A stretch of DNA of 64,000 nucleotides from Neopusillimonas maritima (GTDB lineage Bacteria > Pseudomonadota > Gammaproteobacteria > Burkholderiales > Burkholderiaceae_B): NCBI RefSeq assembly GCF_003576595.1, contig NZ_NQOU01000005.1:1-64000 (forward strand), in the 5' to 3' direction. The notes under the pieces are model-generated. The model saw nothing but the letters and a program-made list of their open reading frames with translations, was not told the origin of the DNA and made no database searches. Below, one piece after another: positions 1 through 64,000 of this stretch; position 1 is the first letter of the stretch; each line of letters starts with the position of its first letter. The position numbers were made by a program, and so were the translations under genes.

Positions 1-88
1 AGGCGAAAAGGTATTTTGTTTCTTCATAGCTTCATTCTCTCAGGAAATGAAGCCTCCTCAAAACCCGGTTTGATTCACCTGTCCTTCA

Positions 89-409
89 GTGTTGTTAGTC
101 GGTCTCGACAGTATTGACGAAAAGCGACTGACTTTTAAAGACTTACTCAGAAGGTACTACGGTCCGGAGTTTGTGAGCACGCAGCTGTTGCAATGGGCCG
201 TGGATGAAAAACTCGAAACGGTTCTGATCGAACCGGGCAAGCCATGGCAGAACGGCACCAACGAGAGCTTTAACGGAAAATTCCGCGACGAATGCCTGTC
301 GATGGAATGGTTCCGCAATCGCTTGGAAGCCCGGGTCATCATCGAAGACCGATGTCGCCACTACAATGAGATCCGACTGCAACAAGACATTTTTTGGGGG
401 TGCTGGTGA
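89..409 (+). pseudogene. IS3-family transposase (OrfB), C-terminal fragment
   Basis: This is a remnant of the DDE integrase core of an IS3-family OrfB transposase. The stretch around residues 51-78 carries the hallmark PGKPWQNGTNESFNGKF and RDECLSMEWFRN, which contains the third catalytic acidic residue region. The second catalytic Asp, normally just before NGPEF, is lost: the sequence reads RRYYGPEF. The N-terminal half is missing. The usual end (YNEVRPHSSL and following) is broken after HYNEIR, where the reading runs into unrelated DNA. It therefore cannot encode an active enzyme. The ATG at 89 is only the first in-frame ATG and not a natural start. No clear inverted repeat was seen on either side in the 88 bases available upstream. 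Confidence 0.85.
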
Positions 410-626
410 GGCCAACATCCTACATATTTGAAATCTGAGCAGGTCTAACTATATTTGTACAGTGGTGCTTTTGCTTGAGTCCATTGTTCTGGTTCATGGC
501 CTGGACCCCAGCATTCGATCGCTGTGCCATCGCGACGAACGACTGGGCCGCATTTTTGTTAGGTGGAGCTTATAATTCCCGGAAGAGAAGGGCTTGCTTT
601 GTGCCATTTGAGGAATGGTTGACGAC
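410..626. other. Non-coding stretch between IS remnant and reductase gene
   Basis: No credible gene, hairpin or repeat was recognised here. It lies just downstream of the minus-strand reductase gene, where an oxygenase subunit gene would be expected if the pair had once been complete. The six-frame translations in this interval show no conserved motif. Confidence 0.4.
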
Positions 627-1583
627 CTACAGATCAAGCGTAAGCATTGCTGACTTAGCTCTAGAGCAGCAGGGCAGAATCTGGTTGTTAGCTGTTTTCT
701 CTGCATCCGTCAGGTATAAATCACGGTGATCAGGTTCACCTTCGATAACGCGAGTAAGACAAGTTCCGCAAACGCCCTCCTCACAAGACACGGGTATGAA
801 TACGTCATTCTCTTCCAGCACCCTTGTAATTGACTTACCCGGTGCGACATCAAGAATAGTTCCCGAACTAGCGATTTTTACCTTGAAGACTTTGTCGCCG
901 CTGGTATCGATTTCCCCTGCTCCGAAGTATTCAAAATGGATTTGGTCACTCGACCACCCGGCTTCTTTGGCTGAGTCGACGACATAGTCGATAAATCCTT
1001 TTGGGCCGCACACATAAAGATGAGTTGTTGGCGAAGGTTTAGCCATTAATGTTTTGAGATCAAGTTTCTGAGCATCATCACCGTCGTCGAAGTGGAAATG
1101 AACGCGGTCTGAAAACTCTGATGATTGAATCGTGTCCAGGAATGCAGTACGTTCACGTGACCGAGTACAGTAGTGCATTCTGAAAGCAGCATTGGTGCGA
1201 TTCAGTTGGTGTGCCATACTCAAAATCGGGGTTACACCAATACCACCAGCTAACAGCAAGCTTTGATTTGCACTAATGAGCGGAAAGTGATTTTTCGGCG
1301 TGCTAATTCTTAGTACGTCGCCCACTTTGATTTTTTTATGGATAGCGACTGAGCCCCCTCTTGACTCGGCATCTTTCAGTACAGCGATTACATAGCGGTG
1401 ACTTTCGGTGGAATCGTTCAGCAGTGAATACTGCCTAACGATTCCACCAGGCAGGTGTACGTCTATATGCGCACCCGCGGTGAAGTATGGTAGTTGTTTT
1501 CCGTCTACTTCGGCTAATTCAAGGCTGATGATATCAACGGCTTCAAAGATTTTATTGACAACAGTTACTGATAATTGATTCAT
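627..1583 (-). CDS. Phthalate-dioxygenase-reductase/VanB-type flavin and 2Fe-2S reductase
   Basis: This is a soluble electron-transfer subunit (318 aa) that takes electrons from NAD(P)H through flavin to a plant-type 2Fe-2S centre and on to a Rieske oxygenase. Three domains are visible in order. The flavin domain carries RQYSLLND near residue 50, the RxYS flavin motif. The nucleotide domain carries GGIGVTPI near 113 and VCGPKGF. The C-terminal ferredoxin has Cys at about 267, 272, 275 and 305 (C-x4-C-x2-C-x29-C). This order is that of phthalate dioxygenase reductase and vanillate demethylase VanB. It lies 96 bases downstream of livF on the same strand, so it may belong to the transporter operon. 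No oxygenase gene is present in the window, so the substrate is unknown. An aromatic or methoxylated aromatic acid is only a guess from the family. Confidence 0.87.
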   Translation of the reverse strand: MNQLSVTVVNKIFEAVDIISLELAEVDGKQLPYFTAGAHIDVHLPGGIVRQYSLLNDSTESHRYVIAVLKDAESRGGSVAIHKKIKVGDVLRISTPKNHFPLISANQSLLLAGGIGVTPILSMAHQLNRTNAAFRMHYCTRSRERTAFLDTIQSSEFSDRVHFHFDDGDDAQKLDLKTLMAKPSPTTHLYVCGPKGFIDYVVDSAKEAGWSSDQIHFEYFGAGEIDTSGDKVFKVKIASSGTILDVAPGKSITRVLEENDVFIPVSCEEGVCGTCLTRVIEGEPDHRDLYLTDAEKTANNQILPCCSRAKSAMLTLDL

Positions 1584-1679
1584 TACATTTAAAGGTTTAG
1601 TTGAGAAACTAGGCTTAAGAGCGAATTGAGTTGAATAGAAAGGTGAGCATCTCGGGCTCTGTATGCTTTTGGAGGTATT

Positions 1680-2390
1680 TCAAACGCCTAGATATTGAGT
1701 TAACAATTCAGGTTGTTGAATTAGGGCTGCACTCTGTTTTTCATGGACAACCACACCTTTCTCAAGGACAACGCAGCGGTCCGTGTTGGCCAGTACCTTG
1801 CGATAATTCCGATCAACGATCAGGGTGGCTACGCCAGTTTCACGAATCGTGCCGATAATGCGCCATATCTCGGCGATAATGAGGGGCGCTAGTCCCTCTG
1901 TTGCTTCATCAAGGATTAACACGTCCGGGTTCGTCATTAAGGCACGACCAATCGCTAGCATCTGCTGTTCACCCCCCGACAGCTGTTGTCCACCGTGCCC
2001 AAGCCGCTCTGTAAGCCTTGGAAATGTCTCTAGAACACGATCGTAGCTCCAGTCGTTGCGTTCGTTAACTCCGGGACGAGCTGCGACCAGTAGGTTTTCG
2101 CGAACATTTAGGTTTGGAAAAATACCTCTGCCTTCGGGTACATAAGCTACGCCGAGGCGTGATACTTGATGAGGTGCTGAGCGTGTGTGGTCATCACCTC
2201 GGATTTTGATTTGTCCAGAGCTAGGTCGTACATGTCCCATAAGAGTTCTGATCAATGTGCTCTTTCCCATGCCGTTTCGACCTAGTAGACCAACAGATTC
2301 ACCAGGATTAATTTTAAAATTGACATCAAACAGAATATGGCTCTCACCGTAGTGGGTGTTTAGACTTTTTGCTTCGATCAAACTGCTCAT
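1680..2390 (-). CDS. livF: LivF-type ABC transporter ATP-binding protein
   Basis: One of the two cytoplasmic ATPases of a branched-chain-amino-acid-type (HAAT family) importer, 236 aa. Walker A is GRNGMGKST (about 37-45), the signature is LSGGEQQ and Walker B is LILDEATEGLAP. The switch region reads LIVDRN. Its ATG overlaps the stop of livG by four bases (ATGA type), which suggests translational coupling. This family carries amino acids, but many members carry aromatic acids, amides or urea. The neighbouring reductase makes an aromatic acid possible here, but the sequence does not prove it. Confidence 0.93.
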   Translation of the reverse strand: MSSLIEAKSLNTHYGESHILFDVNFKINPGESVGLLGRNGMGKSTLIRTLMGHVRPSSGQIKIRGDDHTRSAPHQVSRLGVAYVPEGRGIFPNLNVRENLLVAARPGVNERNDWSYDRVLETFPRLTERLGHGGQQLSGGEQQMLAIGRALMTNPDVLILDEATEGLAPLIIAEIWRIIGTIRETGVATLIVDRNYRKVLANTDRCVVLEKGVVVHEKQSAALIQQPELLTQYLGV

Positions 2391-3136
2391 GCTTCATCCC
2401 CCAAGTAAGCTGTTTGCACATCGGGGTTATTGCGGATTTCCTCAGGTTCACCATGAGCGATTACGCATCCGTTCACCATAACGGTGATTTCGTCGGAAAT
2501 GCGAAAAACAGCATCCATGTCATGTTCGACTAGTAAGACAGCATGTTCTTTCTTTAGGTCGTTTAATAGGCCAAGCATGCGATCGGTTTCTTCTGCCCCC
2601 ATGCCAGCGAGTGGCTCATCGAGTAGGAGCACTTTGGGTCGAGTGGCGAGACACATCGCGATTTCGAGTTGGCGTTTTCCACCATGAGAAAGAAGGCCAG
2701 CTTTGCGATGGGCAAACTGTGATAAACCCGCGAGCTCCAGTGCGTGACTGGCAGCTTCATTAGTAAAGTCACATTTTGTATGTGGTGTGCCCCAATTCCA
2801 GAATTTCTGGTGCTTGGATTGCGCGGAAATTCGACAGTTTTCGTGGACTGATAAGGAGGGGAAGATTGTTGTGCGTTGATAGCTTCGTCCGAGGCCTGCT
2901 TGAGCTCGATCTGGTTGTGACCAGTCTGTTATGTCTTTATCCAACATCTTAATTTGACCCTCGTTGGGTGGGATTTCACCTGATAGCACACTGACAAGTG
3001 TGGACTTTCCCGCACCGTTCGTACCGATCACTGCATGGACAGCACCCTGATTTAGGTTGAGTGATGCGTTGTTAATGGCGATTAAGCCTCCGAAGCGTCG
3101 TGTTATGTTTTTTGCTGATAAAAGTGTTTGAGACAT
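2387..3136 (-). CDS. livG: LivG-type ABC transporter ATP-binding protein
   Basis: Second ATPase of the importer, 249 aa. It has Walker A GTNGAGKST (about 38-46), an unusual signature region LLSHGGKRQLEIAM in place of LSxGQQ, Walker B LLLDEPLAGMG and the H-loop LLVEHDMD. The C-terminal extension after the H-loop is typical of LivG and ends near YLGDEA. It starts nine bases after the stop of livM and overlaps livF by four bases, so all transporter genes appear to be one transcript read right to left. Confidence 0.93.
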   Translation of the reverse strand: MSQTLLSAKNITRRFGGLIAINNASLNLNQGAVHAVIGTNGAGKSTLVSVLSGEIPPNEGQIKMLDKDITDWSQPDRAQAGLGRSYQRTTIFPSLSVHENCRISAQSKHQKFWNWGTPHTKCDFTNEAASHALELAGLSQFAHRKAGLLSHGGKRQLEIAMCLATRPKVLLLDEPLAGMGAEETDRMLGLLNDLKKEHAVLLVEHDMDAVFRISDEITVMVNGCVIAHGEPEEIRNNPDVQTAYLGDEA

Positions 3137-3145
3137 GCCTAGACC

Positions 3146-4156
3146 TTAATGTACTGTTGCTGAGCGTACTGTTGGTGATGGTTTTTTTTTGCCACGTCTT
3201 TTACTGAGCTGTTTCGGCAGACCGATCAAACCTGTCGGCATAAGTGCCACCAGCGCGATCACGGTGAGACCAAAAGTTAGGTGCCAGTGGACGGCAAACG
3301 CGCCAAAAATTGCTTCTGATTGGAAGAGTTCTTGCAGAAAAATGAGGCCAGCTGCTCCGATCATCGCACCCCATAGTCGACTGGTCCCCCCCAGAATGAC
3401 CATGAATAGAACAATGCCCGATTGCTCCCAGCTCAGCAATTCCGGATTGACGTAGCCGTCCTTAATCGCGTACAGCACTCCTGCAAGGCCGCCAAATCCT
3501 GCCGCTACGATGTAAGCGGTGAGCTTGTAACCAAAGGTCGAATACCCGACAGCTCGCATACGCTGTTCGTTGACGTGTATACCTGTTAGCGCCGCTCCGA
3601 ACCGTGAACGCATGAGGATGGTCAGAAAACCCCAAGTAAATATCAGGCATCCGAGGGTAAAGACATAAAACGAGTAATTGCTACTGATGTCGAGAAGAAC
3701 AGCGTCTCCGATTCGTAATTCTGGGCGCGTATTCAGATAAATGCCGTCAGTACCACCCCCGAGTTTGGTGTCGTGAAAGACGTAGTAGGCCATTTGCGCA
3801 AATGCTAGCGTGACCATGATGAAGTACACCCCTTTGGTTTTCAGGGCTAAAGGACCTGTGATTAAGGCGTAAACCATGGCAGATATCACCGCTACAGGCA
3901 CAAGCCATAAAAGGTTGCCAGCCGCGAATTCGGGCGACAGTAGCGTGACTGCGTAAGCAGAAACTCCAAAAAAAGCGGCGTGTCCTAGGCTGATCAAACC
4001 TGTGCATCCAACCAGTAATTGAAGGCTCAGTGCAAAAATACTGTAGATCATGACTTTGATGATCAACGTCGTGTAGTAGGCGGTTGTTATCATTGGTAAA
4101 AAGGCGATAACAATAACCAGTGTTAGCATCAAAAGAGTGCGAGATTTTGAATTCAT
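3146..4156 (-). CDS. livM: LivM-type ABC transporter permease
   Basis: Integral inner-membrane permease of the importer, 336 aa, with about eight to ten hydrophobic segments. The conserved LivM stretches are GCTGLISLGHAAFFGVSAY near residue 50 and AFAQMAYYVFHDTKLGGGTDG near 117-137. The loop AGFGGLAGVLYA precedes the FMVILGGTSRLWGAMIGA segment, the ATPase-contact region of the family. The C-terminus is short and basic (RRGKKKPSP). Six bases separate it from livH. It pairs with LivH to form the membrane channel. Confidence 0.93.
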   Translation of the reverse strand: MNSKSRTLLMLTLVIVIAFLPMITTAYYTTLIIKVMIYSIFALSLQLLVGCTGLISLGHAAFFGVSAYAVTLLSPEFAAGNLLWLVPVAVISAMVYALITGPLALKTKGVYFIMVTLAFAQMAYYVFHDTKLGGGTDGIYLNTRPELRIGDAVLLDISSNYSFYVFTLGCLIFTWGFLTILMRSRFGAALTGIHVNEQRMRAVGYSTFGYKLTAYIVAAGFGGLAGVLYAIKDGYVNPELLSWEQSGIVLFMVILGGTSRLWGAMIGAAGLIFLQELFQSEAIFGAFAVHWHLTFGLTVIALVALMPTGLIGLPKQLSKRRGKKKPSPTVRSATVH

Positions 4157-4162
4157 TTCGCA

Positions 4163-5044
4163 TCAGCCTTGTTTAAATAGCCCTTCAGGCTTGAAGAGGA
4201 GAATGGTTGCCATCATTATGTAGACGAGAACTCCGGCGACCTGAGGAAATAGAATTTGACCGAAAGTGTCGACAAATCCAATCAACATTGCGGCGATAAA
4301 GGCACCCTTAATCGAGCCGATGCCACCGATGACCACGACGACAAAGCAGATAATGATGACGGCATTCCCCATGCCTGGATACACCGATGAAACTGGTGCT
4401 GCAATTGCCCCCGCTAGTGCAGCCAAAGCAACGCCAAGTGCAAATACGACACGAAACAGTTGATTGATATCGATGCCCAGTGAGTTGATCATTTCCCGAT
4501 TGCTGGCGCCGGCTCGGATCATCATGCCTAGTCGGGTGCGTGACAGTAGCCAATACATGAAGACAGCAACAATGATGCAAACCGCCGATATGAAAAGTCG
4601 GTAAGTTGGGTATGTCATGAGATCGCCAAGTTGAATAGAACCGCTGAGCCATTCTGGGGCCGATACGCCGTGTACATCGTTGTCGATGATAATGCTGCGT
4701 AGTTCCTCAAAAACCAAAATCAGCCCATAGGTCATAAGGACCTGTTGAAGGTGGTCGCGTGTGTACAGATAGCTGTAGAAGGCCCACTCAAGAAAATAGC
4801 CGAGTAGGGCAGCCAGAACAATGCAGACCAGAACAGTAGTAATGAAGCCCCCTCCCAGGTACTGCGCCACCAAAGGCTGGAGAGCAAAGGCCATATAGGC
4901 ACCGATCATGTAGAAACTACCATGTGCCAGGTTAATAATGCCCATGATGCCGAAGATAAGTGTCAGTCCACTGGCTACTAAAAATAGCAGTAATCCATAT
5001 TGGACAGCGTTCAGGCACTGAATAAGGTAAGTGGTCACGTCCAC
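4163..5044 (-). CDS. livH: LivH-type ABC transporter permease
   Basis: Integral membrane permease, about 293 aa. The family's N-terminal motif GLLLFLVASGLTLIFGIMG is followed by INLAHGSFYMIGAY. The open frame extends upstream to 5152, but that would overlap the binding-protein gene and adds 36 residues without family likeness. I prefer the GTG at 5044-5042, which has an AAAAGGAA Shine-Dalgarno five bases in front; a second GTG lies two codons downstream. The C-terminus ends in ATILLFKPEGLFKQG, the usual LivH ending. It lies 76 bases downstream of the binding-protein gene. Confidence 0.9.
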   Translation of the reverse strand: MDVTTYLIQCLNAVQYGLLLFLVASGLTLIFGIMGIINLAHGSFYMIGAYMAFALQPLVAQYLGGGFITTVLVCIVLAALLGYFLEWAFYSYLYTRDHLQQVLMTYGLILVFEELRSIIIDNDVHGVSAPEWLSGSIQLGDLMTYPTYRLFISAVCIIVAVFMYWLLSRTRLGMMIRAGASNREMINSLGIDINQLFRVVFALGVALAALAGAIAAPVSSVYPGMGNAVIIICFVVVVIGGIGSIKGAFIAAMLIGFVDTFGQILFPQVAGVLVYIMMATILLFKPEGLFKQG

Positions 5045-5120
5045 AACCGTTCCTTTTCTAAAGATTTGTGCCTCTTTCTTGACGATAAATTGATCATTGT
5101 CAAAAAAGAGGCGAGACAAA

Positions 5121-6275
5121 TTAGAGTTTGCAGCCCCGTGCTGGGTCGGCAAGTTTCTCTACAGCAACTTTAACGATTTCATTTTTGCCATTCTTTACTT
5201 GGCGAAGATAAATATCTTGGATCGGATTGCCTGCAGCGGACAACTTGAATTGACCTCGGGGGCTGTCGACCACGGCGTTGCTCATAGCTTCATGCATTTG
5301 GTCGCGTTTCTTAATGTCGCCACCAACTGCTTTCAGGCCTGCGTCAAGTAACTGCGCCGCGTCGTAACCTTGCATCGCGTATACGTCAATCGGATTGGAT
5401 GGATAGCGCTTCGAGAAACTAGCGCGGAAAGCATTGTCACGTGGAGTGTTTAAGTTGTCGGCGTAATGAAGCGTTGTTAAAAGGCCATCAGCTGAAGCAC
5501 CTTGGGCTTCGAGAGTACCGTCGGTTAAGAAGCCGCTACCTAATAGTGGAATATTGGCAGCTAGGTTTGCGCCGGCATAATCTTGTACAAATTTGACTGC
5601 GCCACTACCCGCAAAGAAGGCATAAACAACGTCAGGCTTAATTGACGCAATTTCCGTCAATAGAGGCTGGAACTCAACGGTAGGGAAGGGTACAGTCAGG
5701 TGTCTGATTACTTTTCCGCCTTTCTCTTCAAAAGCCTCTTTGAATCCATCGGTCGATTCTTGGCCGGCAGCGTAGTTCCAAGTGATTGTGACGGCAGTCT
5801 TGTAACCCTTATCGATAGCGACCGGTCCCATCGCGTAGCCTGGTTGCCAATTTGAAAATGATGTTCGGAATACACCTTTGCTGCACAGTGGGCCAGTAAT
5901 CGCATCAGCACCTGCATTAGGAATAATTAGTGTTACACCCGCATCCTTAGCAGCCTTTGCTAAGGCCATTGCTACGCCTGAGTGCACCGACCCGACCAGC
6001 ACATCAACTTGGTCTCGTTTAATGAGTCTATTTGCATTGTCAGGACCTTTTGATGGATTGGATTCGTCATCGACCCGAAAGTACTGGATATCTTGACCTG
6101 CCAGTTTTCCACCTTGCTCTTCAACATAAAGCTTGAAGGCATTTTCGATCGTTTGTCCGATTGTTCCGTAAGCGCCACTGTACGGAAGCATGAAACCAAC
6201 CTTTACAGTTGCTGAAGCTTGAGCGCAAGCGACTGTAAAGAGCGTTGCCGTGGCAAGAATCTTCAATTTCTTCAT
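5121..6275 (-). CDS. Periplasmic substrate-binding protein of Liv-type ABC transporter
   Basis: Periplasmic binding protein of the type I fold (Leu/Ile/Val-binding family, Peripla_BP_6), 384 aa. A signal peptide covers roughly residues 1-22 (KKLKILATATLFTVACAQASA), followed by VKVGFMLPYSGAYGTIG, the usual first strand and ligand loop. Also visible are NRLIKRDQVDVLVGSVHSG and GYDAAQLLDAGLKAVGG. It is the first gene of the minus-strand operon and gives it its specificity. A palindrome and a possible promoter lie directly upstream (6294-6343), and CTGGAG sits before the ATG as ribosome binding site. The ligand cannot be read from sequence: members bind amino acids, amides or aromatic acids. Confidence 0.92.
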   Translation of the reverse strand: MKKLKILATATLFTVACAQASATVKVGFMLPYSGAYGTIGQTIENAFKLYVEEQGGKLAGQDIQYFRVDDESNPSKGPDNANRLIKRDQVDVLVGSVHSGVAMALAKAAKDAGVTLIIPNAGADAITGPLCSKGVFRTSFSNWQPGYAMGPVAIDKGYKTAVTITWNYAAGQESTDGFKEAFEEKGGKVIRHLTVPFPTVEFQPLLTEIASIKPDVVYAFFAGSGAVKFVQDYAGANLAANIPLLGSGFLTDGTLEAQGASADGLLTTLHYADNLNTPRDNAFRASFSKRYPSNPIDVYAMQGYDAAQLLDAGLKAVGGDIKKRDQMHEAMSNAVVDSPRGQFKLSAAGNPIQDIYLRQVKNGKNEIVKVAVEKLADPARGCKL

Positions 6276-6293
6276 TTGTCTACTCCAGGTTAT

Positions 6294-6322
6294 TTATTGA
6301 CGCACAATACCGTCATTTTCAA
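6294..6322 (-). promoter_or_regulatory. Possible sigma-70 promoter of the ABC transporter operon
   Basis: On the minus strand TTGAAA (6322-6317) and CAATAA (6299-6294) are separated by 17 bases. This is a plausible but weak -35/-10 pair, about 19 bases ahead of the binding-protein ATG. The assignment rests on position and partial match only. An adjoining palindrome (6323-6343) directly abuts the -35 hexamer. Confidence 0.35.
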
Positions 6323-6343
6323 AATGTCCATTAGGTGGACATT
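6323..6343. promoter_or_regulatory. 21-base perfect-arm palindrome, probable operator of the ABC operon
   Basis: The arms AATGTCCA and TGGACATT are perfect 8-base inverted repeats around the spacer TTAGG. The palindrome lies 48-68 bases upstream of the binding-protein ATG and touches the proposed -35 box. This is a typical size and place for a dimeric regulator site. No regulator gene lies beside it, so the binding protein is unknown. Confidence 0.5.
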
Positions 6344-6474
6344 AGTATCATTTTAAGTGAAGAGGTTTGTATCCGCTAGTCTTATAGGTAGGCACCTAGG
6401 GAAATCCCCACGTTGATCCGACGTTTTGCAGCACTTAGGCCATTTTGTTTTATGACGGGTTAGTTGATGTGGCC

Positions 6475-6558
6475 TGTCCCGGCTTTTTCGATCTACGGTA
6501 ACTTGAGATAATGGTCTCTTGGACGGAGAGAGGCACATGAAGAAGAACCGATACAGCG
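6475..6558 (+). mobile_element. Probable IS3-family left end with the first codons of orfA
   Basis: From TGTCCCGG at 6475 the sequence leads to a good ribosome binding site (GGAGAGAGG) and an ATG at 6537. The first seven codons read MKKNRYS, which resembles the start of IS3-family OrfA proteins (MKKxRYS/T). The reading then loses likeness exactly where the 23-base IS21-type repeats begin. My reading is that an IS21-family element inserted into orfA of an older IS3 element. The transposase tail at 89-409 could belong to the same kind of IS, but this is not shown. The match is short, so confidence is low. Confidence 0.35.
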
Positions 6559-6707
6559 ACTGGGTATTTCGGAGCAACGTGACCACTGATTTCGGCCGAA
6601 CGTGACCGACGGTTTCGCTCCAACGTGACCGCCCATTTCGGCTGAACGTGACCGATTTTTGCCTTTGACCGAAATGGGCGGTCACGATAGCGAAATGGCC
6701 TGTCACG
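6555..6707. repeat. 23-base-period repeat array of an IS21-family left end
   Basis: Four 18-base units of the form CGTGACCNNNNNTTTCGS or close to it start at 6578, 6601, 6624 and 6647. Each is joined by a 5-base linker ending in AA, so the period is exactly 23; the fourth unit is less regular at its end. A degenerate tail of a fifth unit (TATTTCGG) ends at 6572 in the same phase. Two inverted copies follow at 6669-6686 and 6690-6707. The copy at 6624-6641 (CGTGACCGCCCATTTCGG) and that at 6669-6686 are perfect reverse complements. Multiple terminal repeats that bind IstA, placed just before istA, are typical of IS21-family ends, and an istA remnant does begin 92 bases downstream. Confidence 0.75.
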
Positions 6708-6798
6708 ATGCCGTGACGGCATCCTACAGCGGCGTGACGGTGTTGCGCATAGAACGAACTTAAAGCGGGTACGCTTGCCGGTTTCCACGGAGAAGCCA

Positions 6799-7130
6799 AT
6801 GCCCGCGCAAAGGATGACTATGCGTAAGATTAAAAATGTACTGTGCCTCAAATTGCAGGCAAGGTTGTCGCGTGAACACATTGCTACGGCCTTGCACATA
6901 TCCAAAGGGGTCGTTGCCAAATACATCGGCCTGGCCGGCGCGGCGGGGCTGGACTGGACTGGACTGGGCGTCGATCCGTGACCTTGACGAAACGCAACTA
7001 GAACACCGTTTGCTGAGCAAGCCGGTCAAGCGGTCGGACTACGTGCTGCCAGACTACGGTCGAATCTAGCAGGAGTTGCAGCGAAAAGGCGTGACCCTCA
7101 TGCTGCTGTGGGACGAATACCAGACCGAGT
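6799..7130 (+). pseudogene. istA: IS21-family istA transposase, 5' remnant with frameshift and stop
   Basis: The ATG at 6799 has GGAG upstream and starts MPAQRMTMRKIKNVLCLKL. It continues to the helix-turn-helix LSREHIATALHISKGVVAKY, as in IstA. The frame breaks at 6953-6967, where ACTGG stands three times in tandem; two surplus copies (10 bases) shift the frame by +1. In the new frame the protein likeness resumes (SIRDLDETQLEHRLLSKPV, then SDYVLPDYGRI). It meets a TAG at 7067 and then continues in the same frame (QELQRKGVTLMLLWDEYQ) until likeness ends near 7130. The DDE domain and the istB helper gene are absent. The element is dead. Confidence 0.8.
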
Positions 7131-7244
7131 ATGCAGTCATTGATTTCATTGCGCTCCTTTTACCCCCTAGACCTTGACCTGCTACTCGCCCACAAGAGAC
7201 GATGAACCCCGATATCAAGAGTCGGAAAAGCATGACGCATGCTA

Positions 7245-7394
7245 CTAACAAACTTGATCCATAAGATCGTTGTTGCTGAGTCCCACCAGGGGTTTGCCTT
7301 CGAGGCTTGGGCGCATCACGCGCTCGCAGGAGCAGTAAAAGCTGTTGCCGTCGATCAGGGCGATACGCTGCTGGTGTGTGGTCGAAACGTCCAT
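7245..7394 (-). pseudogene. umuC: umuC 5' fragment (DNA polymerase V catalytic subunit), truncated
   Basis: The ATG at 7394 opens a frame of 49 codons. Residues 11-43 read IALIDGNSFYCSCERVMRPS and onward to GLSNND, which is the N-terminal palm segment of Y-family polymerase UmuC, including the first catalytic Asp (IDGNSFY). Likeness stops abruptly after SNND, near 7268, and a TAG follows at 7247-7245. About nine tenths of the roughly 420-residue protein is missing. The start overlaps the end of umuD by 40 bases on the same strand, so this was a umuDC operon. The breakpoint lies just past the istA remnant, which suggests that a deletion joined the two. Confidence 0.85.
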
Positions 7395-7789
7395 GTCACT
7401 ACTCTCCAGACATACAGCTCTTGCCCGTCCTTAAGCTCAATGTTGGCAAACGTAGGGTTGGCGCAGTCCAGCCGAACCACGCCTTTGCACTTGTAAAGGC
7501 GTTTGACGGTGTATTCCCCATCAACTACCGCCACCACAATACGTCCATGAGCCGGTGTGACTGACCGATCCACGAAGACGTAATCCCCGTCTTGAATGCC
7601 AGCGTCGCGCATGGAGTCGCCACGCACGCGCATGAAGAACGTGGCGTCGGGCTGCTTGACCAACAGATCATTTAGATCAAGCCGTTTCTGGGCATGGTCC
7701 TGAGCAGGGCTAGGAAAGCCGCATTGCACTGTGCTGGGTATGCCCCAGACAGTTACCGGCATTTGATTTACTGGAACGGGTTTGCCCAT
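7355..7789 (-). CDS. umuD: UmuD, SOS mutagenesis S24 serine protease-like protein
   Basis: Accessory subunit of DNA polymerase V (144 aa), a LexA-like S24 protein that cleaves itself when RecA filaments form. The cleavage site Cys23-Gly24 lies in TVQCGFPSPAQD. The catalytic Ser is in GDSM (Ser59) and the Lys in YTVKRL (Lys96), at the expected spacing. The length and cleavage position fit E. coli UmuD when the ATG at 7789 is used. An in-frame ATG at 7762 is possible, but it would leave only 13 residues before the cleavage site. A perfect SOS box ends five bases before the start, so the leader would be very short. Its partner umuC is reduced to a stub, so no polymerase V is made from this locus. 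Confidence 0.93.
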   Translation of the reverse strand: MGKPVPVNQMPVTVWGIPSTVQCGFPSPAQDHAQKRLDLNDLLVKQPDATFFMRVRGDSMRDAGIQDGDYVFVDRSVTPAHGRIVVAVVDGEYTVKRLYKCKGVVRLDCANPTFANIELKDGQELYVWRVVTWTFRPHTSSVSP

Positions 7790-7794
7790 ATTTT

Positions 7795-7814
7795 TACTGT
7801 GTATAGAAACAGTA
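7795..7814 (-). promoter_or_regulatory. LexA SOS box of umuD
   Basis: TACTGTGTATAGAAACAGTA is a symmetrical LexA site of the CTGT-N8-ACAG type, with both TACTGT half sites intact. It lies five bases before the umuD ATG at 7789. LexA bound here would block transcription of umuD until DNA damage. No consensus Shine-Dalgarno fits between the box and the ATG. Confidence 0.9.
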
Positions 7815-7892
7815 TTTTAGCGTTATATGAGCAACAAATTAATCGTCGGCAGAAAATTCCTAACGAGGAAAACGGGTCGATCCCTGCCTAGG

Positions 7893-9107
7893 CTAACCTG
7901 ACATCATTGGTGCGAGCTTCTTGGCAAGCAGCTCCAAAGCTTCCCTTCGTTCATTGAAGTAGTCATGACGATTGTAAATGCCCTCTACACCTTTGAGTTT
8001 ATGGTTCAAGCACCGCTCTGCCACGTGCCCAGGAACGCCTAGCGAAGCTAACAAGCTCCGGCAGGTGCGTCGTAAGTCGTGAACGGTGAAATGCGCCAGA
8101 TCTTCCATTTTGTTTTCAGGTTGCACATCTTTGCCAGGGTCCCTACCAAACAGTTTGCATATCGCCCGATTCAGTGTGTCTTTACCCATGTGTGGCATTT
8201 TGCTCGACCGCCTATTTGGGAAAACATAGTCAGACCCAAATGCACGCACTTTAAGCTCGTTTAGCCACTGAATGGCTAAGTCAGGTAATGGGATGTCAAT
8301 GGCAATACCCGACTTGCTTCGTTCTTTGGGCAGGTACCAAACCTTTTCGTTCAGGTCGAATTCGCTCCACTTTGCTTCCGTTAGCTCGCCTTTTCTGACG
8401 CCCAACAAGACTAAAAGCCCACAGGCCAAGTAGTTTTCCCGGGTAAAGCTAGTTGCTTCTTCTCTGAACTTCTTGAACGCAAATGTAAGCTCTTCGAAGC
8501 TCAGGGCTCTATCTCTGCTTTTTTCTATACCGCCAGCATCGTCTACCGAAAAGGCAAAAGCAGGGTTGCTGGAAACGATGTCTAGTTTGATGGCGTGGTT
8601 AAACATCTGCTTGCAGTACAGCAACGCATCGTTGGCAATCGTTGGCCTGCCGCTTTCCGTAATGTTACGCAGAATCTGCCTGATATCGCGCCCCGTAACA
8701 GCCGCTGGTTGTATTTGCCCAATGACTGGGGCGATGTCTTTTGTGTAGACCCGGAAGGGGATGTGGTGGTGCTTCAGGCGCTTTTTATTGCCTTCGTGCC
8801 AGTCCTTGAAAAGGTCATCGACGCAGTTGATCTCGCCATAACTGGCTCTCTTCTTTGCAACGAGGGGGTCAAGACCCTCTCGGAGTTGCTTCATCTGCAA
8901 AGCCGCCGCCACTCGGGCATCTGCAAGCGAAAGGTCGTCCACCTTGCCTAGAGTCATTTCTTTGCGCTTTGCGTTGGATGTGTAACGCAACATCCAGTAC
9001 GCACGACCAACTTTGGGAACGACAAGGTAAAGGCCATTGCCATCGGCGAACCGTCCGGGCTCCCCCCTAATTCGTGCGCTGACGGCCTTGCTGGTAAGTT
9101 CTGCCAT
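7893..9107 (-). CDS. P4-type tyrosine recombinase (island integrase)
   Basis: Site-specific recombinase of the P4/DUF4102 type, 404 aa. The N-terminal arm-binding domain reads RFADGNGLYLVVPKVGRAYW. It is followed by a SAM-like core domain and a catalytic domain with Arg about 238 (GVRKGELT), His 343 and Arg 346 (HDLRRT), His 369 (NHKLKG) and the nucleophile Tyr 378 (IYNRHDY). All catalytic residues are present, so the enzyme is probably active. The ATG at 9107 is preferred over 9119 because GGAGG stands five bases before it. It is read away from yicC, whose 3' end lies 177 bases upstream. Integrases in this position drive insertion of mobilizable islands into yicC. Confidence 0.93.
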   Translation of the reverse strand: MAELTSKAVSARIRGEPGRFADGNGLYLVVPKVGRAYWMLRYTSNAKRKEMTLGKVDDLSLADARVAAALQMKQLREGLDPLVAKKRASYGEINCVDDLFKDWHEGNKKRLKHHHIPFRVYTKDIAPVIGQIQPAAVTGRDIRQILRNITESGRPTIANDALLYCKQMFNHAIKLDIVSSNPAFAFSVDDAGGIEKSRDRALSFEELTFAFKKFREEATSFTRENYLACGLLVLLGVRKGELTEAKWSEFDLNEKVWYLPKERSKSGIAIDIPLPDLAIQWLNELKVRAFGSDYVFPNRRSSKMPHMGKDTLNRAICKLFGRDPGKDVQPENKMEDLAHFTVHDLRRTCRSLLASLGVPGHVAERCLNHKLKGVEGIYNRHDYFNERREALELLAKKLAPMMSG

Positions 9108-9122
9108 AACCCCCTCCAAATG

Positions 9123-9200
9123 TACCCACCACCAGGCTTGGTGGGTATTACATCATACTCACCATTATACCCACCGATTTAGACTTGATTCTGGTGGGTA
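9123..9200. repeat. Four TACCCACCR motifs upstream of the integrase
   Basis: TACCCACCA occurs at 9123-9131 and its reverse complement at 9139-9147. TACCCACCG follows at 9168-9176 and TGGTGGGTA at 9192-9200. The four 9-base units form two inverted pairs in the 176 bases between integrase and yicC. Their number, size and place fit recombinase arm-type sites or sites for an excision factor. Binding is inferred only. Confidence 0.6.
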
Positions 9201-9283
9201 TCAGTAGACACCCATGGAGTTTGTTTTTTATATAAACTATTGATTTTATTTGTTATGTTGATATAGGTTGACATCGATTTACA

Positions 9284-10225
9284 TCACTCAATATTCTGGG
9301 CCTGCTCGCGCATTTGCTCAATAAGCAATTTCAAATCAATGGCCGCGCGCGTAACGCTAATGCCCGCCGCTTTCGAGCCCAGGGTGTTGGCTTCACGGTT
9401 CATTTCCTGAAATAGGAAGTCCAGCCGTTTCCCGGTGCTGCCTTTATTTCGCCGGGCGTTATTAGCCGGTGCTTCGGATTCGTCACCGGCCAATAATTCA
9501 CGCAATTCCGTTAAATGTGATTGCAGGCGGGTGAGTTCTTCGGCAACATCGATTCGTAAAGAAAACAGTGCGCTTTCCTGTGCGATACGGGCGGTAAGTT
9601 CTTCGCCGCTAATATTGGTGAAACCGTTGGGGTTGGCATTTTCCAGCGTTTCACGCAGCTTGCCGGTGAGCTTTTGGCGGTGTTCGTCCAGTAACTGGGG
9701 CAACACATGGCCAACACTTTCCACAATTTCATTAATCTGGTCGGCGCACTCCAGCAGCATGGTGGCCAAACGAGTCCCTTCACGTTCGCGGTTGGCCTGC
9801 ATGTCGGACAGCGCCTGGTGTAAGGCTTGTTGTGCCAGCGTGACCCAGAAGTCGGGGGCCGTTTCTTCAGTGTCCTGTCCCGACGCGCCTTTAATTAAAT
9901 CAGTTAAAGAGGGTGCCCCTGTGTCGGGTAAAACCTGGCGTGCCAAACGCAGCTGTTCAGCCACTTTTTTCACGTACTCGTGGTCCAGTTTATCCATAGG
10001 GTCGGTGCGTTGGCGACTATAGGACAGCCGGATTTCGACCTTGCCGCGTGACAAAGTACGGGCAATTTGTTCCCGCAAGTGTGTTTCCACCACACGTAAC
10101 TCGTCGGGCAGACGGAAATTGATGTCCAGGTAGCGGCTATTGACACTGCGTACTTCCAGCGTCACGAAGCCGTCAGGGCCTTCTGCGCGGGCGGTGCCGT
10201 AGGCTGTCATGCTGCGAATAGTCAT
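9284..10225 (-). CDS. yicC: YicC family endoribonuclease
   Basis: Cytoplasmic YicC-like protein, 313 aa; the E. coli protein, somewhat shorter, has been shown to be an endoribonuclease acting on small RNA. The N-terminal domain begins IRSMTAYGTARAEGPDGF and contains VRSVNSRYLDINFRLPDELR. The C-terminal domain holds GKRLDFLFQEMNREANTLGSK and ends IEQMREQAQNIE, the conserved ending. The 3' end is therefore intact even though an integrase sits just beyond it, as expected for elements that restore the gene on insertion. It is divergent from rph, with 92 bases between the starts. Confidence 0.95.
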   Translation of the reverse strand: MTIRSMTAYGTARAEGPDGFVTLEVRSVNSRYLDINFRLPDELRVVETHLREQIARTLSRGKVEIRLSYSRQRTDPMDKLDHEYVKKVAEQLRLARQVLPDTGAPSLTDLIKGASGQDTEETAPDFWVTLAQQALHQALSDMQANREREGTRLATMLLECADQINEIVESVGHVLPQLLDEHRQKLTGKLRETLENANPNGFTNISGEELTARIAQESALFSLRIDVAEELTRLQSHLTELRELLAGDESEAPANNARRNKGSTGKRLDFLFQEMNREANTLGSKAAGISVTRAAIDLKLLIEQMREQAQNIE

Positions 10226-10317
10226 AAATATTCCATTCCCTGTTACGAGGTTGCAAAAGTTTGCGGGGCATTATGAATTAACATTGATGCATTCGCCAAA
10301 CTATAGAAAGGATTGTT

Positions 10318-11061
10318 TTGACCGATATGACGCATGCCCGATCTGCCGGGCGAACACCCAATCAATTACGGTCGATGTCTTTGGTAACGGGCTATACCCG
10401 TTATGCCGAGGGATCAGTGTTAATCAAGGCGGGTGAAACGCATGTGCTTTGCAATGCCAGTGTACTCGACAAGGTCCCGCCTTTTTTGAAAGGCAAGGGG
10501 CAAGGCTGGGTGACGGCTGAATACGGCATGTTGCCGCGCTCCACGCATACCCGCTCCGACCGTGAGGCGGCACGGGGCAAACAAAGCGGGCGAACTCAGG
10601 AAATTCAGCGCCTTATTGGGCGCAGTCTGCGCGCCGTGTTTGATTTGGAAGCACTGGGCGAGCGTACGCTGCACCTTGACTGCGACGTAATTCAAGCCGA
10701 CGGCGGTACGCGTTGTGCCAGTATTACAGGCGCCTGGGTGGCGGCGGCGTTGGCGGTTCATACGTTGATGCGTGAGGAAGTGCTAACGCAGAACCCTATT
10801 CGGGATCATGTTGCCGCGGTATCTGTCGGCTTGGTTCAAGGCAAACCGGTGCTTGATCTTGACTACAACGAAGACAGCAACTGTGATGCCGATATGAATG
10901 TGGTGATGACGGGTTCGGGCCATTTTGTGGAAGTCCAGGGAACGGCCGAGGGCGCGGTGTTTGGGCGCACGGCCTTGAACGGGTTGCTCGATATGGCAAC
11001 GGCCGGAATCGCCGAACTGGTCAAGCATCAGCGTCAGGCGCTGGATTTGGCAACTGAGTGA
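10318..11061 (+). CDS. rph: Ribonuclease PH
   Basis: Phosphate-dependent 3'-5' exoribonuclease that trims tRNA 3' ends, about 247 aa, active as a hexamer in the cytoplasm. Visible are [36 protein letters not shown] and [17 protein letters not shown]. Further on are [18 protein letters not shown] and the metal-site segment [17 protein letters not shown] use the TTG at 10318 because AAAGGA stands at proper distance; an ATG three codons later is possible. The stop overlaps the possible early start of rdgB. Confidence 0.96.
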
Positions 11062-11075
11062 AAGTGGGCGGTAAC

Positions 11076-11678
11076 GTGAGAAAAGTTGTTCTGGCTTCAA
11101 ATAACGCGGGAAAATTGCGCGAGTTTGATTCTTTGTTGGCACCGAAAGGGTGGACACTGGTGCCGCAGGGTGAATTGGGTGTGCCCGAAGCACCCGAGCC
11201 TCACCTTACATTCGTGGAAAATGCGCTGGCAAAGGCGCGCCACGCTTGCGAATTTACGGGCTTGCCGGCATTAGCCGACGATTCGGGGCTGTGTGTATCT
11301 GCGTTGAATGGTGCGCCTGGTGTTTATTCAGCACGCTTCGCCGCAATGAATGGGGGGGAAAAGTCGGATCAGGCGAACAACCTCTACCTGCAGCAGCAGC
11401 TTAAGGGCGTTACAGACCGCCGGGCGCATTACGTAGCGGTGCTTGTTTTCATGCGTGCCGTCAACGATCCTCAGCCTGTTATTGCGCAAGCGCAATGGCA
11501 CGGCGAAATCATTTCCGAACCTATAGGAACAAACGGTTTCGGCTATGACCCTTATTTTTATGTGCCCCAATTCAATAAAACCGTAGCGCAACTGGAGCCG
11601 GGCGAAAAGAATGCGAATAGCCATCGCGCACAGGCATTGCAGTTACTGGTTGGGCAACTTGGCGGTCATTCAATTTAA
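11076..11678 (+). CDS. rdgB: RdgB/HAM1 non-canonical purine NTP pyrophosphatase
   Basis: Hydrolyses ITP, dITP and XTP to the monophosphates and keeps deaminated purines out of DNA and RNA. About 200 aa. Motifs: VVLASNNAGKLREF (substrate loop), ALADDSGLCVSALNGAPGVYSAR with the catalytic Asp, and GTNGFGYDPYF. The GTG at 11076 gives the usual N-terminus and has a GGGCGG upstream. An earlier in-frame GTG at 11058 would overlap the rph stop. The stop TAA shares one base with the hemW ATG. Confidence 0.95.
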   Translation: MRKVVLASNNAGKLREFDSLLAPKGWTLVPQGELGVPEAPEPHLTFVENALAKARHACEFTGLPALADDSGLCVSALNGAPGVYSARFAAMNGGEKSDQANNLYLQQQLKGVTDRRAHYVAVLVFMRAVNDPQPVIAQAQWHGEIISEPIGTNGFGYDPYFYVPQFNKTVAQLEPGEKNANSHRAQALQLLVGQLGGHSI

Positions 11679-12922
11679 TGGGTATGCGTCGCATTATTCC
11701 GGTTGTGCAAGAGGGTGTGGTCTCGGCTGGTCGAGTACAAACACCGGTTAAAGCCATTGATAAGGGTAGTACTGCGCTTACCAGCTTGCCGCCTTTGGCG
11801 CTTTATGTGCATGTGCCGTGGTGTGTGCGCAAGTGTCCTTATTGTGATTTCAATTCTCATGAACTTAAGGAAGACTTGCCGGAAGACGCCTATTTGCTGG
11901 CGTTGCAAGCTGATCTGGAACAGTCGCTACCGGATATTTGGGGGCGTTCCGTGATATCGGTGTTCATTGGCGGCGGCACGCCCAGCTTGCTATCAGCCCG
12001 TGCCATTGATCGCATGTTGTCATTATTTCGATCGCATTTGAATTTATTGCCCGATGCTGAAATTACGATTGAAGCGAATCCCGGTACCGTTGAAGCCGGT
12101 CGATTCGATGATTACGCGCGCAGCGGCATTAACCGCATCTCTCTTGGTGTGCAAAGCTTCAACAATGCGGCGCTTCAAGCCTTGGGGCGTATTCACACAG
12201 CCGAGCAAGCGGGCCGCGCTATTGAACTGGCTCAACGCGCTGTGGGCCGGGTGAACCTCGACGTGATGTTTGCTTTGCCGAATCAAACTTTTGCACAATG
12301 TGAGGAAGATATCCGTCAGGCGGTAGCCTGGTCTACGTCGCATTTGTCGTTTTATAACCTGACCCTTGAGCCGAACACCGTGTTCGCCAAGTATCCGCCG
12401 GCCATTCCTGATGATGACGCCGCGGCGGTCATGCAGGAGACGGTGGCGCAACGTTTGCAGGATGCAGGTTATGAGCGCTACGAGGTTTCCGCTTATGCCA
12501 AACCCGGTGCCCGGTGTGTTCACAATGTGAATTACTGGGAGTTTGGTGATTATCTGGGTTTGGGCCCAGGGGCCCACGGAAAGCTCTCATTTCATCATGG
12601 CATTATCCGGCAGGCGCGCCTTAAAAACCCGGTTTCCTGGATGGAAAACGCAGTGAAGCGCAACGGTTCGCATCTGGCACAGTCCGGCCCGGTTGATGGC
12701 GCCGATTTGCCATTTGAGTTCATGTTGAATGCCTTGCGCTTGCGTCATGGGGTGCCGGCGCATTATTTTGAGGATCGAACCGGCTTGCCGCTGATTCAGG
12801 TTTCAAAGACCTTGCAGCAGTTGACGGACCAAGGACTATTAAGGCCGGATCCTTCGCGTTTGTGTGCGTCCGATCACGGTTGGCAATATTTGAATGAGGT
12901 GTTGGCCCGTTTCCTTCCTTGA
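11678..12922 (+). CDS. hemW: HemW-like radical SAM protein (heme chaperone)
   Basis: Radical SAM protein of the HemN/HemW group, 414 aa. The cluster motif CVRKCPYC (C-x3-C-x2-C) sits near residue 51 in YVHVPWCVRKCPYCDF. GGGTPSLL and RISLGVQSFNNAALQALGR follow. It lacks the extra N-terminal Cys of true coproporphyrinogen oxidase HemN, which favours the heme-chaperone HemW. About 36 residues precede the conserved core; no other ATG allows a shorter start. Its place after rph-rdgB is common in beta-proteobacteria. Confidence 0.93.
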   Translation: MGMRRIIPVVQEGVVSAGRVQTPVKAIDKGSTALTSLPPLALYVHVPWCVRKCPYCDFNSHELKEDLPEDAYLLALQADLEQSLPDIWGRSVISVFIGGGTPSLLSARAIDRMLSLFRSHLNLLPDAEITIEANPGTVEAGRFDDYARSGINRISLGVQSFNNAALQALGRIHTAEQAGRAIELAQRAVGRVNLDVMFALPNQTFAQCEEDIRQAVAWSTSHLSFYNLTLEPNTVFAKYPPAIPDDDAAAVMQETVAQRLQDAGYERYEVSAYAKPGARCVHNVNYWEFGDYLGLGPGAHGKLSFHHGIIRQARLKNPVSWMENAVKRNGSHLAQSGPVDGADLPFEFMLNALRLRHGVPAHYFEDRTGLPLIQVSKTLQQLTDQGLLRPDPSRLCASDHGWQYLNEVLARFLP

Positions 12923-13007
12923 GGCGGTGTGGGAATACGTATTTTTGCATGTCCAAAACCGGCTTTGTCGCACCAAAATGTAAAACACGTTGGTTTGCAC
13001 CATCATT

Positions 13008-13024
13008 CGCACCATAATAGTGCA
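13008..13024 (+). promoter_or_regulatory. NtrC-binding site upstream of glnA
   Basis: CGCACCATAATAGTGCA matches the NtrC consensus TGCACCA-N3-TGGTGCA at 12 of 14 arm positions. It lies about 108 bases before the GG of the sigma-54 promoter, the normal enhancer distance. Further half-site-like copies (TGCACCA at about 12997, CGCACCA at about 12969 and CGCACC at about 13027) lie around it, so several NtrC dimers may bind. Confidence 0.7.
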
Positions 13025-13115
13025 TTCGCACCGAAACGAGGCGCGCGTGACGTGTTTTGATCACCGTTTAATTCGATTCGACTATAAAAGTGATCTGTTT
13101 TGGCGCGTTAAAAGT

Positions 13116-13131
13116 TGGCACGGATATTGCT
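13116..13131 (+). promoter_or_regulatory. Sigma-54 promoter of glnA
   Basis: TGGCACGGATATTGCT carries the -24 GG and the -12 GC with exactly ten bases between them and matches the consensus TGGCAC-N5-TTGCW throughout. It lies 54 bases before the glnA ATG. Together with the upstream NtrC site this indicates activation by phosphorylated NtrC under nitrogen limitation. Confidence 0.92.
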
Positions 13132-13185
13132 TTATTTCAAGCAGTAGTATTTGTTTCGTTGAACGCTTTTTGCTCAGGAGTTTTT

Positions 13186-14598
13186 ATGTCCACCCCAGAA
13201 GAAGTCATTAAATTGATGCAAGACAAAGAAGTCGCGTTTGTGGACTTCCGCTTTACCGATACGCTTGGTCGCGAGCATCACATGACCGTGCCGTCACATA
13301 CTGTTGATGAAGAAAAATTGGAGTCAGGCCAGGCTTTCGACGGCTCATCGATTAGCGGCTGGAAGGGCATCGAAGCGTCTGATATGTTGCTGGTTCCCGA
13401 TACTGGGTCGGCACGGATGGATCCTTTCCGCGAAGAGTCAACCTTGATTCTGACTTGTGATGTCGTTGAGCCTTCCGACCTCAAAGGCTATGATCGCGAC
13501 CCACGTTCGCTGGCCAAGCGCGCGGAAGCCTACCTGAAATCCAGTGGCTTGGGCGACACCGCTTATTTCGGGCCGGAACCCGAGTTTTTCATCTTCGACG
13601 GCATTACCTGGAACGATGACGCGTCGGGTTGCTTTGTAAAAATCCAATCGGAAGAGGGCTCCTGGTCGCGCGGTATGGAACTTGAGGGCGGTAATCTGGG
13701 CCATCGCCCCAGCGTGAAAGGCGGTTATGTTCCCGTCCCCCCCGTGGATTCCTTCCACGATATGCGCTCCGAAATGTGCTTGCTGCTGGAGCAGCAAGGT
13801 GTGCCGGTTGAAGTGCACCACCACGAAGTGGCCGGCCCGGGTCAGTGTGAAATCGGTACCAAGTTCAGTACGCTGGTTCAGCGCGCTGACTGGAATCAGA
13901 TTCTGAAGTACACGGTACACAATGTGGCCCATGTTTACGGTAAAACCGCGACATTCATGCCTAAGCCGGTAGTGGGTGATAACGGTTCCGGTATGCACGT
14001 GCACCAATCCGTCTGGAAAGACGGCCAAAACCTGTTTGCCGGTAACGGTTATGCCGGGCTTTCTGAGTTTGCCCTGTATTACATCGGCGGCATTATTAAA
14101 CATGCCCGTGCACTTAACGCCTTAACTAATCCGGCTACCAACTCGTATAAGCGCTTGGTACCGCATTTTGAAGCGCCCGTTAAGTTGGCTTATTCGGCCC
14201 GTAACCGCTCGGCTTCCATCCGTATTCCCTACGTGGGTAGCCCGAAAGCACGCCGTGTTGAAGCCCGTTTCCCAGATCCTCTGGCGAACCCATACCTGGC
14301 TTTCTCCGCGTTGCTGATGGCCGGTCTCGATGGTGTACAAAACAAAATTCATCCCGGCGATCCGGCCGACAAGAACCTTTATGATCTGCCTCCCGAGGAA
14401 GACGCAAAGATTCCAACGGTGTGTGCATCGCTTGAAGAAGCCGTTGCTGCGCTGGATGCTGATCGTGAGTTCCTGACACGTGGCGGTGTGTTCAGCAACG
14501 ATATGATCGACGCGTATATCGATCTGAAGATGGCTGAAATTACGCGGTTGCGCATGACGTCTCACCCAGTTGAGTTCGACATGTACTACAGCCTGTAA
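13186..14598 (+). CDS. glnA: Glutamine synthetase type I
   Basis: ATP-dependent ligation of ammonia to glutamate, 470 aa, a cytoplasmic dodecamer. Motifs: [25 protein letters not shown], the ATP-site [18 protein letters not shown] and the adenylylation tyrosine in NLYDLPPEE. This makes it a GSI-beta enzyme controlled by GlnE. The frame is open back to 13090, but the ATG at 13186 follows AGGAG at five bases and gives the standard N-terminus [11 protein letters not shown]. It is driven by a sigma-54 promoter and followed by ntrB-ntrC on the same strand. Confidence 0.98.
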
Positions 14599-14608
14599 GG
14601 GGTAGGAA

Positions 14609-15691
14609 ATGGCAAGTCGTGACAGAGCCATGATCGACAGTTACGACTTGCTTGCCACCGCCGTGTTGTTGCTGGATGACAAAGGGGAGGTGGTCCATGC
14701 CAACAATAGCGCCGAGGAGCTGTTCGGCCTGTCCCGAAGGCAACTTAAAAGCTTGTCGGTAGCCGTGCTGTTTGGTCCTGATCCCATTTTGCAGGGGCGT
14801 TTCCAGGAAGCCTTGCAAGGGCGGTTCGGGATTTTGCGACAAGACAGCACGATTCGGGCGCCGGGAGGCCAGTCGATATCGGTCGGTTTGGCCTTGGTTC
14901 CGCTTGATCACCAGCCATGGGCGGCCTTGCTCGAGGTTCGGGGTTTTGATCAGCACGATACGCTCGATCGCACGCTTCAGCTTACCCGTGAGTTAAGCGT
15001 CCAACGAGAATCCCTTAGAAACCTGGCCCATGAAGTCAAGAATCCTTTGGGGGGGATTCGCGGAGCGGCTCAATTACTTGAGAGCGAGCTGGGCGATTCT
15101 TCACTGCAGGAATATACCGGCGTTATTGTGGCCGAGGCGGATCGCCTTGGTGCCCTGATTGATCGTTTGATCGCGCCGCAAGGTGAGGGTTTGGCCACGA
15201 CGCAATTCAATGTCCACGAAGTGTGTGAGCGCGTCTACACCCTGGTGAAGGCGGAGTACGCCAATCAGATTGAGTTCGTGCGCGACTACGACGCGTCGGT
15301 GCCGGATATTGAAGGAGACCAGCCGCGTCTGGTACAGGCCTTCTTGAATGTTGTGCGAAACGCGGCACAGGCTTTAACCGAACAACGCAATCCAGACCCT
15401 GAAGCGCCGCCTTGCCTGACATTGCGCACGCGTATTGGTCGTCAACTCACCCTGGCGCGGCAAACGGTCCGGCTTGGCGTCATTGTGTCGGTGATCGACA
15501 ATGGGCCAGGTATTGCAACAGAGTTACGGGAAAAAATTTTTCATCCGCTGGTAACGGGTCGCGCCAGCGGCAGTGGCCTTGGCTTAAGCCTGGCTCAAGA
15601 GTTTGTACAGCAGCATGGTGGCGTGATTGAGTTTGACTCCCGTCCGGGGCATACGGAATTTCGCCTCATTCTACCGTTGGAGCAGTCATGA
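14609..15691 (+). CDS. glnL: Nitrogen-regulation sensor histidine kinase NtrB (GlnL)
   Basis: Cytoplasmic two-component kinase/phosphatase that phosphorylates NtrC when PII is uridylylated. 360 aa. An N-terminal PAS domain (about 10-110, VVHANNSAEELFGLSRRQL) is followed by the H-box NLAHEVKNPLGGIRGAAQLL with His141. The ATP-binding boxes are NVVRNAAQAL, VIDNGPGI and GSGLGLSLAQEFVQQHGG. No membrane segment is seen. It starts 10 bases after glnA and overlaps ntrC by four bases. Confidence 0.96.
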   Translation: MASRDRAMIDSYDLLATAVLLLDDKGEVVHANNSAEELFGLSRRQLKSLSVAVLFGPDPILQGRFQEALQGRFGILRQDSTIRAPGGQSISVGLALVPLDHQPWAALLEVRGFDQHDTLDRTLQLTRELSVQRESLRNLAHEVKNPLGGIRGAAQLLESELGDSSLQEYTGVIVAEADRLGALIDRLIAPQGEGLATTQFNVHEVCERVYTLVKAEYANQIEFVRDYDASVPDIEGDQPRLVQAFLNVVRNAAQALTEQRNPDPEAPPCLTLRTRIGRQLTLARQTVRLGVIVSVIDNGPGIATELREKIFHPLVTGRASGSGLGLSLAQEFVQQHGGVIEFDSRPGHTEFRLILPLEQS

Positions 15692-17187
15692 AACCGGTCT
15701 GGATAGTTGATGATGATCAAAGCATTCGCTGGGTGCTTGAAAAAGCGTTGGCACGCGAGGCCATCCCCGCGCAAGCGTTTTCCAGTGCCGATGAAATGCT
15801 GGATGCGTTAACTGATCAGGCGCCATCGGTTTTGGTCACGGATGTTCGCATGCCGGGTAAGGACGGATTGGCCTTATTACAGGAAATCAAAGCGCGTTAT
15901 CCCGATTTGCCCGTGATTGTCATGACGGCGTATACCGATCTGAGCAGCACCGTGTCGGCCTTCAAGAAGGGCGCTTTCGATTATCTGGCAAAGCCTTTTG
16001 ATATTAATGACGCCGTCGCCTTGATTCAGCGGGCCATGCCGGTATCATTGCATTCCGATGCCCCGGGTCCAGAAGCAAACATGCCTCACGTCGAGCGCGC
16101 AGAGCCTGATACGACGTCGCAGGTCATGATGAAATCGGCATCGGTTGCCATGCAGGAAGTGTTTCGCGCGATTGGTCGTTTGGCTGTGTCACCGGCGACC
16201 GTGCTGATTACCGGTGAGTCAGGCACAGGAAAAGAATTGATAGCACGCGCTTTGCACACGCATAGTCCGCGGGCTTCAGGGCCGTTTGTGGCGCTCAATG
16301 CCGCGGCGATTCCCCGCGACCTGCTAGAGGCGGAGTTGTTCGGCCATGAGAAAGGGGCATTTACGGGTGCCACCCAGCAACGCCGCGGGCGGTTCGAAGA
16401 GGCTAACGGCGGCACGCTATTCCTTGATGAGATCGGCGATATGCCGTTTGAGCTGCAAACACGCTTGTTACGCGTGTTGGCCGAAGGCAGTTTTTATCGC
16501 GTGGGGGGGTCCCAGGCGATAAAAGTCGATGTACGCATCGTCGCCGCCACTCACCAGCCGCTGGAGCAACGAGTGGCGCAAGGGCAATTTCGTGAAGACC
16601 TTTTCCATCGTCTGAATGTGATTCGTTTGAGGTTGCCGCCGTTGCGCGAGCGTAAAGAAGACATTCCCGCGCTAACAGAGTTATTTCTCGCAAACAGCGC
16701 TCGCGCGCTTGGGGTGAAGCCAAGGCGTCTAACGAATTCGGCAATGGAAACGCTCAAGGCGTTTGATTACCCTGGAAATATCCGGCAACTCGAGAATTTC
16801 TGTCATTGGCTGACGGTGATGTCTTCAGGGCAGACGGTTGACATAAAAGATTTGCCACCCGAAGTGTTGTCTGCAGCTGGACAAAATGACAATAGCGAGT
16901 CGGCGATGAGTAAACCGTCGGCTCTTAGTGAAATACAACCCCAGGTTACAACAAGCGACGATCAGGCCGATTGGGTGAGTTTGCTTGTAAAAACAGCCCG
17001 AAGCAAGCTGGAACGCAATGAGCCTGCGATTATGGCGACGTTAACACGAGAGTTCGAAAGTGCTTTGTTGAAAACGGCGTTAAGCCATTGTCGTGACCGT
17101 AAGGCTGAAGCGGCACAGCGCTTGGGTATCGGGCGCAATACCTTGACGCGAAAGTGCCAGGAATTGGATGTGTATACCGATATGTAG
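15688..17187 (+). CDS. glnG: Nitrogen-regulation response regulator NtrC (GlnG)
   Basis: Sigma-54 enhancer-binding activator, 499 aa. The receiver domain has the acidic pocket near 8-10, the phospho-acceptor Asp52 (TDVRMPG) and Lys102. The AAA+ domain has Walker A GESGTGKE (176-183), the sigma-54-contact loop GAFTGA (223-228) and Walker B LFLDEIGD. The C-terminal Fis-type helix-turn-helix lies around RKAEAAQRLGIGRNTLTRKC. A segment of roughly 60 residues between AAA+ and the helix-turn-helix is rich in polar residues, a linker. The stop lies one base from the stop of convergent smpB. Confidence 0.97.
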   Translation: MKPVWIVDDDQSIRWVLEKALAREAIPAQAFSSADEMLDALTDQAPSVLVTDVRMPGKDGLALLQEIKARYPDLPVIVMTAYTDLSSTVSAFKKGAFDYLAKPFDINDAVALIQRAMPVSLHSDAPGPEANMPHVERAEPDTTSQVMMKSASVAMQEVFRAIGRLAVSPATVLITGESGTGKELIARALHTHSPRASGPFVALNAAAIPRDLLEAELFGHEKGAFTGATQQRRGRFEEANGGTLFLDEIGDMPFELQTRLLRVLAEGSFYRVGGSQAIKVDVRIVAATHQPLEQRVAQGQFREDLFHRLNVIRLRLPPLRERKEDIPALTELFLANSARALGVKPRRLTNSAMETLKAFDYPGNIRQLENFCHWLTVMSSGQTVDIKDLPPEVLSAAGQNDNSESAMSKPSALSEIQPQVTTSDDQADWVSLLVKTARSKLERNEPAIMATLTREFESALLKTALSHCRDRKAEAAQRLGIGRNTLTRKCQELDVYTDM

Positions 17188-17188
17188 G

Positions 17189-17647
17189 TTAATCGCGATT
17201 ACGCGTGTCGTGCTTCATTAAACGTTCTTTCTCGCGTGCCCAGTCTTTATCTCGAGCCGTGTCGCGTTTGTCGTGGTGCTTTTTACCCCGCCCCAGCGCA
17301 ATATCCAGCTTAATGCGACCGTTTTTATAATGCAGGTTCAAAGGCACCAGCGTGTAGCCTCGCTGTTCGGTTTTACCAATCAGCTTATTGATTTCCTCCG
17401 CTTTTAATAGCAGCTTGCGGGTTCGGGTGGCGTTGGGATGGATATGCGTTGAAGCAGTTTTCAGCGGGCTGATATGCATGCCAATAACAAAAATCTCGCC
17501 ATCGCGCACAATGACGTAGCTTTCCTTTAGCTGTACTTGCCCGGCGCGGATGGCTTTTACTTCCCATCCCTCCAGAACAAGACCGGCTTCAAAGCGGTCT
17601 TCAATGAAATAATCGTGCCGGGCCTTGCGGTTTTCAACAATGCTCAT
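17189..17647 (-). CDS. smpB: SmpB, tmRNA-binding protein
   Basis: SsrA-binding protein of trans-translation, which brings tmRNA to stalled ribosomes. 152 aa, the usual length. Motifs: [39 protein letters not shown] and [20 protein letters not shown]. It is divergent from ratA, a gene pair common in proteobacteria, with 60 bases between the starts holding an imperfect palindrome. Confidence 0.97.
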
Positions 17648-17658
17648 GAATAAGTAAA

Positions 17659-17692
17659 GCTATAGAAGGTAAAATCAACCTTACATTCTAGC
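17659..17692. promoter_or_regulatory. Imperfect palindrome between smpB and ratA
   Basis: The arm GCTATAGAAGGT (17659-17670) faces ACCTTACATTCTAGC (17678-17692). The inner AAGGT/ACCTT pair is perfect, and the outer arms match except for an offset of three bases. It fills most of the 60-base gap between two divergent starts. It may be an operator, overlapping promoters, or chance. Confidence 0.3.
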
Positions 17693-17707
17693 GATTAAAA
17701 AGATTCA

Positions 17708-18139
17708 ATGCATACAGTCCAAAGATCAGTCCTGGTTCCTTACACGTGCGCGCAAATGTTCGATTTGGTCGCCGATGTTGAAAAGTATCCACAGTTTATG
17801 CCTTGGTGTGGCGGGGCGAGTGTTCAGTCGCGCGATGAACACGGCATGCAAGCGTCCATTACCATTAGTTTTGCGGGTATTCGGCAATCGTTCACGACGC
17901 GCAACGAACACGATTACCCCCGGCAGATTACATTTAATCTGGTCGATGGTCCGTTTTCCGAGCTAACGGGAAAATGGGAGTTCATAGAATTGTCTGCCGA
18001 TGCCTGCAAAGTGGTGTATACCATGCAGTATGCGTTCTCCAGTCGGGGGCTGGAGCGTGTTGTCGGCCCGGTTTTCAACCGCATTGCCAGCAGCTTTATC
18101 GATTCCTTCACCCAGCGTGCCCAAGCCTGCTATGACTGA
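17708..18139 (+). CDS. ratA: RatA/Coq10-type START-domain protein
   Basis: A 143-aa member of the polyketide cyclase/START family related to E. coli RatA (reported to hinder 70S ribosome assembly) and to the ubiquinone-binding Coq10. Visible are HTVQRSVLVPYTCAQMFDLVADVEKYPQFMPWC and FNRIASSFIDSFTQRAQACY, the conserved beginning and end. The stop overlaps the rnfH start (ATGACTGA), as in many genomes. Which of the two proposed roles applies cannot be read from sequence. Confidence 0.92.
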   Translation: MHTVQRSVLVPYTCAQMFDLVADVEKYPQFMPWCGGASVQSRDEHGMQASITISFAGIRQSFTTRNEHDYPRQITFNLVDGPFSELTGKWEFIELSADACKVVYTMQYAFSSRGLERVVGPVFNRIASSFIDSFTQRAQACYD

Positions 18140-18464
18140 ATCGCACACCTGCGACGCTTCGTGTATTCATGTTGAGGTGGTGTTTGCGCAACCCGACACG
18201 ATCTGGCGGAAAACGCTTCAAGTGCCTATCGGAACCACAGCGCGTCAGGCGCTGGATCTAAGTGGTTTTGACCAGGCATTTCCCAACGAAGTGCGGCAGG
18301 TTGGTGCGATGGGTGTCTATGGTCAACACTGCCAAGACGATTATGTTTTGGTAGACGGTGACCGGTTGGAACTGTATCGACCCTTGCAGTTTGATCCCAA
18401 AGAGTCGCGTCGTCGGCGTGCAATGCATAAACAACGAGTGAAAAATGGAAACAGTGCTGTTTGA
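18132..18464 (+). CDS. rnfH: RnfH family protein (RatB)
   Basis: Small ubiquitin-like beta-grasp protein of the UPF0125 family, 110 aa, of unknown exact function. The core reads VEVVFAQPDTIWRKTLQVP, then GAMGVYGQHCQDDYVLVDGDRLELYRPL and the basic end DPKESRRRRAMHKQ, all typical. A longer frame opens at 18000, but the ATG at 18132 overlaps the ratA stop by eight bases and gives the family length. Its end overlaps the next gene by 20 bases. Confidence 0.93.
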   Translation: MTESHTCDASCIHVEVVFAQPDTIWRKTLQVPIGTTARQALDLSGFDQAFPNEVRQVGAMGVYGQHCQDDYVLVDGDRLELYRPLQFDPKESRRRRAMHKQRVKNGNSAV

Positions 18465-19572
18465 GCGGATCCCCGCCGCCAACGGTAGTGAGGTTGGCGT
18501 TATTGTTTTGAATCAGCCCAAATGGCTGAATGGGTTGTCGCTTGAAATGGCGCAGGCGGTGACACGGCAATTAGCGCTCTGGCGCGACGATGACCGTGTG
18601 CGAGTTGTTCTGTTGCGGGGGCAGGGTGAAAAAGCTTTTTGCGCTGGTGGCGATTTGCAATCTTTTTATCGCCATATTCCCGAACCAGGAATGCCGATTT
18701 GGTCTTCTGAATATTTGCGAACCTTTTTCCGAGACGAATATATTCTCGATTACATGATTCATACGTATCCAAAACCCATCGTATGTTGGGCGAATGGTTA
18801 TGTCATGGGTGGCGGTGCGGGCTTGATGATGGGTTGCAGCCATCGGGTTGCCACTGAAACAACTCGATTTGCCATGCCGGAAATCAGTATTGGTGTTGTG
18901 CCCGATGTGGGCGCAAGCTGGTTTTTGAACCGTATGCCCGAGTTTTTCGGACGCTTGCTGGGTATGACGGGTATGAGTATCAATGCGGCCGATACGCTTT
19001 TTTTGGGGTTAACGCAGTACGTTGCACACAGCAGTCAGTGGGAACAGCTTTTACACGATGTTCAGGCCGAATCCTGGGCAACGCGTCGTGAGGCTAATGA
19101 TGTCTTGCTTGAACAGATAATACGTCGGTTAACATCCGCAGATATCCCTGACGGTGTTATGCAACGCAGCACAAAGACGATTCAATCGGCATGCAGCGGG
19201 CCGGATTTCCTCGCGATTTACGGCAATATTCTGCGGTGGGAGTCGGAGGATGAAGAAGTTCTTGGGCAGGCGGCACAGCGCATGAAGGCGGGCTCTCCCG
19301 GATCCGTGCGACTAACTTTCGAGCTGTTGAAAAAGGGGCGCTTTCTTAGTCTGGCCGACGCGTTCAGGCTGGAATATATTGCGGCGTTGAATTGCGCCGG
19401 CAATCCTGATTTAAAAGAAGGGATTCGTGCCCTGTTAATTGACAAAGATCGCACGCCGGCCTGGATGCCCGCCACCATTAACGAAGCCGATGCGGGCTTT
19501 GTCGCGCGTTATTTCGAGCCGCCCTGGCCGTCGGGTGAAGCGCACCCGCTGGCTTCCTTGGGGGCCGGGTAG
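18445..19572 (+). CDS. Enoyl-CoA hydratase/isomerase family, 3-hydroxyisobutyryl-CoA hydrolase-like
   Basis: A crotonase-fold enzyme of the ECH_2 type, 375 aa. The oxyanion-hole segments are KAFCAGGDLQSFYR near residue 65-78 and ANGYVMGGGAGLMMG. The catalytic acidic residues fit FAMPEISIGVVPDVGASWFL, where Glu and Asp align with those of 3-hydroxyisobutyryl-CoA hydrolase of valine degradation. The longer C-terminal half separates it from simple enoyl-CoA hydratases. No other valine-degradation gene is nearby, so a different acyl-CoA substrate is possible. Confidence 0.85.
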   Translation: METVLFERIPAANGSEVGVIVLNQPKWLNGLSLEMAQAVTRQLALWRDDDRVRVVLLRGQGEKAFCAGGDLQSFYRHIPEPGMPIWSSEYLRTFFRDEYILDYMIHTYPKPIVCWANGYVMGGGAGLMMGCSHRVATETTRFAMPEISIGVVPDVGASWFLNRMPEFFGRLLGMTGMSINAADTLFLGLTQYVAHSSQWEQLLHDVQAESWATRREANDVLLEQIIRRLTSADIPDGVMQRSTKTIQSACSGPDFLAIYGNILRWESEDEEVLGQAAQRMKAGSPGSVRLTFELLKKGRFLSLADAFRLEYIAALNCAGNPDLKEGIRALLIDKDRTPAWMPATINEADAGFVARYFEPPWPSGEAHPLASLGAG

Positions 19573-19588
19573 GCGGGTGCCTTAATTG

Positions 19589-20587
19589 TTACTGTTCGCC
19601 GGGCTCAATGCTATAAGGCAAACTTGCCGGCGTTATTACTGGGCCATTGGGTTCGCCCAGCCGATACTGTGCCTGATTCATGTCGGCCAGTTTTACCTCA
19701 AGCAGTAACTGTGCCTGCGTGTCGTCGTGAGCTGCGTTTATAACGCGCCCTGCGGGTGAGTCGGGGTGTGCCGAATGTGCATCGAATATGTCTTGCCCGG
19801 CCAGCGATGCGATATGCTCGACTGGCACATGGGCAGTGCCTCGAGTCATTCTGCGTTTGACCGTACCCCGGTAATGACTGCGTGCCACGACTTCCTGGCC
19901 CGGATAGCAACCTTTGGTAAAGCTTACGCCGTTTATCAGATCAAGATTCAATGTTTGGGGAATAAATGCTTCTTGTGTGGCATGTTCAACCCAGGGCAGG
20001 CCGGCCAGAATGTCGGCTGTTTGCCATTTGCTTAACGCGTTTGCATTTGGCTCTAACGCAGTGGGGTGCGTGTCGGCGGGGATGAACCACCACCTTTGCG
20101 ACTCCGGTTGGCTTTGCGGCGCGGCAATGCTAACGCCGCCGGGGTGTGCAATAACCCGATAAGGCTCAAAGGCATCAGGTAGTGCCCCCAGGTTCAGGCC
20201 GTTGACTTCGGGTACGGCGACATTGGCCGCCGTGTTGCCGCTTTCCAGCTTGAGCCCGATCGCTTCAGTGGACAAGCGGCGGATTTTTACCTTCGATCGC
20301 AAAACAAACATGGTTAAACGTTTGACCAAGGCGTCGGCAATGTCTGCTTTTACAAGGGCCTGGAATACGGGCTCATTGTTTTGGGTGTCGGGCATTTTCC
20401 ATAAAACAAGCGTTGCCAGCGTTCTGCCTTTTGGGTTGCAATAGGCGGCCAGCATGGCTGTATCGATCGTGGCGGCCATGACATCGTTGCTGAGCTGGCC
20501 CTGCAAAAAGGCGGGCGTGTCGACACCTGCAAACTCAAGTATGGCCAAGTCGGAAAGTACGGTAGCGGAACTGACGGCAAAATTCAT
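19589..20587 (-). CDS. ygfZ: YgfZ, folate-binding protein in Fe-S cluster and tRNA modification
   Basis: Cytoplasmic GcvT-related protein, 332 aa, needed for full activity of some Fe-S enzymes such as MiaB. The YgfZ signature KGCYPGQEVVARSHYRG, with the functional Cys, lies near residue 226. The N-terminus LAILEFAGVDTPAFLQGQLSND is typical. Convergent with the upstream hydrolase (16-base gap) and divergent from mltG. Confidence 0.94.
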   Translation of the reverse strand: MNFAVSSATVLSDLAILEFAGVDTPAFLQGQLSNDVMAATIDTAMLAAYCNPKGRTLATLVLWKMPDTQNNEPVFQALVKADIADALVKRLTMFVLRSKVKIRRLSTEAIGLKLESGNTAANVAVPEVNGLNLGALPDAFEPYRVIAHPGGVSIAAPQSQPESQRWWFIPADTHPTALEPNANALSKWQTADILAGLPWVEHATQEAFIPQTLNLDLINGVSFTKGCYPGQEVVARSHYRGTVKRRMTRGTAHVPVEHIASLAGQDIFDAHSAHPDSPAGRVINAAHDDTQAQLLLEVKLADMNQAQYRLGEPNGPVITPASLPYSIEPGEQ

Positions 20588-20675
20588 TGCGAGCCTACAA
20601 ATAATAAGGAAAATGAAGTGTTCAACACTTTATGATAGCGGTCTTTGTCTTGCGTTGCAGAGCACCTTGCGGTGC

Positions 20676-20703
20676 TTGCGTACAATAACGCTGGTTATAT
20701 AAC
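20676..20703 (+). promoter_or_regulatory. Probable sigma-70 promoter of mltG
   Basis: TTGCGT (20676-20681) and TATAAC (20698-20703) are 16 bases apart and end 13 bases before the mltG ATG. The start point would then lie very near the start codon, giving a short leader. The match is fair but not certain. Confidence 0.4.
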
Positions 20704-20716
20704 TTATAGTGGCGCC

Positions 20717-21727
20717 ATGTTGAAAATTATCAAGTCCTGGTTGCTTTGGTCGGTAAGTCTTTTGCTCGTGCTGGCCGGGCTGGTTGCGGGCGCTGCCTGG
20801 TATTGGGCAACGTCACCGGTAACCATGCAAGTTGATCCTGCCGATTACCGTATTGAGTCAGGTACGGGGGTGCGCGGCGTGGCGCGCGCCATGAGCGATG
20901 CAGGTATTCAGGTGAATGAAGATTTATTTGTCATGATGGCCCGGTTATCCGGCCGCGACATCATGATCAAGGCGGGTGCCTATGAAGCGACACAAGGTGA
21001 TTCGCCCTGGACGCTACTCGAGCGCATGGCCAACGGCGATATGACACAAACTCGCATTACCCTGCTGGAAGGCTGGACATACCAGCGAATTCGTGAGGCG
21101 CTGGCAGCGCATCCCGATGTCCGTCAAACGTTGGATGGCGTTGATGATGCTCAATTGCTTGACAAGCTTGGGGTTGAGTATCCCAGCCCGGAAGGCCTTT
21201 TCTTTCCTGATACTTATGTTTTTACGCCGGGCACGACTGATTTCGACATTTTGCGACGGGCTCATGTGGCGCAAAAATCGTTGCTCGATCAATTGTGGTC
21301 GCAGCGTAACGCCGATATTCCACTTAAGACACCCTATGAAGCGTTGATCATGGCATCGATTATTGAAAAAGAGACCGGGCACGCGGCAGACCGCGATCGG
21401 GTCAGTGGGGTGTTTGCCAACCGGCTGCGTTTGGGTATGCCGTTACAAACCGATCCCACGGTGATCTATGGCATGGGTGATAAGTACCAGGGCAGAATCC
21501 GAAAGCGGGATCTGACAACCGACACCCCCTGGAACACGTATACACGAAATGGTTTGCCGCCTACGCCCATCGCCAGCAGTGGTCGTGCCGCGTTGGAAGC
21601 CGCATTGAATCCCGAGCAGCACAAGTTTCTGTACTTTGTGTCAAGGGGCGACGGAACGAGCGAATTTTCAGAGAACTTGCGCGAGCATAATCGCGCCGTT
21701 GCAAAATACATTTTGGGGCGAGACTGA
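20717..21727 (+). CDS. mltG: MltG, endolytic murein transglycosylase
   Basis: Inner-membrane enzyme that cleaves nascent glycan strands and sets their length, 336 aa. One N-terminal membrane segment (about residues 6-28) is followed by a LysM-like part ([20 protein letters not shown]). The catalytic YceG domain has the key Glu in [10 protein letters not shown] and [20 protein letters not shown] with YGMG. The open frame reaches upstream to 20645, but the ATG at 20717 stands directly before the membrane segment. It ends two bases before tmk, the common yceG-tmk-holB-tatD order. Confidence 0.95.
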
Positions 21728-21729
21728 TA

Positions 21730-22365
21730 ATGGCTCATAAAACAGGCATGTTTCTCACGCTGGAGGGCCTTGATGGCGCGGGTAAAAGCACCCATGTTCC
21801 CTGGCTGGTTCAGGAGTTGTCCCGGCGCGATATCAATGTGTTGAATACACGCGAGCCCGGTGGCACGCAGTTGGGGGAACAACTGCGTCAGATATTGTTG
21901 AATCAGCCGATGACGCTGAAAGCGGAAACCCTGCTCATGTTCGCTGCTCGCGCCGAGCACGTTGAAGCTGTCATTAAACCGGCATTGGCACGAGGGCAAT
22001 GGGTGTTGTGTGATCGCTTTACTGATGCAACTTTTGCTTATCAGGGTGGCGGGCGTCAATTAGGTGGCGGGGCGGTGAATGTGCTTGAAGAGTGGGTGCA
22101 CCCCGATCTGCAACCCGATTGCACTTGGTTTTTCGACGTGCCATTGAGTGTGGCGCGAGATAGGTTGGCCCGGTCGCGCGATCTGGACCGTTTCGAGAAG
22201 GAAGGAGCGGACTTCTTCGAGCGTACACGTGCTGCCTATCATGAGCGTGCCCGGCAATTTCCGGCTCGTATCAGGGTGGTGGACAGTGCGCGCGCTATTA
22301 CCGACATTCAAACTGAACTAGCCGAGCAAGTCGATGAGCTGCTAACGCGGTGGCGTTCCGGTTAA
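21730..22365 (+). CDS. tmk: Thymidylate kinase
   Basis: Phosphorylates dTMP to dTDP, 211 aa. The P-loop is [10 protein letters not shown] near residue 15, the dTMP site is [13 protein letters not shown], and [20 protein letters not shown] is the DR(Y/F) segment. The lid region runs from about 150. It is translated directly after mltG and overlaps the open frame of holB. Confidence 0.97.
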
Positions 22366-22376
22366 GGGGCATGAAT

Positions 22377-23411
22377 ATGGCGCTGCCGCAGTTCCTTCCC
22401 TGGCAAAAAGAGATGGCACGAACATGGTTGGCCGGGCGAAACAATTTCGCCCATGCGTGGCTTATTCATGGCTTGGCCGGTATTGGCAAGCAACAGTTTG
22501 CTTTGGCGGCTGCGGCAGCGCTGTTATGTGAGTCGCCGCAAGAGCAAATGGCCTGTGGTCGTTGCTCGGCATGCCAGTGGGTCGCGGCAGGCAGTCATCC
22601 AGACTTGCGGCGTATCCGTCCAGATGCGGTTGCCGCCCTTGAAGGGGATGAAACAGAGGACGACGCAGCGACACCTAAAAAGTCATTGTCGCGCGAGATC
22701 CGTGTTGAACAGTTGCGGCAGTTGCACCACTGGTTCAACACGGCAACACATCGCGGCGGCTTCCGCGTTGCCGTACTTTATCCGGCAGAGTCATTAAATA
22801 TGATTTCCGCCAATGCTATGTTGAAAGTGCTCGAAGAGCCACCGCAGGGTACGGTGTTTTTGTTGGTGTCGGACACGCCGGATCGTTTGTTGCCCACGTT
22901 GGTATCACGCTGTCGTCGATTCCCGTTGTCAGTGCCTGCGCCTGAAACAGCGCAAAAGTGGCTTCAACAGCAGGGGCTCGCAGAGCCGCACAGTTGGCTT
23001 GCAGCAGCAGGCGGCGCGCCTTTGAAGGCGCTCGCGTTGTCTGCTGAATCCGATACGGCATGTCCGGTATGGTTGCGGGCGCTTGTTGTTGGTTTGACGC
23101 AAGACAAGGAGGCCGACCCAGGCGGGGTTGCCGATGCGCTTGAGAAGCAACCTGTCACTATGTGGGTGGATGCTCTGCAACGTTGGTGGCTTGATTTAAT
23201 GCTTGTCGCGCAGGGTGTTGAGCCCCGGTATTATCCAGAACTTACCACCTTTACCCGACAAATCGCATCGCGTGTCACTGCGTCTACCATGGCTGAAATG
23301 GCGCGCTGGCTGGTGCAGCAGAAAGCGGTGTCAACCCACCCATTAAGTACGAAGTTGTTTATTCAAACCGCACTTCAACGAGTGGTTCTGGCTTGTCAGT
23401 CGGCCGGCTGA
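22377..23411 (+). CDS. holB: DNA polymerase III delta-prime subunit
   Basis: Clamp-loader subunit, AAA+ fold, about 344 aa. It shows LIHGLAGIGKQQFALAAAAAL (a modified P-loop), the zinc module CGRCSACQWVAAGSHPDLRRI and NAMLKVLEEPPQGTVFLLVS. It has LPTLVSRCRRF in place of the SRC motif. Among possible starts the ATG at 22377 has AAGGGG seven bases upstream and yields MALPQFLPWQKEMARTW, the usual beginning. Confidence 0.94.
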   Translation: MALPQFLPWQKEMARTWLAGRNNFAHAWLIHGLAGIGKQQFALAAAAALLCESPQEQMACGRCSACQWVAAGSHPDLRRIRPDAVAALEGDETEDDAATPKKSLSREIRVEQLRQLHHWFNTATHRGGFRVAVLYPAESLNMISANAMLKVLEEPPQGTVFLLVSDTPDRLLPTLVSRCRRFPLSVPAPETAQKWLQQQGLAEPHSWLAAAGGAPLKALALSAESDTACPVWLRALVVGLTQDKEADPGGVADALEKQPVTMWVDALQRWWLDLMLVAQGVEPRYYPELTTFTRQIASRVTASTMAEMARWLVQQKAVSTHPLSTKLFIQTALQRVVLACQSAG

Positions 23412-23472
23412 TTACGACACGGTAAGCGCGTTAGAATAGTACGTTTCAGTTTTAGAAAGCGGGTTGCTATTT

Positions 23473-24267
23473 ATGTACGTTGACTCTCACTGCCATCTGG
23501 ATTTTCCCGCTCTGTCGGAAAATCTAGATACCATTTTGGCCGACATGAAGCGTAATCAGGTCAGTCATGCACTGGTGGTTAGTGTGAACTTGCCCGACTG
23601 GCCACGTTTAATCGAGATGGTTAAACCGCATCCACAGCTTTTTGCCTCTGTGGGCGTCCACCCCGATTACGAAGACACAACTGAGCCAACCGTTGATGAT
23701 CTCGTCGATCGGGCCGGCGCCAACGACAAAGTGGTGGCAATTGGTGAAACCGGGCTTGATTATTTTCGTTTAAGTGAACCGTTGAATTGGCAAAGGGAGC
23801 GGTTTCGTACGCATATTCGGGCAGCGCGCACCAGTAATTTGCCGCTGATTATTCATACCCGCGCGTCGCGTGAAGATACGCTGCGTCTTATGCGGGAAGA
23901 GGGTGCGGCTGAATGCGGCGGCGTAATGCATTGCTTTACAGAGTCTCTGGAAATGGCGCGTGCTGCAATCGACATGAATTTTTATATTTCTTTGTCGGGG
24001 ATCGTCACGTTCAAGAAAGCCCAGGAAGTGCAGGAGCTTGCCAAGGTGCTGCCGCTCGACCGCCTACTAATAGAAACCGACTCGCCGTATCTTGCGCCGG
24101 TGCCGTATCGCGGAAAAACCAATGACCCCTCCAAAGTCATTCACGTGGCGGAAAAAATAGCCGAACTGAAAGGCATACCGGTCGCGCAGGTCGCCCAACA
24201 ATCCACCGAGAATTTTTTCCGCTTGTTCGGAAAGGTTCCTCGCCCTGCGGAGCTGACGCATGCCTAA
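23473..24267 (+). CDS. TatD family metal-dependent deoxyribonuclease
   Basis: TIM-barrel hydrolase of the TatD/YcfH family, 264 aa. Metal ligands: His6 and His8 (DSHCHLDF), Glu in AIGETGLDYF, His in LIIHTRAS and HCF, and Asp in LIETDSPYLAP. The ATG at 23473 gives the standard MxVDSHCHLD start; a TTG at 23464 is less likely. Its position after holB indicates YcfH-type rather than the tat-linked TatD. The end overlaps the ankyrin gene by eight bases. Confidence 0.93.
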   Translation: MYVDSHCHLDFPALSENLDTILADMKRNQVSHALVVSVNLPDWPRLIEMVKPHPQLFASVGVHPDYEDTTEPTVDDLVDRAGANDKVVAIGETGLDYFRLSEPLNWQRERFRTHIRAARTSNLPLIIHTRASREDTLRLMREEGAAECGGVMHCFTESLEMARAAIDMNFYISLSGIVTFKKAQEVQELAKVLPLDRLLIETDSPYLAPVPYRGKTNDPSKVIHVAEKIAELKGIPVAQVAQQSTENFFRLFGKVPRPAELTHA

Positions 24268-25117
24268 AATCAACCGCCCTCATCATTTCCGTTTTTTAAC
24301 AAGCCTGGCACTTGCGAGTGTCTTGCTTACCGGAACAGCGGTGAATGCAGCATCGGATAACTGGTGGATTGATATCGCCAATGACCGGGTCGAAGCCGTA
24401 AAGACGGAGCTGGCACTGGGTGAGGACCCCAATGTGCGCAACGAAAAGGGGCAACCCGCCATCATGCAGGCCATTCAGGATCAGGCTTGGGGCGTTTATG
24501 ATTTACTGGCCCGACATCGCGACCTGAACCCTAATATTGCCAATACTTACGACGAAACGCCGTTGATGTATCTGGCGATAGTAGGCGATGTCGAGCGCGC
24601 CAGGGCTTTGATTCAACGCGGTGCGAAGGTCAATCGTCTGGGCTGGACGCCGCTGCATTATGCCGCTTCGAAAGGCCATATTGAAATGGTGAATATGTTG
24701 ATTCATGCAGGAGCCATCGTTGATGCACCTGCACCTGACGGTACAACGCCTCTCATGATGGCTGCTTATTCGGGCGATCAGGAAACGGTAAGGGCGGTTC
24801 TGGCTGCGGGAGCGGAACCGACGACTCAAAATCTTCAAAAGCTGGATGCCGCCGATTGGGCGCGAAACAAAGAGTTCTCGTCGCTGGCCGATCAGCTTGA
24901 AGACCTGATTCAACGCACGTTGGCACAGCGCGGATCGGGCCGTGCCCGGGGCACAGTACCCGGTATCGTGGGTACCACCCCTCCCAGCAAAGCGCCAAGC
25001 GCGCCCTCCGCCGCTAAAGCAACGCTGGAACCTTCCGGTACGCAAGCAGAAACCGGCAGTTCCACTTCGCGTTATTTCGACCTCGATCGCTTCGAGCGCG
25101 ACGACACTCAGTTTTAA
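24260..25117 (+). CDS. Secreted ankyrin-repeat protein
   Basis: 285-aa protein with a signal peptide of about 30 residues (LASVLLTGTAVNAAS), so probably periplasmic. Four to five ankyrin repeats cover about 40-210, best seen in GWTPLHYAASKGHIEMVNML and DGTTPLMMAAYSGDQETVRAVL. The last 70 residues are rich in Ala, Pro, Ser and Gly and look disordered; the end is charged (RYFDLDRFERDDTQF). Ankyrin proteins in this place after tatD are common in beta-proteobacteria, with unknown function. The fold is a binding scaffold, so a protein partner in the periplasm is likely. Confidence 0.85.
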   Translation: MPKINRPHHFRFLTSLALASVLLTGTAVNAASDNWWIDIANDRVEAVKTELALGEDPNVRNEKGQPAIMQAIQDQAWGVYDLLARHRDLNPNIANTYDETPLMYLAIVGDVERARALIQRGAKVNRLGWTPLHYAASKGHIEMVNMLIHAGAIVDAPAPDGTTPLMMAAYSGDQETVRAVLAAGAEPTTQNLQKLDAADWARNKEFSSLADQLEDLIQRTLAQRGSGRARGTVPGIVGTTPPSKAPSAPSAAKATLEPSGTQAETGSSTSRYFDLDRFERDDTQF

Positions 25118-25141
25118 TTGCGTGCGCCCGGGGCCGATGAG

Positions 25142-25531
25142 TTATTGCGGCCCTGGGTTTTGCTCTTGCTGCTGTTGTTGGGCTGCGATTTCAGCGTGAA
25201 CCTGTTCCATATCCACGCTTTTCACCTGAGTTAGTAATTCTTCCAGTTGGCCGGCTGAGAGCGCACCCGCCTGGTTGTACAACAGAACTTGTTCGCGGAA
25301 AACCATTAAGGTGGGAATGGAGCGAATACCCAAGGCGCCGGCCAGTTCCTCTTCGTCTTCCGTATTCACTTTCGCAAAAGTGATGTCGTCGTGTTGTTCG
25401 GATGCTTTATCGAAAACCGGTGAAAAAGTCTTGCAAGGCCCGCACCAGGGCGCCCAAAAATCAACGATAAGCGGTTTGCTATCGAGAACGGCTTGTTGAA
25501 AATTATCTTTGGTGAGTTCTATTGTGCTCAT
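25142..25531 (-). CDS. Thioredoxin family protein
   Basis: 129-aa cytoplasmic thioredoxin. The redox motif WCGPC lies near residue 29-33 in VDFWAPWCGPCKTF, and the cis-proline is in IRSIPTLMVF. After the fold ends near residue 105 there is a tail VHAEIAAQQQQQEQNPGPQ with five consecutive Gln. A terminator (25543-25570) separates it from the permease gene upstream, so it has its own promoter. It may be a second thioredoxin beside a main TrxA elsewhere. Confidence 0.9.
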   Translation of the reverse strand: MSTIELTKDNFQQAVLDSKPLIVDFWAPWCGPCKTFSPVFDKASEQHDDITFAKVNTEDEEELAGALGIRSIPTLMVFREQVLLYNQAGALSAGQLEELLTQVKSVDMEQVHAEIAAQQQQQEQNPGPQ

Positions 25532-25542
25532 GAGACTCCTGA

Positions 25543-25570
25543 AATAAAAAAGCGGCTATTGAAGCCGCTT
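25543..25570 (-). terminator. Intrinsic terminator after the purine permease gene
   Basis: Read on the minus strand, AAGCGGCT and AGCCGCTT form a perfect 8-base stem around a 5-base loop (TCAAT) and are followed by a run of T. It lies 68 bases after the permease stop and just before the thioredoxin-like gene, so it ends the permease transcript. Confidence 0.85.
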
Positions 25571-25638
25571 GTAAAAATGGGTGTTTTGCGTTTTACCAGT
25601 GTACTGGTTTGTTCGCGTTATTGCATCTCTCGTTTGTA

Positions 25639-26934
25639 TTAGTGTCCGCCGAAGAAGGCATATTTGATAACAAACAAGATGGCCACGATGAGTGTTGCCA
25701 TGTGGATTTGGTTGAAACGACCGCTGAGTACTTTTAAAGCAACGTAGCTGATGAACCCGAATGCCAAACCATTTGCGATAGAGTAAGTGAATGGCATGGC
25801 AATCGCGGTAAGCGCAGCGGGCGTGGCTTCGGTGGCGTCGTCCCACTGTACATCGGCGACTTCACGAAGCATTAAGCCGGCAACATATAACAGGGCGGGC
25901 GCTGTCGCGTAGGCCGGTACCGAGCCGGCAAGCGGTGCCAGGAACAAGGCCAGCAGGAATAGAATGCCGATAGTAAGCGCGGTAAGGCCTGTACGCCCGC
26001 CCGCTTGCACACCCGAGGTGCTTTCAATATAGGCGGTAGTGCTGCTGGTCCCCAGGAATGAACCGGCCACGATGGCGGTACTGTCGGCCATCAGAGCGCG
26101 ACCCAGGCGGTTGGGCTTGCCTTCAGGCATAAGGTTCGCACGTTTGGCGACGCCAATCATGGTGCCGGTTGCATCGAAGACCTCGACCAGTACAAGAACC
26201 AGAATGACGTGCACAAAACCAAATTGCAGCGCGCCCAAGATGTCGAGTTGGAAGAAGGTGGGAGCCAGGCTGGGTGGCATGTCGAAGATGCCGCCAAACT
26301 GGGTGTAACCCATAATAATTGACAGAATGGTGATGGCCAGGATACCGATCAGGATCGCGCCGCGCACCTTCAGGGCGTCGAGTGCACCGATAATGAAAAG
26401 CCCCAGAATCGCGAACAAAGCTTGCGGTGAGGTGAGGTCGCCCAGTGTGACGAGGGTGGCGTCACTGCCCACTACGATACCGGCGCTTTTTAGTGCGATC
26501 AGGCCCAGGAACAAGCCGATACCGGCCACAATACCCGAGCGTAGCGATTTGGGAATACCTTCAATAATCCAGGTACGAACGCCTGTAACCGTAAGAATGA
26601 CGAAAATAATGCCGGAAATAAATACGGCCCCCAATGCTTGTTGCCACGTGTAACCCATGGCGCCAACCACGGTAAACGCGAAAAATGCATTCAAGCCCAT
26701 GCCCGGCGCCATACCGATAGGCCAGTTGGCCAGGAAGGCCATAATAAGAGAACCCAGCGCGGCTGCCAGGCAGGTTGCAACAAATACGGCGCCGCCGTCC
26801 ATGCCGGTGGTGGACAGGATTTGCGGGTTAACGAAAATAATGTATGCCATGGTCAGGAACGTGGTCACCCCGGCTAAAATCTCCGTTCGGACATTGGTTC
26901 CGTGTTCACGCAGCTTGAATAAACTTTCTAGCAT
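25639..26934 (-). CDS. NCS2 family (AzgA/PbuG-type) purine permease
   Basis: Inner-membrane proton-coupled transporter for hypoxanthine, guanine or adenine, 431 aa, about 12-14 membrane segments. Family motifs are EILAGVTTFLTMAYIIFVNP, GMGLNAFFAF and LVEVFDATGTMIGVAKRANL, with GTSSTTAYIESTSGVQAGGRTG near 310. The open frame reaches 27222, but the ATG at 26934 gives the usual start MLESLFKLREHGTNVRTE and leaves room for a promoter. Confidence 0.93.
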   Translation of the reverse strand: MLESLFKLREHGTNVRTEILAGVTTFLTMAYIIFVNPQILSTTGMDGGAVFVATCLAAALGSLIMAFLANWPIGMAPGMGLNAFFAFTVVGAMGYTWQQALGAVFISGIIFVILTVTGVRTWIIEGIPKSLRSGIVAGIGLFLGLIALKSAGIVVGSDATLVTLGDLTSPQALFAILGLFIIGALDALKVRGAILIGILAITILSIIMGYTQFGGIFDMPPSLAPTFFQLDILGALQFGFVHVILVLVLVEVFDATGTMIGVAKRANLMPEGKPNRLGRALMADSTAIVAGSFLGTSSTTAYIESTSGVQAGGRTGLTALTIGILFLLALFLAPLAGSVPAYATAPALLYVAGLMLREVADVQWDDATEATPAALTAIAMPFTYSIANGLAFGFISYVALKVLSGRFNQIHMATLIVAILFVIKYAFFGGH

Positions 26935-27077
26935 GCAAAGCCCCCCCTTTATTAGTGTTAGGCAAAAAACAAATCGGTTTAAACATAAAATAATGCGACG
27001 ATGCAATTCTAAGCCTTTATTGTTCTGATTTGTAGCTGTTTTTAGTCGTAATAACCCCAAGTTGTACACTGCGATAA

Positions 27078-28115
27078 ATGATAGTAATTGGATACGAAAG
27101 TTCTTGTGATGAAACTGGTGTGGCGTTGGTGTGTTCCGAACGCGGCTTGCTGGCGCACGCCTTGCACAGCCAGGTTGCCATGCATAGTGAATATGGCGGG
27201 GTTGTGCCGGAACTAGCCTCACGCGACCACATACAGCGTATTTTGCCGCTTACGAACACGGTATTGAAAGAGGCGCGGCTATCTTTGAACGACGTTCAGG
27301 CCGTTGCCTATACGGCCGGTCCGGGTTTGGCAGGGGCATTGCTGGTAGGGGCCTCGGTGGCGCGATCAATTGCCTGGGCGCTGGGGTTGCCGGCGATTCC
27401 GGTCCATCACCTAGAAGGTCATTTGCTGTCGCCCCGTCTTGCCGACCCGGCGCCCGAATTTCCCTTTGTGGCTTTATTGGTGTCGGGTGGGCATACGCAG
27501 TTGATGCGGGTGGACGTCGTCGGCCAATACGAAATGCTGGGCGAAACGCTTGATGACGCCGCTGGTGAGGCTTTCGATAAATCGGCCAAGCTGATGGGGC
27601 TGGGTTATCCGGGTGGCCCTGCCTTATCGCGTTTGGCGCAAGAGGGCGACAGTACGGTTTACTCATTGCCAAGACCCATGTTGCATAGTGGCGATCTTGA
27701 TTTTAGTTTCAGCGGCTTGAAAACCGCAGTGCTGACACAAATGAAAAAGCTTGAGTCGGCCGCAGGAGAAGGTGTGGTAACGCATCAGCAAAAGGCCGAT
27801 CTTGCGGCGGCCACTGAGGCGGCTATCGTCGATGTTCTGGCCGCGAAAGCGATTCGTGCCATGGATCAAACCGGTATGAAGCGTTTGGTGGTGGCCGGCG
27901 GAGTTGGGGCTAACCGGCGCTTGCGTGAACAGTTGCACAAAGCAATGCATCGTCGCGGCGGGCAGGTTTTCTTTCCGCCGTTGGCATTATGCACCGATAA
28001 CGGTGCCATGATTGCCTATGCCGCATCACAGCGTATTGATGCCGGCCTTGCCGACCTAACCGTGGGAGATCACGCCTTTACGGTACGCCCGCGCTGGCCG
28101 TTGCAGGACATCTGA
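27078..28115 (+). CDS. tsaD: TsaD, tRNA threonylcarbamoyladenosine synthase subunit
   Basis: Transfers threonylcarbamoyl to A37 of ANN-decoding tRNAs together with TsaB, TsaC and TsaE. 345 aa, ASKHA fold. Metal ligands are in HHLEGHL (His about 111 and 115). Also seen are [43 protein letters not shown] and [14 protein letters not shown]. It is divergent from the purine permease gene. It ends 9 bases from the stop of plsY. Confidence 0.97.
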
Positions 28116-28128
28116 ATCGCTCATTCAG
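28112..28128. terminator. Small hairpin between convergent tsaD and plsY
   Basis: CTGAAT and ATTCAG form a six-base stem around CGCTC and include the tsaD stop codon. A GTTTT stretch follows on the plus strand. As a terminator it is weak, with only two G-C pairs in the stem. Confidence 0.3.
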
Positions 28129-28787
28129 GTTTTGGGTTTACCCGCTTGACTCTTTGATTTGCCGATTTTCGGCTCTGTTCCTTTCATTAACCGGGTAATG
28201 TTGGCGCTGTGGCGATAACAAAGCACGACTGCAATGATAATTAATACAAACGTGACGCTACCTTGTAAACGCCATGCGATGTTGGCGCCGAATAAATAGT
28301 AAAGCGGTGCAAAAATAGCAGCCAGCACGGCCGCCAACGATGAGTAGCGGCTTGCGTAGGCCACAATGAGCCAGGTCACCAACGTGGCTAATGCCAGCAC
28401 AGGCTCCAGACCGGCGAGCACGCCTAATGCCGTTGCAACGCCTTTGCCGCCTTTGAATTTCAGAAATATCGGATACACATGGCCCAGAAACGCAGCCAGG
28501 GCGGCGGCGGCAGGCAGGGCGGCACCCAGACCGAATTGTGTTGCAATTAAGGTGGCCAGAAATACCGCTACCCAGCCTTTCAGCGTGTCTCCAACCAAGG
28601 TAAAGATGGCTGCTTTTTTATTTCCCGTTCGAAGGACATTCGTGGCACCGGGGTTGCCCGACCCAAAAGTGCGGGGATCGTCCAGCCCCATGAGCCGGCT
28701 TACGACGACCGCAAACGAAATTGAGCCAATAATATAGGCGCCCAAAATAACAACAAGGCTGATCAGAACGGAGGTTGCGGATGCCAT
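28125..28787 (-). CDS. plsY: PlsY, acyl-phosphate glycerol-3-phosphate acyltransferase
   Basis: Inner-membrane enzyme for the first step of phospholipid synthesis, 220 aa. Three signature loops are seen: [14 protein letters not shown], the phosphate-loop [18 protein letters not shown], and the later [13 protein letters not shown]-like [11 protein letters not shown]. There are about five membrane segments. The ATG at 28787 has AAAGGAA upstream; the frame extends to 28820 without support. The C-terminal basic tail after the last segment is rather long. Confidence 0.95.
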
Positions 28788-28906
28788 TAAGGTTATTCCT
28801 TTGTCACAATTGCAAGGCATTCTACCCCGACTCTGTTTTACCAGCCAAAGTCATGGCAAGCGGGTACAATTGGCAACGTTTTCTTAAGTACTGAGATGGA
28901 ATGCAA

Positions 28907-29665
28907 ATGCGGATATTGGTGTCAAACGACGATGGGTACAATGCGCTCGGAATCGAGGCGTTGGCCAAAGCCTTGCATGGTTTGGGCGAACTAACCGTTG
29001 TCGCGCCGGAAACCAATTGCAGCGGGTCTTCCAATTCTCTGACACTGAATCGTCCGTTGTCCGTGCGCCAAGCGCCGAACGGCTATTTCTTCATTAATGG
29101 TACACCGTCCGATTGCGTTCATATTGCCTTAACGGGTTTGCTTGATTTTCGTCCCGATCTGGTTGTTTCCGGTATCAACAACGGGGCAAATTTGGGCGAT
29201 GACACCCTGTATTCAGGTACCGTCGCTGCGGCGACGGAGGGCTATTTGTTTGGTATTCCCGCCATTGCTTTTTCTTTAGTGAAAAGGGGTTGGGAGCATT
29301 TGGAAACGGCGGCGCAGGTGGCGCGTCAAATTGTTGCACATCACGTCGAGCAGCCAATCGACGCAAAGGTATTATTGAACGTCAATATCCCCGCCGTTCC
29401 TTATGAGGCGCTCGATGGGATCCATGTCACCCGTCTGGGCAAACGTCACCCGTCTGAGCCGGTTGTGAAAACCACCACACCCTACGGCGATCCGGTTTAT
29501 TGGATCGGGCCGGTAGGCAATGTCTCCGATGCCGCGTCTGATACGGATTTTGGGGCAATCGAAAACAATCGTGTTTCGGTCACGCCTTTGCGTCTTGATC
29601 TTACCTACCATGAACAACTCGACGCCGTGCGGGGTTGGGCGGGGCCGTTATGCGTAAACCGGTAA
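28907..29665 (+). CDS. surE: SurE, 5'/3'-nucleotidase
   Basis: Metal-dependent phosphatase acting on nucleoside monophosphates, 252 aa. Motifs: [15 protein letters not shown] with the metal Asp pair, [24 protein letters not shown] and [20 protein letters not shown]. The ATG at 28907 has GGA six bases upstream; another ATG two codons earlier is possible. It overlaps pcm by 16 bases, the standard surE-pcm-nlpD stress cluster. Confidence 0.96.
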
Positions 29666-30489
29666 ACTCCTTTCCCTTCGCGACGGGAACCACAAATCGG
29701 TTTGGCCGTTCCCGAATTGGTCATGGGCTTACGGCGCGCAACAGCAATACCCGCATCAGTCCGCCGGGTATGGGGCCACGCTCCAGCGCGCCTGCCGAAT
29801 CTAAAACCTTGACTGAAGCAACCGGCGCACTGGGGCAAGGCAATTTGGGCTTGAATTCCGAACGTTTGCGCGCCCAAATGGTTGAGCGTGTTCGGGAGCA
29901 GGGCATTACCGACCCACGGGTGCTCAATGCCATGATGGCCGTGGCGCGCCATTACTTTGTCGATCAGGGGTTGGCGAGCCGGGCGTATGAAGACGCTGCT
30001 TTGCCAATCGGTTTCGGGCAAACGATTTCCCAGCCGTGGGTGGTGGCACGCATGATTTCCGCCGTTTGCGAAGAGTCGCTGCCCAAACGGGTGCTTGAAG
30101 TGGGGGCGGGCTGCGGTTATCAGGCTGCCGTGCTGGCTCAAATTGTGCCCGAAGTTTACGCAATCGAACGCATCCGTGGTTTGTACGACCTTGCGCGTGA
30201 ACACCTTCGAACGCTAAAGTTAAATACCCGGGTAAGGCTTTCGTTCGGTGATGGTATGCTTGGTTTGCCCAAATCCGCCCCGTTCGATGCTATTGTTGTG
30301 GCGGCAGCCGGTTTGCATATTCCGCAGGCATTGCTTGATCAGTTGGCTGTCGGGGGCCGTCTGATTGCGCCTGAGGGCACGTCGGCGCAGCGTTTAGTAC
30401 TCATTCGACGTACCAGCCCTACCAGTTGGCATCGTCAGGAATTGGAATCGGTTCGTTTTGTTCCTCTTCGTTCAGGAACTCAGTTGTAG
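29650..30489 (+). CDS. pcm: Protein-L-isoaspartate O-methyltransferase
   Basis: Repairs damaged Asp/Asn residues in proteins using SAM. About 279 aa against the usual 210. The catalytic domain starts near residue 65 ([21 protein letters not shown]). It contains the [14 protein letters not shown] segment and the SAM loop [17 protein letters not shown]. The extra N-terminal 60 residues are rich in Ser, Arg, Gly and Pro with no clear signal peptide. Such extensions occur in other beta-proteobacterial Pcm. The ATG at 29650 is chosen over a TTG at 29635; a later start inside the extension cannot be excluded. Confidence 0.92.
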
Positions 30490-30499
30490 GAGATGATTT

Positions 30500-31297
30500 A
30501 TGGTTGCAGGAACGTCCGGGCTTTCAGCATTGTCGGCTGCGTCGCAGTTTCCCAGGCGCATGCCGCGTATCTGGCTGGTCATGGTCGTTATGTCAATGGC
30601 AGTGCTGGCGGGTTGCGCGTCCCGCGGAACCCAGGCACCTGTCGCCGATATGTCGAGTGGGTCGGCATCCGTTCCGTCAAGCGGGCTATATGTTGTCAGG
30701 CCAGGTGACACTTTGTACAAAATTTCGCAAATGTATAACGTTGATGTCAGCACCTTGGTGCAACTCAACAACATCTCCGACCCCGGTCAATTGCGTGTCG
30801 GCCAAACATTGCGTTTACGTGGCGACGCGCCACAGGTGGCAAGTAGTGCGGGAATGGGTTCCGATAGTGGCGCGGCTGTTGAGCCGGCTAAAGCCTCTGA
30901 ACCTGCAAAACCGTCGCGTGCCGGCGATGCCGGCTTGATATCTTGGGGCTGGCCTGCTCAGGGCAAAGTGATTCAGGGTTTCAGCTCCAACACAAAAGGT
31001 GTTGATATCGGCGGCAACGTTGGCGATCCGGTAATTGCTGCGGCGTCTGGCAAAGTCATGTATGCCGGAAATGGTGTTCGTGGCTTGGGTAACCTGGTGT
31101 TGATCGGTCACAGCAACAGCTTTATTACTGCGTATGCACATAACGAAAAGCTGCTGGTGAAAACCGGGCAGGAAGTTAAGAAGGGCGATCGCATTGCATT
31201 AATGGGGCAAACCGACACCACCAGTCCACGCTTGCATTTCGAGATCCGGCGTAGTGGCACGCCTGTTAACCCGCTGGCCTATCTTCCCGAGCGGTAA
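30500..31297 (+). CDS. nlpD: NlpD, LysM and LytM-domain lipoprotein
   Basis: Outer-membrane lipoprotein that activates cell-division amidase AmiC. 265 aa. The lipobox LAGC places the lipid Cys at 39 after a rather long signal region. LysM follows (VVRPGDTLYKISQMYNVDVSTLVQLNNIS) and then a LytM domain (KGVDIGGNVGDPVIAAASGKVMYAGNGVRGLGN). The first metal His is absent (KGVDIGG) and the HxH motif reads RLHFEI, so the domain is catalytically dead, as in E. coli NlpD. AGGAG eight bases before the ATG supports this start. rpoS, which often follows nlpD, is not here. Confidence 0.93.
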   Translation: MVAGTSGLSALSAASQFPRRMPRIWLVMVVMSMAVLAGCASRGTQAPVADMSSGSASVPSSGLYVVRPGDTLYKISQMYNVDVSTLVQLNNISDPGQLRVGQTLRLRGDAPQVASSAGMGSDSGAAVEPAKASEPAKPSRAGDAGLISWGWPAQGKVIQGFSSNTKGVDIGGNVGDPVIAAASGKVMYAGNGVRGLGNLVLIGHSNSFITAYAHNEKLLVKTGQEVKKGDRIALMGQTDTTSPRLHFEIRRSGTPVNPLAYLPER

Positions 31298-31311
31298 ACC
31301 GGGGCGCTTTA

Positions 31312-32085
31312 ATGATTCCCACCCTTGTTTTCGATCTTGAAACCATTCCGGATGCCAATGGACTCAGGCAACTGAATGATTGGCCCGACGCCTTTAGTGA
31401 TACGGAGGTGATCGAAAAAGCGTTGGCGCAAAGGCAGGCTTCACATGGTACCGACTTTTTGCCCTTGCACTTGCACAAGATTGTGGTGGTAGGGTGTGTT
31501 TTTCGCGATGCCCAGGGTTTTCGAATCAAAACATTAGGTCAACCGGACGACCCGGAGGCTTCTCTCATTACGGGTTTTTTTAAAACAATTGAGCGGTATA
31601 CCCCGCGATTGGTCAGTTGGAACGGATCGGGCTTTGATCTTCCGGTGTTGCATTACCGTAGTCTTATTCATGGGGTGCCGGCGCCCCGTTATTGGGACAC
31701 CGGTGAAGAAGACCGCGATTTCAAATTCAACAACTACATTAGCCGCTATCATAATCGCCATATCGATTTAATGGATTTACTGGCGAAATATAATGGCAGG
31801 GCGAACGCTCCGATGGACGACCTCGCCAAATTATGCGGCTTTCCTGGTAAATTGGGGATGGATGGCAGTCAGGTATGGCGAGCATGGTCTGAAGGGCGCC
31901 AGGACGAAGTCCGGGCCTATTGCGAAACCGATGTGGTGAACACGTGGTTATTGTTTTGTCGGTTTCGTCTGTTGCGTGGTGAGCTTGATGCACAGTCTTA
32001 CCAGGAAGAGATTGATCTTGTACGTGAAACACTTGCGACTTTAAATGGCGATCACTGGGTTGAGTATCTGAACGCCTGGGCTTAG
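31312..32085 (+). CDS. PolB-like 3'-5' exonuclease family protein
   Basis: 257-aa member of the predicted DEDD exonuclease family related to the proofreading domain of family B polymerases (DNA_pol_B_exo2). The three acidic motifs are FDLETIP, SWNGSGFDLPVL, and YCETDVVNTWLL with the last Asp. No polymerase domain is attached. Substrate unknown. It lies 14 bases after nlpD and upstream of rlmD, a neighbourhood often seen in beta-proteobacteria, so it may act on RNA or DNA repair intermediates. Confidence 0.87.
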   Translation: MIPTLVFDLETIPDANGLRQLNDWPDAFSDTEVIEKALAQRQASHGTDFLPLHLHKIVVVGCVFRDAQGFRIKTLGQPDDPEASLITGFFKTIERYTPRLVSWNGSGFDLPVLHYRSLIHGVPAPRYWDTGEEDRDFKFNNYISRYHNRHIDLMDLLAKYNGRANAPMDDLAKLCGFPGKLGMDGSQVWRAWSEGRQDEVRAYCETDVVNTWLLFCRFRLLRGELDAQSYQEEIDLVRETLATLNGDHWVEYLNAWA

Positions 32086-32192
32086 ACGCCGATTTCGAAA
32101 CGCGTTGAAACGAAAGTGCTTGTTTGTGCAACAGGTTTGAAATCAGTTTGCGCGCATGATGAAGGCTCTTATCATTATGAAGGAGCAGTATT

Positions 32193-32759
32193 ATGCCCGG
32201 CAAAAAATCCCGTCTTGCCTACTCTTTGGCTACAGTGGCAGCCATGATTGCCCTGCAGGCCCCGCTTGCTGCGGCTGCAGAGCCCAATAATGCAGAAACA
32301 CAGGTTGATCGCATTGAGCGCACCGGCAAGTATGATCGACACGAGCATCAACGCCACGCACGTTCGCAACAACGTGATATTGCATTCATGATTCCCGGCT
32401 ACGGTCCGGTCGGAAAAAAAACACTTGATTCGCTGAAGCTGACTGATTTACAGCAACAAAAAGTCAACGCTGCGCAAGCTGAACAGCAAGCGCTTAGGGC
32501 TGCTCATAAAAGCACGATGAAATCGAATATGCAGGCGCGCTTTGCACAACTCGAAGAAGGGCGGATTGATCCCCGCGCGGCGCTGCAAGCTATGCAAGCA
32601 ACCCAGCAAGAGATGTCTCAACATCGCTTGGATGTCGCCGAAAAATGGTTGCAAGCTTGGGAGGCGCTTGACGCCGACCAGCAGAAGGTGCTCACTCAGG
32701 CGTTGGCCGATCGGCATGAGCATAGAAAAGACAAAATGCAGCGTCATTCCGCTTCCTGA
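32193..32759 (+). CDS. Spy/CpxP-like periplasmic protein (LTxxQ family)
   Basis: 188-aa protein with a signal peptide of about 34 residues (LATVAAMIALQAPLAAAAE). One LTxxQ motif is present (LTDLQQQKVNAAQ), followed by long amphipathic helices (QALRAAHKSTMKSNMQARF, RLDVAEKWLQAWEALDADQQ). Both ends of the mature protein are rich in His, Arg, Asp and Lys (KYDRHEHQRHARSQQRD and DRHEHRKDKMQRHS). The family contains periplasmic chaperones induced by envelope or metal stress. The His-rich ends suggest metal binding, as in CnrX/ZraP relatives. AAGGAG precedes the ATG. Confidence 0.8.
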   Translation: MPGKKSRLAYSLATVAAMIALQAPLAAAAEPNNAETQVDRIERTGKYDRHEHQRHARSQQRDIAFMIPGYGPVGKKTLDSLKLTDLQQQKVNAAQAEQQALRAAHKSTMKSNMQARFAQLEEGRIDPRAALQAMQATQQEMSQHRLDVAEKWLQAWEALDADQQKVLTQALADRHEHRKDKMQRHSAS

Positions 32760-32823
32760 TTCGACTTGGCGGCGTTAGGGTGTCAAAATTCGGTCCTTGC
32801 CGGTTTTGTTTGCCCTAACGTTT

Positions 32824-34137
32824 ATGTCTGAAGAAATATTATCAATTGAATCACTCGACCTCGAGGCCCGTGGTGTCGCACGTCTTGATGGCAAAGTCGT
32901 TTTTGTTCAAGGCGCTTTACCGGGAGAGCGGGTGGAAACAAGAATAGTGCGGCGAAAGCCCTCATTCGACGTCGCTCATACCGAAAAAATCCTGAAATCT
33001 TCGTCTCAACGCGTCACTCCGCGATGTCCGCATTATGGTGTGTGTGGTGGTTGTGCCATGCAGCATCTTGATGCCGCCGCCCAGGTTGCAGTGAAGCAAA
33101 GAGCGTTGGAAGATGCGTTATGGCATATTGGCAGGGTGCGTCCGGGGCGAATGTTAACGCCGATGCATGGTCCGACGTGGGGTTATCGTTACCGGGCTCG
33201 TTTGTCGGTTCGTTACGTACAAAAAAAGGGCGGCGTGTTGGTGGGCTTTCGTGAGAAGAAAGGGGCCTATGTTGCCGATATGCACGAGTGCCACGTTTTG
33301 CCGAGGCACGTTTCCAACTTGATTACACCATTGCGCGAATTGGTGGGGGCACTTTCGATTCCCCGCAGCATTCCCCAAATTGAAGTCGCGGTTGGTGACG
33401 ACATCGTTGTGCTGTTGATGCGCCACATGGAAGCATTGAGCGAGCAGGATCAGCAGCTTTTGAAGCAGTTCGCTGATGCGCACAATGTAAGCTGGTGGTT
33501 ACAGCCCAAGGGCCCCGATACGGTTCATCCCCTTAATCCAGACGACGTCGATTGCCTATCGTATCGTTTGCCGGAGTTTGGGTTGCGCATGGGGTTCAAG
33601 CCAACGGATTTTACTCAGGTAAATCATGCGATTAATCGCGCGCTGGTCTCGCGGGCCTTGGCTTTGCTGGATATTGCGCCCGAACACCGTGTACTTGATC
33701 TGTTCTGTGGTCTGGGTAATTTCACTTTGCCTTTGGCAACGCGGGTCGCTGAGGTGGTGGGTGTAGAAGGCAGCCAAACGTTGGTCGGCCGAGCCAATGC
33801 GGCGGCACGTGATCATGGCCTGGAAAAGAAGGCACAGTTTTCTGTTCAGAACCTGTTTGAGGTGGACGCCGGATGGTTGAACGCCTTGGGCCGATTCGAC
33901 CGGTGGCTAATTGACCCGCCTCGTGACGGTGCCGAAGCCATTGTCCAATCATTGGCACAGCTTGATGCATCGCTTCAACCAGACAGAATCGTTTATGTGT
34001 CGTGCAACCCCGCCACGCTGGCGCGTGATGCGGGGATTCTGGTGCGTGATGCGGGTTATCGGCTTGAGGCCGCCGGTGCGATCAACATGTTCCCCCATAC
34101 AGGGCACGTTGAGTCGATAGCGGTCTTTCAGCGTTAG
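32824..34137 (+). CDS. rlmD: RlmD, 23S rRNA (uracil-1939-C5)-methyltransferase
   Basis: SAM- and Fe-S-dependent rRNA methyltransferase, 437 aa. An N-terminal TRAM domain ([18 protein letters not shown]) precedes the 4Fe-4S ligands C-x5-C-x2-C in [14 protein letters not shown] later Cys (HECHVLP) completes the set. The SAM site is [16 protein letters not shown], and the catalytic loop is [14 protein letters not shown]. The ATG at 32824 is preferred to the TTG at 32797. Its stop overlaps the stop of convergent argH. Confidence 0.96.
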
Positions 34138-35555
34138 TTTTGCGTTTCCCACAGTATCCGGTTGGCCTCTTCGCGAACACGCTCAGGGGCTGTGCCGCCG
34201 ATATGATTACGAGCGGCCACGGATCCTTCCAATGTAAGTACGTCGAAAATATCGTTTTCAATTGAGGCATGGAACGACTGCAACTGTTCCAGCGTCAGGT
34301 CGGCCAAATCACAATTTTGTTCTTCGCACGTGCGCACCGCCAGAGCAACGGTTTCGTGTGCATCGCGAAAGGGCAGGCCTTTTTTCACCAGATAGTCGGC
34401 TAAATCGGTGGCAGTGGCGAAACCTTGCATGGCGGCGGCGCGCATGGCGTCGGCTTTCACGGTAATGCCGTTAACCATGTCGGCGAAGATCGTTAGCGTG
34501 TCGCGTATCGTGTCGGCGGCATCGTACAGCCCCTCTTTGTCTTCCTGATTATCTTTGTTGTAGGCCAGGGGCTGTGCTTTCATCAACGTTAGCAAAGCAA
34601 CCAGATGGCCGTTTACGCGCCCGGTTTTGCCGCGTGCCAACTCCGGGACATCCGGGTTCTTTTTTTGCGGCATGATTGAGCTGCCAGTGCAAAAACGGTC
34701 GGCTAGCTGAATAAAGCCCACCCGAGGACTCATCCAGATAATCAGCTCTTCCGACAGGCGTGAAACATGCATCATGATAAGCGCCGCGGCAGCGCAAAAC
34801 TCGATTGCAAAGTCGCGGTCGGAAACGGCGTCGAGCGAATTACGGCACACCGAATCGAACCCCAGTGTGCGGGCAACCCTTTCACGGTCGATAGGATACG
34901 ACGTGCCGGCCAGAGCGGCAGCGCCCAGTGGTAAGCGGTTGACGCGCTTTCGGCAGTCTTGCAGGCGCTCGGCGTCGCGGGCGAACATTTCGGCGTAGGC
35001 CAGCAGGTGATGTCCGAATGTAACGGGTTGTGCAACCTGCAGGTGCGTGAAGCCGGGTAAAATTGTTTCGGCGTGCTTGAGCGCCAGTGCCGCGAGGTTG
35101 TGGCGCAATTGGCGCAGCAGTTCCAGCGAAGTATCAATTTCCGCGCGCAACCAAAGGCGGATATCGGTGGCGACCTGGTCGTTGCGCGACCGGCCCGTAT
35201 GAAGCCGTTTGCCCGCATCGCCAATCAGTTCAACCAGCCGTTTTTCTATGTTCAGGTGCACGTCTTCAAGGTCGATCGACCATTCGAACTTGCCGTCCTG
35301 AATTTCCTGCAGAATTTGCTGCATGCCGCGTTGTATTGCTTGCAGATCGTCGGTACTGATAAGCCCGATCGATTCAAGCATATCGGCGTGAGCCAATGAG
35401 CCCTGAATATCGACTTGGGCCATGCGCTGATCGAAGCCTACAGAGGCGGTATATCGTTTTACAAGATCCGAAACAGGTTCGGAAAAACGGGCGGACCAGG
35501 CTTGGCTCTTGTTGGCAAACTGGTCGTGGGGCGGAGTAGAAGCATTTTTTGACAT
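34134..35555 (-). CDS. argH: Argininosuccinate lyase
   Basis: Last step of arginine synthesis, 473 aa, homotetramer. The fumarase-superfamily signature [19 protein letters not shown] is present. Also seen are [20 protein letters not shown] and [20 protein letters not shown]. The ATG at 35555 is chosen; an upstream TTG at 35564 adds three residues. Divergent from glnB with 72 bases between the starts, and overlapping rlmD by four bases at the stop. Confidence 0.97.
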
Positions 35556-35570
35556 AGTGCGCAATTATAA

Positions 35571-35966
<396 letters not shown>

Positions 35967-36018
35967 ATCGGTTGCCCCAATCGTATGCTTGCGGTTAAGT
36001 TGTAAAAAAGGAGGACAA

Positions 36019-36918
36019 ATGAAATCAGCATCATTGGTATTGGCACTCACTGTTTTTGTTACCGGCATGGCGGCGGCGCAAACTGAAAGTCGCCTCGATA
36101 GAATTCAGTCCGATCAGCAAATAACGTTGGGCTACCGTGAATCGTCGATCCCATTCTCCTATCTCGACGGCGACCAAAAGCCGGTTGGGTATTCCATGGA
36201 TATTTGCCGAAATATCGTCGAGGCGGTCAAACAAGAGCTCAAACTGAGTACCTTGAACGTTCGTGAGGTCCCGGTCACGTCGTCCACGCGCATTCCCCTG
36301 GTGGCCAATGGTACGGTCGACCTGGCCTGTGGGTCCGCCACGAATAATGCTCAACGTCAAGAGCAGGTCAGCTACGCGCCAACCACGTTTGTTACTGCAA
36401 CCCGGTTCGCCGCACTGAAATCGTCTAATGTGAAAGCGCTTGAAGACCTGAAGGGCAAAACGGTTGTCTCTACCGCCGGCACCAGTAATCTGCGCTGGCT
36501 GACTCAGGCGAATGCCGAACAAGACCTGGGTTTAAGGATTATTCCGGCCAAAGATCACTCCGAGGCGTTTCTTACCGTGAATAGTGGTCGTGCCGCCGCT
36601 TTCTTTATGGACGATATTCTTCTGGCCGGGCTAGTGGCCAATTCCCGCAATGCCAACGACTGGATGATTAGTTCGAAGGCGTACACAACCGAACCTTACG
36701 GCATTATTCTTCCCAAGAACGACGCACGTTTTAAGCAGGTTGTTGATAATGCGGTTATTGCCATGATGAAAGATGGGCGTTTGGAAAAAATCTATGATAA
36801 ATGGTTCATGCAGCCGATTCCGCCGCGTAATATCAATTTGAATTGGCCCATGACCGATGCCCTTAAAAAGGTCATGGCCAATCCCACTGATTCGCCTGAT
36901 CCCGCAACTTATCAATAA
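36019..36918 (+). CDS. gltI: Glutamate/aspartate-binding periplasmic protein
   Basis: Periplasmic binding protein of the PBP type II fold, 299 aa, for a polar amino acid importer. Signal peptide about 20 residues (LVLALTVFVTGMAAAQ). GYRESSIPFSYLD near residue 37-49 and PVTSSTRIPLVANGTVDLACGSATN are typical of GltI. The ATG at 36019 follows a strong AAAAAAGGAGG; a longer frame from 35887 overlaps glnB and is rejected. First gene of gltIJKL. Confidence 0.95.
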   Translation: MKSASLVLALTVFVTGMAAAQTESRLDRIQSDQQITLGYRESSIPFSYLDGDQKPVGYSMDICRNIVEAVKQELKLSTLNVREVPVTSSTRIPLVANGTVDLACGSATNNAQRQEQVSYAPTTFVTATRFAALKSSNVKALEDLKGKTVVSTAGTSNLRWLTQANAEQDLGLRIIPAKDHSEAFLTVNSGRAAAFFMDDILLAGLVANSRNANDWMISSKAYTTEPYGIILPKNDARFKQVVDNAVIAMMKDGRLEKIYDKWFMQPIPPRNINLNWPMTDALKKVMANPTDSPDPATYQ

Positions 36919-36944
36919 CCACCCCGGCCAGGAAAAATGTCCGC

Positions 36945-37685
36945 ATGAGTTACAACTGGAACTGGTCGGTTTTTTGGGATCTATCACCTGGCGGCAGCGG
37001 TACGTATATGGACACCCTGATACAGGGGTTGTACTGGACGCTGGCCGTTTCGACGGCCGCCTGGGTTCTTGCGCTGGCGTTAGGGGTCGCGGTGGGTGTT
37101 TTCAACACCAGTGGCCATCGCGGGCTTGAGCGTTTGTGCCGTGGTTACGTTGAGTTGTTTCGCAACGTTCCGCTCTTGGTTCAAATGTTCCTTTGGTATT
37201 TCGTTTTTCCGGAAGTTCTGCCAGATGCGTGGGGTGATTACATTAAAACGGCTGACCCGGTAATGAGTACCTTTTGGACTGCCGTTGTGTGTTTGGGGCT
37301 GTTCACCTCGGCGCGGATCGCCGAGCAGGTTCGGGCGGGTATTGAATCGTTACCTCGCGGCCAAACATTGGCGGCGACCGCCCTGGGGCTGACACGAAGG
37401 CAGGTGTATCGCTACGTGTTGCTGCCGATTACAGGGCGCATGATTCTTCCCCCACTGACTTCCGAGGCACTGAATTTAATCAAAAATTCTTCGGTCGCGT
37501 TCACGATTGGCCTACTCGAAATTACCGGCGCAGCGCGCTCGATGCAGGAGTTCAGCTTTCAGATTTTTGAGGCTTTTGCCGCCGCAACGGTTTTGTATGT
37601 GCTCATTAATATTGTCGTCGTGATTCTGATGCGCTGGGTCGAGAAAATGGCTCGGGTACCCGGTTTCATGGGCGCTGCAAAATAA
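36945..37685 (+). CDS. gltJ: Glutamate/aspartate ABC transporter permease GltJ
   Basis: Inner-membrane permease of the HisM type, 246 aa, five predicted membrane segments. The aromatic N-terminus SYNWNWSVFWDLSP is the usual GltJ start. The ATPase-contact loop is EQVRAGIESLPRGQTLAATALGL. 26 bases after gltI and 9 before gltK. Confidence 0.95.
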   Translation: MSYNWNWSVFWDLSPGGSGTYMDTLIQGLYWTLAVSTAAWVLALALGVAVGVFNTSGHRGLERLCRGYVELFRNVPLLVQMFLWYFVFPEVLPDAWGDYIKTADPVMSTFWTAVVCLGLFTSARIAEQVRAGIESLPRGQTLAATALGLTRRQVYRYVLLPITGRMILPPLTSEALNLIKNSSVAFTIGLLEITGAARSMQEFSFQIFEAFAAATVLYVLINIVVVILMRWVEKMARVPGFMGAAK

Positions 37686-37694
37686 GGATGGGCC

Positions 37695-38384
37695 ATGCAG
37701 GGTTTTGATTTCCAGGTTATTTTCGACTCCTTGCCGTACTTGCTCGGCGTTGGAATGGTTTTCACGTTGAAACTGACAGTGCTGGCAACCATTTTTGCCT
37801 TGATCCTGGGCACTTTACTGGCCATGATGCGGTTATCGTCGAATCGCCTTGTTTCAGGCGTGGCCGGCAGCTATGTGAATTTGCTCCGGGCGCTTCCGCT
37901 TATTCTTATCATTTTCTGGTTTTATTTTCTGGTTCCCTATATTGTCGGTTGGTTAACCGGCGAGGGGCGCCCGGTTCCCGTAGGTGGGTTCACGTCGGCA
38001 CTCATTACATTTACGTTGTTCGAAGCGGCTTATTTCTGCGAGATTATGCGTGCGGGCATTCAATCGATTCCACGCGGCCAGATTGAAGCGGGTTATGCGC
38101 TGGGGCTTAATTATTTTGGTGTGATGCGGCACATTGTTTTACCGCAGGCCTTTCGTAATATGGCGCCGGTGTTGTTAACCCAGGTTATTGTGCTGTTCCA
38201 GGACACATCGTTGGTTTATGTTTTGTCTTTAACCGATTTCCTCGGTGCTGCGAATATTGTGGCGCAACGTGACGGGCGCCTGGTGGAAATGTTTGTGTTT
38301 GCTGCAATCGTGTATTTTGTCATTTCCTACCTGGCCTCAAGGTTGGTGCGGATTTTGCAGGCGCGCACCGCAGTCGTGCGTTAA
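37695..38384 (+). CDS. gltK: Glutamate/aspartate ABC transporter permease GltK
   Basis: Second permease subunit, 229 aa. Contact loop EIMRAGIQSIPRGQIEAGYALGL. The segment VLFQDTSLVYVLSLTDFLGAA is typical of GltK. Together with GltJ it forms the membrane channel. Confidence 0.95.
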   Translation: MQGFDFQVIFDSLPYLLGVGMVFTLKLTVLATIFALILGTLLAMMRLSSNRLVSGVAGSYVNLLRALPLILIIFWFYFLVPYIVGWLTGEGRPVPVGGFTSALITFTLFEAAYFCEIMRAGIQSIPRGQIEAGYALGLNYFGVMRHIVLPQAFRNMAPVLLTQVIVLFQDTSLVYVLSLTDFLGAANIVAQRDGRLVEMFVFAAIVYFVISYLASRLVRILQARTAVVR

Positions 38385-38399
38385 AGGAGTACAGGTTTA

Positions 38400-39134
38400 A
38401 TGATTGAGTTCAAAAACGTCAGCAAGTGGTATGGTGATTTTCAGGTTCTGAAAAATTGCACTACATCAGTTGCCAAAGGTGAAGTGGTGGTGGTTTGCGG
38501 GCCCTCGGGCTCAGGCAAATCAACCCTGATTAAAACAGCCAACGCATTGGAGCCGTTTCAAGAAGGTGAGATTAGAATCGATGGTGTGTCGGTGGGCGCA
38601 CCCGGTACGAATTTGCCGGCATTGCGTGCAAAAATCGGCATGGTATTTCAGCACTTTGAACTCTTTCCGCATTTATCGGTACTACGCAATCTTACCTTGG
38701 CACAAGTGAAAGTATTGAAACGGTCGCAGGCGCAGGCGCAAGCGCGTGCTCGTGAACTGCTGCAGCGGGTGGGGCTTGAAGAACATATCAACAAGTTTCC
38801 AGGGCAGTTGTCGGGCGGGCAACAGCAAAGGGTTGCGATTGCCCGTGCGTTGGCAATGGACCCCATTGCCATGTTGTTTGACGAACCCACATCGGCCCTC
38901 GATCCCGAAATGGTAAACGAGGTGCTTGATGTGATGGTGGACTTGGCGCGAGAGGGTATGACCATGATGGTTGTAACGCACGAAATGGGTTTCGCGCGCA
39001 AGGTTGCTGATCGGGTCGTATTTATGGACCAAGGGCAAATTGTTGAAGACTGCACCAAAGATGAGTTCTTCGGGCAGCCCGAAGCCCGCTCGGAACGCGC
39101 CAAGCATTTTCTGTCTAAAATTTTGGCTCATTAA
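38400..39134 (+). CDS. gltL: Glutamate/aspartate ABC transporter ATPase GltL
   Basis: ATPase of the polar amino acid importer, 244 aa. Walker [10 protein letters not shown] (about 35-43), Q-loop [17 protein letters not shown], signature LSGGQQQRV, Walker [13 protein letters not shown] and H-loop [16 protein letters not shown] precedes the ATG. The four-gene set is complete, and glnB just upstream suggests nitrogen-linked use of glutamate. Confidence 0.96.
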
Positions 39135-39218
39135 TTTTCCTTCCGTTAACTTCTGTTTGCTTATCGTTTTGTGCTTGCATCAGAAGTACAGCGTTGGCTT
39201 TTCCGGTTTGATATCACC

Positions 39219-39977
39219 ATGGCGAAATCCTTTTCAAAGCAGGCGGACGAAAAAGTCCGCATTTCCAAACTGATGGCACAGCGCGGATTATGTTCGCGTC
39301 GTGAGGCCGACGCCTATATAGAGCGCGGTTGGGTGCGCGTCGACGGACAAGTCGTTTCCGAACTGGGCAGTAAAGCGTATCCGCATCAAACCATTACCTT
39401 GGCTCGTCAGGCGCAGCAACGTCAAACGGCTCGCGTGACTATTTTGCTCAATAAGCCGGTTGGTTATGTCTCCGGGCAGGCGGAAAGCGGTTACCGGCCG
39501 GCTGTTACTTTAATTACGCAGCACAATCAGTACCAACGCGGCAAGTCTCCTATTCGTTTTGAGCGCGACCATTTGCGGGGCTTGGCACCCGCGGGTCGGC
39601 TGGATATCGATTCACAGGGTTTGCTGGTTCTGACGCAAGATGGGCGCATTGCCCGTCAGTTGATTGATGAGCATTCCGATATCGAAAAAGAATACCTTGT
39701 GCGGGTGGAAGGCCGTTTGTCAGCAGGGGGGTTGAAAATGCTGAATCACGGCTTGAGCCTGGATGATCAACCCTTGAAGCCTGCGCAAGTGAGCTGGCTT
39801 AACGATGATCAATTGCGCTTCGTGTTGCGTGAAGGGAAGAAGCGTCAGATTCGCCGAATGTGTGAAATGGTGGGCTTGAAGGTTGTGGGGCTTAAGCGTG
39901 TTCGTATGGGGCGTATCGTGCTGGGCGACTTGCCACAAGGCCAATGGCGCTATTTGCCCGAGGGCGAGCGTTTCTGA
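39219..39977 (+). CDS. rluF: RluF-like 23S rRNA pseudouridine synthase
   Basis: RsuA/RluB/RluF-family enzyme, 252 aa. An S4 RNA-binding domain ([27 protein letters not shown]) precedes the catalytic motif with Asp in [19 protein letters not shown]. The end [28 protein letters not shown] is of the RluF kind (U2604). The ATG at 39219 starts at [14 protein letters not shown]; the frame opens at 39171 without support. The last 28 bases overlap the end of rlmJ on the other strand. Confidence 0.88.
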
Positions 39978-40852
39978 ACCCCTTTTGATGCTTGTTTTTG
40001 AGCCTCATTTGAACGCAGCGTAAAAGTGGCAAACTTATCTTGTGCCAGTGTTTCCGCCAGCCACGGCAGTGTGTTTTTAAGTGACTTTTGAAGCGTCCAG
40101 GGTGGGTTCACGATAAAAATACCGCTCCCGTGCAAACCCAGCCCATCACGTGACGGCCTGTGCACGGTAAGTGACGCATTCAGCCAGTTAACGTCATGCA
40201 AGCGTTCCAGGGCACGTACCATTTCGGTGGCTTCGCGGCGCTGGACCAGCGGATACCAAATCAAATAGCATCCTGTTGGAAATCGCTTCAAGGCTTCCTG
40301 AAGACATAAGAGGGTTCTACGATAATCGGACTTGTCTTCGTAGGAGGGGTCGATGAGTGTGACGGCTCGTCGGGTGGGAGGTGGTAATAGTGCCTTTAGT
40401 CCGGCGAATCCGTCGCGCTCAAAAGTTTGAATCTTTTTCTGGTCTTCCGACGCCAACGAGGCGATATTGAGCCCCAGATTCCTGAACTCGGTGGGGTGAA
40501 GCTCGAAAAGACGAAGACGGTCTTTGGGACGCAAAAGGCTTAGAGCGAGCCAGGGGGAACCGGGGTAAAAGCGTGCCTCACCGTCGGGATTGAATTGCTC
40601 GATGGTCTCCAGGTAACGTGCAATCATGGGTGGCGGTTTCGCCCCAAGCAAGCGATCAAGGCCGCTTTCGTGCTCGCTGTTCTTCGAAGCCCACTCATCA
40701 GTCAGGTCATAAATGCCGGCACCGGCGTGGGTGTCGATGACCCAGTAAGGACCATCTTTCTGGTTAAAGTAATCAAGAACCTGCACCACGGTTGCGTGCT
40801 TGATGACGTCGGCATGGTTGGCTGCGTGGAAAGCGTGACGATAGCTGAACAA
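39950..40852 (-). CDS. rlmJ: RlmJ, 23S rRNA (adenine-2030-N6)-methyltransferase
   Basis: SAM-dependent rRNA methyltransferase, 300 aa. The invariant start [19 protein letters not shown] is present, along with [13 protein letters not shown]. The catalytic DPPY-like motif reads IDPSYE. The last 20 residues ([19 protein letters not shown]) lie past the usual family end and are the part that overlaps the RluF gene. Confidence 0.95.
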
Positions 40853-41020
40853 AATAAGCCTTGTAACAAAGGAAACCTGAATTCGTTATTGTAGTCGTTC
40901 GGCCGCCTGTAATAGGGAGCAGACGGTGGTAAACTCGCTGCACTAGAACATGGCTGTTAATAAAACGGTAGCGTCGGCGTTTTTGTGCGCGCCGGCCCAG
41001 AGACTTTATAGGTTCGATGA

Positions 41021-42994
41021 ATGTTTGATTTTATTCGTTCGCATCAGCGTCTGATGCAACTTGTGTTGTTGATTCTGATTTTCCCTTCTTTCGCGTTGGT
41101 CGGAATCAGTGGATACACTAATTATGTATCGGGTGATGAAGACTTGGTGCAGGTTGGCGACGCCACGATCACGCTCCAGGATTTTGAAGCTGCGCAACGA
41201 AACCAAACGCAGCAATTGCAAGCGCGTATGGGGGCTGCCTTCGATCCGTCGGTACTTGAAACGCCGCAAGTAAGAGAGAGCCTGCTTGAGTCGCTGATCG
41301 ACCGGGGCGTTATCATTGATACGGCACAACGAGAGCATTTCAGCGTATCCGACACGGTTTTGCGGCGGGCGATTTCCGCTATCCCGGAGTTGCAGGTTGA
41401 TGGCCGCTTTTCGCCTGAGCGTTACAACGAAGTGTTGGCGTCAATGGGCATAAGCTCACGCGATTTCGAGCAAAGCCAGCGTTCCGAACTGGCTTTGCAA
41501 CGTGTTTTGGGGCCTATCGCGTTTACAGCCAACGTGCCGGCCACCGTCGAACAATACCTCTCCAAAGCGTTGACGGCTCAACGCACCGTGCGGCTCGAAG
41601 TGTTTGACGCAGCCGATTATGAAGCGGATATTCAGGTGGATGAGGCAGACATTCAGGCCTGGTACGAGAATAACCAAGAACAGTTGCGTGTACCCGAGTA
41701 CGTGAAAGCCGATTACCTCTTGCTGAACGAGGCGGCGGCAATGGCTGCAGTTGCGTCGCCTACTGAACAGCAATTACAGGATTATTACGAACAGAATAAG
41801 CGTCGTTATGTTCTGCCGCCGCGTGTGCAGCTCAGCCATATTCTGATTCAGGCCGGTGCCGATGCCAGTGCAGATGAAAAACAGGCGGCACGTAAGAAAG
41901 CAGAAGAGATCGCCACCCGTGTTGCCCAGCAACCGGACCAGTTTGCTGATATCGCGCGGGAATCTTCGGAAGATATCGGTTCTGCCAACCAGGGTGGGCA
42001 GTTGGGGTGGGTTACCCGTGGCACGTTGCCGCCTAACCTCGAGCAAGCGGTGTTTTCACTCGACAAAGGCGAGGTTTCCGGTGTAGTCGAGGGGCCTGAC
42101 GGTTTCCATGTGTTTTTGGCCAACGACGTGCAAGTAGAGCGCGGTGAAACCTTTGAGCAGGCAAAAGCCAAAGTTGAAGCGGAAGTGCGCCGCCAACTAG
42201 GTGCCGAGCAGTTTGCCGATATGGCTTCCCGCTTGCGTGATTTGGCCTACGACAATCCTCAAAGTCTTGAGCCCGCTGCGCAGGCGCTGGGCCTGGAGAT
42301 TAAAAGCGCATCCGGCATTGGCGCCGACCGCTTGTTGCCGGCCCGGCAGGTGAAAGGAAATGCCGCCTCGGCAGGGGAGGACGCCACGCTTCTTGAAGAC
42401 CCGCGTGTGCGGCGCGCCTTGTTTTCCAACGCGCTTATGGCGGAAAAGCAGAATTCCGGTGTTATCGAGATATCTCCCGACACAATGTTGGTGGTTCGGG
42501 TGAACGAAGTTGTACCCTCCCACATTCAGCCGTTGGAAGATGTGAAAGAGGTTATTCGACAAGCACTGGTGCGTGAGCGGGCCGCACAAGCGGCCATTAA
42601 GGCAGGCGAAACCGCTTTGCAGGCTTATCAAAACCAAGCCGAGAAAGCCGAGGTGCCGGAAGGTTTTGGTTCGGCTCAAACAATTAGCCGCTCTAATCCG
42701 CAGGGTGTCAACCCGGAAGTTTTATTGGCGGCGTTCGATGTTGCTTCAGATTCGTTACCCGCTTATACCGGTGTTTCGGGTGATTCGGGCTACGTGGTTG
42801 TTCGGGTGGAGTCTGCCGAGCAGGGCGCAGCCAATGAAAATCTGAACGTTGCATTGCAACGCGAGCTTGATATGTTGTGGGCCCAGGCTGAAGAACGGGC
42901 GGTTTTACGCGAGTTGCGCAAAACCGTGGGTGTTGAAATGCTGCCTGAAGCGCAGAACGTGGTTCAGGAAGGGCTCGACGACGAAGACGCTTGA
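41021..42994 (+). CDS. ppiD: PpiD-like periplasmic peptidyl-prolyl isomerase/chaperone
   Basis: 657-aa inner-membrane protein with one N-terminal anchor (about residues 12-34, MQLVLLILIFPSFALVGISG) and a large periplasmic part. A SurA-N-like chaperone region is followed by a parvulin domain at about 260-370 (RVQLSHILIQAGADASADEK, then NQGGQLGWVTRGTLPPNLEQAVF). It assists folding of proteins leaving the Sec translocon. The last 31 bases overlap the end of tesA on the other strand. Confidence 0.93.
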   Translation: MFDFIRSHQRLMQLVLLILIFPSFALVGISGYTNYVSGDEDLVQVGDATITLQDFEAAQRNQTQQLQARMGAAFDPSVLETPQVRESLLESLIDRGVIIDTAQREHFSVSDTVLRRAISAIPELQVDGRFSPERYNEVLASMGISSRDFEQSQRSELALQRVLGPIAFTANVPATVEQYLSKALTAQRTVRLEVFDAADYEADIQVDEADIQAWYENNQEQLRVPEYVKADYLLLNEAAAMAAVASPTEQQLQDYYEQNKRRYVLPPRVQLSHILIQAGADASADEKQAARKKAEEIATRVAQQPDQFADIARESSEDIGSANQGGQLGWVTRGTLPPNLEQAVFSLDKGEVSGVVEGPDGFHVFLANDVQVERGETFEQAKAKVEAEVRRQLGAEQFADMASRLRDLAYDNPQSLEPAAQALGLEIKSASGIGADRLLPARQVKGNAASAGEDATLLEDPRVRRALFSNALMAEKQNSGVIEISPDTMLVVRVNEVVPSHIQPLEDVKEVIRQALVRERAAQAAIKAGETALQAYQNQAEKAEVPEGFGSAQTISRSNPQGVNPEVLLAAFDVASDSLPAYTGVSGDSGYVVVRVESAEQGAANENLNVALQRELDMLWAQAEERAVLRELRKTVGVEMLPEAQNVVQEGLDDEDA

Positions 42995-43638
42995 TTGCTG
43001 TTGAGTAGCGGTTTCAGGTAAGTCCATACATGCTCTGCCAGAATGGCCTGAGCGGATTCATTGGGATGAATGCCATCGTCTTGAAAGTAATTTCGGTTGG
43101 TGGCAATGTCTTCAAGTAGAAAGGGCACCAGTGCGGTTTGGTGTTTTTCCGCCAACTCTTGAAAAAGGTTGTAGAACGCTTTTGTGTATGTTGGCCCGTA
43201 ATTAGGTGGAATGCGCATGCCGATCAGCAAGGTTTGCGCGTTGGCCTGCTTAACCAGAGTAATCATTTGTGTCAGGTTTTCGCGTGTCATATCCAGCGAT
43301 AAGCCGCGCAAGGCATCATTACTGCCCAACTCAATGATCACAATCGAAGGTTGATGCTTCTCGAGCGCATCGGGCAGGCGGGTTAAACCGCCACTGGTGG
43401 TATCGCCACTGATGCTGGCATTTCTGACCCGATATCCGGCAGAAATTTCATCCAGTTTTCGGTTAAGGTGTTCAACCCATCCACTTCCTCTTTCTATGCC
43501 GTATTCGGCGGCCAGGCTGTCGCCAATAACCAGCATCGTTTGTTCGTTTTGTTTCGGCGTTTCAGTTTGCGCCGCAGCGGTCTTGATGTGAATCAGGCAA
43601 AATAGGGAAGCAAAAATTATTAAGCAGCGAGTCAGCAT
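42964..43638 (-). CDS. tesA: TesA/arylesterase, SGNH hydrolase
   Basis: Periplasmic GDSL esterase/lysophospholipase, 224 aa, with signal peptide (residues 1-23). Block I VIGDSLAAEYG holds the nucleophile Ser, block II SISGDTTSGGL the Gly, block III LGSNDALRG the Asn, and block V DDGIHPN the Asp and His. Serine-rich tail NQASSSSSPS. Its ATG overlaps the ATG of ybbA on the opposite strand, so the two genes share bases at their starts. Confidence 0.94.
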   Translation of the reverse strand: MLTRCLIIFASLFCLIHIKTAAAQTETPKQNEQTMLVIGDSLAAEYGIERGSGWVEHLNRKLDEISAGYRVRNASISGDTTSGGLTRLPDALEKHQPSIVIIELGSNDALRGLSLDMTRENLTQMITLVKQANAQTLLIGMRIPPNYGPTYTKAFYNLFQELAEKHQTALVPFLLEDIATNRNYFQDDGIHPNESAQAILAEHVWTYLKPLLNSNQASSSSSPS

Positions 43639-44308
43639 GAGTTTGGTTAATTCCGTTGAAGTTCAAAACCTTTGCCGGCGCGTCACTGATCGGGGCGGCG
43701 AGCTGACAATTCTCGATAATATCAGTCTGAATGCACACCCGGGCGAGGCCATTGCCATTACGGGTAGCTCGGGTTCGGGTAAATCCACGCTGCTTGGACT
43801 CATGGCGGGGTTGGATGTTCCCACGTCGGGCTCTGTGCATTTAATGGGACACAGTTTATTTTCTCTGGACGAAGAAGGGCGTGCTGCATTGCGGGCACGG
43901 CATATTGGTTTTGTCTTTCAGTCGTTTCAGTTGTTGCCCAATTTAACCGCACTTGAAAACGTGATGTTGCCGCTGGAATTGTCTGGGCAACCGGCGCTTG
44001 AGGCCGCCACCCGGATGCTTGAGAAAGTCGGGCTGAAAGATCGTCTTCGTCACTATCCCAGAACTTTGTCGGGCGGCGAACAACAACGTGTTTCCCTGGC
44101 GCGGGCCTTCGTCGTTCAGCCTGACATTCTATTTGCCGATGAACCCACTGGCAGTCTTGACGAACAGAATGGGCAAATCGTTATTGAATTGATGTTTCGC
44201 CTGTTGAAAGAGCAGAATGCAACGTTAGTGATGGTGACACATGACCCGGCTGTTGCAGCACGTTGCGACCGCCAACTTAGGTTGCAGGGTGGTCGGCTGG
44301 CTACATGA
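43637..44308 (+). CDS. ybbA: YbbA/LolD-type ABC transporter ATPase
   Basis: 223-aa ATPase of the MacB/LolD type. Walker A GSSGSGKST near 42-50, Q-loop FVFQSFQLLPNLTALEN, signature LSGGEQQRV, Walker B ILFADEPTGSLD and H-loop VTHDP. The tesA-ybbA pair is conserved across proteobacteria. The permease ybbP that usually follows is not here; a DMT exporter gene follows instead. Its membrane partner must lie elsewhere. Confidence 0.92.
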   Translation: MSLVNSVEVQNLCRRVTDRGGELTILDNISLNAHPGEAIAITGSSGSGKSTLLGLMAGLDVPTSGSVHLMGHSLFSLDEEGRAALRARHIGFVFQSFQLLPNLTALENVMLPLELSGQPALEAATRMLEKVGLKDRLRHYPRTLSGGEQQRVSLARAFVVQPDILFADEPTGSLDEQNGQIVIELMFRLLKEQNATLVMVTHDPAVAARCDRQLRLQGGRLAT

Positions 44309-44383
44309 TTTTTTGTTATAAGCTTAAAACAGTGCTGTGCCTGTGGTATGTTACGTGCGGAAGTTTTAAGGGAAGCACGTGAA

Positions 44384-45256
44384 ATGATGGTTTTTTTTGC
44401 AGCACTGTTTGTTTTTATATGGTCTACCGGGTTTATTGTAGGTAAGGCCATCGTGCCTTATGCCGATCCCACTCTCTTCCTTTTTGTTCGAATTTGTATA
44501 GCAGCCGTGTTGTTTACCGGCGTGGCCTTGTACGGGCGGGTAACCTGGCCGCCATGGCGGGAAGTGCATAAGCACATGATCGCAGGTGTATTGCTGCAAG
44601 GGATGTATTTGGCGGGTATTTTTTGGGCTATTGCAGGAGGTGTTCCCCCTGCCATCATGGCTCTCATGGGGGCTTTGCAACCACTCCTTACCGCAGCTAT
44701 TGCCATCCCGCTTCTCAAAGAGGTTCCCACAAAACGTATCTGGATCGGCCTGACAATGGGGATGGTCGGTGTCTTTTTCGTCATACAACCCGCGTTAAAT
44801 AATGATGGGGTCAATGCCTTTCCTTTATGGGCATTTTTGGTGGGTGTTGCAGCAATTCTGGCCATTACTTTTGGCACAATTTTGCAGAAAACCTCTATTT
44901 CCCAAGTGGATATCCGCGTGGCGTTGTCGCTGCAAAATTTCGGGACACTGATCTTTTTAGGCATTTGTGTCCTTGTTTTGGGGGCTGATCGTTGGGTTTG
45001 GTCGCCGGAGCTTTGGGCGTCTTTATTGTGGGCGGCTTTTGTTTTAACGGGTATCGGCACCGTTTTGCTTATTTATATTATTCGGCGCGGCCAGGCGGCA
45101 ACGGCGTCTTCGTTGATGTTTCTGGCACCGCCCCTGGCGGCCATTGAAGCCTATTTTATGTTTGGTGACACGTTAGGACCGATTCAGTTACTGGGTTTCA
45201 TCGTGGTGCTAACGGGCGTTATTATTTGCAATACACGTAAGGGTGCCAAAGCATGA
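44384..45256 (+). CDS. DMT/EamA family transporter
   Basis: Inner-membrane exporter of the drug/metabolite superfamily, about 290 aa, ten membrane segments in two EamA repeats (about 5-135 and 150-285). Family markers: FIWSTGFIVGKAIVPYADP in the first repeat and ATASSLMFLAPPLAAIEAYFMFGDTL in the last. The ATG at 44384 follows AAGGGA, and the frame is open from 44348. It ends four bases inside the M23 peptidase gene. The substrate is unknown (amino acids or metabolites are typical). Confidence 0.9.
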   Translation: MMVFFAALFVFIWSTGFIVGKAIVPYADPTLFLFVRICIAAVLFTGVALYGRVTWPPWREVHKHMIAGVLLQGMYLAGIFWAIAGGVPPAIMALMGALQPLLTAAIAIPLLKEVPTKRIWIGLTMGMVGVFFVIQPALNNDGVNAFPLWAFLVGVAAILAITFGTILQKTSISQVDIRVALSLQNFGTLIFLGICVLVLGADRWVWSPELWASLLWAAFVLTGIGTVLLIYIIRRGQAATASSLMFLAPPLAAIEAYFMFGDTLGPIQLLGFIVVLTGVIICNTRKGAKA

Positions 45257-46113
45257 CGTTATTGTCGTTAACACGCTTGCTAGCGCTTATAACAGCGTTG
45301 TTTATGGCCGTACCGGTATGGGCGCAAGCGGGTGGCTATATCGCGAGGTCGTTGCATCACGCCTTTCCCGGTGGTGTTGCTGTGTTGCCGTTGGGGTCGC
45401 ATGAGCAGCCGCCGCAGGCGCACTACAACGATCGTCCCGTGATGGTTTTGAAAGATACCGATGATCAATGGGTGGCGGTTGTAGGTATTGGGCTTGAGGC
45501 TTCACCCGGTCCGGAAAATATTCAGGTAACGGATGCCGCGGGCACGGTATCCGTGATGTCATTTAACGTGGCCCCGCGCGACTACAAGGAACAACACATC
45601 AAACTGCGTAATCGCAAGCATGTGAATCCCGACCCTGAGCAACTCAAGCGTTTCGAGCGGGAATATCAACAGCAGATTAATGCGTATGCGCAGTTCAGGC
45701 CTACGGGTCCCAGCAATATTTTGCTCGACGAACCCGTTAGCGGGCCATTGTCCAGTCCCTTCGGATTAAGGCGTTTTTTCAATGGTGAAGAGCGTAACCC
45801 ACATTCGGGGCTTGACTTTGCGGTTCCCAAGGGAACACCGGTGAAAGCACCGGCCAACGGAGTGGTCACGATTGTTGATGAGTTTTTCTTTAATGGGAAA
45901 ACCATCTTTCTTGACCATGGTCAGGGTTTAATTACCATGTACTGTCATTTGTCGGCTACCGATGTTGCGGTAGGCCAAACCGTACAGCGGGGGCAAGTCA
46001 TTGGTAAAGTAGGCGCAACCGGCCGGGTGACGGGCCCGCATTTGCACTGGAATGTCAGTTTGAATGGTGAAAGGGTTGACCCCGCCATTTTTATAGGGAA
46101 AGTGTCCCGTTAG
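45253..46113 (+). CDS. M23 family (LytM-type) metallopeptidase
   Basis: Periplasmic peptidoglycan endopeptidase, 286 aa, signal peptide about 25 residues. The N-terminal domain is a beta-rich fold (about 30-130) as in DUF-type M23 proteins of beta-proteobacteria. In the peptidase domain the zinc ligands are present: His and Asp in NPHSGLDFAVPKG, and HxH in GPHLHWNVS. It is therefore probably active, unlike NlpD. It cleaves cross-links during growth, presumably. Confidence 0.92.
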   Translation: MTLLSLTRLLALITALFMAVPVWAQAGGYIARSLHHAFPGGVAVLPLGSHEQPPQAHYNDRPVMVLKDTDDQWVAVVGIGLEASPGPENIQVTDAAGTVSVMSFNVAPRDYKEQHIKLRNRKHVNPDPEQLKRFEREYQQQINAYAQFRPTGPSNILLDEPVSGPLSSPFGLRRFFNGEERNPHSGLDFAVPKGTPVKAPANGVVTIVDEFFFNGKTIFLDHGQGLITMYCHLSATDVAVGQTVQRGQVIGKVGATGRVTGPHLHWNVSLNGERVDPAIFIGKVSR

Positions 46114-46117
46114 GTGT

Positions 46118-48403
46118 TTAACCTTTTACACGGACAATTTTCTGCACTTGTTGCACGTGCCGGATGGCACGGATAACCTGGGCCAAGTGCTTGCGGCTGT
46201 CTACTTGAATCGTTAAATGCAATAGCCCGGTAGCCGCCGCTTCTTCCTGCATTGTCAGATGCAGAATATTAGAACCTGCATCGGTAATTTCGGCCGCCAG
46301 ACGCCCGAGCACGCCACGTTCGTTAATGACTGTGACTTCGAGCCGGGTGTTTAGGTGGCGTGCCGTATCGTTGGCCCATGCTACCGGAATCCAACGTTCC
46401 GGTTCGCGGGCTCGCTGGCGCTGCGCAACAGAACAATCGGCCATATGAATGACCAGCCCATGCCCCAGGCGAATGCCGCCGATAATGGCGTCACCCGGAA
46501 GTGGACCACAGCACTGTGCCAATTGAACAGCTTGCCCTTCATTGCCATGAATCAAAATAGGCGTTGCCTTGGCGGTGGTAATTTCATCGACGGCTGCCGC
46601 AGTAGTGGCCAGGATGGTGTTCTCAGGGGCAAAACGGCGCGCCACGACAGCCGCCAGGCGCTTGCCCAGGCCAATATCAGCAAGAATTTCCTCGCGCGAC
46701 GCCGCGCCTGAGCTTTTGGCGAGCTTTTCCCAGTTCAGGTCATCGTCTTGCGGGTATGGCGCTCCGATTTGGTCGAACGCCTGCATGAGCAGACGCTGGC
46801 CAAAGGCAACCGATTCTTCATATTTCACTGTGCGCAAATAGTGCCGGATTTCCGATCGGGCACGACCGGTGCGCACGTAGTTCAGCCACTGGGCGCTGGG
46901 GCGCGACGCGGGGGAGGTAACGATTTCAACCTGGTCGCCGCTTTTCAATTCCGTGCGTAACGGTGAAAATTCGCCGTTGATTTTCGACGCGATTGCCTGG
47001 TTACCGATATCGGTGTGGATTGAATAGGCAAAATCGACCGGCGTGGCCCCACGGGGCAATGAAACAATTTTCCCCTGGGGGGTAAACACGTAAACGGCAT
47101 CGGGGAACAGGTCGACTTTTACGTGCTCAAGGAACTCGCCTGAGTCGCCCGTTTGGCTTTGAATGTCGAGCAGCGACTGAAGCCATTGATGGGTGCGTTT
47201 TTGCAGGGTGTTAAGTTCACTATCGTCGTTCTTGTAAAGCCAATGCGCTGCCACGCCTTCTTCGGCAACCCGATCCATGTCGCGTGTGCGAAACTGGAAT
47301 TCAACAGGTGTGCCATAGGGCCCCAGTAACGTGGTATGCAGCGACTGATAGCCATTCAGCTTTGGTATGGCGATGTAGTCTTTGAATTTGCCCGGCACCG
47401 GTCGATACAATTGGTGCAGCGTCCCAAGGGCCAGATAGCATTCAGGCAGGGTGTGAACCACCACCCTGAAGCCGTATATGTCGAGCACGTCAGAGAATGA
47501 CTTCTTTTGTTCGACCATTTTTTTGTAAATGCCGAACAACGATTTCTCGCGGCTGGAAATTTCAGCTTCGATACCTGCGGCAGGCAGTGCCACCTTAACG
47601 GCTTCGGTAATTTTGCCCAACACTTCCCGGCGGTTACCACGCGCTGACATAACGGCTTTTTTCAAGACCTCGTAGCGATTGGGGTAGGTAGCCTGAAAAC
47701 AAAGGTCTTGCAGCTCACGGAAAAGGGCATTTAACCCCAGCCGATGGGCGATCGGGGTGTAAATTTCCATGGTTTCGCGGGCGATGCGCCGCCGCTTCTC
47801 AGGGCTGACCGCGTCGAGCGTGCGCATGTTGTGCAAACGGTCGGCCAGTTTGATCAGGATAACGCGAACGTCGCGCGCCATGGCCAACAGCATTTTACGA
47901 AAGCTTTCTGCTTGCTGTTCGGCTTTGGTTGCGAATTCAAGCCTGTCTAGTTTTGAGAGACCGTCGACAATTTCCGCCACATCGGGGCCAAAGCGTTCGG
48001 CCAATTCTTGTTTGGGTACGCCGGTGTCTTCCATGACGTCGTGCAAGAGCGCAGCCATGAGTGAATCGGCGTCCAGCTTCCAGCCTGCACAGATTTCGGT
48101 GACGGCAATGGGGTGGGAAATATACGGTTCTCCGCTGGCGCGGAACTGGCCCAAGTGGGCCTGATCTGAAAAGCGGTAAGCTTCTTTCACACGCTCGATG
48201 TCTTTCTCATCGAGGTATTGACTGATGATTTGCGTTAACGGCGCAAGCGAAGCAATGGGGGGGGAAGCGGGTGTTGCATTTGCCGGTGATGTTGGCGTAC
48301 TGCTGCGAACTTTAGTTTTTTTGGCGCGTTTACGCAGCCGCGGACCCTTCCGGAGGACAGCCAGAAGGCCGGAAGAGGCACCACGAAAACTGGTAAACGC
48401 CAT
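46118..48403 (-). CDS. spoT: SpoT, bifunctional (p)ppGpp synthetase/hydrolase
   Basis: 761-aa stringent-response enzyme. The HD hydrolase domain (about 60-200) has SHPIAVTEICAGWKLD and LLHDVMEDTGV. The synthetase domain is at about 250-370 (YGFRVVVHTLPECYLALGTLH, KDYIAIPKLNGYQSLHTTLLG). TGS is at about 410 (DAVYVFTPQGKIVSLPRGATPVDFAYSIHTDIG), followed by the zinc-finger-like region and a C-terminal ACT domain. Both catalytic domains look intact. Last gene of gmk-rpoZ-spoT. The N-terminal 55 residues are basic and Ala/Pro/Ser rich. Confidence 0.97.
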   Translation of the reverse strand: MAFTSFRGASSGLLAVLRKGPRLRKRAKKTKVRSSTPTSPANATPASPPIASLAPLTQIISQYLDEKDIERVKEAYRFSDQAHLGQFRASGEPYISHPIAVTEICAGWKLDADSLMAALLHDVMEDTGVPKQELAERFGPDVAEIVDGLSKLDRLEFATKAEQQAESFRKMLLAMARDVRVILIKLADRLHNMRTLDAVSPEKRRRIARETMEIYTPIAHRLGLNALFRELQDLCFQATYPNRYEVLKKAVMSARGNRREVLGKITEAVKVALPAAGIEAEISSREKSLFGIYKKMVEQKKSFSDVLDIYGFRVVVHTLPECYLALGTLHQLYRPVPGKFKDYIAIPKLNGYQSLHTTLLGPYGTPVEFQFRTRDMDRVAEEGVAAHWLYKNDDSELNTLQKRTHQWLQSLLDIQSQTGDSGEFLEHVKVDLFPDAVYVFTPQGKIVSLPRGATPVDFAYSIHTDIGNQAIASKINGEFSPLRTELKSGDQVEIVTSPASRPSAQWLNYVRTGRARSEIRHYLRTVKYEESVAFGQRLLMQAFDQIGAPYPQDDDLNWEKLAKSSGAASREEILADIGLGKRLAAVVARRFAPENTILATTAAAVDEITTAKATPILIHGNEGQAVQLAQCCGPLPGDAIIGGIRLGHGLVIHMADCSVAQRQRAREPERWIPVAWANDTARHLNTRLEVTVINERGVLGRLAAEITDAGSNILHLTMQEEAAATGLLHLTIQVDSRKHLAQVIRAIRHVQQVQKIVRVKG

Positions 48404-48423
48404 ACATCATCCTTTTAGCGGGA

Positions 48424-48627
48424 TCAGGTGGGAACTTTGCGCAACATGTCCAACCCCGTGACACCGGCTGCGATTTCACGCAAGGCCGTTACAGTGGGTT
48501 TATCTTTGGATTCGATGCGTGCTTCATGACCCTGTGCGAGCTCACGGGCACGGTAGGTGGCCGCCAGCGTAAGATTAAAACGGTTTGGAATTTTGTTCAG
48601 GCAATCTTCAACAGTGATGCGGGCCAT
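48424..48627 (-). CDS. rpoZ: RNA polymerase omega subunit
   Basis: 67-aa omega subunit that helps fold beta-prime and carries part of the ppGpp site. [31 protein letters not shown] is the standard start and contains all family marks. Between gmk (32 bases) and spoT (20 bases). Confidence 0.97.
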
Positions 48628-48659
48628 AATTAAAGTCCTTTAAAAACAAAAGGTTGAAT

Positions 48660-49289
48660 TTAAGATTTGGTGGGGCTGATACCCAATTGAGAGAAGAGTT
48701 CTGCGTGCCGCGTAGCCTGTGCGGGGTATCGCAGCCTAGCGGATTCCACAATGTGGGAAAGTTGGTTTAAAGCTGTGCTAAATTCTTGATTAATAATAAC
48801 ATATTGGCACTCTGATGCGTGGGACATTTCACCGCCGGCAGCCAGTAATCGTTTGGTAATGACTTGGGGTGCGTCTTGGCCCCGTTTCTTCAGGCGAGTC
48901 TCAAGTGCTTCAATAGACGGCGGCAAGATGAAAATGCCAATGGCATCGGGGTAATGCTTTTTTATTTGGCGCGCGCCTTGCCAATCGATCTCAAGTAACA
49001 CGTCGTGCCCGTTTTGGGTTGCCTGTTCAATGCGGTCGCGCGGGGTGCCGTAGAAATTGCCGTGTACCTCGGCCCATTCAAGCAGTTCGTTATTATCGCG
49101 CATGGCTTTGAAGGCCTCTTTAGAGACAAAACGATAGTGTTCCGCATCGACCTCCCCAGGCCTGGGTTCACGGGTAGTGCACGAAATAGACAAAACAATT
49201 GAGGGGTCGCGCTCGAGCAGGCCGTTGACCAGGCTGGACTTGCCTGCGCCGCTGGGGGCTACCACCATTAAAATTGAACCGGAAGTCAT
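48660..49289 (-). CDS. gmk: Guanylate kinase
   Basis: Phosphorylates GMP to GDP, 209 aa. P-loop [20 protein letters not shown]-binding [34 protein letters not shown] and [14 protein letters not shown]. The frame is open to 49415, but that part overlaps the next gene and has no family likeness. The ATG at 49289 (another at 49295) gives the usual N-terminus. First gene of gmk-rpoZ-spoT, so guanine nucleotide supply and stringent response are co-transcribed. Confidence 0.96.
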
Positions 49290-49329
49290 TGCCATGGCTG
49301 TGTTTTGGTTGGCGAGGCTGGCAAGTTTA

Positions 49330-49656
49330 TCATTCCGGCGCGGCGTCTGGTTGGCCGAGAGCGGCCAGTGTTGCAAGACATGCGCTTTCATCGACACACA
49401 GAAAAACCGCAGCATCGCCGGGGTTCATGTTGAAGGCCAGATCTTCGACTTGCTGTTCGGCTTGCGCCTCGGTTTCCACCGCCGTTACGTGCCAGTCGTT
49501 CGCCTGGACGTATTCTTCTTCGGAAACCAGTTCCGCCATTTTCTCAATGCTGGGTTCGCTAACGGCGACGTAAGCTTTGAACGAGAGCTCACCCATTTCG
49601 ACCTGAAGTATCAGACCCTGCGGAAGGGTCGCTAAAATAGTGCTTTGCGCTTTCAT
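49330..49656 (-). CDS. Hypothetical protein, acidic, 108 aa
   Basis: I do not recognise this family. The 108-residue protein is strongly acidic, without signal peptide or membrane segment. Its first part looks like beta strands ([21 protein letters not shown]), then come [31 protein letters not shown] and a Cys-containing end ([19 protein letters not shown]). It lies 40 bases upstream of gmk on the same strand and divergent from xthA. It could be a real small gene because it fills the gap exactly. The codon use resembles its neighbours by eye. Confidence 0.6.
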
Positions 49657-49720
49657 TTAAGGATTGTAGCGCAACGGGTGCTAAGCTGAGCCCCACTTTA
49701 GCAATAGGAAAAAGAGAGTC

Positions 49721-50518
49721 ATGAAACTGGCGACATGGAATGTGAATTCGCTAAAAGTACGTTTGCCGCAGGTGCTTGAATGGTTGGGCACAAGTGGAGT
49801 CGATGTCTTGTGTTTGCAGGAATTGAAGATGCCGCACGACAAGTTCCCCTTGGCGGAATTTGAGGCAATTGGATATCAGGCGTGCTGGGCAGGGCAGAAA
49901 ACATATAACGGCGTGGCGGTGATTTCCCGCGACCCGGCCCGTTCAGTGCAAATTAATATGCCGGGCTTTCCCGACGATCATCAGCGTCTTATTGCCGCCA
50001 CTTTGCCGAGTCCACAGGGCGATATTCGTGTTGTGAGTGTGTATTGCCCGAATGGGCAGGCAGTGGATAGCGACAAATACACTTATAAACTGGCATGGTT
50101 TGCCGCCTTGCGTGAGTGGCTGCTTACGGAGCTGGCCGCACACCCGCGCATGGTGGTGCTGGGCGACTATAACGTCGCGCCTGCCGATGCCGACGTACAT
50201 GACCCGGCAAAATGGGAGGGTGACATCTTGGTTTCACCATCCGAACGGGAGGCCTTTGAAGCGTTGTTGAGTTTGGGTTTTACCGACGCTTTTCGTCATT
50301 TTCCCCAGGAAGAGAAAATGTTTAGCTGGTGGGATTACCGGCGAATGGCATTTCGCCGGAATGCGGGTCTGCGCATCGATCATGCATTGGTTTCGTCGGC
50401 CTTGCTGCCTTTTTGCACGGCATGTGAAATAGATAAAGGGCCGCGCCGTAACGAGCAGCCTTCTGATCACACGCCCGTTATTGTGACGCTGGATTTGCCA
50501 GTCGAAAAAGAGGCTTAA
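49721..50518 (+). CDS. xthA: Exodeoxyribonuclease III
   Basis: AP endonuclease and 3'-5' exonuclease of base-excision repair, 265 aa. Motifs: KLATWNVNSLKVRLPQVLEW, VLCLQELKMP with the metal Glu, NGVAVISR, VVLGDYNVAPADADVHDP, and SDHTPVIVTLDLP with the catalytic Asp-His. Divergent from the unknown 108-aa gene, followed after one base by the spermidine-synthase-like gene. Confidence 0.97.
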   Translation: MKLATWNVNSLKVRLPQVLEWLGTSGVDVLCLQELKMPHDKFPLAEFEAIGYQACWAGQKTYNGVAVISRDPARSVQINMPGFPDDHQRLIAATLPSPQGDIRVVSVYCPNGQAVDSDKYTYKLAWFAALREWLLTELAAHPRMVVLGDYNVAPADADVHDPAKWEGDILVSPSEREAFEALLSLGFTDAFRHFPQEEKMFSWWDYRRMAFRRNAGLRIDHALVSSALLPFCTACEIDKGPRRNEQPSDHTPVIVTLDLPVEKEA

Positions 50519-50519
50519 C

Positions 50520-51293
50520 ATGGCGCGCCGCAGCGGGCCGGGTCCCGACGACGACCCGGTGATGTCGGAACAGCAGGGCGTGCGCTATCTGCACTTCGGT
50601 TCCGAGTGGGTTCAGGGCGCCATGCGCGTGCGCCGGCCGGATGAACTAGTGCTGGTTTACACACAGCAAATGATGGCCTGGTTATTGTTTTTGGAGCCGG
50701 CCGGAAACGATGAGTTAGCCATGCTGGGGCTTGGGGCGGGGTCGTTAGCGCGGTTTACCCACCGCTACACAACAAGTCGTCTTCATGTGGTGGAGTGGAA
50801 CCCGCAGGTAACCGCCATTTGTCGCGCTTATTTTCGTTTGCCTGAATCGAGTCGAATGAAGATTTGGCATGAGGACGCGGCCAACTGGGTGGAGCGCCCT
50901 GATGTAATGGGTCGATTCAGATCGTTAATGGTTGATTTATACGATGCCCAGGCGCAAGGCCCCGTGTGTGACAGCCAAGCGTTTTATGACGCTTGTTTTC
51001 GTTCCCTGGAAGATGCCGGTATGCTGGTGGTGAACTTGTTTGGGCGCCATAGCAGTTTCAAGCGCAATATCGATCATATGCACAAAGCCTTTAACGGCCG
51101 CTTGCTCTTGCTGCCCGAAATTGATCAAGGTAATCGCGTTGCGATGGCATTTAAAGGGCCTTTGCTGGACGTTTCGGTTGCGCAGTTCCTGGCTCGCGCA
51201 GCGCAGGTCCGGCATCAGTATGGTTTGCCTGCTGAACAGTGGGCGCGTTCTTTGCTGGCCGAGGCGAACCGGCACGGGCGCGTTGTCGTTTGA
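50520..51293 (+). CDS. Spermidine-synthase-like protein
   Basis: 257-aa Rossmann-fold protein of the SpeE-like superfamily. MLGLGAGSLARFTHRY resembles the GGG-type SAM-binding loop, then HVVEWNPQVTAICRAYFRLP, and VDLYDAQAQGPVCDSQAFYDAC which matches the catalytic Asp/Tyr region of the spermidine synthase fold. The N-terminal domain is short, so it is not a classical SpeE. Members of this kind are often annotated as spermidine-synthase-like with no proven reaction. One base after xthA, so translationally coupled. Confidence 0.75.
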   Translation: MARRSGPGPDDDPVMSEQQGVRYLHFGSEWVQGAMRVRRPDELVLVYTQQMMAWLLFLEPAGNDELAMLGLGAGSLARFTHRYTTSRLHVVEWNPQVTAICRAYFRLPESSRMKIWHEDAANWVERPDVMGRFRSLMVDLYDAQAQGPVCDSQAFYDACFRSLEDAGMLVVNLFGRHSSFKRNIDHMHKAFNGRLLLLPEIDQGNRVAMAFKGPLLDVSVAQFLARAAQVRHQYGLPAEQWARSLLAEANRHGRVVV

Positions 51294-51337
51294 AATCAAC
51301 TCATTAAAATAGATCAACTTTAATCAGGAGCGTCTTC

Positions 51338-52306
51338 ATGATTCAACTCAAACTTGTTCGTCCGTTGCTGGGCGCGCTGCTGTCTTTATGCGTGGCAATG
51401 CCTGTTGCAACGCAAGCACAATCGGTTGCCGTTACTTCTATTGTGGAACATCCAGCGCTTGATTCCATTAAAGATGGTGTAAAGGCGGCGCTTGAAGAGG
51501 CAGGCTTCACCGAGGAAAAAGGGTTGAAATGGCAGTTTCAAACCGCCCAGGGCAATACGGCCATCGCCGCTCAAATTGCCCGTAAGTTTGTCGGTGATCG
51601 CCCCGATGTCATCGTCGCCATTGCAACGCCGTCGGCCCAGGCCGTTGTCGCCGCCACGCGCGATATTCCTGTTGTGTATTCCGCCGTTACCGATCCTGTG
51701 GCCGCACAATTGGTTGAATCGTTCGAGCCTTCAGGAACCAATGTAACCGGCGTGTCCGACATGCTTGATCTGGAGCGTCAAATTGAGCTTATTCGCGCGG
51801 TTGTGCCCAACGCCAAAACAGTGGGTATGGTGTATAACCCCGGCGAGGCCAATTCCGCCGTTGTGGTTAAGCAGATGCGTGAAATGTTGCCTGAATATGG
51901 TATGACGCTTATGGAAGCCAGTGCGCCACGCACAGTTGATGTCGGCGCCGCGGCGCGCAGTTTAATCGGCAATGTTGATGTTATCTACACCAACACCGAT
52001 AACAACGTTGTCTCTGCTTACGAGGCATTGGTAAAAGTGGGCAACGATGCGCAAATTCCTCTGGTGGCTTCTGACCCCGATAGTGTCAAGCGAGGCGCTG
52101 TTGCTGCGCTTGGCGTGAATTATTACGACTTGGGTTTGCAAACCGGCGCGATGGTGATCGACATTCTGAAAGGTGCCGAGCCGGGTGAAATGCCCTCGCA
52201 GCTTAGCGAGGGAGTCGAATTGCATGTGAATCTGCAAGCTGCAACCAAACAAGGCGTAACGCTCTCCAACGATTTGATCGATTCGGCAGCCAATGTGATT
52301 CGCTGA
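51338..52306 (+). CDS. TrpX-like ABC transporter substrate-binding protein
   Basis: Periplasmic binding protein of the ABC_sub_bind family, 322 aa, signal peptide to about residue 29. Conserved parts are VTSIVEHPALDSIKDGVKAAL, QIARKFVGDRPDVIVAIATPSAQAV, VVYSAVTDPVAAQLV and GVNYYDLGLQTGAMVIDIL. Gram-positive relatives (TrpXYZ) import tryptophan. The ligand in this organism is unknown. First gene of a three-gene importer. Starts after TCAGGAG. Confidence 0.9.
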   Translation: MIQLKLVRPLLGALLSLCVAMPVATQAQSVAVTSIVEHPALDSIKDGVKAALEEAGFTEEKGLKWQFQTAQGNTAIAAQIARKFVGDRPDVIVAIATPSAQAVVAATRDIPVVYSAVTDPVAAQLVESFEPSGTNVTGVSDMLDLERQIELIRAVVPNAKTVGMVYNPGEANSAVVVKQMREMLPEYGMTLMEASAPRTVDVGAAARSLIGNVDVIYTNTDNNVVSAYEALVKVGNDAQIPLVASDPDSVKRGAVAALGVNYYDLGLQTGAMVIDILKGAEPGEMPSQLSEGVELHVNLQAATKQGVTLSNDLIDSAANVIR

Positions 52307-52319
52307 CGCGGAGTAAAAC

Positions 52320-53213
52320 ATGTCGCTTTATTCAATGTGGGGGGCACTGGAAATTGGCCTGATCTTCGGGCTGGTCGCGCTGAGTGTACTGCTTTCCTTT
52401 CGCATCCTGCGCTTTCCGGATCTCACCGTGGACGGCAGCTTTCCGTTGGGTGCTGCTGTGGCGGCCGTTCTGATTCAGGCTGATTGGGATCCTTTTTTGG
52501 CTACGCTCATGGCAGTACTGGCCGGTGCGTTGGCCGGGGCGCTTACCGCGTGGTTGAACATTCGCCTGAAGATCATGGATTTATTGGCCAGTATTCTGGT
52601 CATGATTGCCTTGTACTCGATTAACTTGCGCATTATGGGCGCGCCTAATATCCCCCTCATTATGGAGCCCACTGTTTTTAGTGTGCTGCAACCTGAGCAG
52701 GGAATAAGTGATTATGTTTTTCGATCCTTGTTGATGATCTTGATTGTGGTCATAGTCAAGTGTGCGCTCGACGCTTATTTGGCGACGCGTTCGGGTCTGG
52801 CCATGCGCGCAACAGGGTCGAACCCGCGCATGGCACGAGCTCAGGGTGTAGCGACGGGCGGAATGGTTATCTTAGGCCTGGCCATTGCCAATGCCTTATG
52901 TGCCCTGGGCGGTGCCTTGTTTGCACAGTCTCAGGGCGGCGCCGATATTTCGATGGGGATCGGTACCATTGTGATTGGTCTGGCGGCTGTGATTGTGGGA
53001 GAGAGTATCTTAAGCTCGCGCAAATTGTTCTTCATGACGCTGGCAGTCATTGTTGGAGCAGTTTTGTACCGTTTTTTTGTCGCGTTGGCCCTCAACGCCG
53101 ATTTTATAGGCCTGAAAGCACAAGATTTGAACCTGATCACGGCAGTATTGGTCACGTTTGCATTGGTTATTCCACTTTTGCGTAAGCGCTTGCGAACGCG
53201 CGGGGGCAATTGA
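52320..53213 (+). CDS. TrpY-like ABC transporter permease
   Basis: Inner-membrane permease of the BPD_transp_2 type, 297 aa, eight or more membrane segments. LRFPDLTVDGSFPLGAAVAAVLI near residue 30 is the family signature. MRATGSNPRMARAQGVATGG is the ATPase-contact segment. Overlaps the ATPase gene by four bases. Confidence 0.9.
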   Translation: MSLYSMWGALEIGLIFGLVALSVLLSFRILRFPDLTVDGSFPLGAAVAAVLIQADWDPFLATLMAVLAGALAGALTAWLNIRLKIMDLLASILVMIALYSINLRIMGAPNIPLIMEPTVFSVLQPEQGISDYVFRSLLMILIVVIVKCALDAYLATRSGLAMRATGSNPRMARAQGVATGGMVILGLAIANALCALGGALFAQSQGGADISMGIGTIVIGLAAVIVGESILSSRKLFFMTLAVIVGAVLYRFFVALALNADFIGLKAQDLNLITAVLVTFALVIPLLRKRLRTRGGN

Positions 53214-54010
53214 GTATGCTGAAGGTCGATAATCTACACGTTACTTTTAACCCTGGCACACCCATTGAGAACAAAGCATTGCATGGCTTGTCATTGGAAA
53301 TTCCGTCCGGACGATTTGTGACGGTAATTGGGTCTAACGGCGCGGGCAAGTCAACCTTGCTAAATGCAATTTCAGGTGATTTGTTTACCGATAAGGGTCG
53401 CATACAGGTTGATGATCAAGATGTGACCCGGACGCCTGTTTGGGAACGGGCAACACATGTGGCCAGGGTGTTTCAGGATCCCATGGCGGGTACTTGCGAA
53501 GATCTGACGATCGAGGAAAACTTGTCGCTGGCAACTAGTCGAGGCGCGCCGCGAGGTTTGCGCCGGGCTGTGAAAAAATCGATGCGCGAGGCTTTTCGCG
53601 AACGTCTGGCCTCGCTGGGCCTGGGTCTTGAAAACCGGTTAACCGATCGCATTGGCTTGCTGTCGGGCGGGCAGCGCCAAGCCGTCAGTCTACTTATGGC
53701 GACCTTGCAACCTTCGCGCATTTTGTTGCTCGACGAGCACACGGCCGCGTTGGACCCGCGTACCGCTCAATTCGTGCTTGATTTAACCTGTGACATCGTG
53801 GCGCAATACAAACTCACCACACTCATGGTAACTCACAGCATGAAACAAGCGCTTGAAGTAGGGGATCGCACTGTGATGCTGCATCAGGGCAAGGTTGTGC
53901 TCGACGTTCAAGGTGATCAGCGCAAGAACCTTGATGTTCCCCAGTTATTGCAGTTGTTTGAGCGTGTACGCGGTGAAATAGTGTCTGACGACACTTTATT
54001 ACTGGGTTGA
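53210..54010 (+). CDS. TrpZ-like ABC transporter ATPase
   Basis: 266-aa ATPase. Walker A GSNGAGKST near 43-51, Q-loop VARVFQDPMAGTCEDLTIEEN, signature LLSGGQRQAVSLLMATLQP, Walker B ILLLDEHTAALDP and H-loop VTHSMKQAL. It completes the importer with the two preceding genes. The start is a TTG or ATG near 53210, as an ATGC follows the overlapping stop (the ORF begins at 53210 and an ATG lies at 53216). Confidence 0.9.
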   Translation: MSMLKVDNLHVTFNPGTPIENKALHGLSLEIPSGRFVTVIGSNGAGKSTLLNAISGDLFTDKGRIQVDDQDVTRTPVWERATHVARVFQDPMAGTCEDLTIEENLSLATSRGAPRGLRRAVKKSMREAFRERLASLGLGLENRLTDRIGLLSGGQRQAVSLLMATLQPSRILLLDEHTAALDPRTAQFVLDLTCDIVAQYKLTTLMVTHSMKQALEVGDRTVMLHQGKVVLDVQGDQRKNLDVPQLLQLFERVRGEIVSDDTLLLG

Positions 54011-54167
54011 AACCGGCCTTTTCTTTTCATTATGATGAGGCGGCCTTTGAAATTCTTTGAAATCTTTATTATTACTGTACGGGCTGGTTTCGTTTTATAC
54101 TTTCTCTTTTCCAAACATTACAGATATTGCAGAACCTGTTAAAAGGTTTTGTTGCTGGAGCCGTTCA

Positions 54168-55418
54168 ATGCTTAAACCCCGACTCTCTGGCTGGCAGAGA
54201 ACCAGTGTTATTGTGCTTCTCTCGGCCGGCTTGCTTGCTGCGTGCAGTGAGGAGCCAGAACAGAAACCACAGGGAATGAAAATCCCTGTCAATGTCGTCA
54301 CCGTTGAGCCTACTTCAACCGAGGTGACGGTAAATTTGCCGGGGCGGGTTGAAGCCATTAAAGATGCACAAATCCGTGCACGGGTAAATGGCATTGTTAC
54401 TGATATCAAATTCGAGCAAGGCGGCGTTGTCGAACAAGGCCAGTCACTCTTTACCATTGATCCCGCTCCTTATCAGGCGGTGCTCGACGGCGCCAAGGCA
54501 CAGTTGTTGCAGGCGCAAGCCGACGCTAAAAGCGCCCGCCTTTTGGCACAGCGCTACGCGCGCCTGGTTAAAGATAACGCAGTAAGTCGTCAGGAGTATG
54601 ATAACGCTCAGGCCGCTGCCGCGCAGGCCGAGGCTGCAATTGCAGCAGCCAAAGCGGCTGTGCAATCGGCGCAAATTGATCTGGGCTACACCGAGGTTGT
54701 GTCGCCGATCGACGGTCGTATCGGCAAGTCTTATGTTACTGAAGGGGCGTTGGTTAGCGCTACGCAGGCCACTCAGTTGGCCCTTGTGCAGCAACTCGAC
54801 GAAGTTTATGTCGACATCACACGCTCAACCTCAGAAGTTATGCAATTACGCAAGGCGCTGGAAAGCGGCATGCTTGAGCAAGCCCCCGATGGGTCGGCAA
54901 AAGTTGAAGTGATGCTTGAAGACGGCACGCTGTATCCCGAGTCGGGCAAACTGCTGTTCTCCGGGGTTACGGTTGATCCGGCTACAGGTCAAGTCAGCTT
55001 GCGTGCGGTCTTTCCCAATAAGGATGAAATTCTGTTGCCCGGTATGTATGTGAGGGTGAAGCTTGGGCAAGGTGTTGATCGCAAGGCGCTTTTGGTGCCG
55101 CAGCAGGCTGTTCAGCGTAGCCCCGATGGCAGCAGCACATTGATGCTGGTGAAAGACGGCAAAGTGGCGGCGACACCGGTGACGGTCGGGCCGTTACTCG
55201 ATAATAAGTGGTTGATTACCGACGGTTTATCGGCGGGCGACGTGGTTATTGTGGCGGGTTTCCAAAAAATTCGTCCTGGTGCGCCGGTGCAGCCGATTCC
55301 CTGGAATCCTGATCAACCGGCGGGTGCGGCGGCAGGGCAACAGGCTAATGGCGCGGCCAAGGCCACCCCTAAAGAGGGTGGCGGGCCTTCCGGTACCCCG
55401 GGCGAGTCCTCCAAATAA
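54168..55418 (+). CDS. RND efflux periplasmic adaptor (AcrA/MexA type)
   Basis: Membrane-fusion lipoprotein of a tripartite multidrug pump, 416 aa. Lipobox LLAAC with Cys26. Barrel-sandwich parts NLPGRVEAIKDAQIRARVNGIV and IDLGYTEVVSPIDGRIGKSYVTEGALV flank a coiled-coil hairpin at about 105-165 rich in Ala and Gln. The beta-barrel and membrane-proximal domains follow to about 385, with a Gly/Ala/Pro-rich tail. The ATG at 54168 has GGAG before it; the frame reaches 54057 but lacks support. The pump gene follows after 63 bases. Confidence 0.95.
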   Translation: MLKPRLSGWQRTSVIVLLSAGLLAACSEEPEQKPQGMKIPVNVVTVEPTSTEVTVNLPGRVEAIKDAQIRARVNGIVTDIKFEQGGVVEQGQSLFTIDPAPYQAVLDGAKAQLLQAQADAKSARLLAQRYARLVKDNAVSRQEYDNAQAAAAQAEAAIAAAKAAVQSAQIDLGYTEVVSPIDGRIGKSYVTEGALVSATQATQLALVQQLDEVYVDITRSTSEVMQLRKALESGMLEQAPDGSAKVEVMLEDGTLYPESGKLLFSGVTVDPATGQVSLRAVFPNKDEILLPGMYVRVKLGQGVDRKALLVPQQAVQRSPDGSSTLMLVKDGKVAATPVTVGPLLDNKWLITDGLSAGDVVIVAGFQKIRPGAPVQPIPWNPDQPAGAAAGQQANGAAKATPKEGGGPSGTPGESSK

Positions 55419-55481
55419 CGCACAGCAACCCATGCGGGCGTCTTAGTATCGGCGCTCGGCGGACAGACAGAGATCCAGCAA

Positions 55482-58400
55482 ATGCCTCAGTTTTTTATTG
55501 AAAGACCTATTTTTGCGTGGGTGGTTGCGTTGGCCATCACCCTGGCCGGCCTGGTCGCGATTCCGAATATGGCGGTTTCGCAATACCCGGAAGTGGCGCC
55601 ACCTGAAATTAGCATCCGTGCAACCTATCCAGGGGCATCGGCTGAAGATGTGTCAACCACGGTTGCCAGCGTTATTGAAGATGAGCTTAACGGCGCCACC
55701 GGGCTGATTTATTACGAGTCAGTTAGTGATTCTTACGGTTCTGCTGAAATTACCGCCACGTTTGCTCCTGGTACTGATCCTGACATGGCGCAGGTTGATG
55801 TACAGAATCGTATCTCTAATGTTACGGCGCAGTTACCCGGGGCGGTAACGCAACAGGGTTTGCAGATTCGCAAAAGTAACTCTAACTTTTTGCTGGTGGT
55901 GGCGCTGTCGTCCGATGATGGCTCCATGAGTCAGGTTGAGTTGGCTGATTACATCACCCGCAATATCCAGAATCCCATTTCAAGGGTGCCGGGCGTAGGT
56001 GATTTCCGCTTGTTTGCGGCGCCCCGTGCGATGCGCATTTGGGTCGATCCCCACAAACTCGTGGGCTTTAATTTAAGCATGGCTGAAGTGAATGCCGCTG
56101 TGGCTTCGCAGAATACGCTTGTTTCGGCGGGTATTCTGGGTGCGCCACCCAACCCTAATTCACAGAGGGTGTCTGCTCCAATTGTCGTGAACGGTGAGTT
56201 GAAATCGGTTGAGCAGTTTGAAAATATTGTGTTGCGCTCAACTCTGGATGGTGCAACCGTCAAGCTCAAAGACGTTGCGCGCGTTGAGATTGGTGAAGAT
56301 AACTATCAGTTCGGTGCGCGTTTGAACGGCAAGCCAACAGCCGCCTTTGCTATTTCGTTGGCCACCAACGCCAACGCTTTGTCGACTGCGGAAGGCATTA
56401 AACAAACGATGAAAGAGCTCGAGCAGTTCTTTCCTGTCGGGGTGTCCTATTCCATTCCTTACGACACGACGCCCTATGTCCAGCTTTCCATTGAACAGGT
56501 CGTGTATACCTTGTTCGAAGCCATGGTGCTTGTGTTTCTTGTGATGTTCCTGTTCCTGCAGAACGTGCGTTACACGCTGATTCCGGCACTGGTGGTGCCG
56601 GTGGCCGTGCTGGGCGCGTTTGCAGTTATGCTGGCGCTGGGCTTCTCAATTAATGTTCTGACCATGTTTGCCATGGTGCTGGCAATCGGTATTCTCGTTG
56701 ACGACGCCATTGTGGTGGTCGAAAACGTTGAAAGGGTGATGGTGGAGACCGGCAAGTCACCCAAAGAGGCAACGCGTCTTGCTATGCCTCAAATTAGCGG
56801 GGCTGTGGTCGGCATGACGCTGGTATTGTCCACGGTCTTTTTCCCACTCGCTTTCATGAGTGGTTCCGTCGGCATTATTTATCGGCAGTTCGCTATCGCC
56901 ATGGCGGTATCCATTTTGTTTTCCGGTTTTCTGGCACTCAGTTTTACGCCGGCTTTATGCGGCACCATTTTAAAGCCCGTTGCCAAGGGTTCACACCAGG
57001 AAAAGAAAGGGTTTTTCGGCTGGTTTAATCGATCGTTCGACCGCGTAACGCACCGCTATGAAGGTTGGGTTGGGCGCAGCTTAAAACGCACCGGCCGCCT
57101 CATGATTGTGTACCTTGTCCTCCTCGGCGCGCTGGGCTTTATGTACGATAAATTGCCAACGTCGTTTTTGCCTGATGAAGACCAGGGTTACTTGATTACG
57201 AATATCGAACTGCCATCGGGTGCCACGGCCAACCGCTCAATGGACATCATTGAAAAAGTTGAAAAATATTTCAGTGAACAGCCGCAAGTGGCAAATATCG
57301 TTACAGTTCAGGGGTTCAGCTTTAACGGTAACGGTTTGAATGCCGCGTTGGCGTTCGTTCCGCTCAAGCCGTTCGATGAGCGTCCCGGGCCGGAGAACTC
57401 GGCCCAGGCGGTGGCTGGGAAAGCCACCCAGTCGCTCTTGTTCGGCTTGCCCGATTCCATGGTGTTTTCGTTGGTTCCCCCGGCAATTTCGTCATTGGGC
57501 AACGCAACGGGTTTCGACTTGCGTTTGCAGGACCGGGGCGGCTTAGGGCAGGCAACGTTAATGCAGTCGGCACAGCAACTATTGCAACTCGCCAACGAAA
57601 GTTCGATATTAACGGACACCCGCATTACGGGGCTGAGTCCCGGTCCGCAATTGAAGATTTCAATCGATCGGGATAAGGCAGCGGCGTTAGGGGTCAGTTT
57701 CAGCGAGGTTTCGACGATGCTCAGCACCGCGTTGGGCTCGTCTTATGTGTCCAAATTCCCGAATCAGGGGCGCATGCAGAATGTTTGGGTTCAGGCAGAG
57801 GCTGATCACCGCATGAATATTAACGACATCATGACGCTGAATGTGAAGAATGCCCAGGGCGGCATGGTTCCGATGTCGGCACTGGTTGATGTCGAGTGGG
57901 ACCAAGGGCCCGTGCAGGTGGTGCGCTATAACAGTTATGAGTCCGTGCGAATCGGTGGGGGTGCCGCGGCGGGTTACTCCACGGGTGAGGCCATGGCGGA
58001 GGTGGAACGCTTGATTCAACAATTGCCGCCGGGTATTGGCTTTGAGTGGACGGGTCTGTCTTATCAGGAAAGGCAGGCAGGCGCACAATCATTGATTTTG
58101 ATGGGCTTGGCCATGCTGGTTGTATTCCTTTTGCTGGCTGCGCTCTATGAAAGCTGGGCAATTCCGTTGTCGGTGATGATGATGGTGCCTTTGGGCATGT
58201 TGGGTGCGGTGACGCTGGTTAGTTTGTTGGGCATGTCGAACGATGTTTACTTCCAGGTCGGCATGATTACGGTCATGGGCTTGGCTGCCAAGAATGCAAT
58301 TCTTATTGTTGAGTTCGCCAAAGACGCCTATGCAGATGGGAAAGGGCTGGTTGAGTCAACGATTGAGGCGGCCAAATTACGTTTCCGACCTATTCTCATG

Positions 58401-58652
58401 ACGTCATTCGCATTCATGTTGGGCGTTGTGCCGTTGGCAATTGCAACCGGGCCGAGCTCCGCCAGTCAGAATGCGGTGGGTCTAGGCGTACTGGGGGGGA
58501 TGTTGGCGGCAACGCCGCTGGCAATGGTATTTGTACCCACGTTCTTCGTCGTTATTATGACGCTGTTCAAAACCCGTCCCAAGAAACTGGGTAAAACCGG
58601 GGGTGCGTCGCATTCGGAATCAGAAGCAGCTACATCGCAGGGGCAGTCATGA
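55482..58652 (+). CDS. RND multidrug efflux pump, HAE1 family (AcrB/MexB type)
   Basis: Inner-membrane proton-driven drug exporter, 1056 aa, trimer. MPQFFIERPIFAWVVALAI is the standard start. There are twelve membrane segments. The proton-relay Asp pair is in VLAIGILVDDAIVVVENVERVM in TM4, with GMTLVLSTVFFPLAFMSGSVG near it. SYSIPYDTTPYVQLSIEQVV and AALYESWAIPLSVMMMVPLG are family marks. Its stop overlaps the outer-membrane channel gene by four bases. No local regulator gene was seen, unlike many AcrAB sets. Confidence 0.97.
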   Translation: MPQFFIERPIFAWVVALAITLAGLVAIPNMAVSQYPEVAPPEISIRATYPGASAEDVSTTVASVIEDELNGATGLIYYESVSDSYGSAEITATFAPGTDPDMAQVDVQNRISNVTAQLPGAVTQQGLQIRKSNSNFLLVVALSSDDGSMSQVELADYITRNIQNPISRVPGVGDFRLFAAPRAMRIWVDPHKLVGFNLSMAEVNAAVASQNTLVSAGILGAPPNPNSQRVSAPIVVNGELKSVEQFENIVLRSTLDGATVKLKDVARVEIGEDNYQFGARLNGKPTAAFAISLATNANALSTAEGIKQTMKELEQFFPVGVSYSIPYDTTPYVQLSIEQVVYTLFEAMVLVFLVMFLFLQNVRYTLIPALVVPVAVLGAFAVMLALGFSINVLTMFAMVLAIGILVDDAIVVVENVERVMVETGKSPKEATRLAMPQISGAVVGMTLVLSTVFFPLAFMSGSVGIIYRQFAIAMAVSILFSGFLALSFTPALCGTILKPVAKGSHQEKKGFFGWFNRSFDRVTHRYEGWVGRSLKRTGRLMIVYLVLLGALGFMYDKLPTSFLPDEDQGYLITNIELPSGATANRSMDIIEKVEKYFSEQPQVANIVTVQGFSFNGNGLNAALAFVPLKPFDERPGPENSAQAVAGKATQSLLFGLPDSMVFSLVPPAISSLGNATGFDLRLQDRGGLGQATLMQSAQQLLQLANESSILTDTRITGLSPGPQLKISIDRDKAAALGVSFSEVSTMLSTALGSSYVSKFPNQGRMQNVWVQAEADHRMNINDIMTLNVKNAQGGMVPMSALVDVEWDQGPVQVVRYNSYESVRIGGGAAAGYSTGEAMAEVERLIQQLPPGIGFEWTGLSYQERQAGAQSLILMGLAMLVVFLLLAALYESWAIPLSVMMMVPLGMLGAVTLVSLLGMSNDVYFQVGMITVMGLAAKNAILIVEFAKDAYADGKGLVESTIEAAKLRFRPILMTSFAFMLGVVPLAIATGPSSASQNAVGLGVLGGMLAATPLAMVFVPTFFVVIMTLFKTRPKKLGKTGGASHSESEAATSQGQS

Positions 58653-60103
58653 TCAAGCGTAATTTTCACTATCGGCTTTTACCAATCGCCGTTGCTCTCG
58701 TTCTGGCGGGTTGCTCCCTTTCGCCTGACTACAACCGACCCGCCGCACCCGTGCCGGAAACGTACCCCAACGCCTCTGAAGGGATGCAAGCAGAAAATGC
58801 CGTTCCTGCCGCCGACTTGGGCTGGCGACAGTTTTTTCACGATCCGCAGTTAAAGGCGCTGATTGAAATCGCGCTCAATAACAATCGCGATTTGCGTGTG
58901 GCGATTGAAAGGGTCGAGGAGTCGCGCGCGTTGTACGGCATTCAGCAAAGTGATCGCTTTCCCACCATTGGTGCCGGTGCCAATGCGTCAATTCAGCGGA
59001 TGCCCGAGGAGTTGCGTGCCGGTTGGGCGTCTGCTCCCATCGTAAGCCGTATGTATCAGGCGGGTGTTGGGGTTACGGCGTTTGAGCTGGATTTATTCGG
59101 TCGTGTTAAAAATTTAACCGAAGCCGCTTATCAACAGTATTTGGCCAGCGAGCAGGCACGGCGCACTGTACATATTTCATTAATTGCGCAGGTTGCCGAA
59201 GCGTACTTTCGCTTGCGGGCAACCGAACTGCAGCGTCAGATCATCGAGCAAACACTTAAATCACGCAGCAATTCATACGACTTAATCAAAAAGCGTTTTG
59301 ATATCGGTGTAGCCGGTTCGCTCGACTTATATCAGGCAAAAAGTCAGCTCGATCAGGTGAGGTCGGACCTACAGGAAATTCGCCGTCTGGAGCAACAAGC
59401 ACAAAATGCCTTGTTATTGTTGCTGGGGGATACGCCGGGTCCAATGTTGCCTGAATCAGCACCGTTTAGTCGCGATCAATTGATGGCGCAAATCCCGGTC
59501 GGCCTGCCGTCTGATTTATTGACACGCAGGCCCGACATTATTGCGGCGGAAAATAATTTATTGGCGGCTAATGCCAATATTGGCGCGGCAAGGGCTGCAT
59601 TTTTCCCTAACATTTCGCTAACGGGCTTGCTCGGTTTTGCCAGTAACGCGATGGGGGGGTTGTTCAGTGGCAGCAATCGTTTCTGGTCGTTTACGCCCCA
59701 GCTAACCATGCCGATTTTTGGTGGCGGTGTCAGCGGTAACCTTGATTTGGCAGAGGCACGCAAAAATATCGCGATAGCCCAGTACGAGAAAACGATTCAG
59801 GTGGCATTTCGTGAGGTTGCCGACGCGCTTGCCGGTGAGGCAACCTATGCTGAACAGCTTGATGCGTTGCGCGACTTGGAAGAGTCGGCTTCTGAGTCAT
59901 TGCGTATCGCACAACTGCGTTACGAGAACGGTATCGACAGTTTCCTGCAAGTGCAAACCGCTGAAGTGACGCTATACAACGCTCAACGCTTGTTTCTTGA
60001 TACCGGCATGAATTCGCTCATGAATCGGGTTGAGTTATACAAAGCATTGGGTGGCGGCTGGAACGAAAATACGGTTCAAACTGATCAAGAGCCTTCAGCA
60101 TGA
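58649..60103 (+). CDS. NodT/OprM-type outer-membrane efflux channel
   Basis: 484-aa outer-membrane lipoprotein. Lipobox LVLAGC with Cys22. Two OEP repeats are visible, with [28 protein letters not shown] and [71 protein letters not shown] is the NodT signature. It completes the tripartite pump and overlaps pdxJ by four bases. Confidence 0.95.
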
Positions 60104-60831
60104 TTGAGTTGGGTGTCAATATCGACCATGTAGCGACGCTGCGCCAGCAGCGGCTTACGGCGTATCCCGACCCGGTTCAGGCTGCCGTGCGCGCGGAACA
60201 GGCGGGAGCCGATTTAATTACGCTACATTTGCGCGAAGATCGTCGCCATGTTCAGGATGCCGATGTCTATGCTATTCGTCAGGTACTGCTTACGCGAATG
60301 AACCTGGAATGTGCCATTACGACTGAAATGCTTGATATCGCCTGCGCGGTGAAACCCCACGATGTTTGCCTGGTGCCCGAGAAGCGCGAAGAACTGACGA
60401 CGGAAGGGGGCCTGAATGTTGTCGAGCACTTCAACCAGGTGCAGAATGCGGTAAACCAATTGCATCACCAGGGTATTCGAGTGTCGCTTTTCATCGATCC
60501 GGAGCCCGCTCAAATTGAAGCGGCTGCGAAAGCGGGCGCCCGAATTATAGAATTGCACACAGGAAATTATGCCCATGCCGACCAAGGGTCGAATGAACAA
60601 AAACAAGAGCTGGAACGTACGCGTCGCGCCATTGCACATGGTGTATCGTTGGGGTTGCGCGTGAATGCCGGGCATGGTTTGCATTACGAAAATGTGCAGG
60701 CCATAGCGGCATTACCCGGGTTGGCCGAGTTGAATATCGGCCATGCCATTGTGGCCCGCGCGGTTTTTGACGGCTGGGAGAAAGCCATACGCGATATGAA
60801 GGCGTTAATTATTCAAGGTAGTGCGGCTTAA
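60100..60831 (+). CDS. pdxJ: Pyridoxine 5'-phosphate synthase
   Basis: Last step of pyridoxine phosphate synthesis from deoxyxylulose phosphate and an amino-ketone, TIM barrel, 243 aa. [48 protein letters not shown] and [39 protein letters not shown] are all family marks. Its start overlaps the efflux channel gene by four bases, and the usual neighbours recO and acpS are not present. Confidence 0.97.
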
Positions 60832-60867
60832 GTCGTACGCTTGAGCGTTGAAACAAAGGAATTGAGC

Positions 60868-61440
60868 ATGTCTACTTCTGCGGTGGATTATTTATTGTCA
60901 CGGCGATCCGTTAAGTTTGTTCAAGCGCCGGCACCGTCTGAACAGCAATTGGAACAAATTTTGCAGGCGGCCATGTCAGCCCCCGATCATGGGCGTTTGC
61001 GGCCCTGGCGTTTTTCGCTTATTCAGGGCGATGCCATTATGAAATTGGCCGACTTGTCGATTGAGGCAACGCGCCGCGCCGGTAAGCCGCTTACCGATGA
61101 GAAAGAGGCGTCGATACGTAAATGGCTGTCGAAAGTCCCTTTGCTGATAGCCATTGCATGCCGGATCGACCATAGCAATACCCGTATTCCCGAGCACGAG
61201 CGGATGCTGGCGGTTGGTGCCGGCGTCATGAATATGCTTAACGCGATTCACATGCAAGGCTATGGTGCATTCTGGAGTACCGGGCTTGGAACTTATGTCG
61301 ATGAAGTGAATGAAGCGTTGGGTTTCGACGGCCTCGATTATCGTTTTATGGGTTATCTGGCAGTGGGAACACCGATCGAACCCGCAACGGCTGCGCCTGA
61401 ACGTCCTGATTTCAAGGAGTTCGTAACCGAGTGGAAATGA
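60868..61440 (+). CDS. Nitroreductase family protein (YdjA-like)
   Basis: FMN-dependent oxidoreductase, 190 aa. Flavin-contact features: RRSVKFVQAPAPSEQQLEQIL, AMSAPDHGRLRPWRFSLI and the near-end LAVGTP. The compact length and SAPDHGxLRPWRF are of the YdjA type. AAAGGA seven bases before the ATG at 60868; the frame opens at 60841 with TTG. The end overlaps the flavoprotein gene. Confidence 0.9.
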   Translation: MSTSAVDYLLSRRSVKFVQAPAPSEQQLEQILQAAMSAPDHGRLRPWRFSLIQGDAIMKLADLSIEATRRAGKPLTDEKEASIRKWLSKVPLLIAIACRIDHSNTRIPEHERMLAVGAGVMNMLNAIHMQGYGAFWSTGLGTYVDEVNEALGFDGLDYRFMGYLAVGTPIEPATAAPERPDFKEFVTEWK

Positions 61441-62855
61441 AGCATTTGAATACCGATATCGCCGTCATCGGGGCGGGAACGGCCGGTATGTCGGCCTACC
61501 GAACCGTAAAGGCGTCTGGTTTAGCGTGTTTGCTGATTGAGGGTGGCCCATACGGAACAACCTGTGCCCGTGTCGGATGCATGCCTTCAAAACTGCTTAT
61601 TGCGGCGGCGGAAGCCGCACACCATGCGCGCCATACAGCAGAGTTCGGTGTTCATGTTCAAGGCGAGGTTCAGGTTAACGGACGCGAGGTCATGAGTCGT
61701 GTCCGGCGTGAGCGCGATCGATTCGTGGGGTTTGTCCTTGAGGCCGTTCAGGGTTTTGATCCGGCCGATCGTTTGCAGGGCTCTGCGCGATTCCTGTCCA
61801 ACACAGAATTGCAGGTCGGCAATCATACCCGCGTTACGGCTTCACGCATTATTATCGCTACCGGCTCGTCACCCGTCATCCCGCCCATGTATCAGGGCCT
61901 GGGAGATCGTTTGGTGGTGAATGATGATGTATTCAACTGGGAAAAGCTGCCTGAAAGTGTGCTTGTTGTGGGCCCGGGCGTTATTGGTATGGAGTTGGGG
62001 CAGGCATTGTCACGTCTTGGGGTGCGTGTTCAACTTTTGGGGCGCAGCCCGTCGGTTGGCGGAATTGCCGACCCCCGGGTGTTGGAATCAGCGCTGGCGG
62101 CTTTTCACGACGAGTTGGACCTGGCACCGTGCGCTGAAGTTCATTCGGTTGAGAAGCAGACGCATGGCGTGCGTGTGTGCTTTACGCCTGAAGGCGGCGC
62201 ACGGCGCGAAGCAACCTATGAGTATGTGTTGATGGCGGTAGGGCGCAGCCCCAATTTTGACGCGCTCGAACTTGCGAACACTTCAGCGCATTTCAATGAC
62301 CAAAACAAACCGGTTTTTGACACCGACACTTTACAGGTTAAAAACACGCCTATTTTTCTTGCCGGCGATGTGAACGGCCAGATGCCGCTTTTGCACGAGG
62401 CGGCGGACGATGGGCGTTTTGCCGCGTTGAATGCCGTTCATTATCCGCAGGTTGAAGCGTTCAAGCGGCGTGCGCCCGTTTCCGTGGTGTTTACGGACCC
62501 GCAGCTGATGTGGGTGGGCCGGCGCTTCAATCAATTGGACCCTGCCGAAACAGTCGTGGGTGAGGTGAGTTTTGCCAACCAGGGGCGAGCTCGCGTTATT
62601 CTTAAAAATAAAGGGTTGTTGCGTGTTTATGCCGACCGTTGTTCCGGGCAATTCCTGGGCGCCGAAATGGCAGGGCCGGCCGCCGAGCATCTGGCACATC
62701 TTTTAGCCTGGTCGCATCAGCAAAAGCTCACCATCAGGCAGATGCTGGCTATGCCGTTTTATCATCCTGTTATCGAGGAAGGCTTACGCACGGCTTTGCG
62801 TGACGCCGACGGCCAAGTGTGTTGTGATCCCGCTGATCCTTCGGTAGGCGGCTAG
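61437..62855 (+). CDS. Dihydrolipoamide-dehydrogenase-like flavoprotein disulfide reductase
   Basis: 472-aa class I pyridine nucleotide-disulfide oxidoreductase. FAD loop AVIGAGTAGMSAYRTV, redox disulfide CARVGC within GTTCARVGCMPSKLL, NAD loop VLVVGPGVIGMELGQAL and FLAGDVNGQMPLLHEAADDG. The catalytic base region is FYHPVIEEGLRTAL with the His-x3-Glu pair. No lipoyl domain is attached and no 2-oxoacid dehydrogenase gene is near, so its disulfide substrate is unknown. The ATG at 61437 overlaps the nitroreductase stop; a GTG at 61431 is possible. Confidence 0.88.
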   Translation: MKHLNTDIAVIGAGTAGMSAYRTVKASGLACLLIEGGPYGTTCARVGCMPSKLLIAAAEAAHHARHTAEFGVHVQGEVQVNGREVMSRVRRERDRFVGFVLEAVQGFDPADRLQGSARFLSNTELQVGNHTRVTASRIIIATGSSPVIPPMYQGLGDRLVVNDDVFNWEKLPESVLVVGPGVIGMELGQALSRLGVRVQLLGRSPSVGGIADPRVLESALAAFHDELDLAPCAEVHSVEKQTHGVRVCFTPEGGARREATYEYVLMAVGRSPNFDALELANTSAHFNDQNKPVFDTDTLQVKNTPIFLAGDVNGQMPLLHEAADDGRFAALNAVHYPQVEAFKRRAPVSVVFTDPQLMWVGRRFNQLDPAETVVGEVSFANQGRARVILKNKGLLRVYADRCSGQFLGAEMAGPAAEHLAHLLAWSHQQKLTIRQMLAMPFYHPVIEEGLRTALRDADGQVCCDPADPSVGG

Positions 62856-62860
62856 GTTTG

Positions 62861-63526
62861 CTATTGCAATAAAGTACGTACGCCGTCGGTTAATACATCA
62901 ACCGATTCGGAATCGGCGGCAAGGTAACGCGCTTTGCCGTTTTCATCGAAAATATAAATGCCGCGGCTATGTGCAACCTCGTAGCGTTCAGGTTCGTTGC
63001 TGCTGGGTTCTTCTATTTGATAGGCAACCCGGTAACGCCGTGCGACGTCTGCTATTTGTTTTTCAGAGCCGGTTAAACCGATGGCGTGACTGTCGAACGC
63101 CTGCACGTATGCTTGCAGTTTTTCCGCGGTGTCACGGTGAGGGTCGACACTGATGAATAAAATACGAACCTGGTCGGCGTCGGGTCCCAGCTTTTGCATA
63201 ACCTGTGCCAGTTGCGCCATGGTAGTGGGGCATATGTCTGGGCAACTGGCATAGCCGAAGAACAACATAACGATATTGCCTCGGAAAGCCTGTGCGGTAA
63301 CCGGTTCGTTATCTGGGCCGATCAGCTCAAACCTTAAGTCGGGCAAAAAGCCGCGAATGTTGTGTAAGCGGGTTGTTTCTTCCTTGGCGTTGACTGTTTC
63401 GACCGGGTTCGCTTGTGCACTCGTTGCCGGCGTGGTCAGGAAAATGGCGCTCGCCAGGATTGCGCCAATCAGGCCGGCTGGGTAACGCCGAGGTGAAAGC
63501 CTTAAAAATGTGCGTTTCATTATCAA
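62861..63526 (-). CDS. SCO1/SenC copper-binding protein
   Basis: 221-aa membrane-anchored or secreted thioredoxin-fold protein that delivers copper to the CuA site of cytochrome oxidase. CPDICP (C-x3-C) lies in GYASCPDICPTTMAQ and the third ligand His in VAHSRGIYIF. N-terminal hydrophobic region about 18-38. It overlaps the end of the oligopeptidase gene by four bases. Confidence 0.9.
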   Translation of the reverse strand: MIMKRTFLRLSPRRYPAGLIGAILASAIFLTTPATSAQANPVETVNAKEETTRLHNIRGFLPDLRFELIGPDNEPVTAQAFRGNIVMLFFGYASCPDICPTTMAQLAQVMQKLGPDADQVRILFISVDPHRDTAEKLQAYVQAFDSHAIGLTGSEKQIADVARRYRVAYQIEEPSSNEPERYEVAHSRGIYIFDENGKARYLAADSESVDVLTDGVRTLLQ

Positions 63527-64000
63527 ACGTCCAAGGGTTGTTCCGTCATGCCATTGTGACGCAACAGGGCGTCAATTTGCGGTTCGCGGCCGCGAAAAGC
63601 CTGAAATGAGGCCTGCGCGGGGCGCGAAGCCCCTACGGCAAGAATTTCATCTACAAATTTTGTGCCTACGGGAGCGATCAGTGTGTTTCCCAGACCATGC
63701 GTTTGGGCATATTCTTCAAACGCGGCGTAGGCGTCGGCCGACAGTACCTCGGCCCATTTGTAGCTATAGTAGCCGGCAGCGTAGCCGCCTGCAAACAAAT
63801 GTGAAAACGTATGAGGAAAGCGATGCCATTCCGGCGGAAACAAAACGGCCACGTCTTGGCGAACCGTACTCAATGTGTTCAGTACCTCTTCAATGGCCAA
63901 CCCGGAATGGTGGTTGTGAATCTGCATATCGAAAAGCGAAAATTCAATTTGTCGCACCATTTGCATGCCACTTTGAAAGTTGCGCGCCACCACCATTTTC
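63523..64000 (-). CDS. prlC: Oligopeptidase A (M3 family), C-terminal part, cut by window edge
   Basis: Only the last 158 residues are in the window. They match the C-terminal half of M3 zinc oligopeptidases: FPPEWHRFPHTFSHLFAGGYAAGYYSYKWAEVLSADAYAAFEE has the His-x-Phe-x-His-xx-Tyr region. The end reads RGREPQIDALLRHNGM, as in PrlC. The HExxH zinc motif would lie upstream, beyond 64000. The real start is outside the window. Confidence 0.9.
   Translation of the reverse strand, partial: KMVVARNFQSGMQMVRQIEFSLFDMQIHNHHSGLAIEEVLNTLSTVRQDVAVLFPPEWHRFPHTFSHLFAGGYAAGYYSYKWAEVLSADAYAAFEEYAQTHGLGNTLIAPVGTKFVDEILAVGASRPAQASFQAFRGREPQIDALLRHNGMTEQPLDV

Follow-up and report, generated by a model that had tools for sequence, protein, structure and literature searches.

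The window analysed here comprises the first 64 kb of contig C22 of a 3.25 Mb genome in 26 contigs (handle G000), whose nearest named relatives in the analysis are Pusillimonas sp. T2 and Pusillimonas minor YC-7-48 (G001 and G002). It contains a complete yicC gene and, past the 3′ end of yicC, an integrase gene on the same strand that is read away from it (Table 1). The integrase is a tyrosine recombinase; translated from its ATG, the reading frame encodes 404 amino acids with no internal stops, and the Arm-DNA-bind_3, Phage_int_M and Phage_integrase domains all score above the Pfam cut-offs. An earlier, sequence-only reading of the locus had described both an intact yicC 3′ end and an intact recombinase in this orientation, and the reading frames and domains bear it out on both counts; its spacer of 177 bases is correctly placed past the end of yicC, although the exact length is 176 bp (9108–9283). 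A tRNA as the integration target is ruled out by the absence of tRNA from the window.

Table 1. Features of the yicC locus and of the DNA to its left, as positions in the 64-kb window.
Feature	Position	Strand	Basis or remark
yicC, target gene	9284..10225	-	Complete, reading frame intact; Pfam YicC-like_N and YicC-like_C
Tyrosine recombinase (integrase), 404 aa	7893..9107	-	ORF from 9119; ATG at 9107
att core CAGGCCCAG (attL), inside yicC	9296..9304	-	Common to attL/attR of G003, G008 and the A. faecalis element
Last three codons and stop of yicC, predicted to be supplied by the element	9284..9295	-	attL/attR of G003; attL of A. faecalis
Five octamers GGTGRGTA, candidate integrase arm sites	9123..9200	both	Five of the six copies in the window: 9123-9130 (-), 9140-9147 (+), 9156-9163 (-), 9168-9175 (-), 9193-9200 (+)
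umuD, complete, 144 aa	7355..7789	-	Peptidase_S24 and NF007621 above cut-off
umuC 5′ fragment, codons 1-43	7266..7394	-	Match to UmuC of Pusillimonas sp. T2
ABC transporter cluster, branched-chain-amino-acid type, five ORFs (cargo)	1680..6275	-	ORF list and family search
FAD/NAD/2Fe-2S reductase (cargo)	627..1583	-	Family search
IS3-type transposase fragment, contig edge	89..409	+	rve_3 match; NF033516 below its cut-off

To the left of the integrase lies the patchwork of IS remnants, ABC transporter and reductase that the sequence-only reading had described. Within the ABC transporter cluster a substrate-binding protein and one ATPase are supported by the family search, and the remaining three reading frames we take, from their sequence, to belong with them. 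The reductase is possibly the partner of Rieske oxygenases encoded on contig C5 of the same genome. The claim that umuDC is truncated here holds for umuC and fails for umuD. In Pusillimonas sp. T2 both genes are whole after the integrase, with a umuC of 437 amino acids at the corresponding place; umuC stops after codon 43 in the window's genome and in G003, a one-contig genome of the same genus. G003 has a C-terminal piece of umuC 21 kb beyond the first, and between the two are an ABC transporter, a reductase, Rieske oxygenases with VanA_C and LigXa_C domains, dehydrogenases and an IclR-type regulator, most of which are also present on C5 and C22 of the window's genome. A simple 21-kb insertion into umuC was considered and dropped, since the two pieces are unlike in their identity to the UmuC of T2 (97.7%, against 65.4% for the C-terminal piece) and codons 44–275 are missing. 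Because the pieces match T2 so unequally, no single simple insertion explains both, and the island is a mosaic, in which aromatic-catabolism and IS DNA would have come to separate the two umuC pieces in the window's lineage. Between the window's genome and G003 the cargo is 98.7–99.9% identical, umuD 92.9%, the integrase 98.9% and yicC 95.7%.

The boundaries of such islands are visible in relatives. In G003, whose yicC protein is 97% identical to that of the window, the two att sites are 51,338 bp apart, and the attR copy, at +51,320 from yicC, matches the 24-base core region at 19 of 24 positions. A chromosomal amidase gene begins about 45 bp past attR; the same gene is found in P. minor (at +47.3 kb) and in truncated form on contig C5 of the window's genome. 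Starting 2.2 kb beyond attR, G003 shows the gene order that follows yicC in G020, where yicC has no integrase. In G008, which belongs to another genus, a perfect 24-bp direct repeat has its copies 22,566 bp apart. Complete elements in other Alcaligenaceae measure 22.6 kb (G008), 24.4 kb (G209, where both ends lie that far apart on one contig) and 28.1 kb (Alcaligenes faecalis AU14, G101). The att sites of G003 and the repeat in G008 uphold the earlier placement of an island at the yicC 3′ end, and the comparison with integrase-less relatives that accompanied it does reveal vacant sites: at 18 of the 24 Alcaligenaceae yicC loci read, the integrase is absent, as is, by eye, arm-like DNA. The G004 locus is a remnant, with arm-like DNA and no integrase. 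P. minor has a left end, in which the integrase carries a stop at codon 12, and neither the attR search nor the arm-pattern search of that genome found a right end. Just after attR in G008, L050:5400–5560 again resembles a left arm but has no integrase, which would suit an older element once present there in tandem.

Genes at the right end in both G003 and G008 are of the DUF932, YqaJ, Gp3-like, RadC, AlpA and YagK_YfjJ types (in G008, AlpA and YagK by Pfam and the others by blastp). The G008 element (L049, L050) also encodes a type I methyltransferase and a PrrC-type anticodon nuclease that match PADLOC models, beside reading frames that by eye resemble HsdR, HsdS and Fic proteins. The G003 island has a SIR2–HerA pair with strong PADLOC matches (L045:17065–19938), a CHAT-domain protein and reading frames that by eye resemble a type III restriction-modification system. 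It also contains two inverted copies of a trio of tyrosine recombinase reading frames, at +11681 to +14924 and +34701 to +37944, which are alike across the 200 residues shown for each; we presume the arrangement to be that of RIT elements.

The core of the att site can be delimited in A. faecalis AU14, where the complete element lies some 130 kb from an unoccupied yicC (L123, L119). Its attL and attR share only CAGGCGCAG, and these 9 bp are therefore the core, for which the consensus is CAGGCSCAG. An inversion that carried the A. faecalis integrase 130 kb away from yicC was considered and dropped, as the complete element is elsewhere and yicC there is unoccupied. The element is flanked by reading frames with SNF2-related and Helicase_C domains, presumably two parts of one gene. 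In its attL the core is followed by AACATTGAGTGATG, and, since this site is not yicC, these bases belong to the element. In G003 the core is followed by AATATTGAGTGA in attL and by AACATAGAGTAA in attR, and both encode Asn-Ile-Glu-stop. The element would thus appear to supply the last three codons and the stop of yicC, so that the gene stays intact. All 11 occupied Alcaligenaceae loci (the G004 remnant included) have TGA as the stop codon, as against 4 of 18 unoccupied ones, a tally made by eye and given as raw counts that ignore kinship.

The octamer GGTGRGTA occurs six times in the 64-kb window, and five of the copies fall within 78 bp. Octamers are found at both ends of the elements, at fixed distances from the core: G003 has a pair spaced by 12 bp at +51,228 and +51,240, that is 92 and 80 bp before the attR core, and the geometry of the right-end pair in G008 is identical. 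In 143 kb of G003 such a 12-bp-spaced pair occurs twice, once at each end of the island, and it occurs in none of 50 single-base shuffles. A tandem arm pattern, GGTGRGTACANTGGTGRGTACA, was searched for with up to 2 mismatches in 268 genomes of the family, with the reversed pattern as a control, and gave 23 matches in 18 genomes compared to 1 for the control. Seventeen of these matches are element ends, including all nine of those free of mismatches, and the other six are neither left nor right ends. At the 8 left ends the core lies upstream, at −127 to −129, and at the 9 right ends downstream, at +90 to +92 (the +90 case by eye). Six of the 17 ends were new from this search, namely the right ends in G092, G203, G209, G224 and G248 and the left end in G204. 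The arm signature locates element ends even after the integrase has been lost. The ends in G204, G203, G224 and G248 (L138, L137, L140 and L142) lie in genomes that have no integrase match at E≤1e-70 and possibly represent decayed or split elements.

The far end of the window's own copy is missing. The window begins at base 1 of C22, and the far end was sought on the other contigs and in relatives. The sequence-only reading had proposed a search for a second copy of the yicC 3′ end to the left of the window and had named its absence as a result that would refute an island; in this genome no second yicC end was found at up to 3 mismatches in 23 bases, and a search for the right-arm pair gave only matches with 3 mismatches, among them the left arm itself. 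On contig C5 the truncated amidase gene runs into island DNA: it extends to base 1884, and there the alignment with G003 breaks off, 257 bp short of attR; the Pfam match of the amidase reaches profile position 383 of 445, as against 444 in G003. Nothing in the window's genome matches the 2 kb of G003 in which attR and the last island gene lie. Between the truncated amidase and the cargo, C5:1885–2758 has no match in the compared region of G003, and a 154-aa reading frame there has no Pfam match. Because C5 shows a truncated amidase running into other DNA, loss of the far end is the likelier cause of the missing attR, and a deletion that took attR together with part of the amidase gene is the simplest reading. 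With attR not found and the neighbouring amidase truncated, the window's copy is probably stranded, and excision by this route should fail; the integrase may still be active. The extent of the island in this genome is read from relatives, C5 and C22 being linked only by comparison with G003.

Close homologues of the integrase are concentrated at yicC. Within the family 11 of 268 genomes have the integrase at E≤1e-70, and 10 of the 12 hits (in 10 of the 11 genomes) adjoin yicC; in a sample of the phylum 10 of 398 genomes have it at E≤1e-60, and 10 of the 11 hits (one in each of the 10 genomes) adjoin yicC; a scan of named genomes found yicC adjoining 10 of 12 loci. The three sets overlap, and the window's own genome is in both the family and the phylum counts. 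As 10 of 12 family hits and 10 of 11 phylum hits adjoin yicC, this adjacency exceeds chance. The integrases that lie elsewhere are that of A. faecalis and second copies in G160 (shortened, and found in two of the three sets) and in G408; all three have a yicC-end-like core upstream. The integrase of G196 is shortened. At seven control loci with more distant recombinases from the same genus, the integrase matched in six and yicC in none.

Relatives of the integrase as distant as about 38% identity are likewise found at yicC, in beta- and gamma-proteobacteria alike, including E. coli. In a tree of 30 recombinases, built without MGI, Shewanella or SGI1-like reference integrases, 23 that lie at yicC and two others form one group with support of 80/66, a weak deepest node, and several branches are long. 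Two of the 25 rows of this clade have no adjacent yicC, and both fall in a 20-row crown that includes the window (18 at yicC; support 96/96); E. coli is joined at the 80/66 node. Integrases of Thiopseudomonas and of another gamma-proteobacterium nest among those of the Alcaligenaceae. The integrase DNA of the window is 97.4% identical to that of Pusillimonas sp. T2, whereas yicC is 69.8% identical, which clearly points to horizontal movement of the integrase. Identity to the right end in G003 reaches 99.1% over the final 778 bp of the A. faecalis element, as against 75% between the integrase ends, which indicates that element ends and backbones recombine. A DNA search with one such integrase matched 542 of 5,426 E. 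coli genomes (identity was 60–80% in 537 of 544 records), and the integrase is directly 3′ of yicC in all three that were inspected (VG48B2, BKQWHE and X14-3). Plasmid records gave nine integrase matches, all below 46% identity.

These data bear on whether there is an island at all. The integrase could be a fixed, inherited relic beside yicC and the DNA to its left an unrelated patchwork, and the missing attR of the window's copy and a left flank made up of IS and cargo DNA would agree with this. A relic passed on by descent sits badly, however, with an integrase so much closer to that of T2 than yicC is and with the nesting of the Thiopseudomonas integrase, and it is already contradicted by complete elements in relatives, both att ends being present in G003, G008, G101 and G209; we give this explanation almost no credence.

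Published accounts of islands at yicC cover Vibrio, Shewanella, E. coli, Salmonella and others (PMC8409611, PMC8978831, PMC5704250). The MGIs of Vibrio (MGIVflInd1 and relatives), which use RdfM and are mobilised by SXT/R391 elements via a related oriT, resemble the window's island in having a tyrosine integrase and the yicC 3′ end as target (PMC8409611, PMC5704250). The islands considered here differ in their AlpA-type protein, their backbone and their beta-proteobacterial host. The earlier comparison with MGIs is sound as to the target, and no finding connects the island with mobilisation by SXT/R391. It is very unlikely that we are dealing with a true MGI or SGI1-like mobilizable island, moved into a beta-proteobacterium by an SXT/R391 element or an IncC plasmid: the target is shared and the integrase related, but neither MobI (PF19456), which characterises MGI-like islands of the MGIVmi1 type, nor the relaxase PF03432 has a hit in G000, G003 or G101, and the one hit for each in G008 (2654910 and 1493269, respectively) lies outside the element. 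Furthermore, the backbone proteins scanned are of the six right-end types named above, and TraG and TraN families are absent from them. The SGI1-like islands IEEcoMOD1, IESenUSA1 and IEPplInd1 lie at the yicC 3′ end with IntyicC (PMC8409611); they carry mpsA, traG, sgaC and traN, none of which is among the element proteins scanned here.

Several of the backbone proteins (AlpA, YagK_YfjJ_C, the YqaJ exonuclease and the Gp3-like protein) are of phage or CP4-57-prophage type, as would be expected of a defective prophage or a P4-like satellite, which would integrate by the same chemistry and be moved in phage particles and not conjugally. Capsid, tail and packaging families are nevertheless absent among the proteins scanned, and 50,697 phage records gave a single integrase match, at 32% identity, so that we regard a phage origin as unlikely. 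The reading we prefer is that of an integrative genomic island whose integrase-proximal end (attL) lies in the window; on the sequence comparisons it is very probable.

Other yicC-type islands share features with this one. In Shewanella, GISpuPO1 and GISspANA3 have att sites of 21 bp and GI21, which occupies another site, has att sites of 9 bp (PMC8978831); the latter are closely like the 9-bp core of the A. faecalis element. The Shewanella islands differ in their cargo of HipAB and restriction-modification genes, and are likened here by description, not by sequence. The islands of the three E. coli genomes resemble the window's in the position of the integrase and differ from it in the integrases themselves (about 40–41% identical to the window's), the repeat motif and the cargo. 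In VG48B2 (L115:946–998 and 11546–11637) the AGTACAC repeats before the integrase recur as a 12-bp-spaced near-pair, 84 bp (by eye) before a core-like CAGATTCA near dinD; the end architecture is that of the window's family and the motif is different. No full attR copy of the yicC end was found in VG48B2 at 14 or more of 20 positions, the short core-like stretch being recognised by eye.

We propose that the integrase would recombine the 9-bp core, which lies in the codons that specify the conserved C-terminus of YicC, with the core of a putative circular form of the element, cleavage taking place within the predicted core. The element would bring its own copy of Asn-Ile-Glu-stop, so that integration would swap the tail of yicC and leave the protein unchanged, and the original tail of the host gene would end up at attR. 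In the joined element the octamers would flank the core on both sides, as the five in the window and, in relatives, the pair with 12-bp spacing some 90 bp ahead of attR, and they would probably be bound by the N-terminal arm domain of the integrase. Towards the far end, G003 and G008 encode an AlpA-type protein that is the likely excision factor. In the window's copy the far end and part of the amidase gene would have been lost.

A literature search whose scope left out subscription journals and preprints found no paper on a yicC island in Betaproteobacteria, which is weak evidence of absence. The complete elements described here show that yicC serves as an island target in beta-proteobacteria as well as in gamma-proteobacteria. 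To the sequence-only reading this study adds the core, the borrowed tail, the arm geometry with the search that put it to the test, the spread across species and the loss of attR in this genome. Core and arm octamers at fixed distances provide a predicted attP, and in A. faecalis an element of this family has inserted outside yicC, where the shared core amounts to only 9 bp. The wide host range of the yicC site may be understood from the fact that the integrase would cut the most constrained codons while the element gives codons back. As the islands carry aromatic catabolism and anti-phage genes, they would spread selectable traits.

The lead with the most novelty is the set of lineage-specific motifs beside the integrase. 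In 22 of 23 loci a heptamer is repeated at least three times just upstream of the integrase, a count reached by 0–4 of 200 single-base shuffles, and the motif differs between lineages (GGTGRGTA, GTAACCA, GTCACCA, AGTACAC, GGTGCAC, GTATGAC and others); at the remaining locus, L102, no heptamer repeat was found before the integrase, whose start codon is perhaps set wrongly. We suggest, tentatively, that the yicC target has been kept across beta- and gamma-proteobacteria while the arm motif varies by lineage, such that arm specificity might act as a private key. If that is true, several islands could share one attB, even as a tandem array, and none would excise another.
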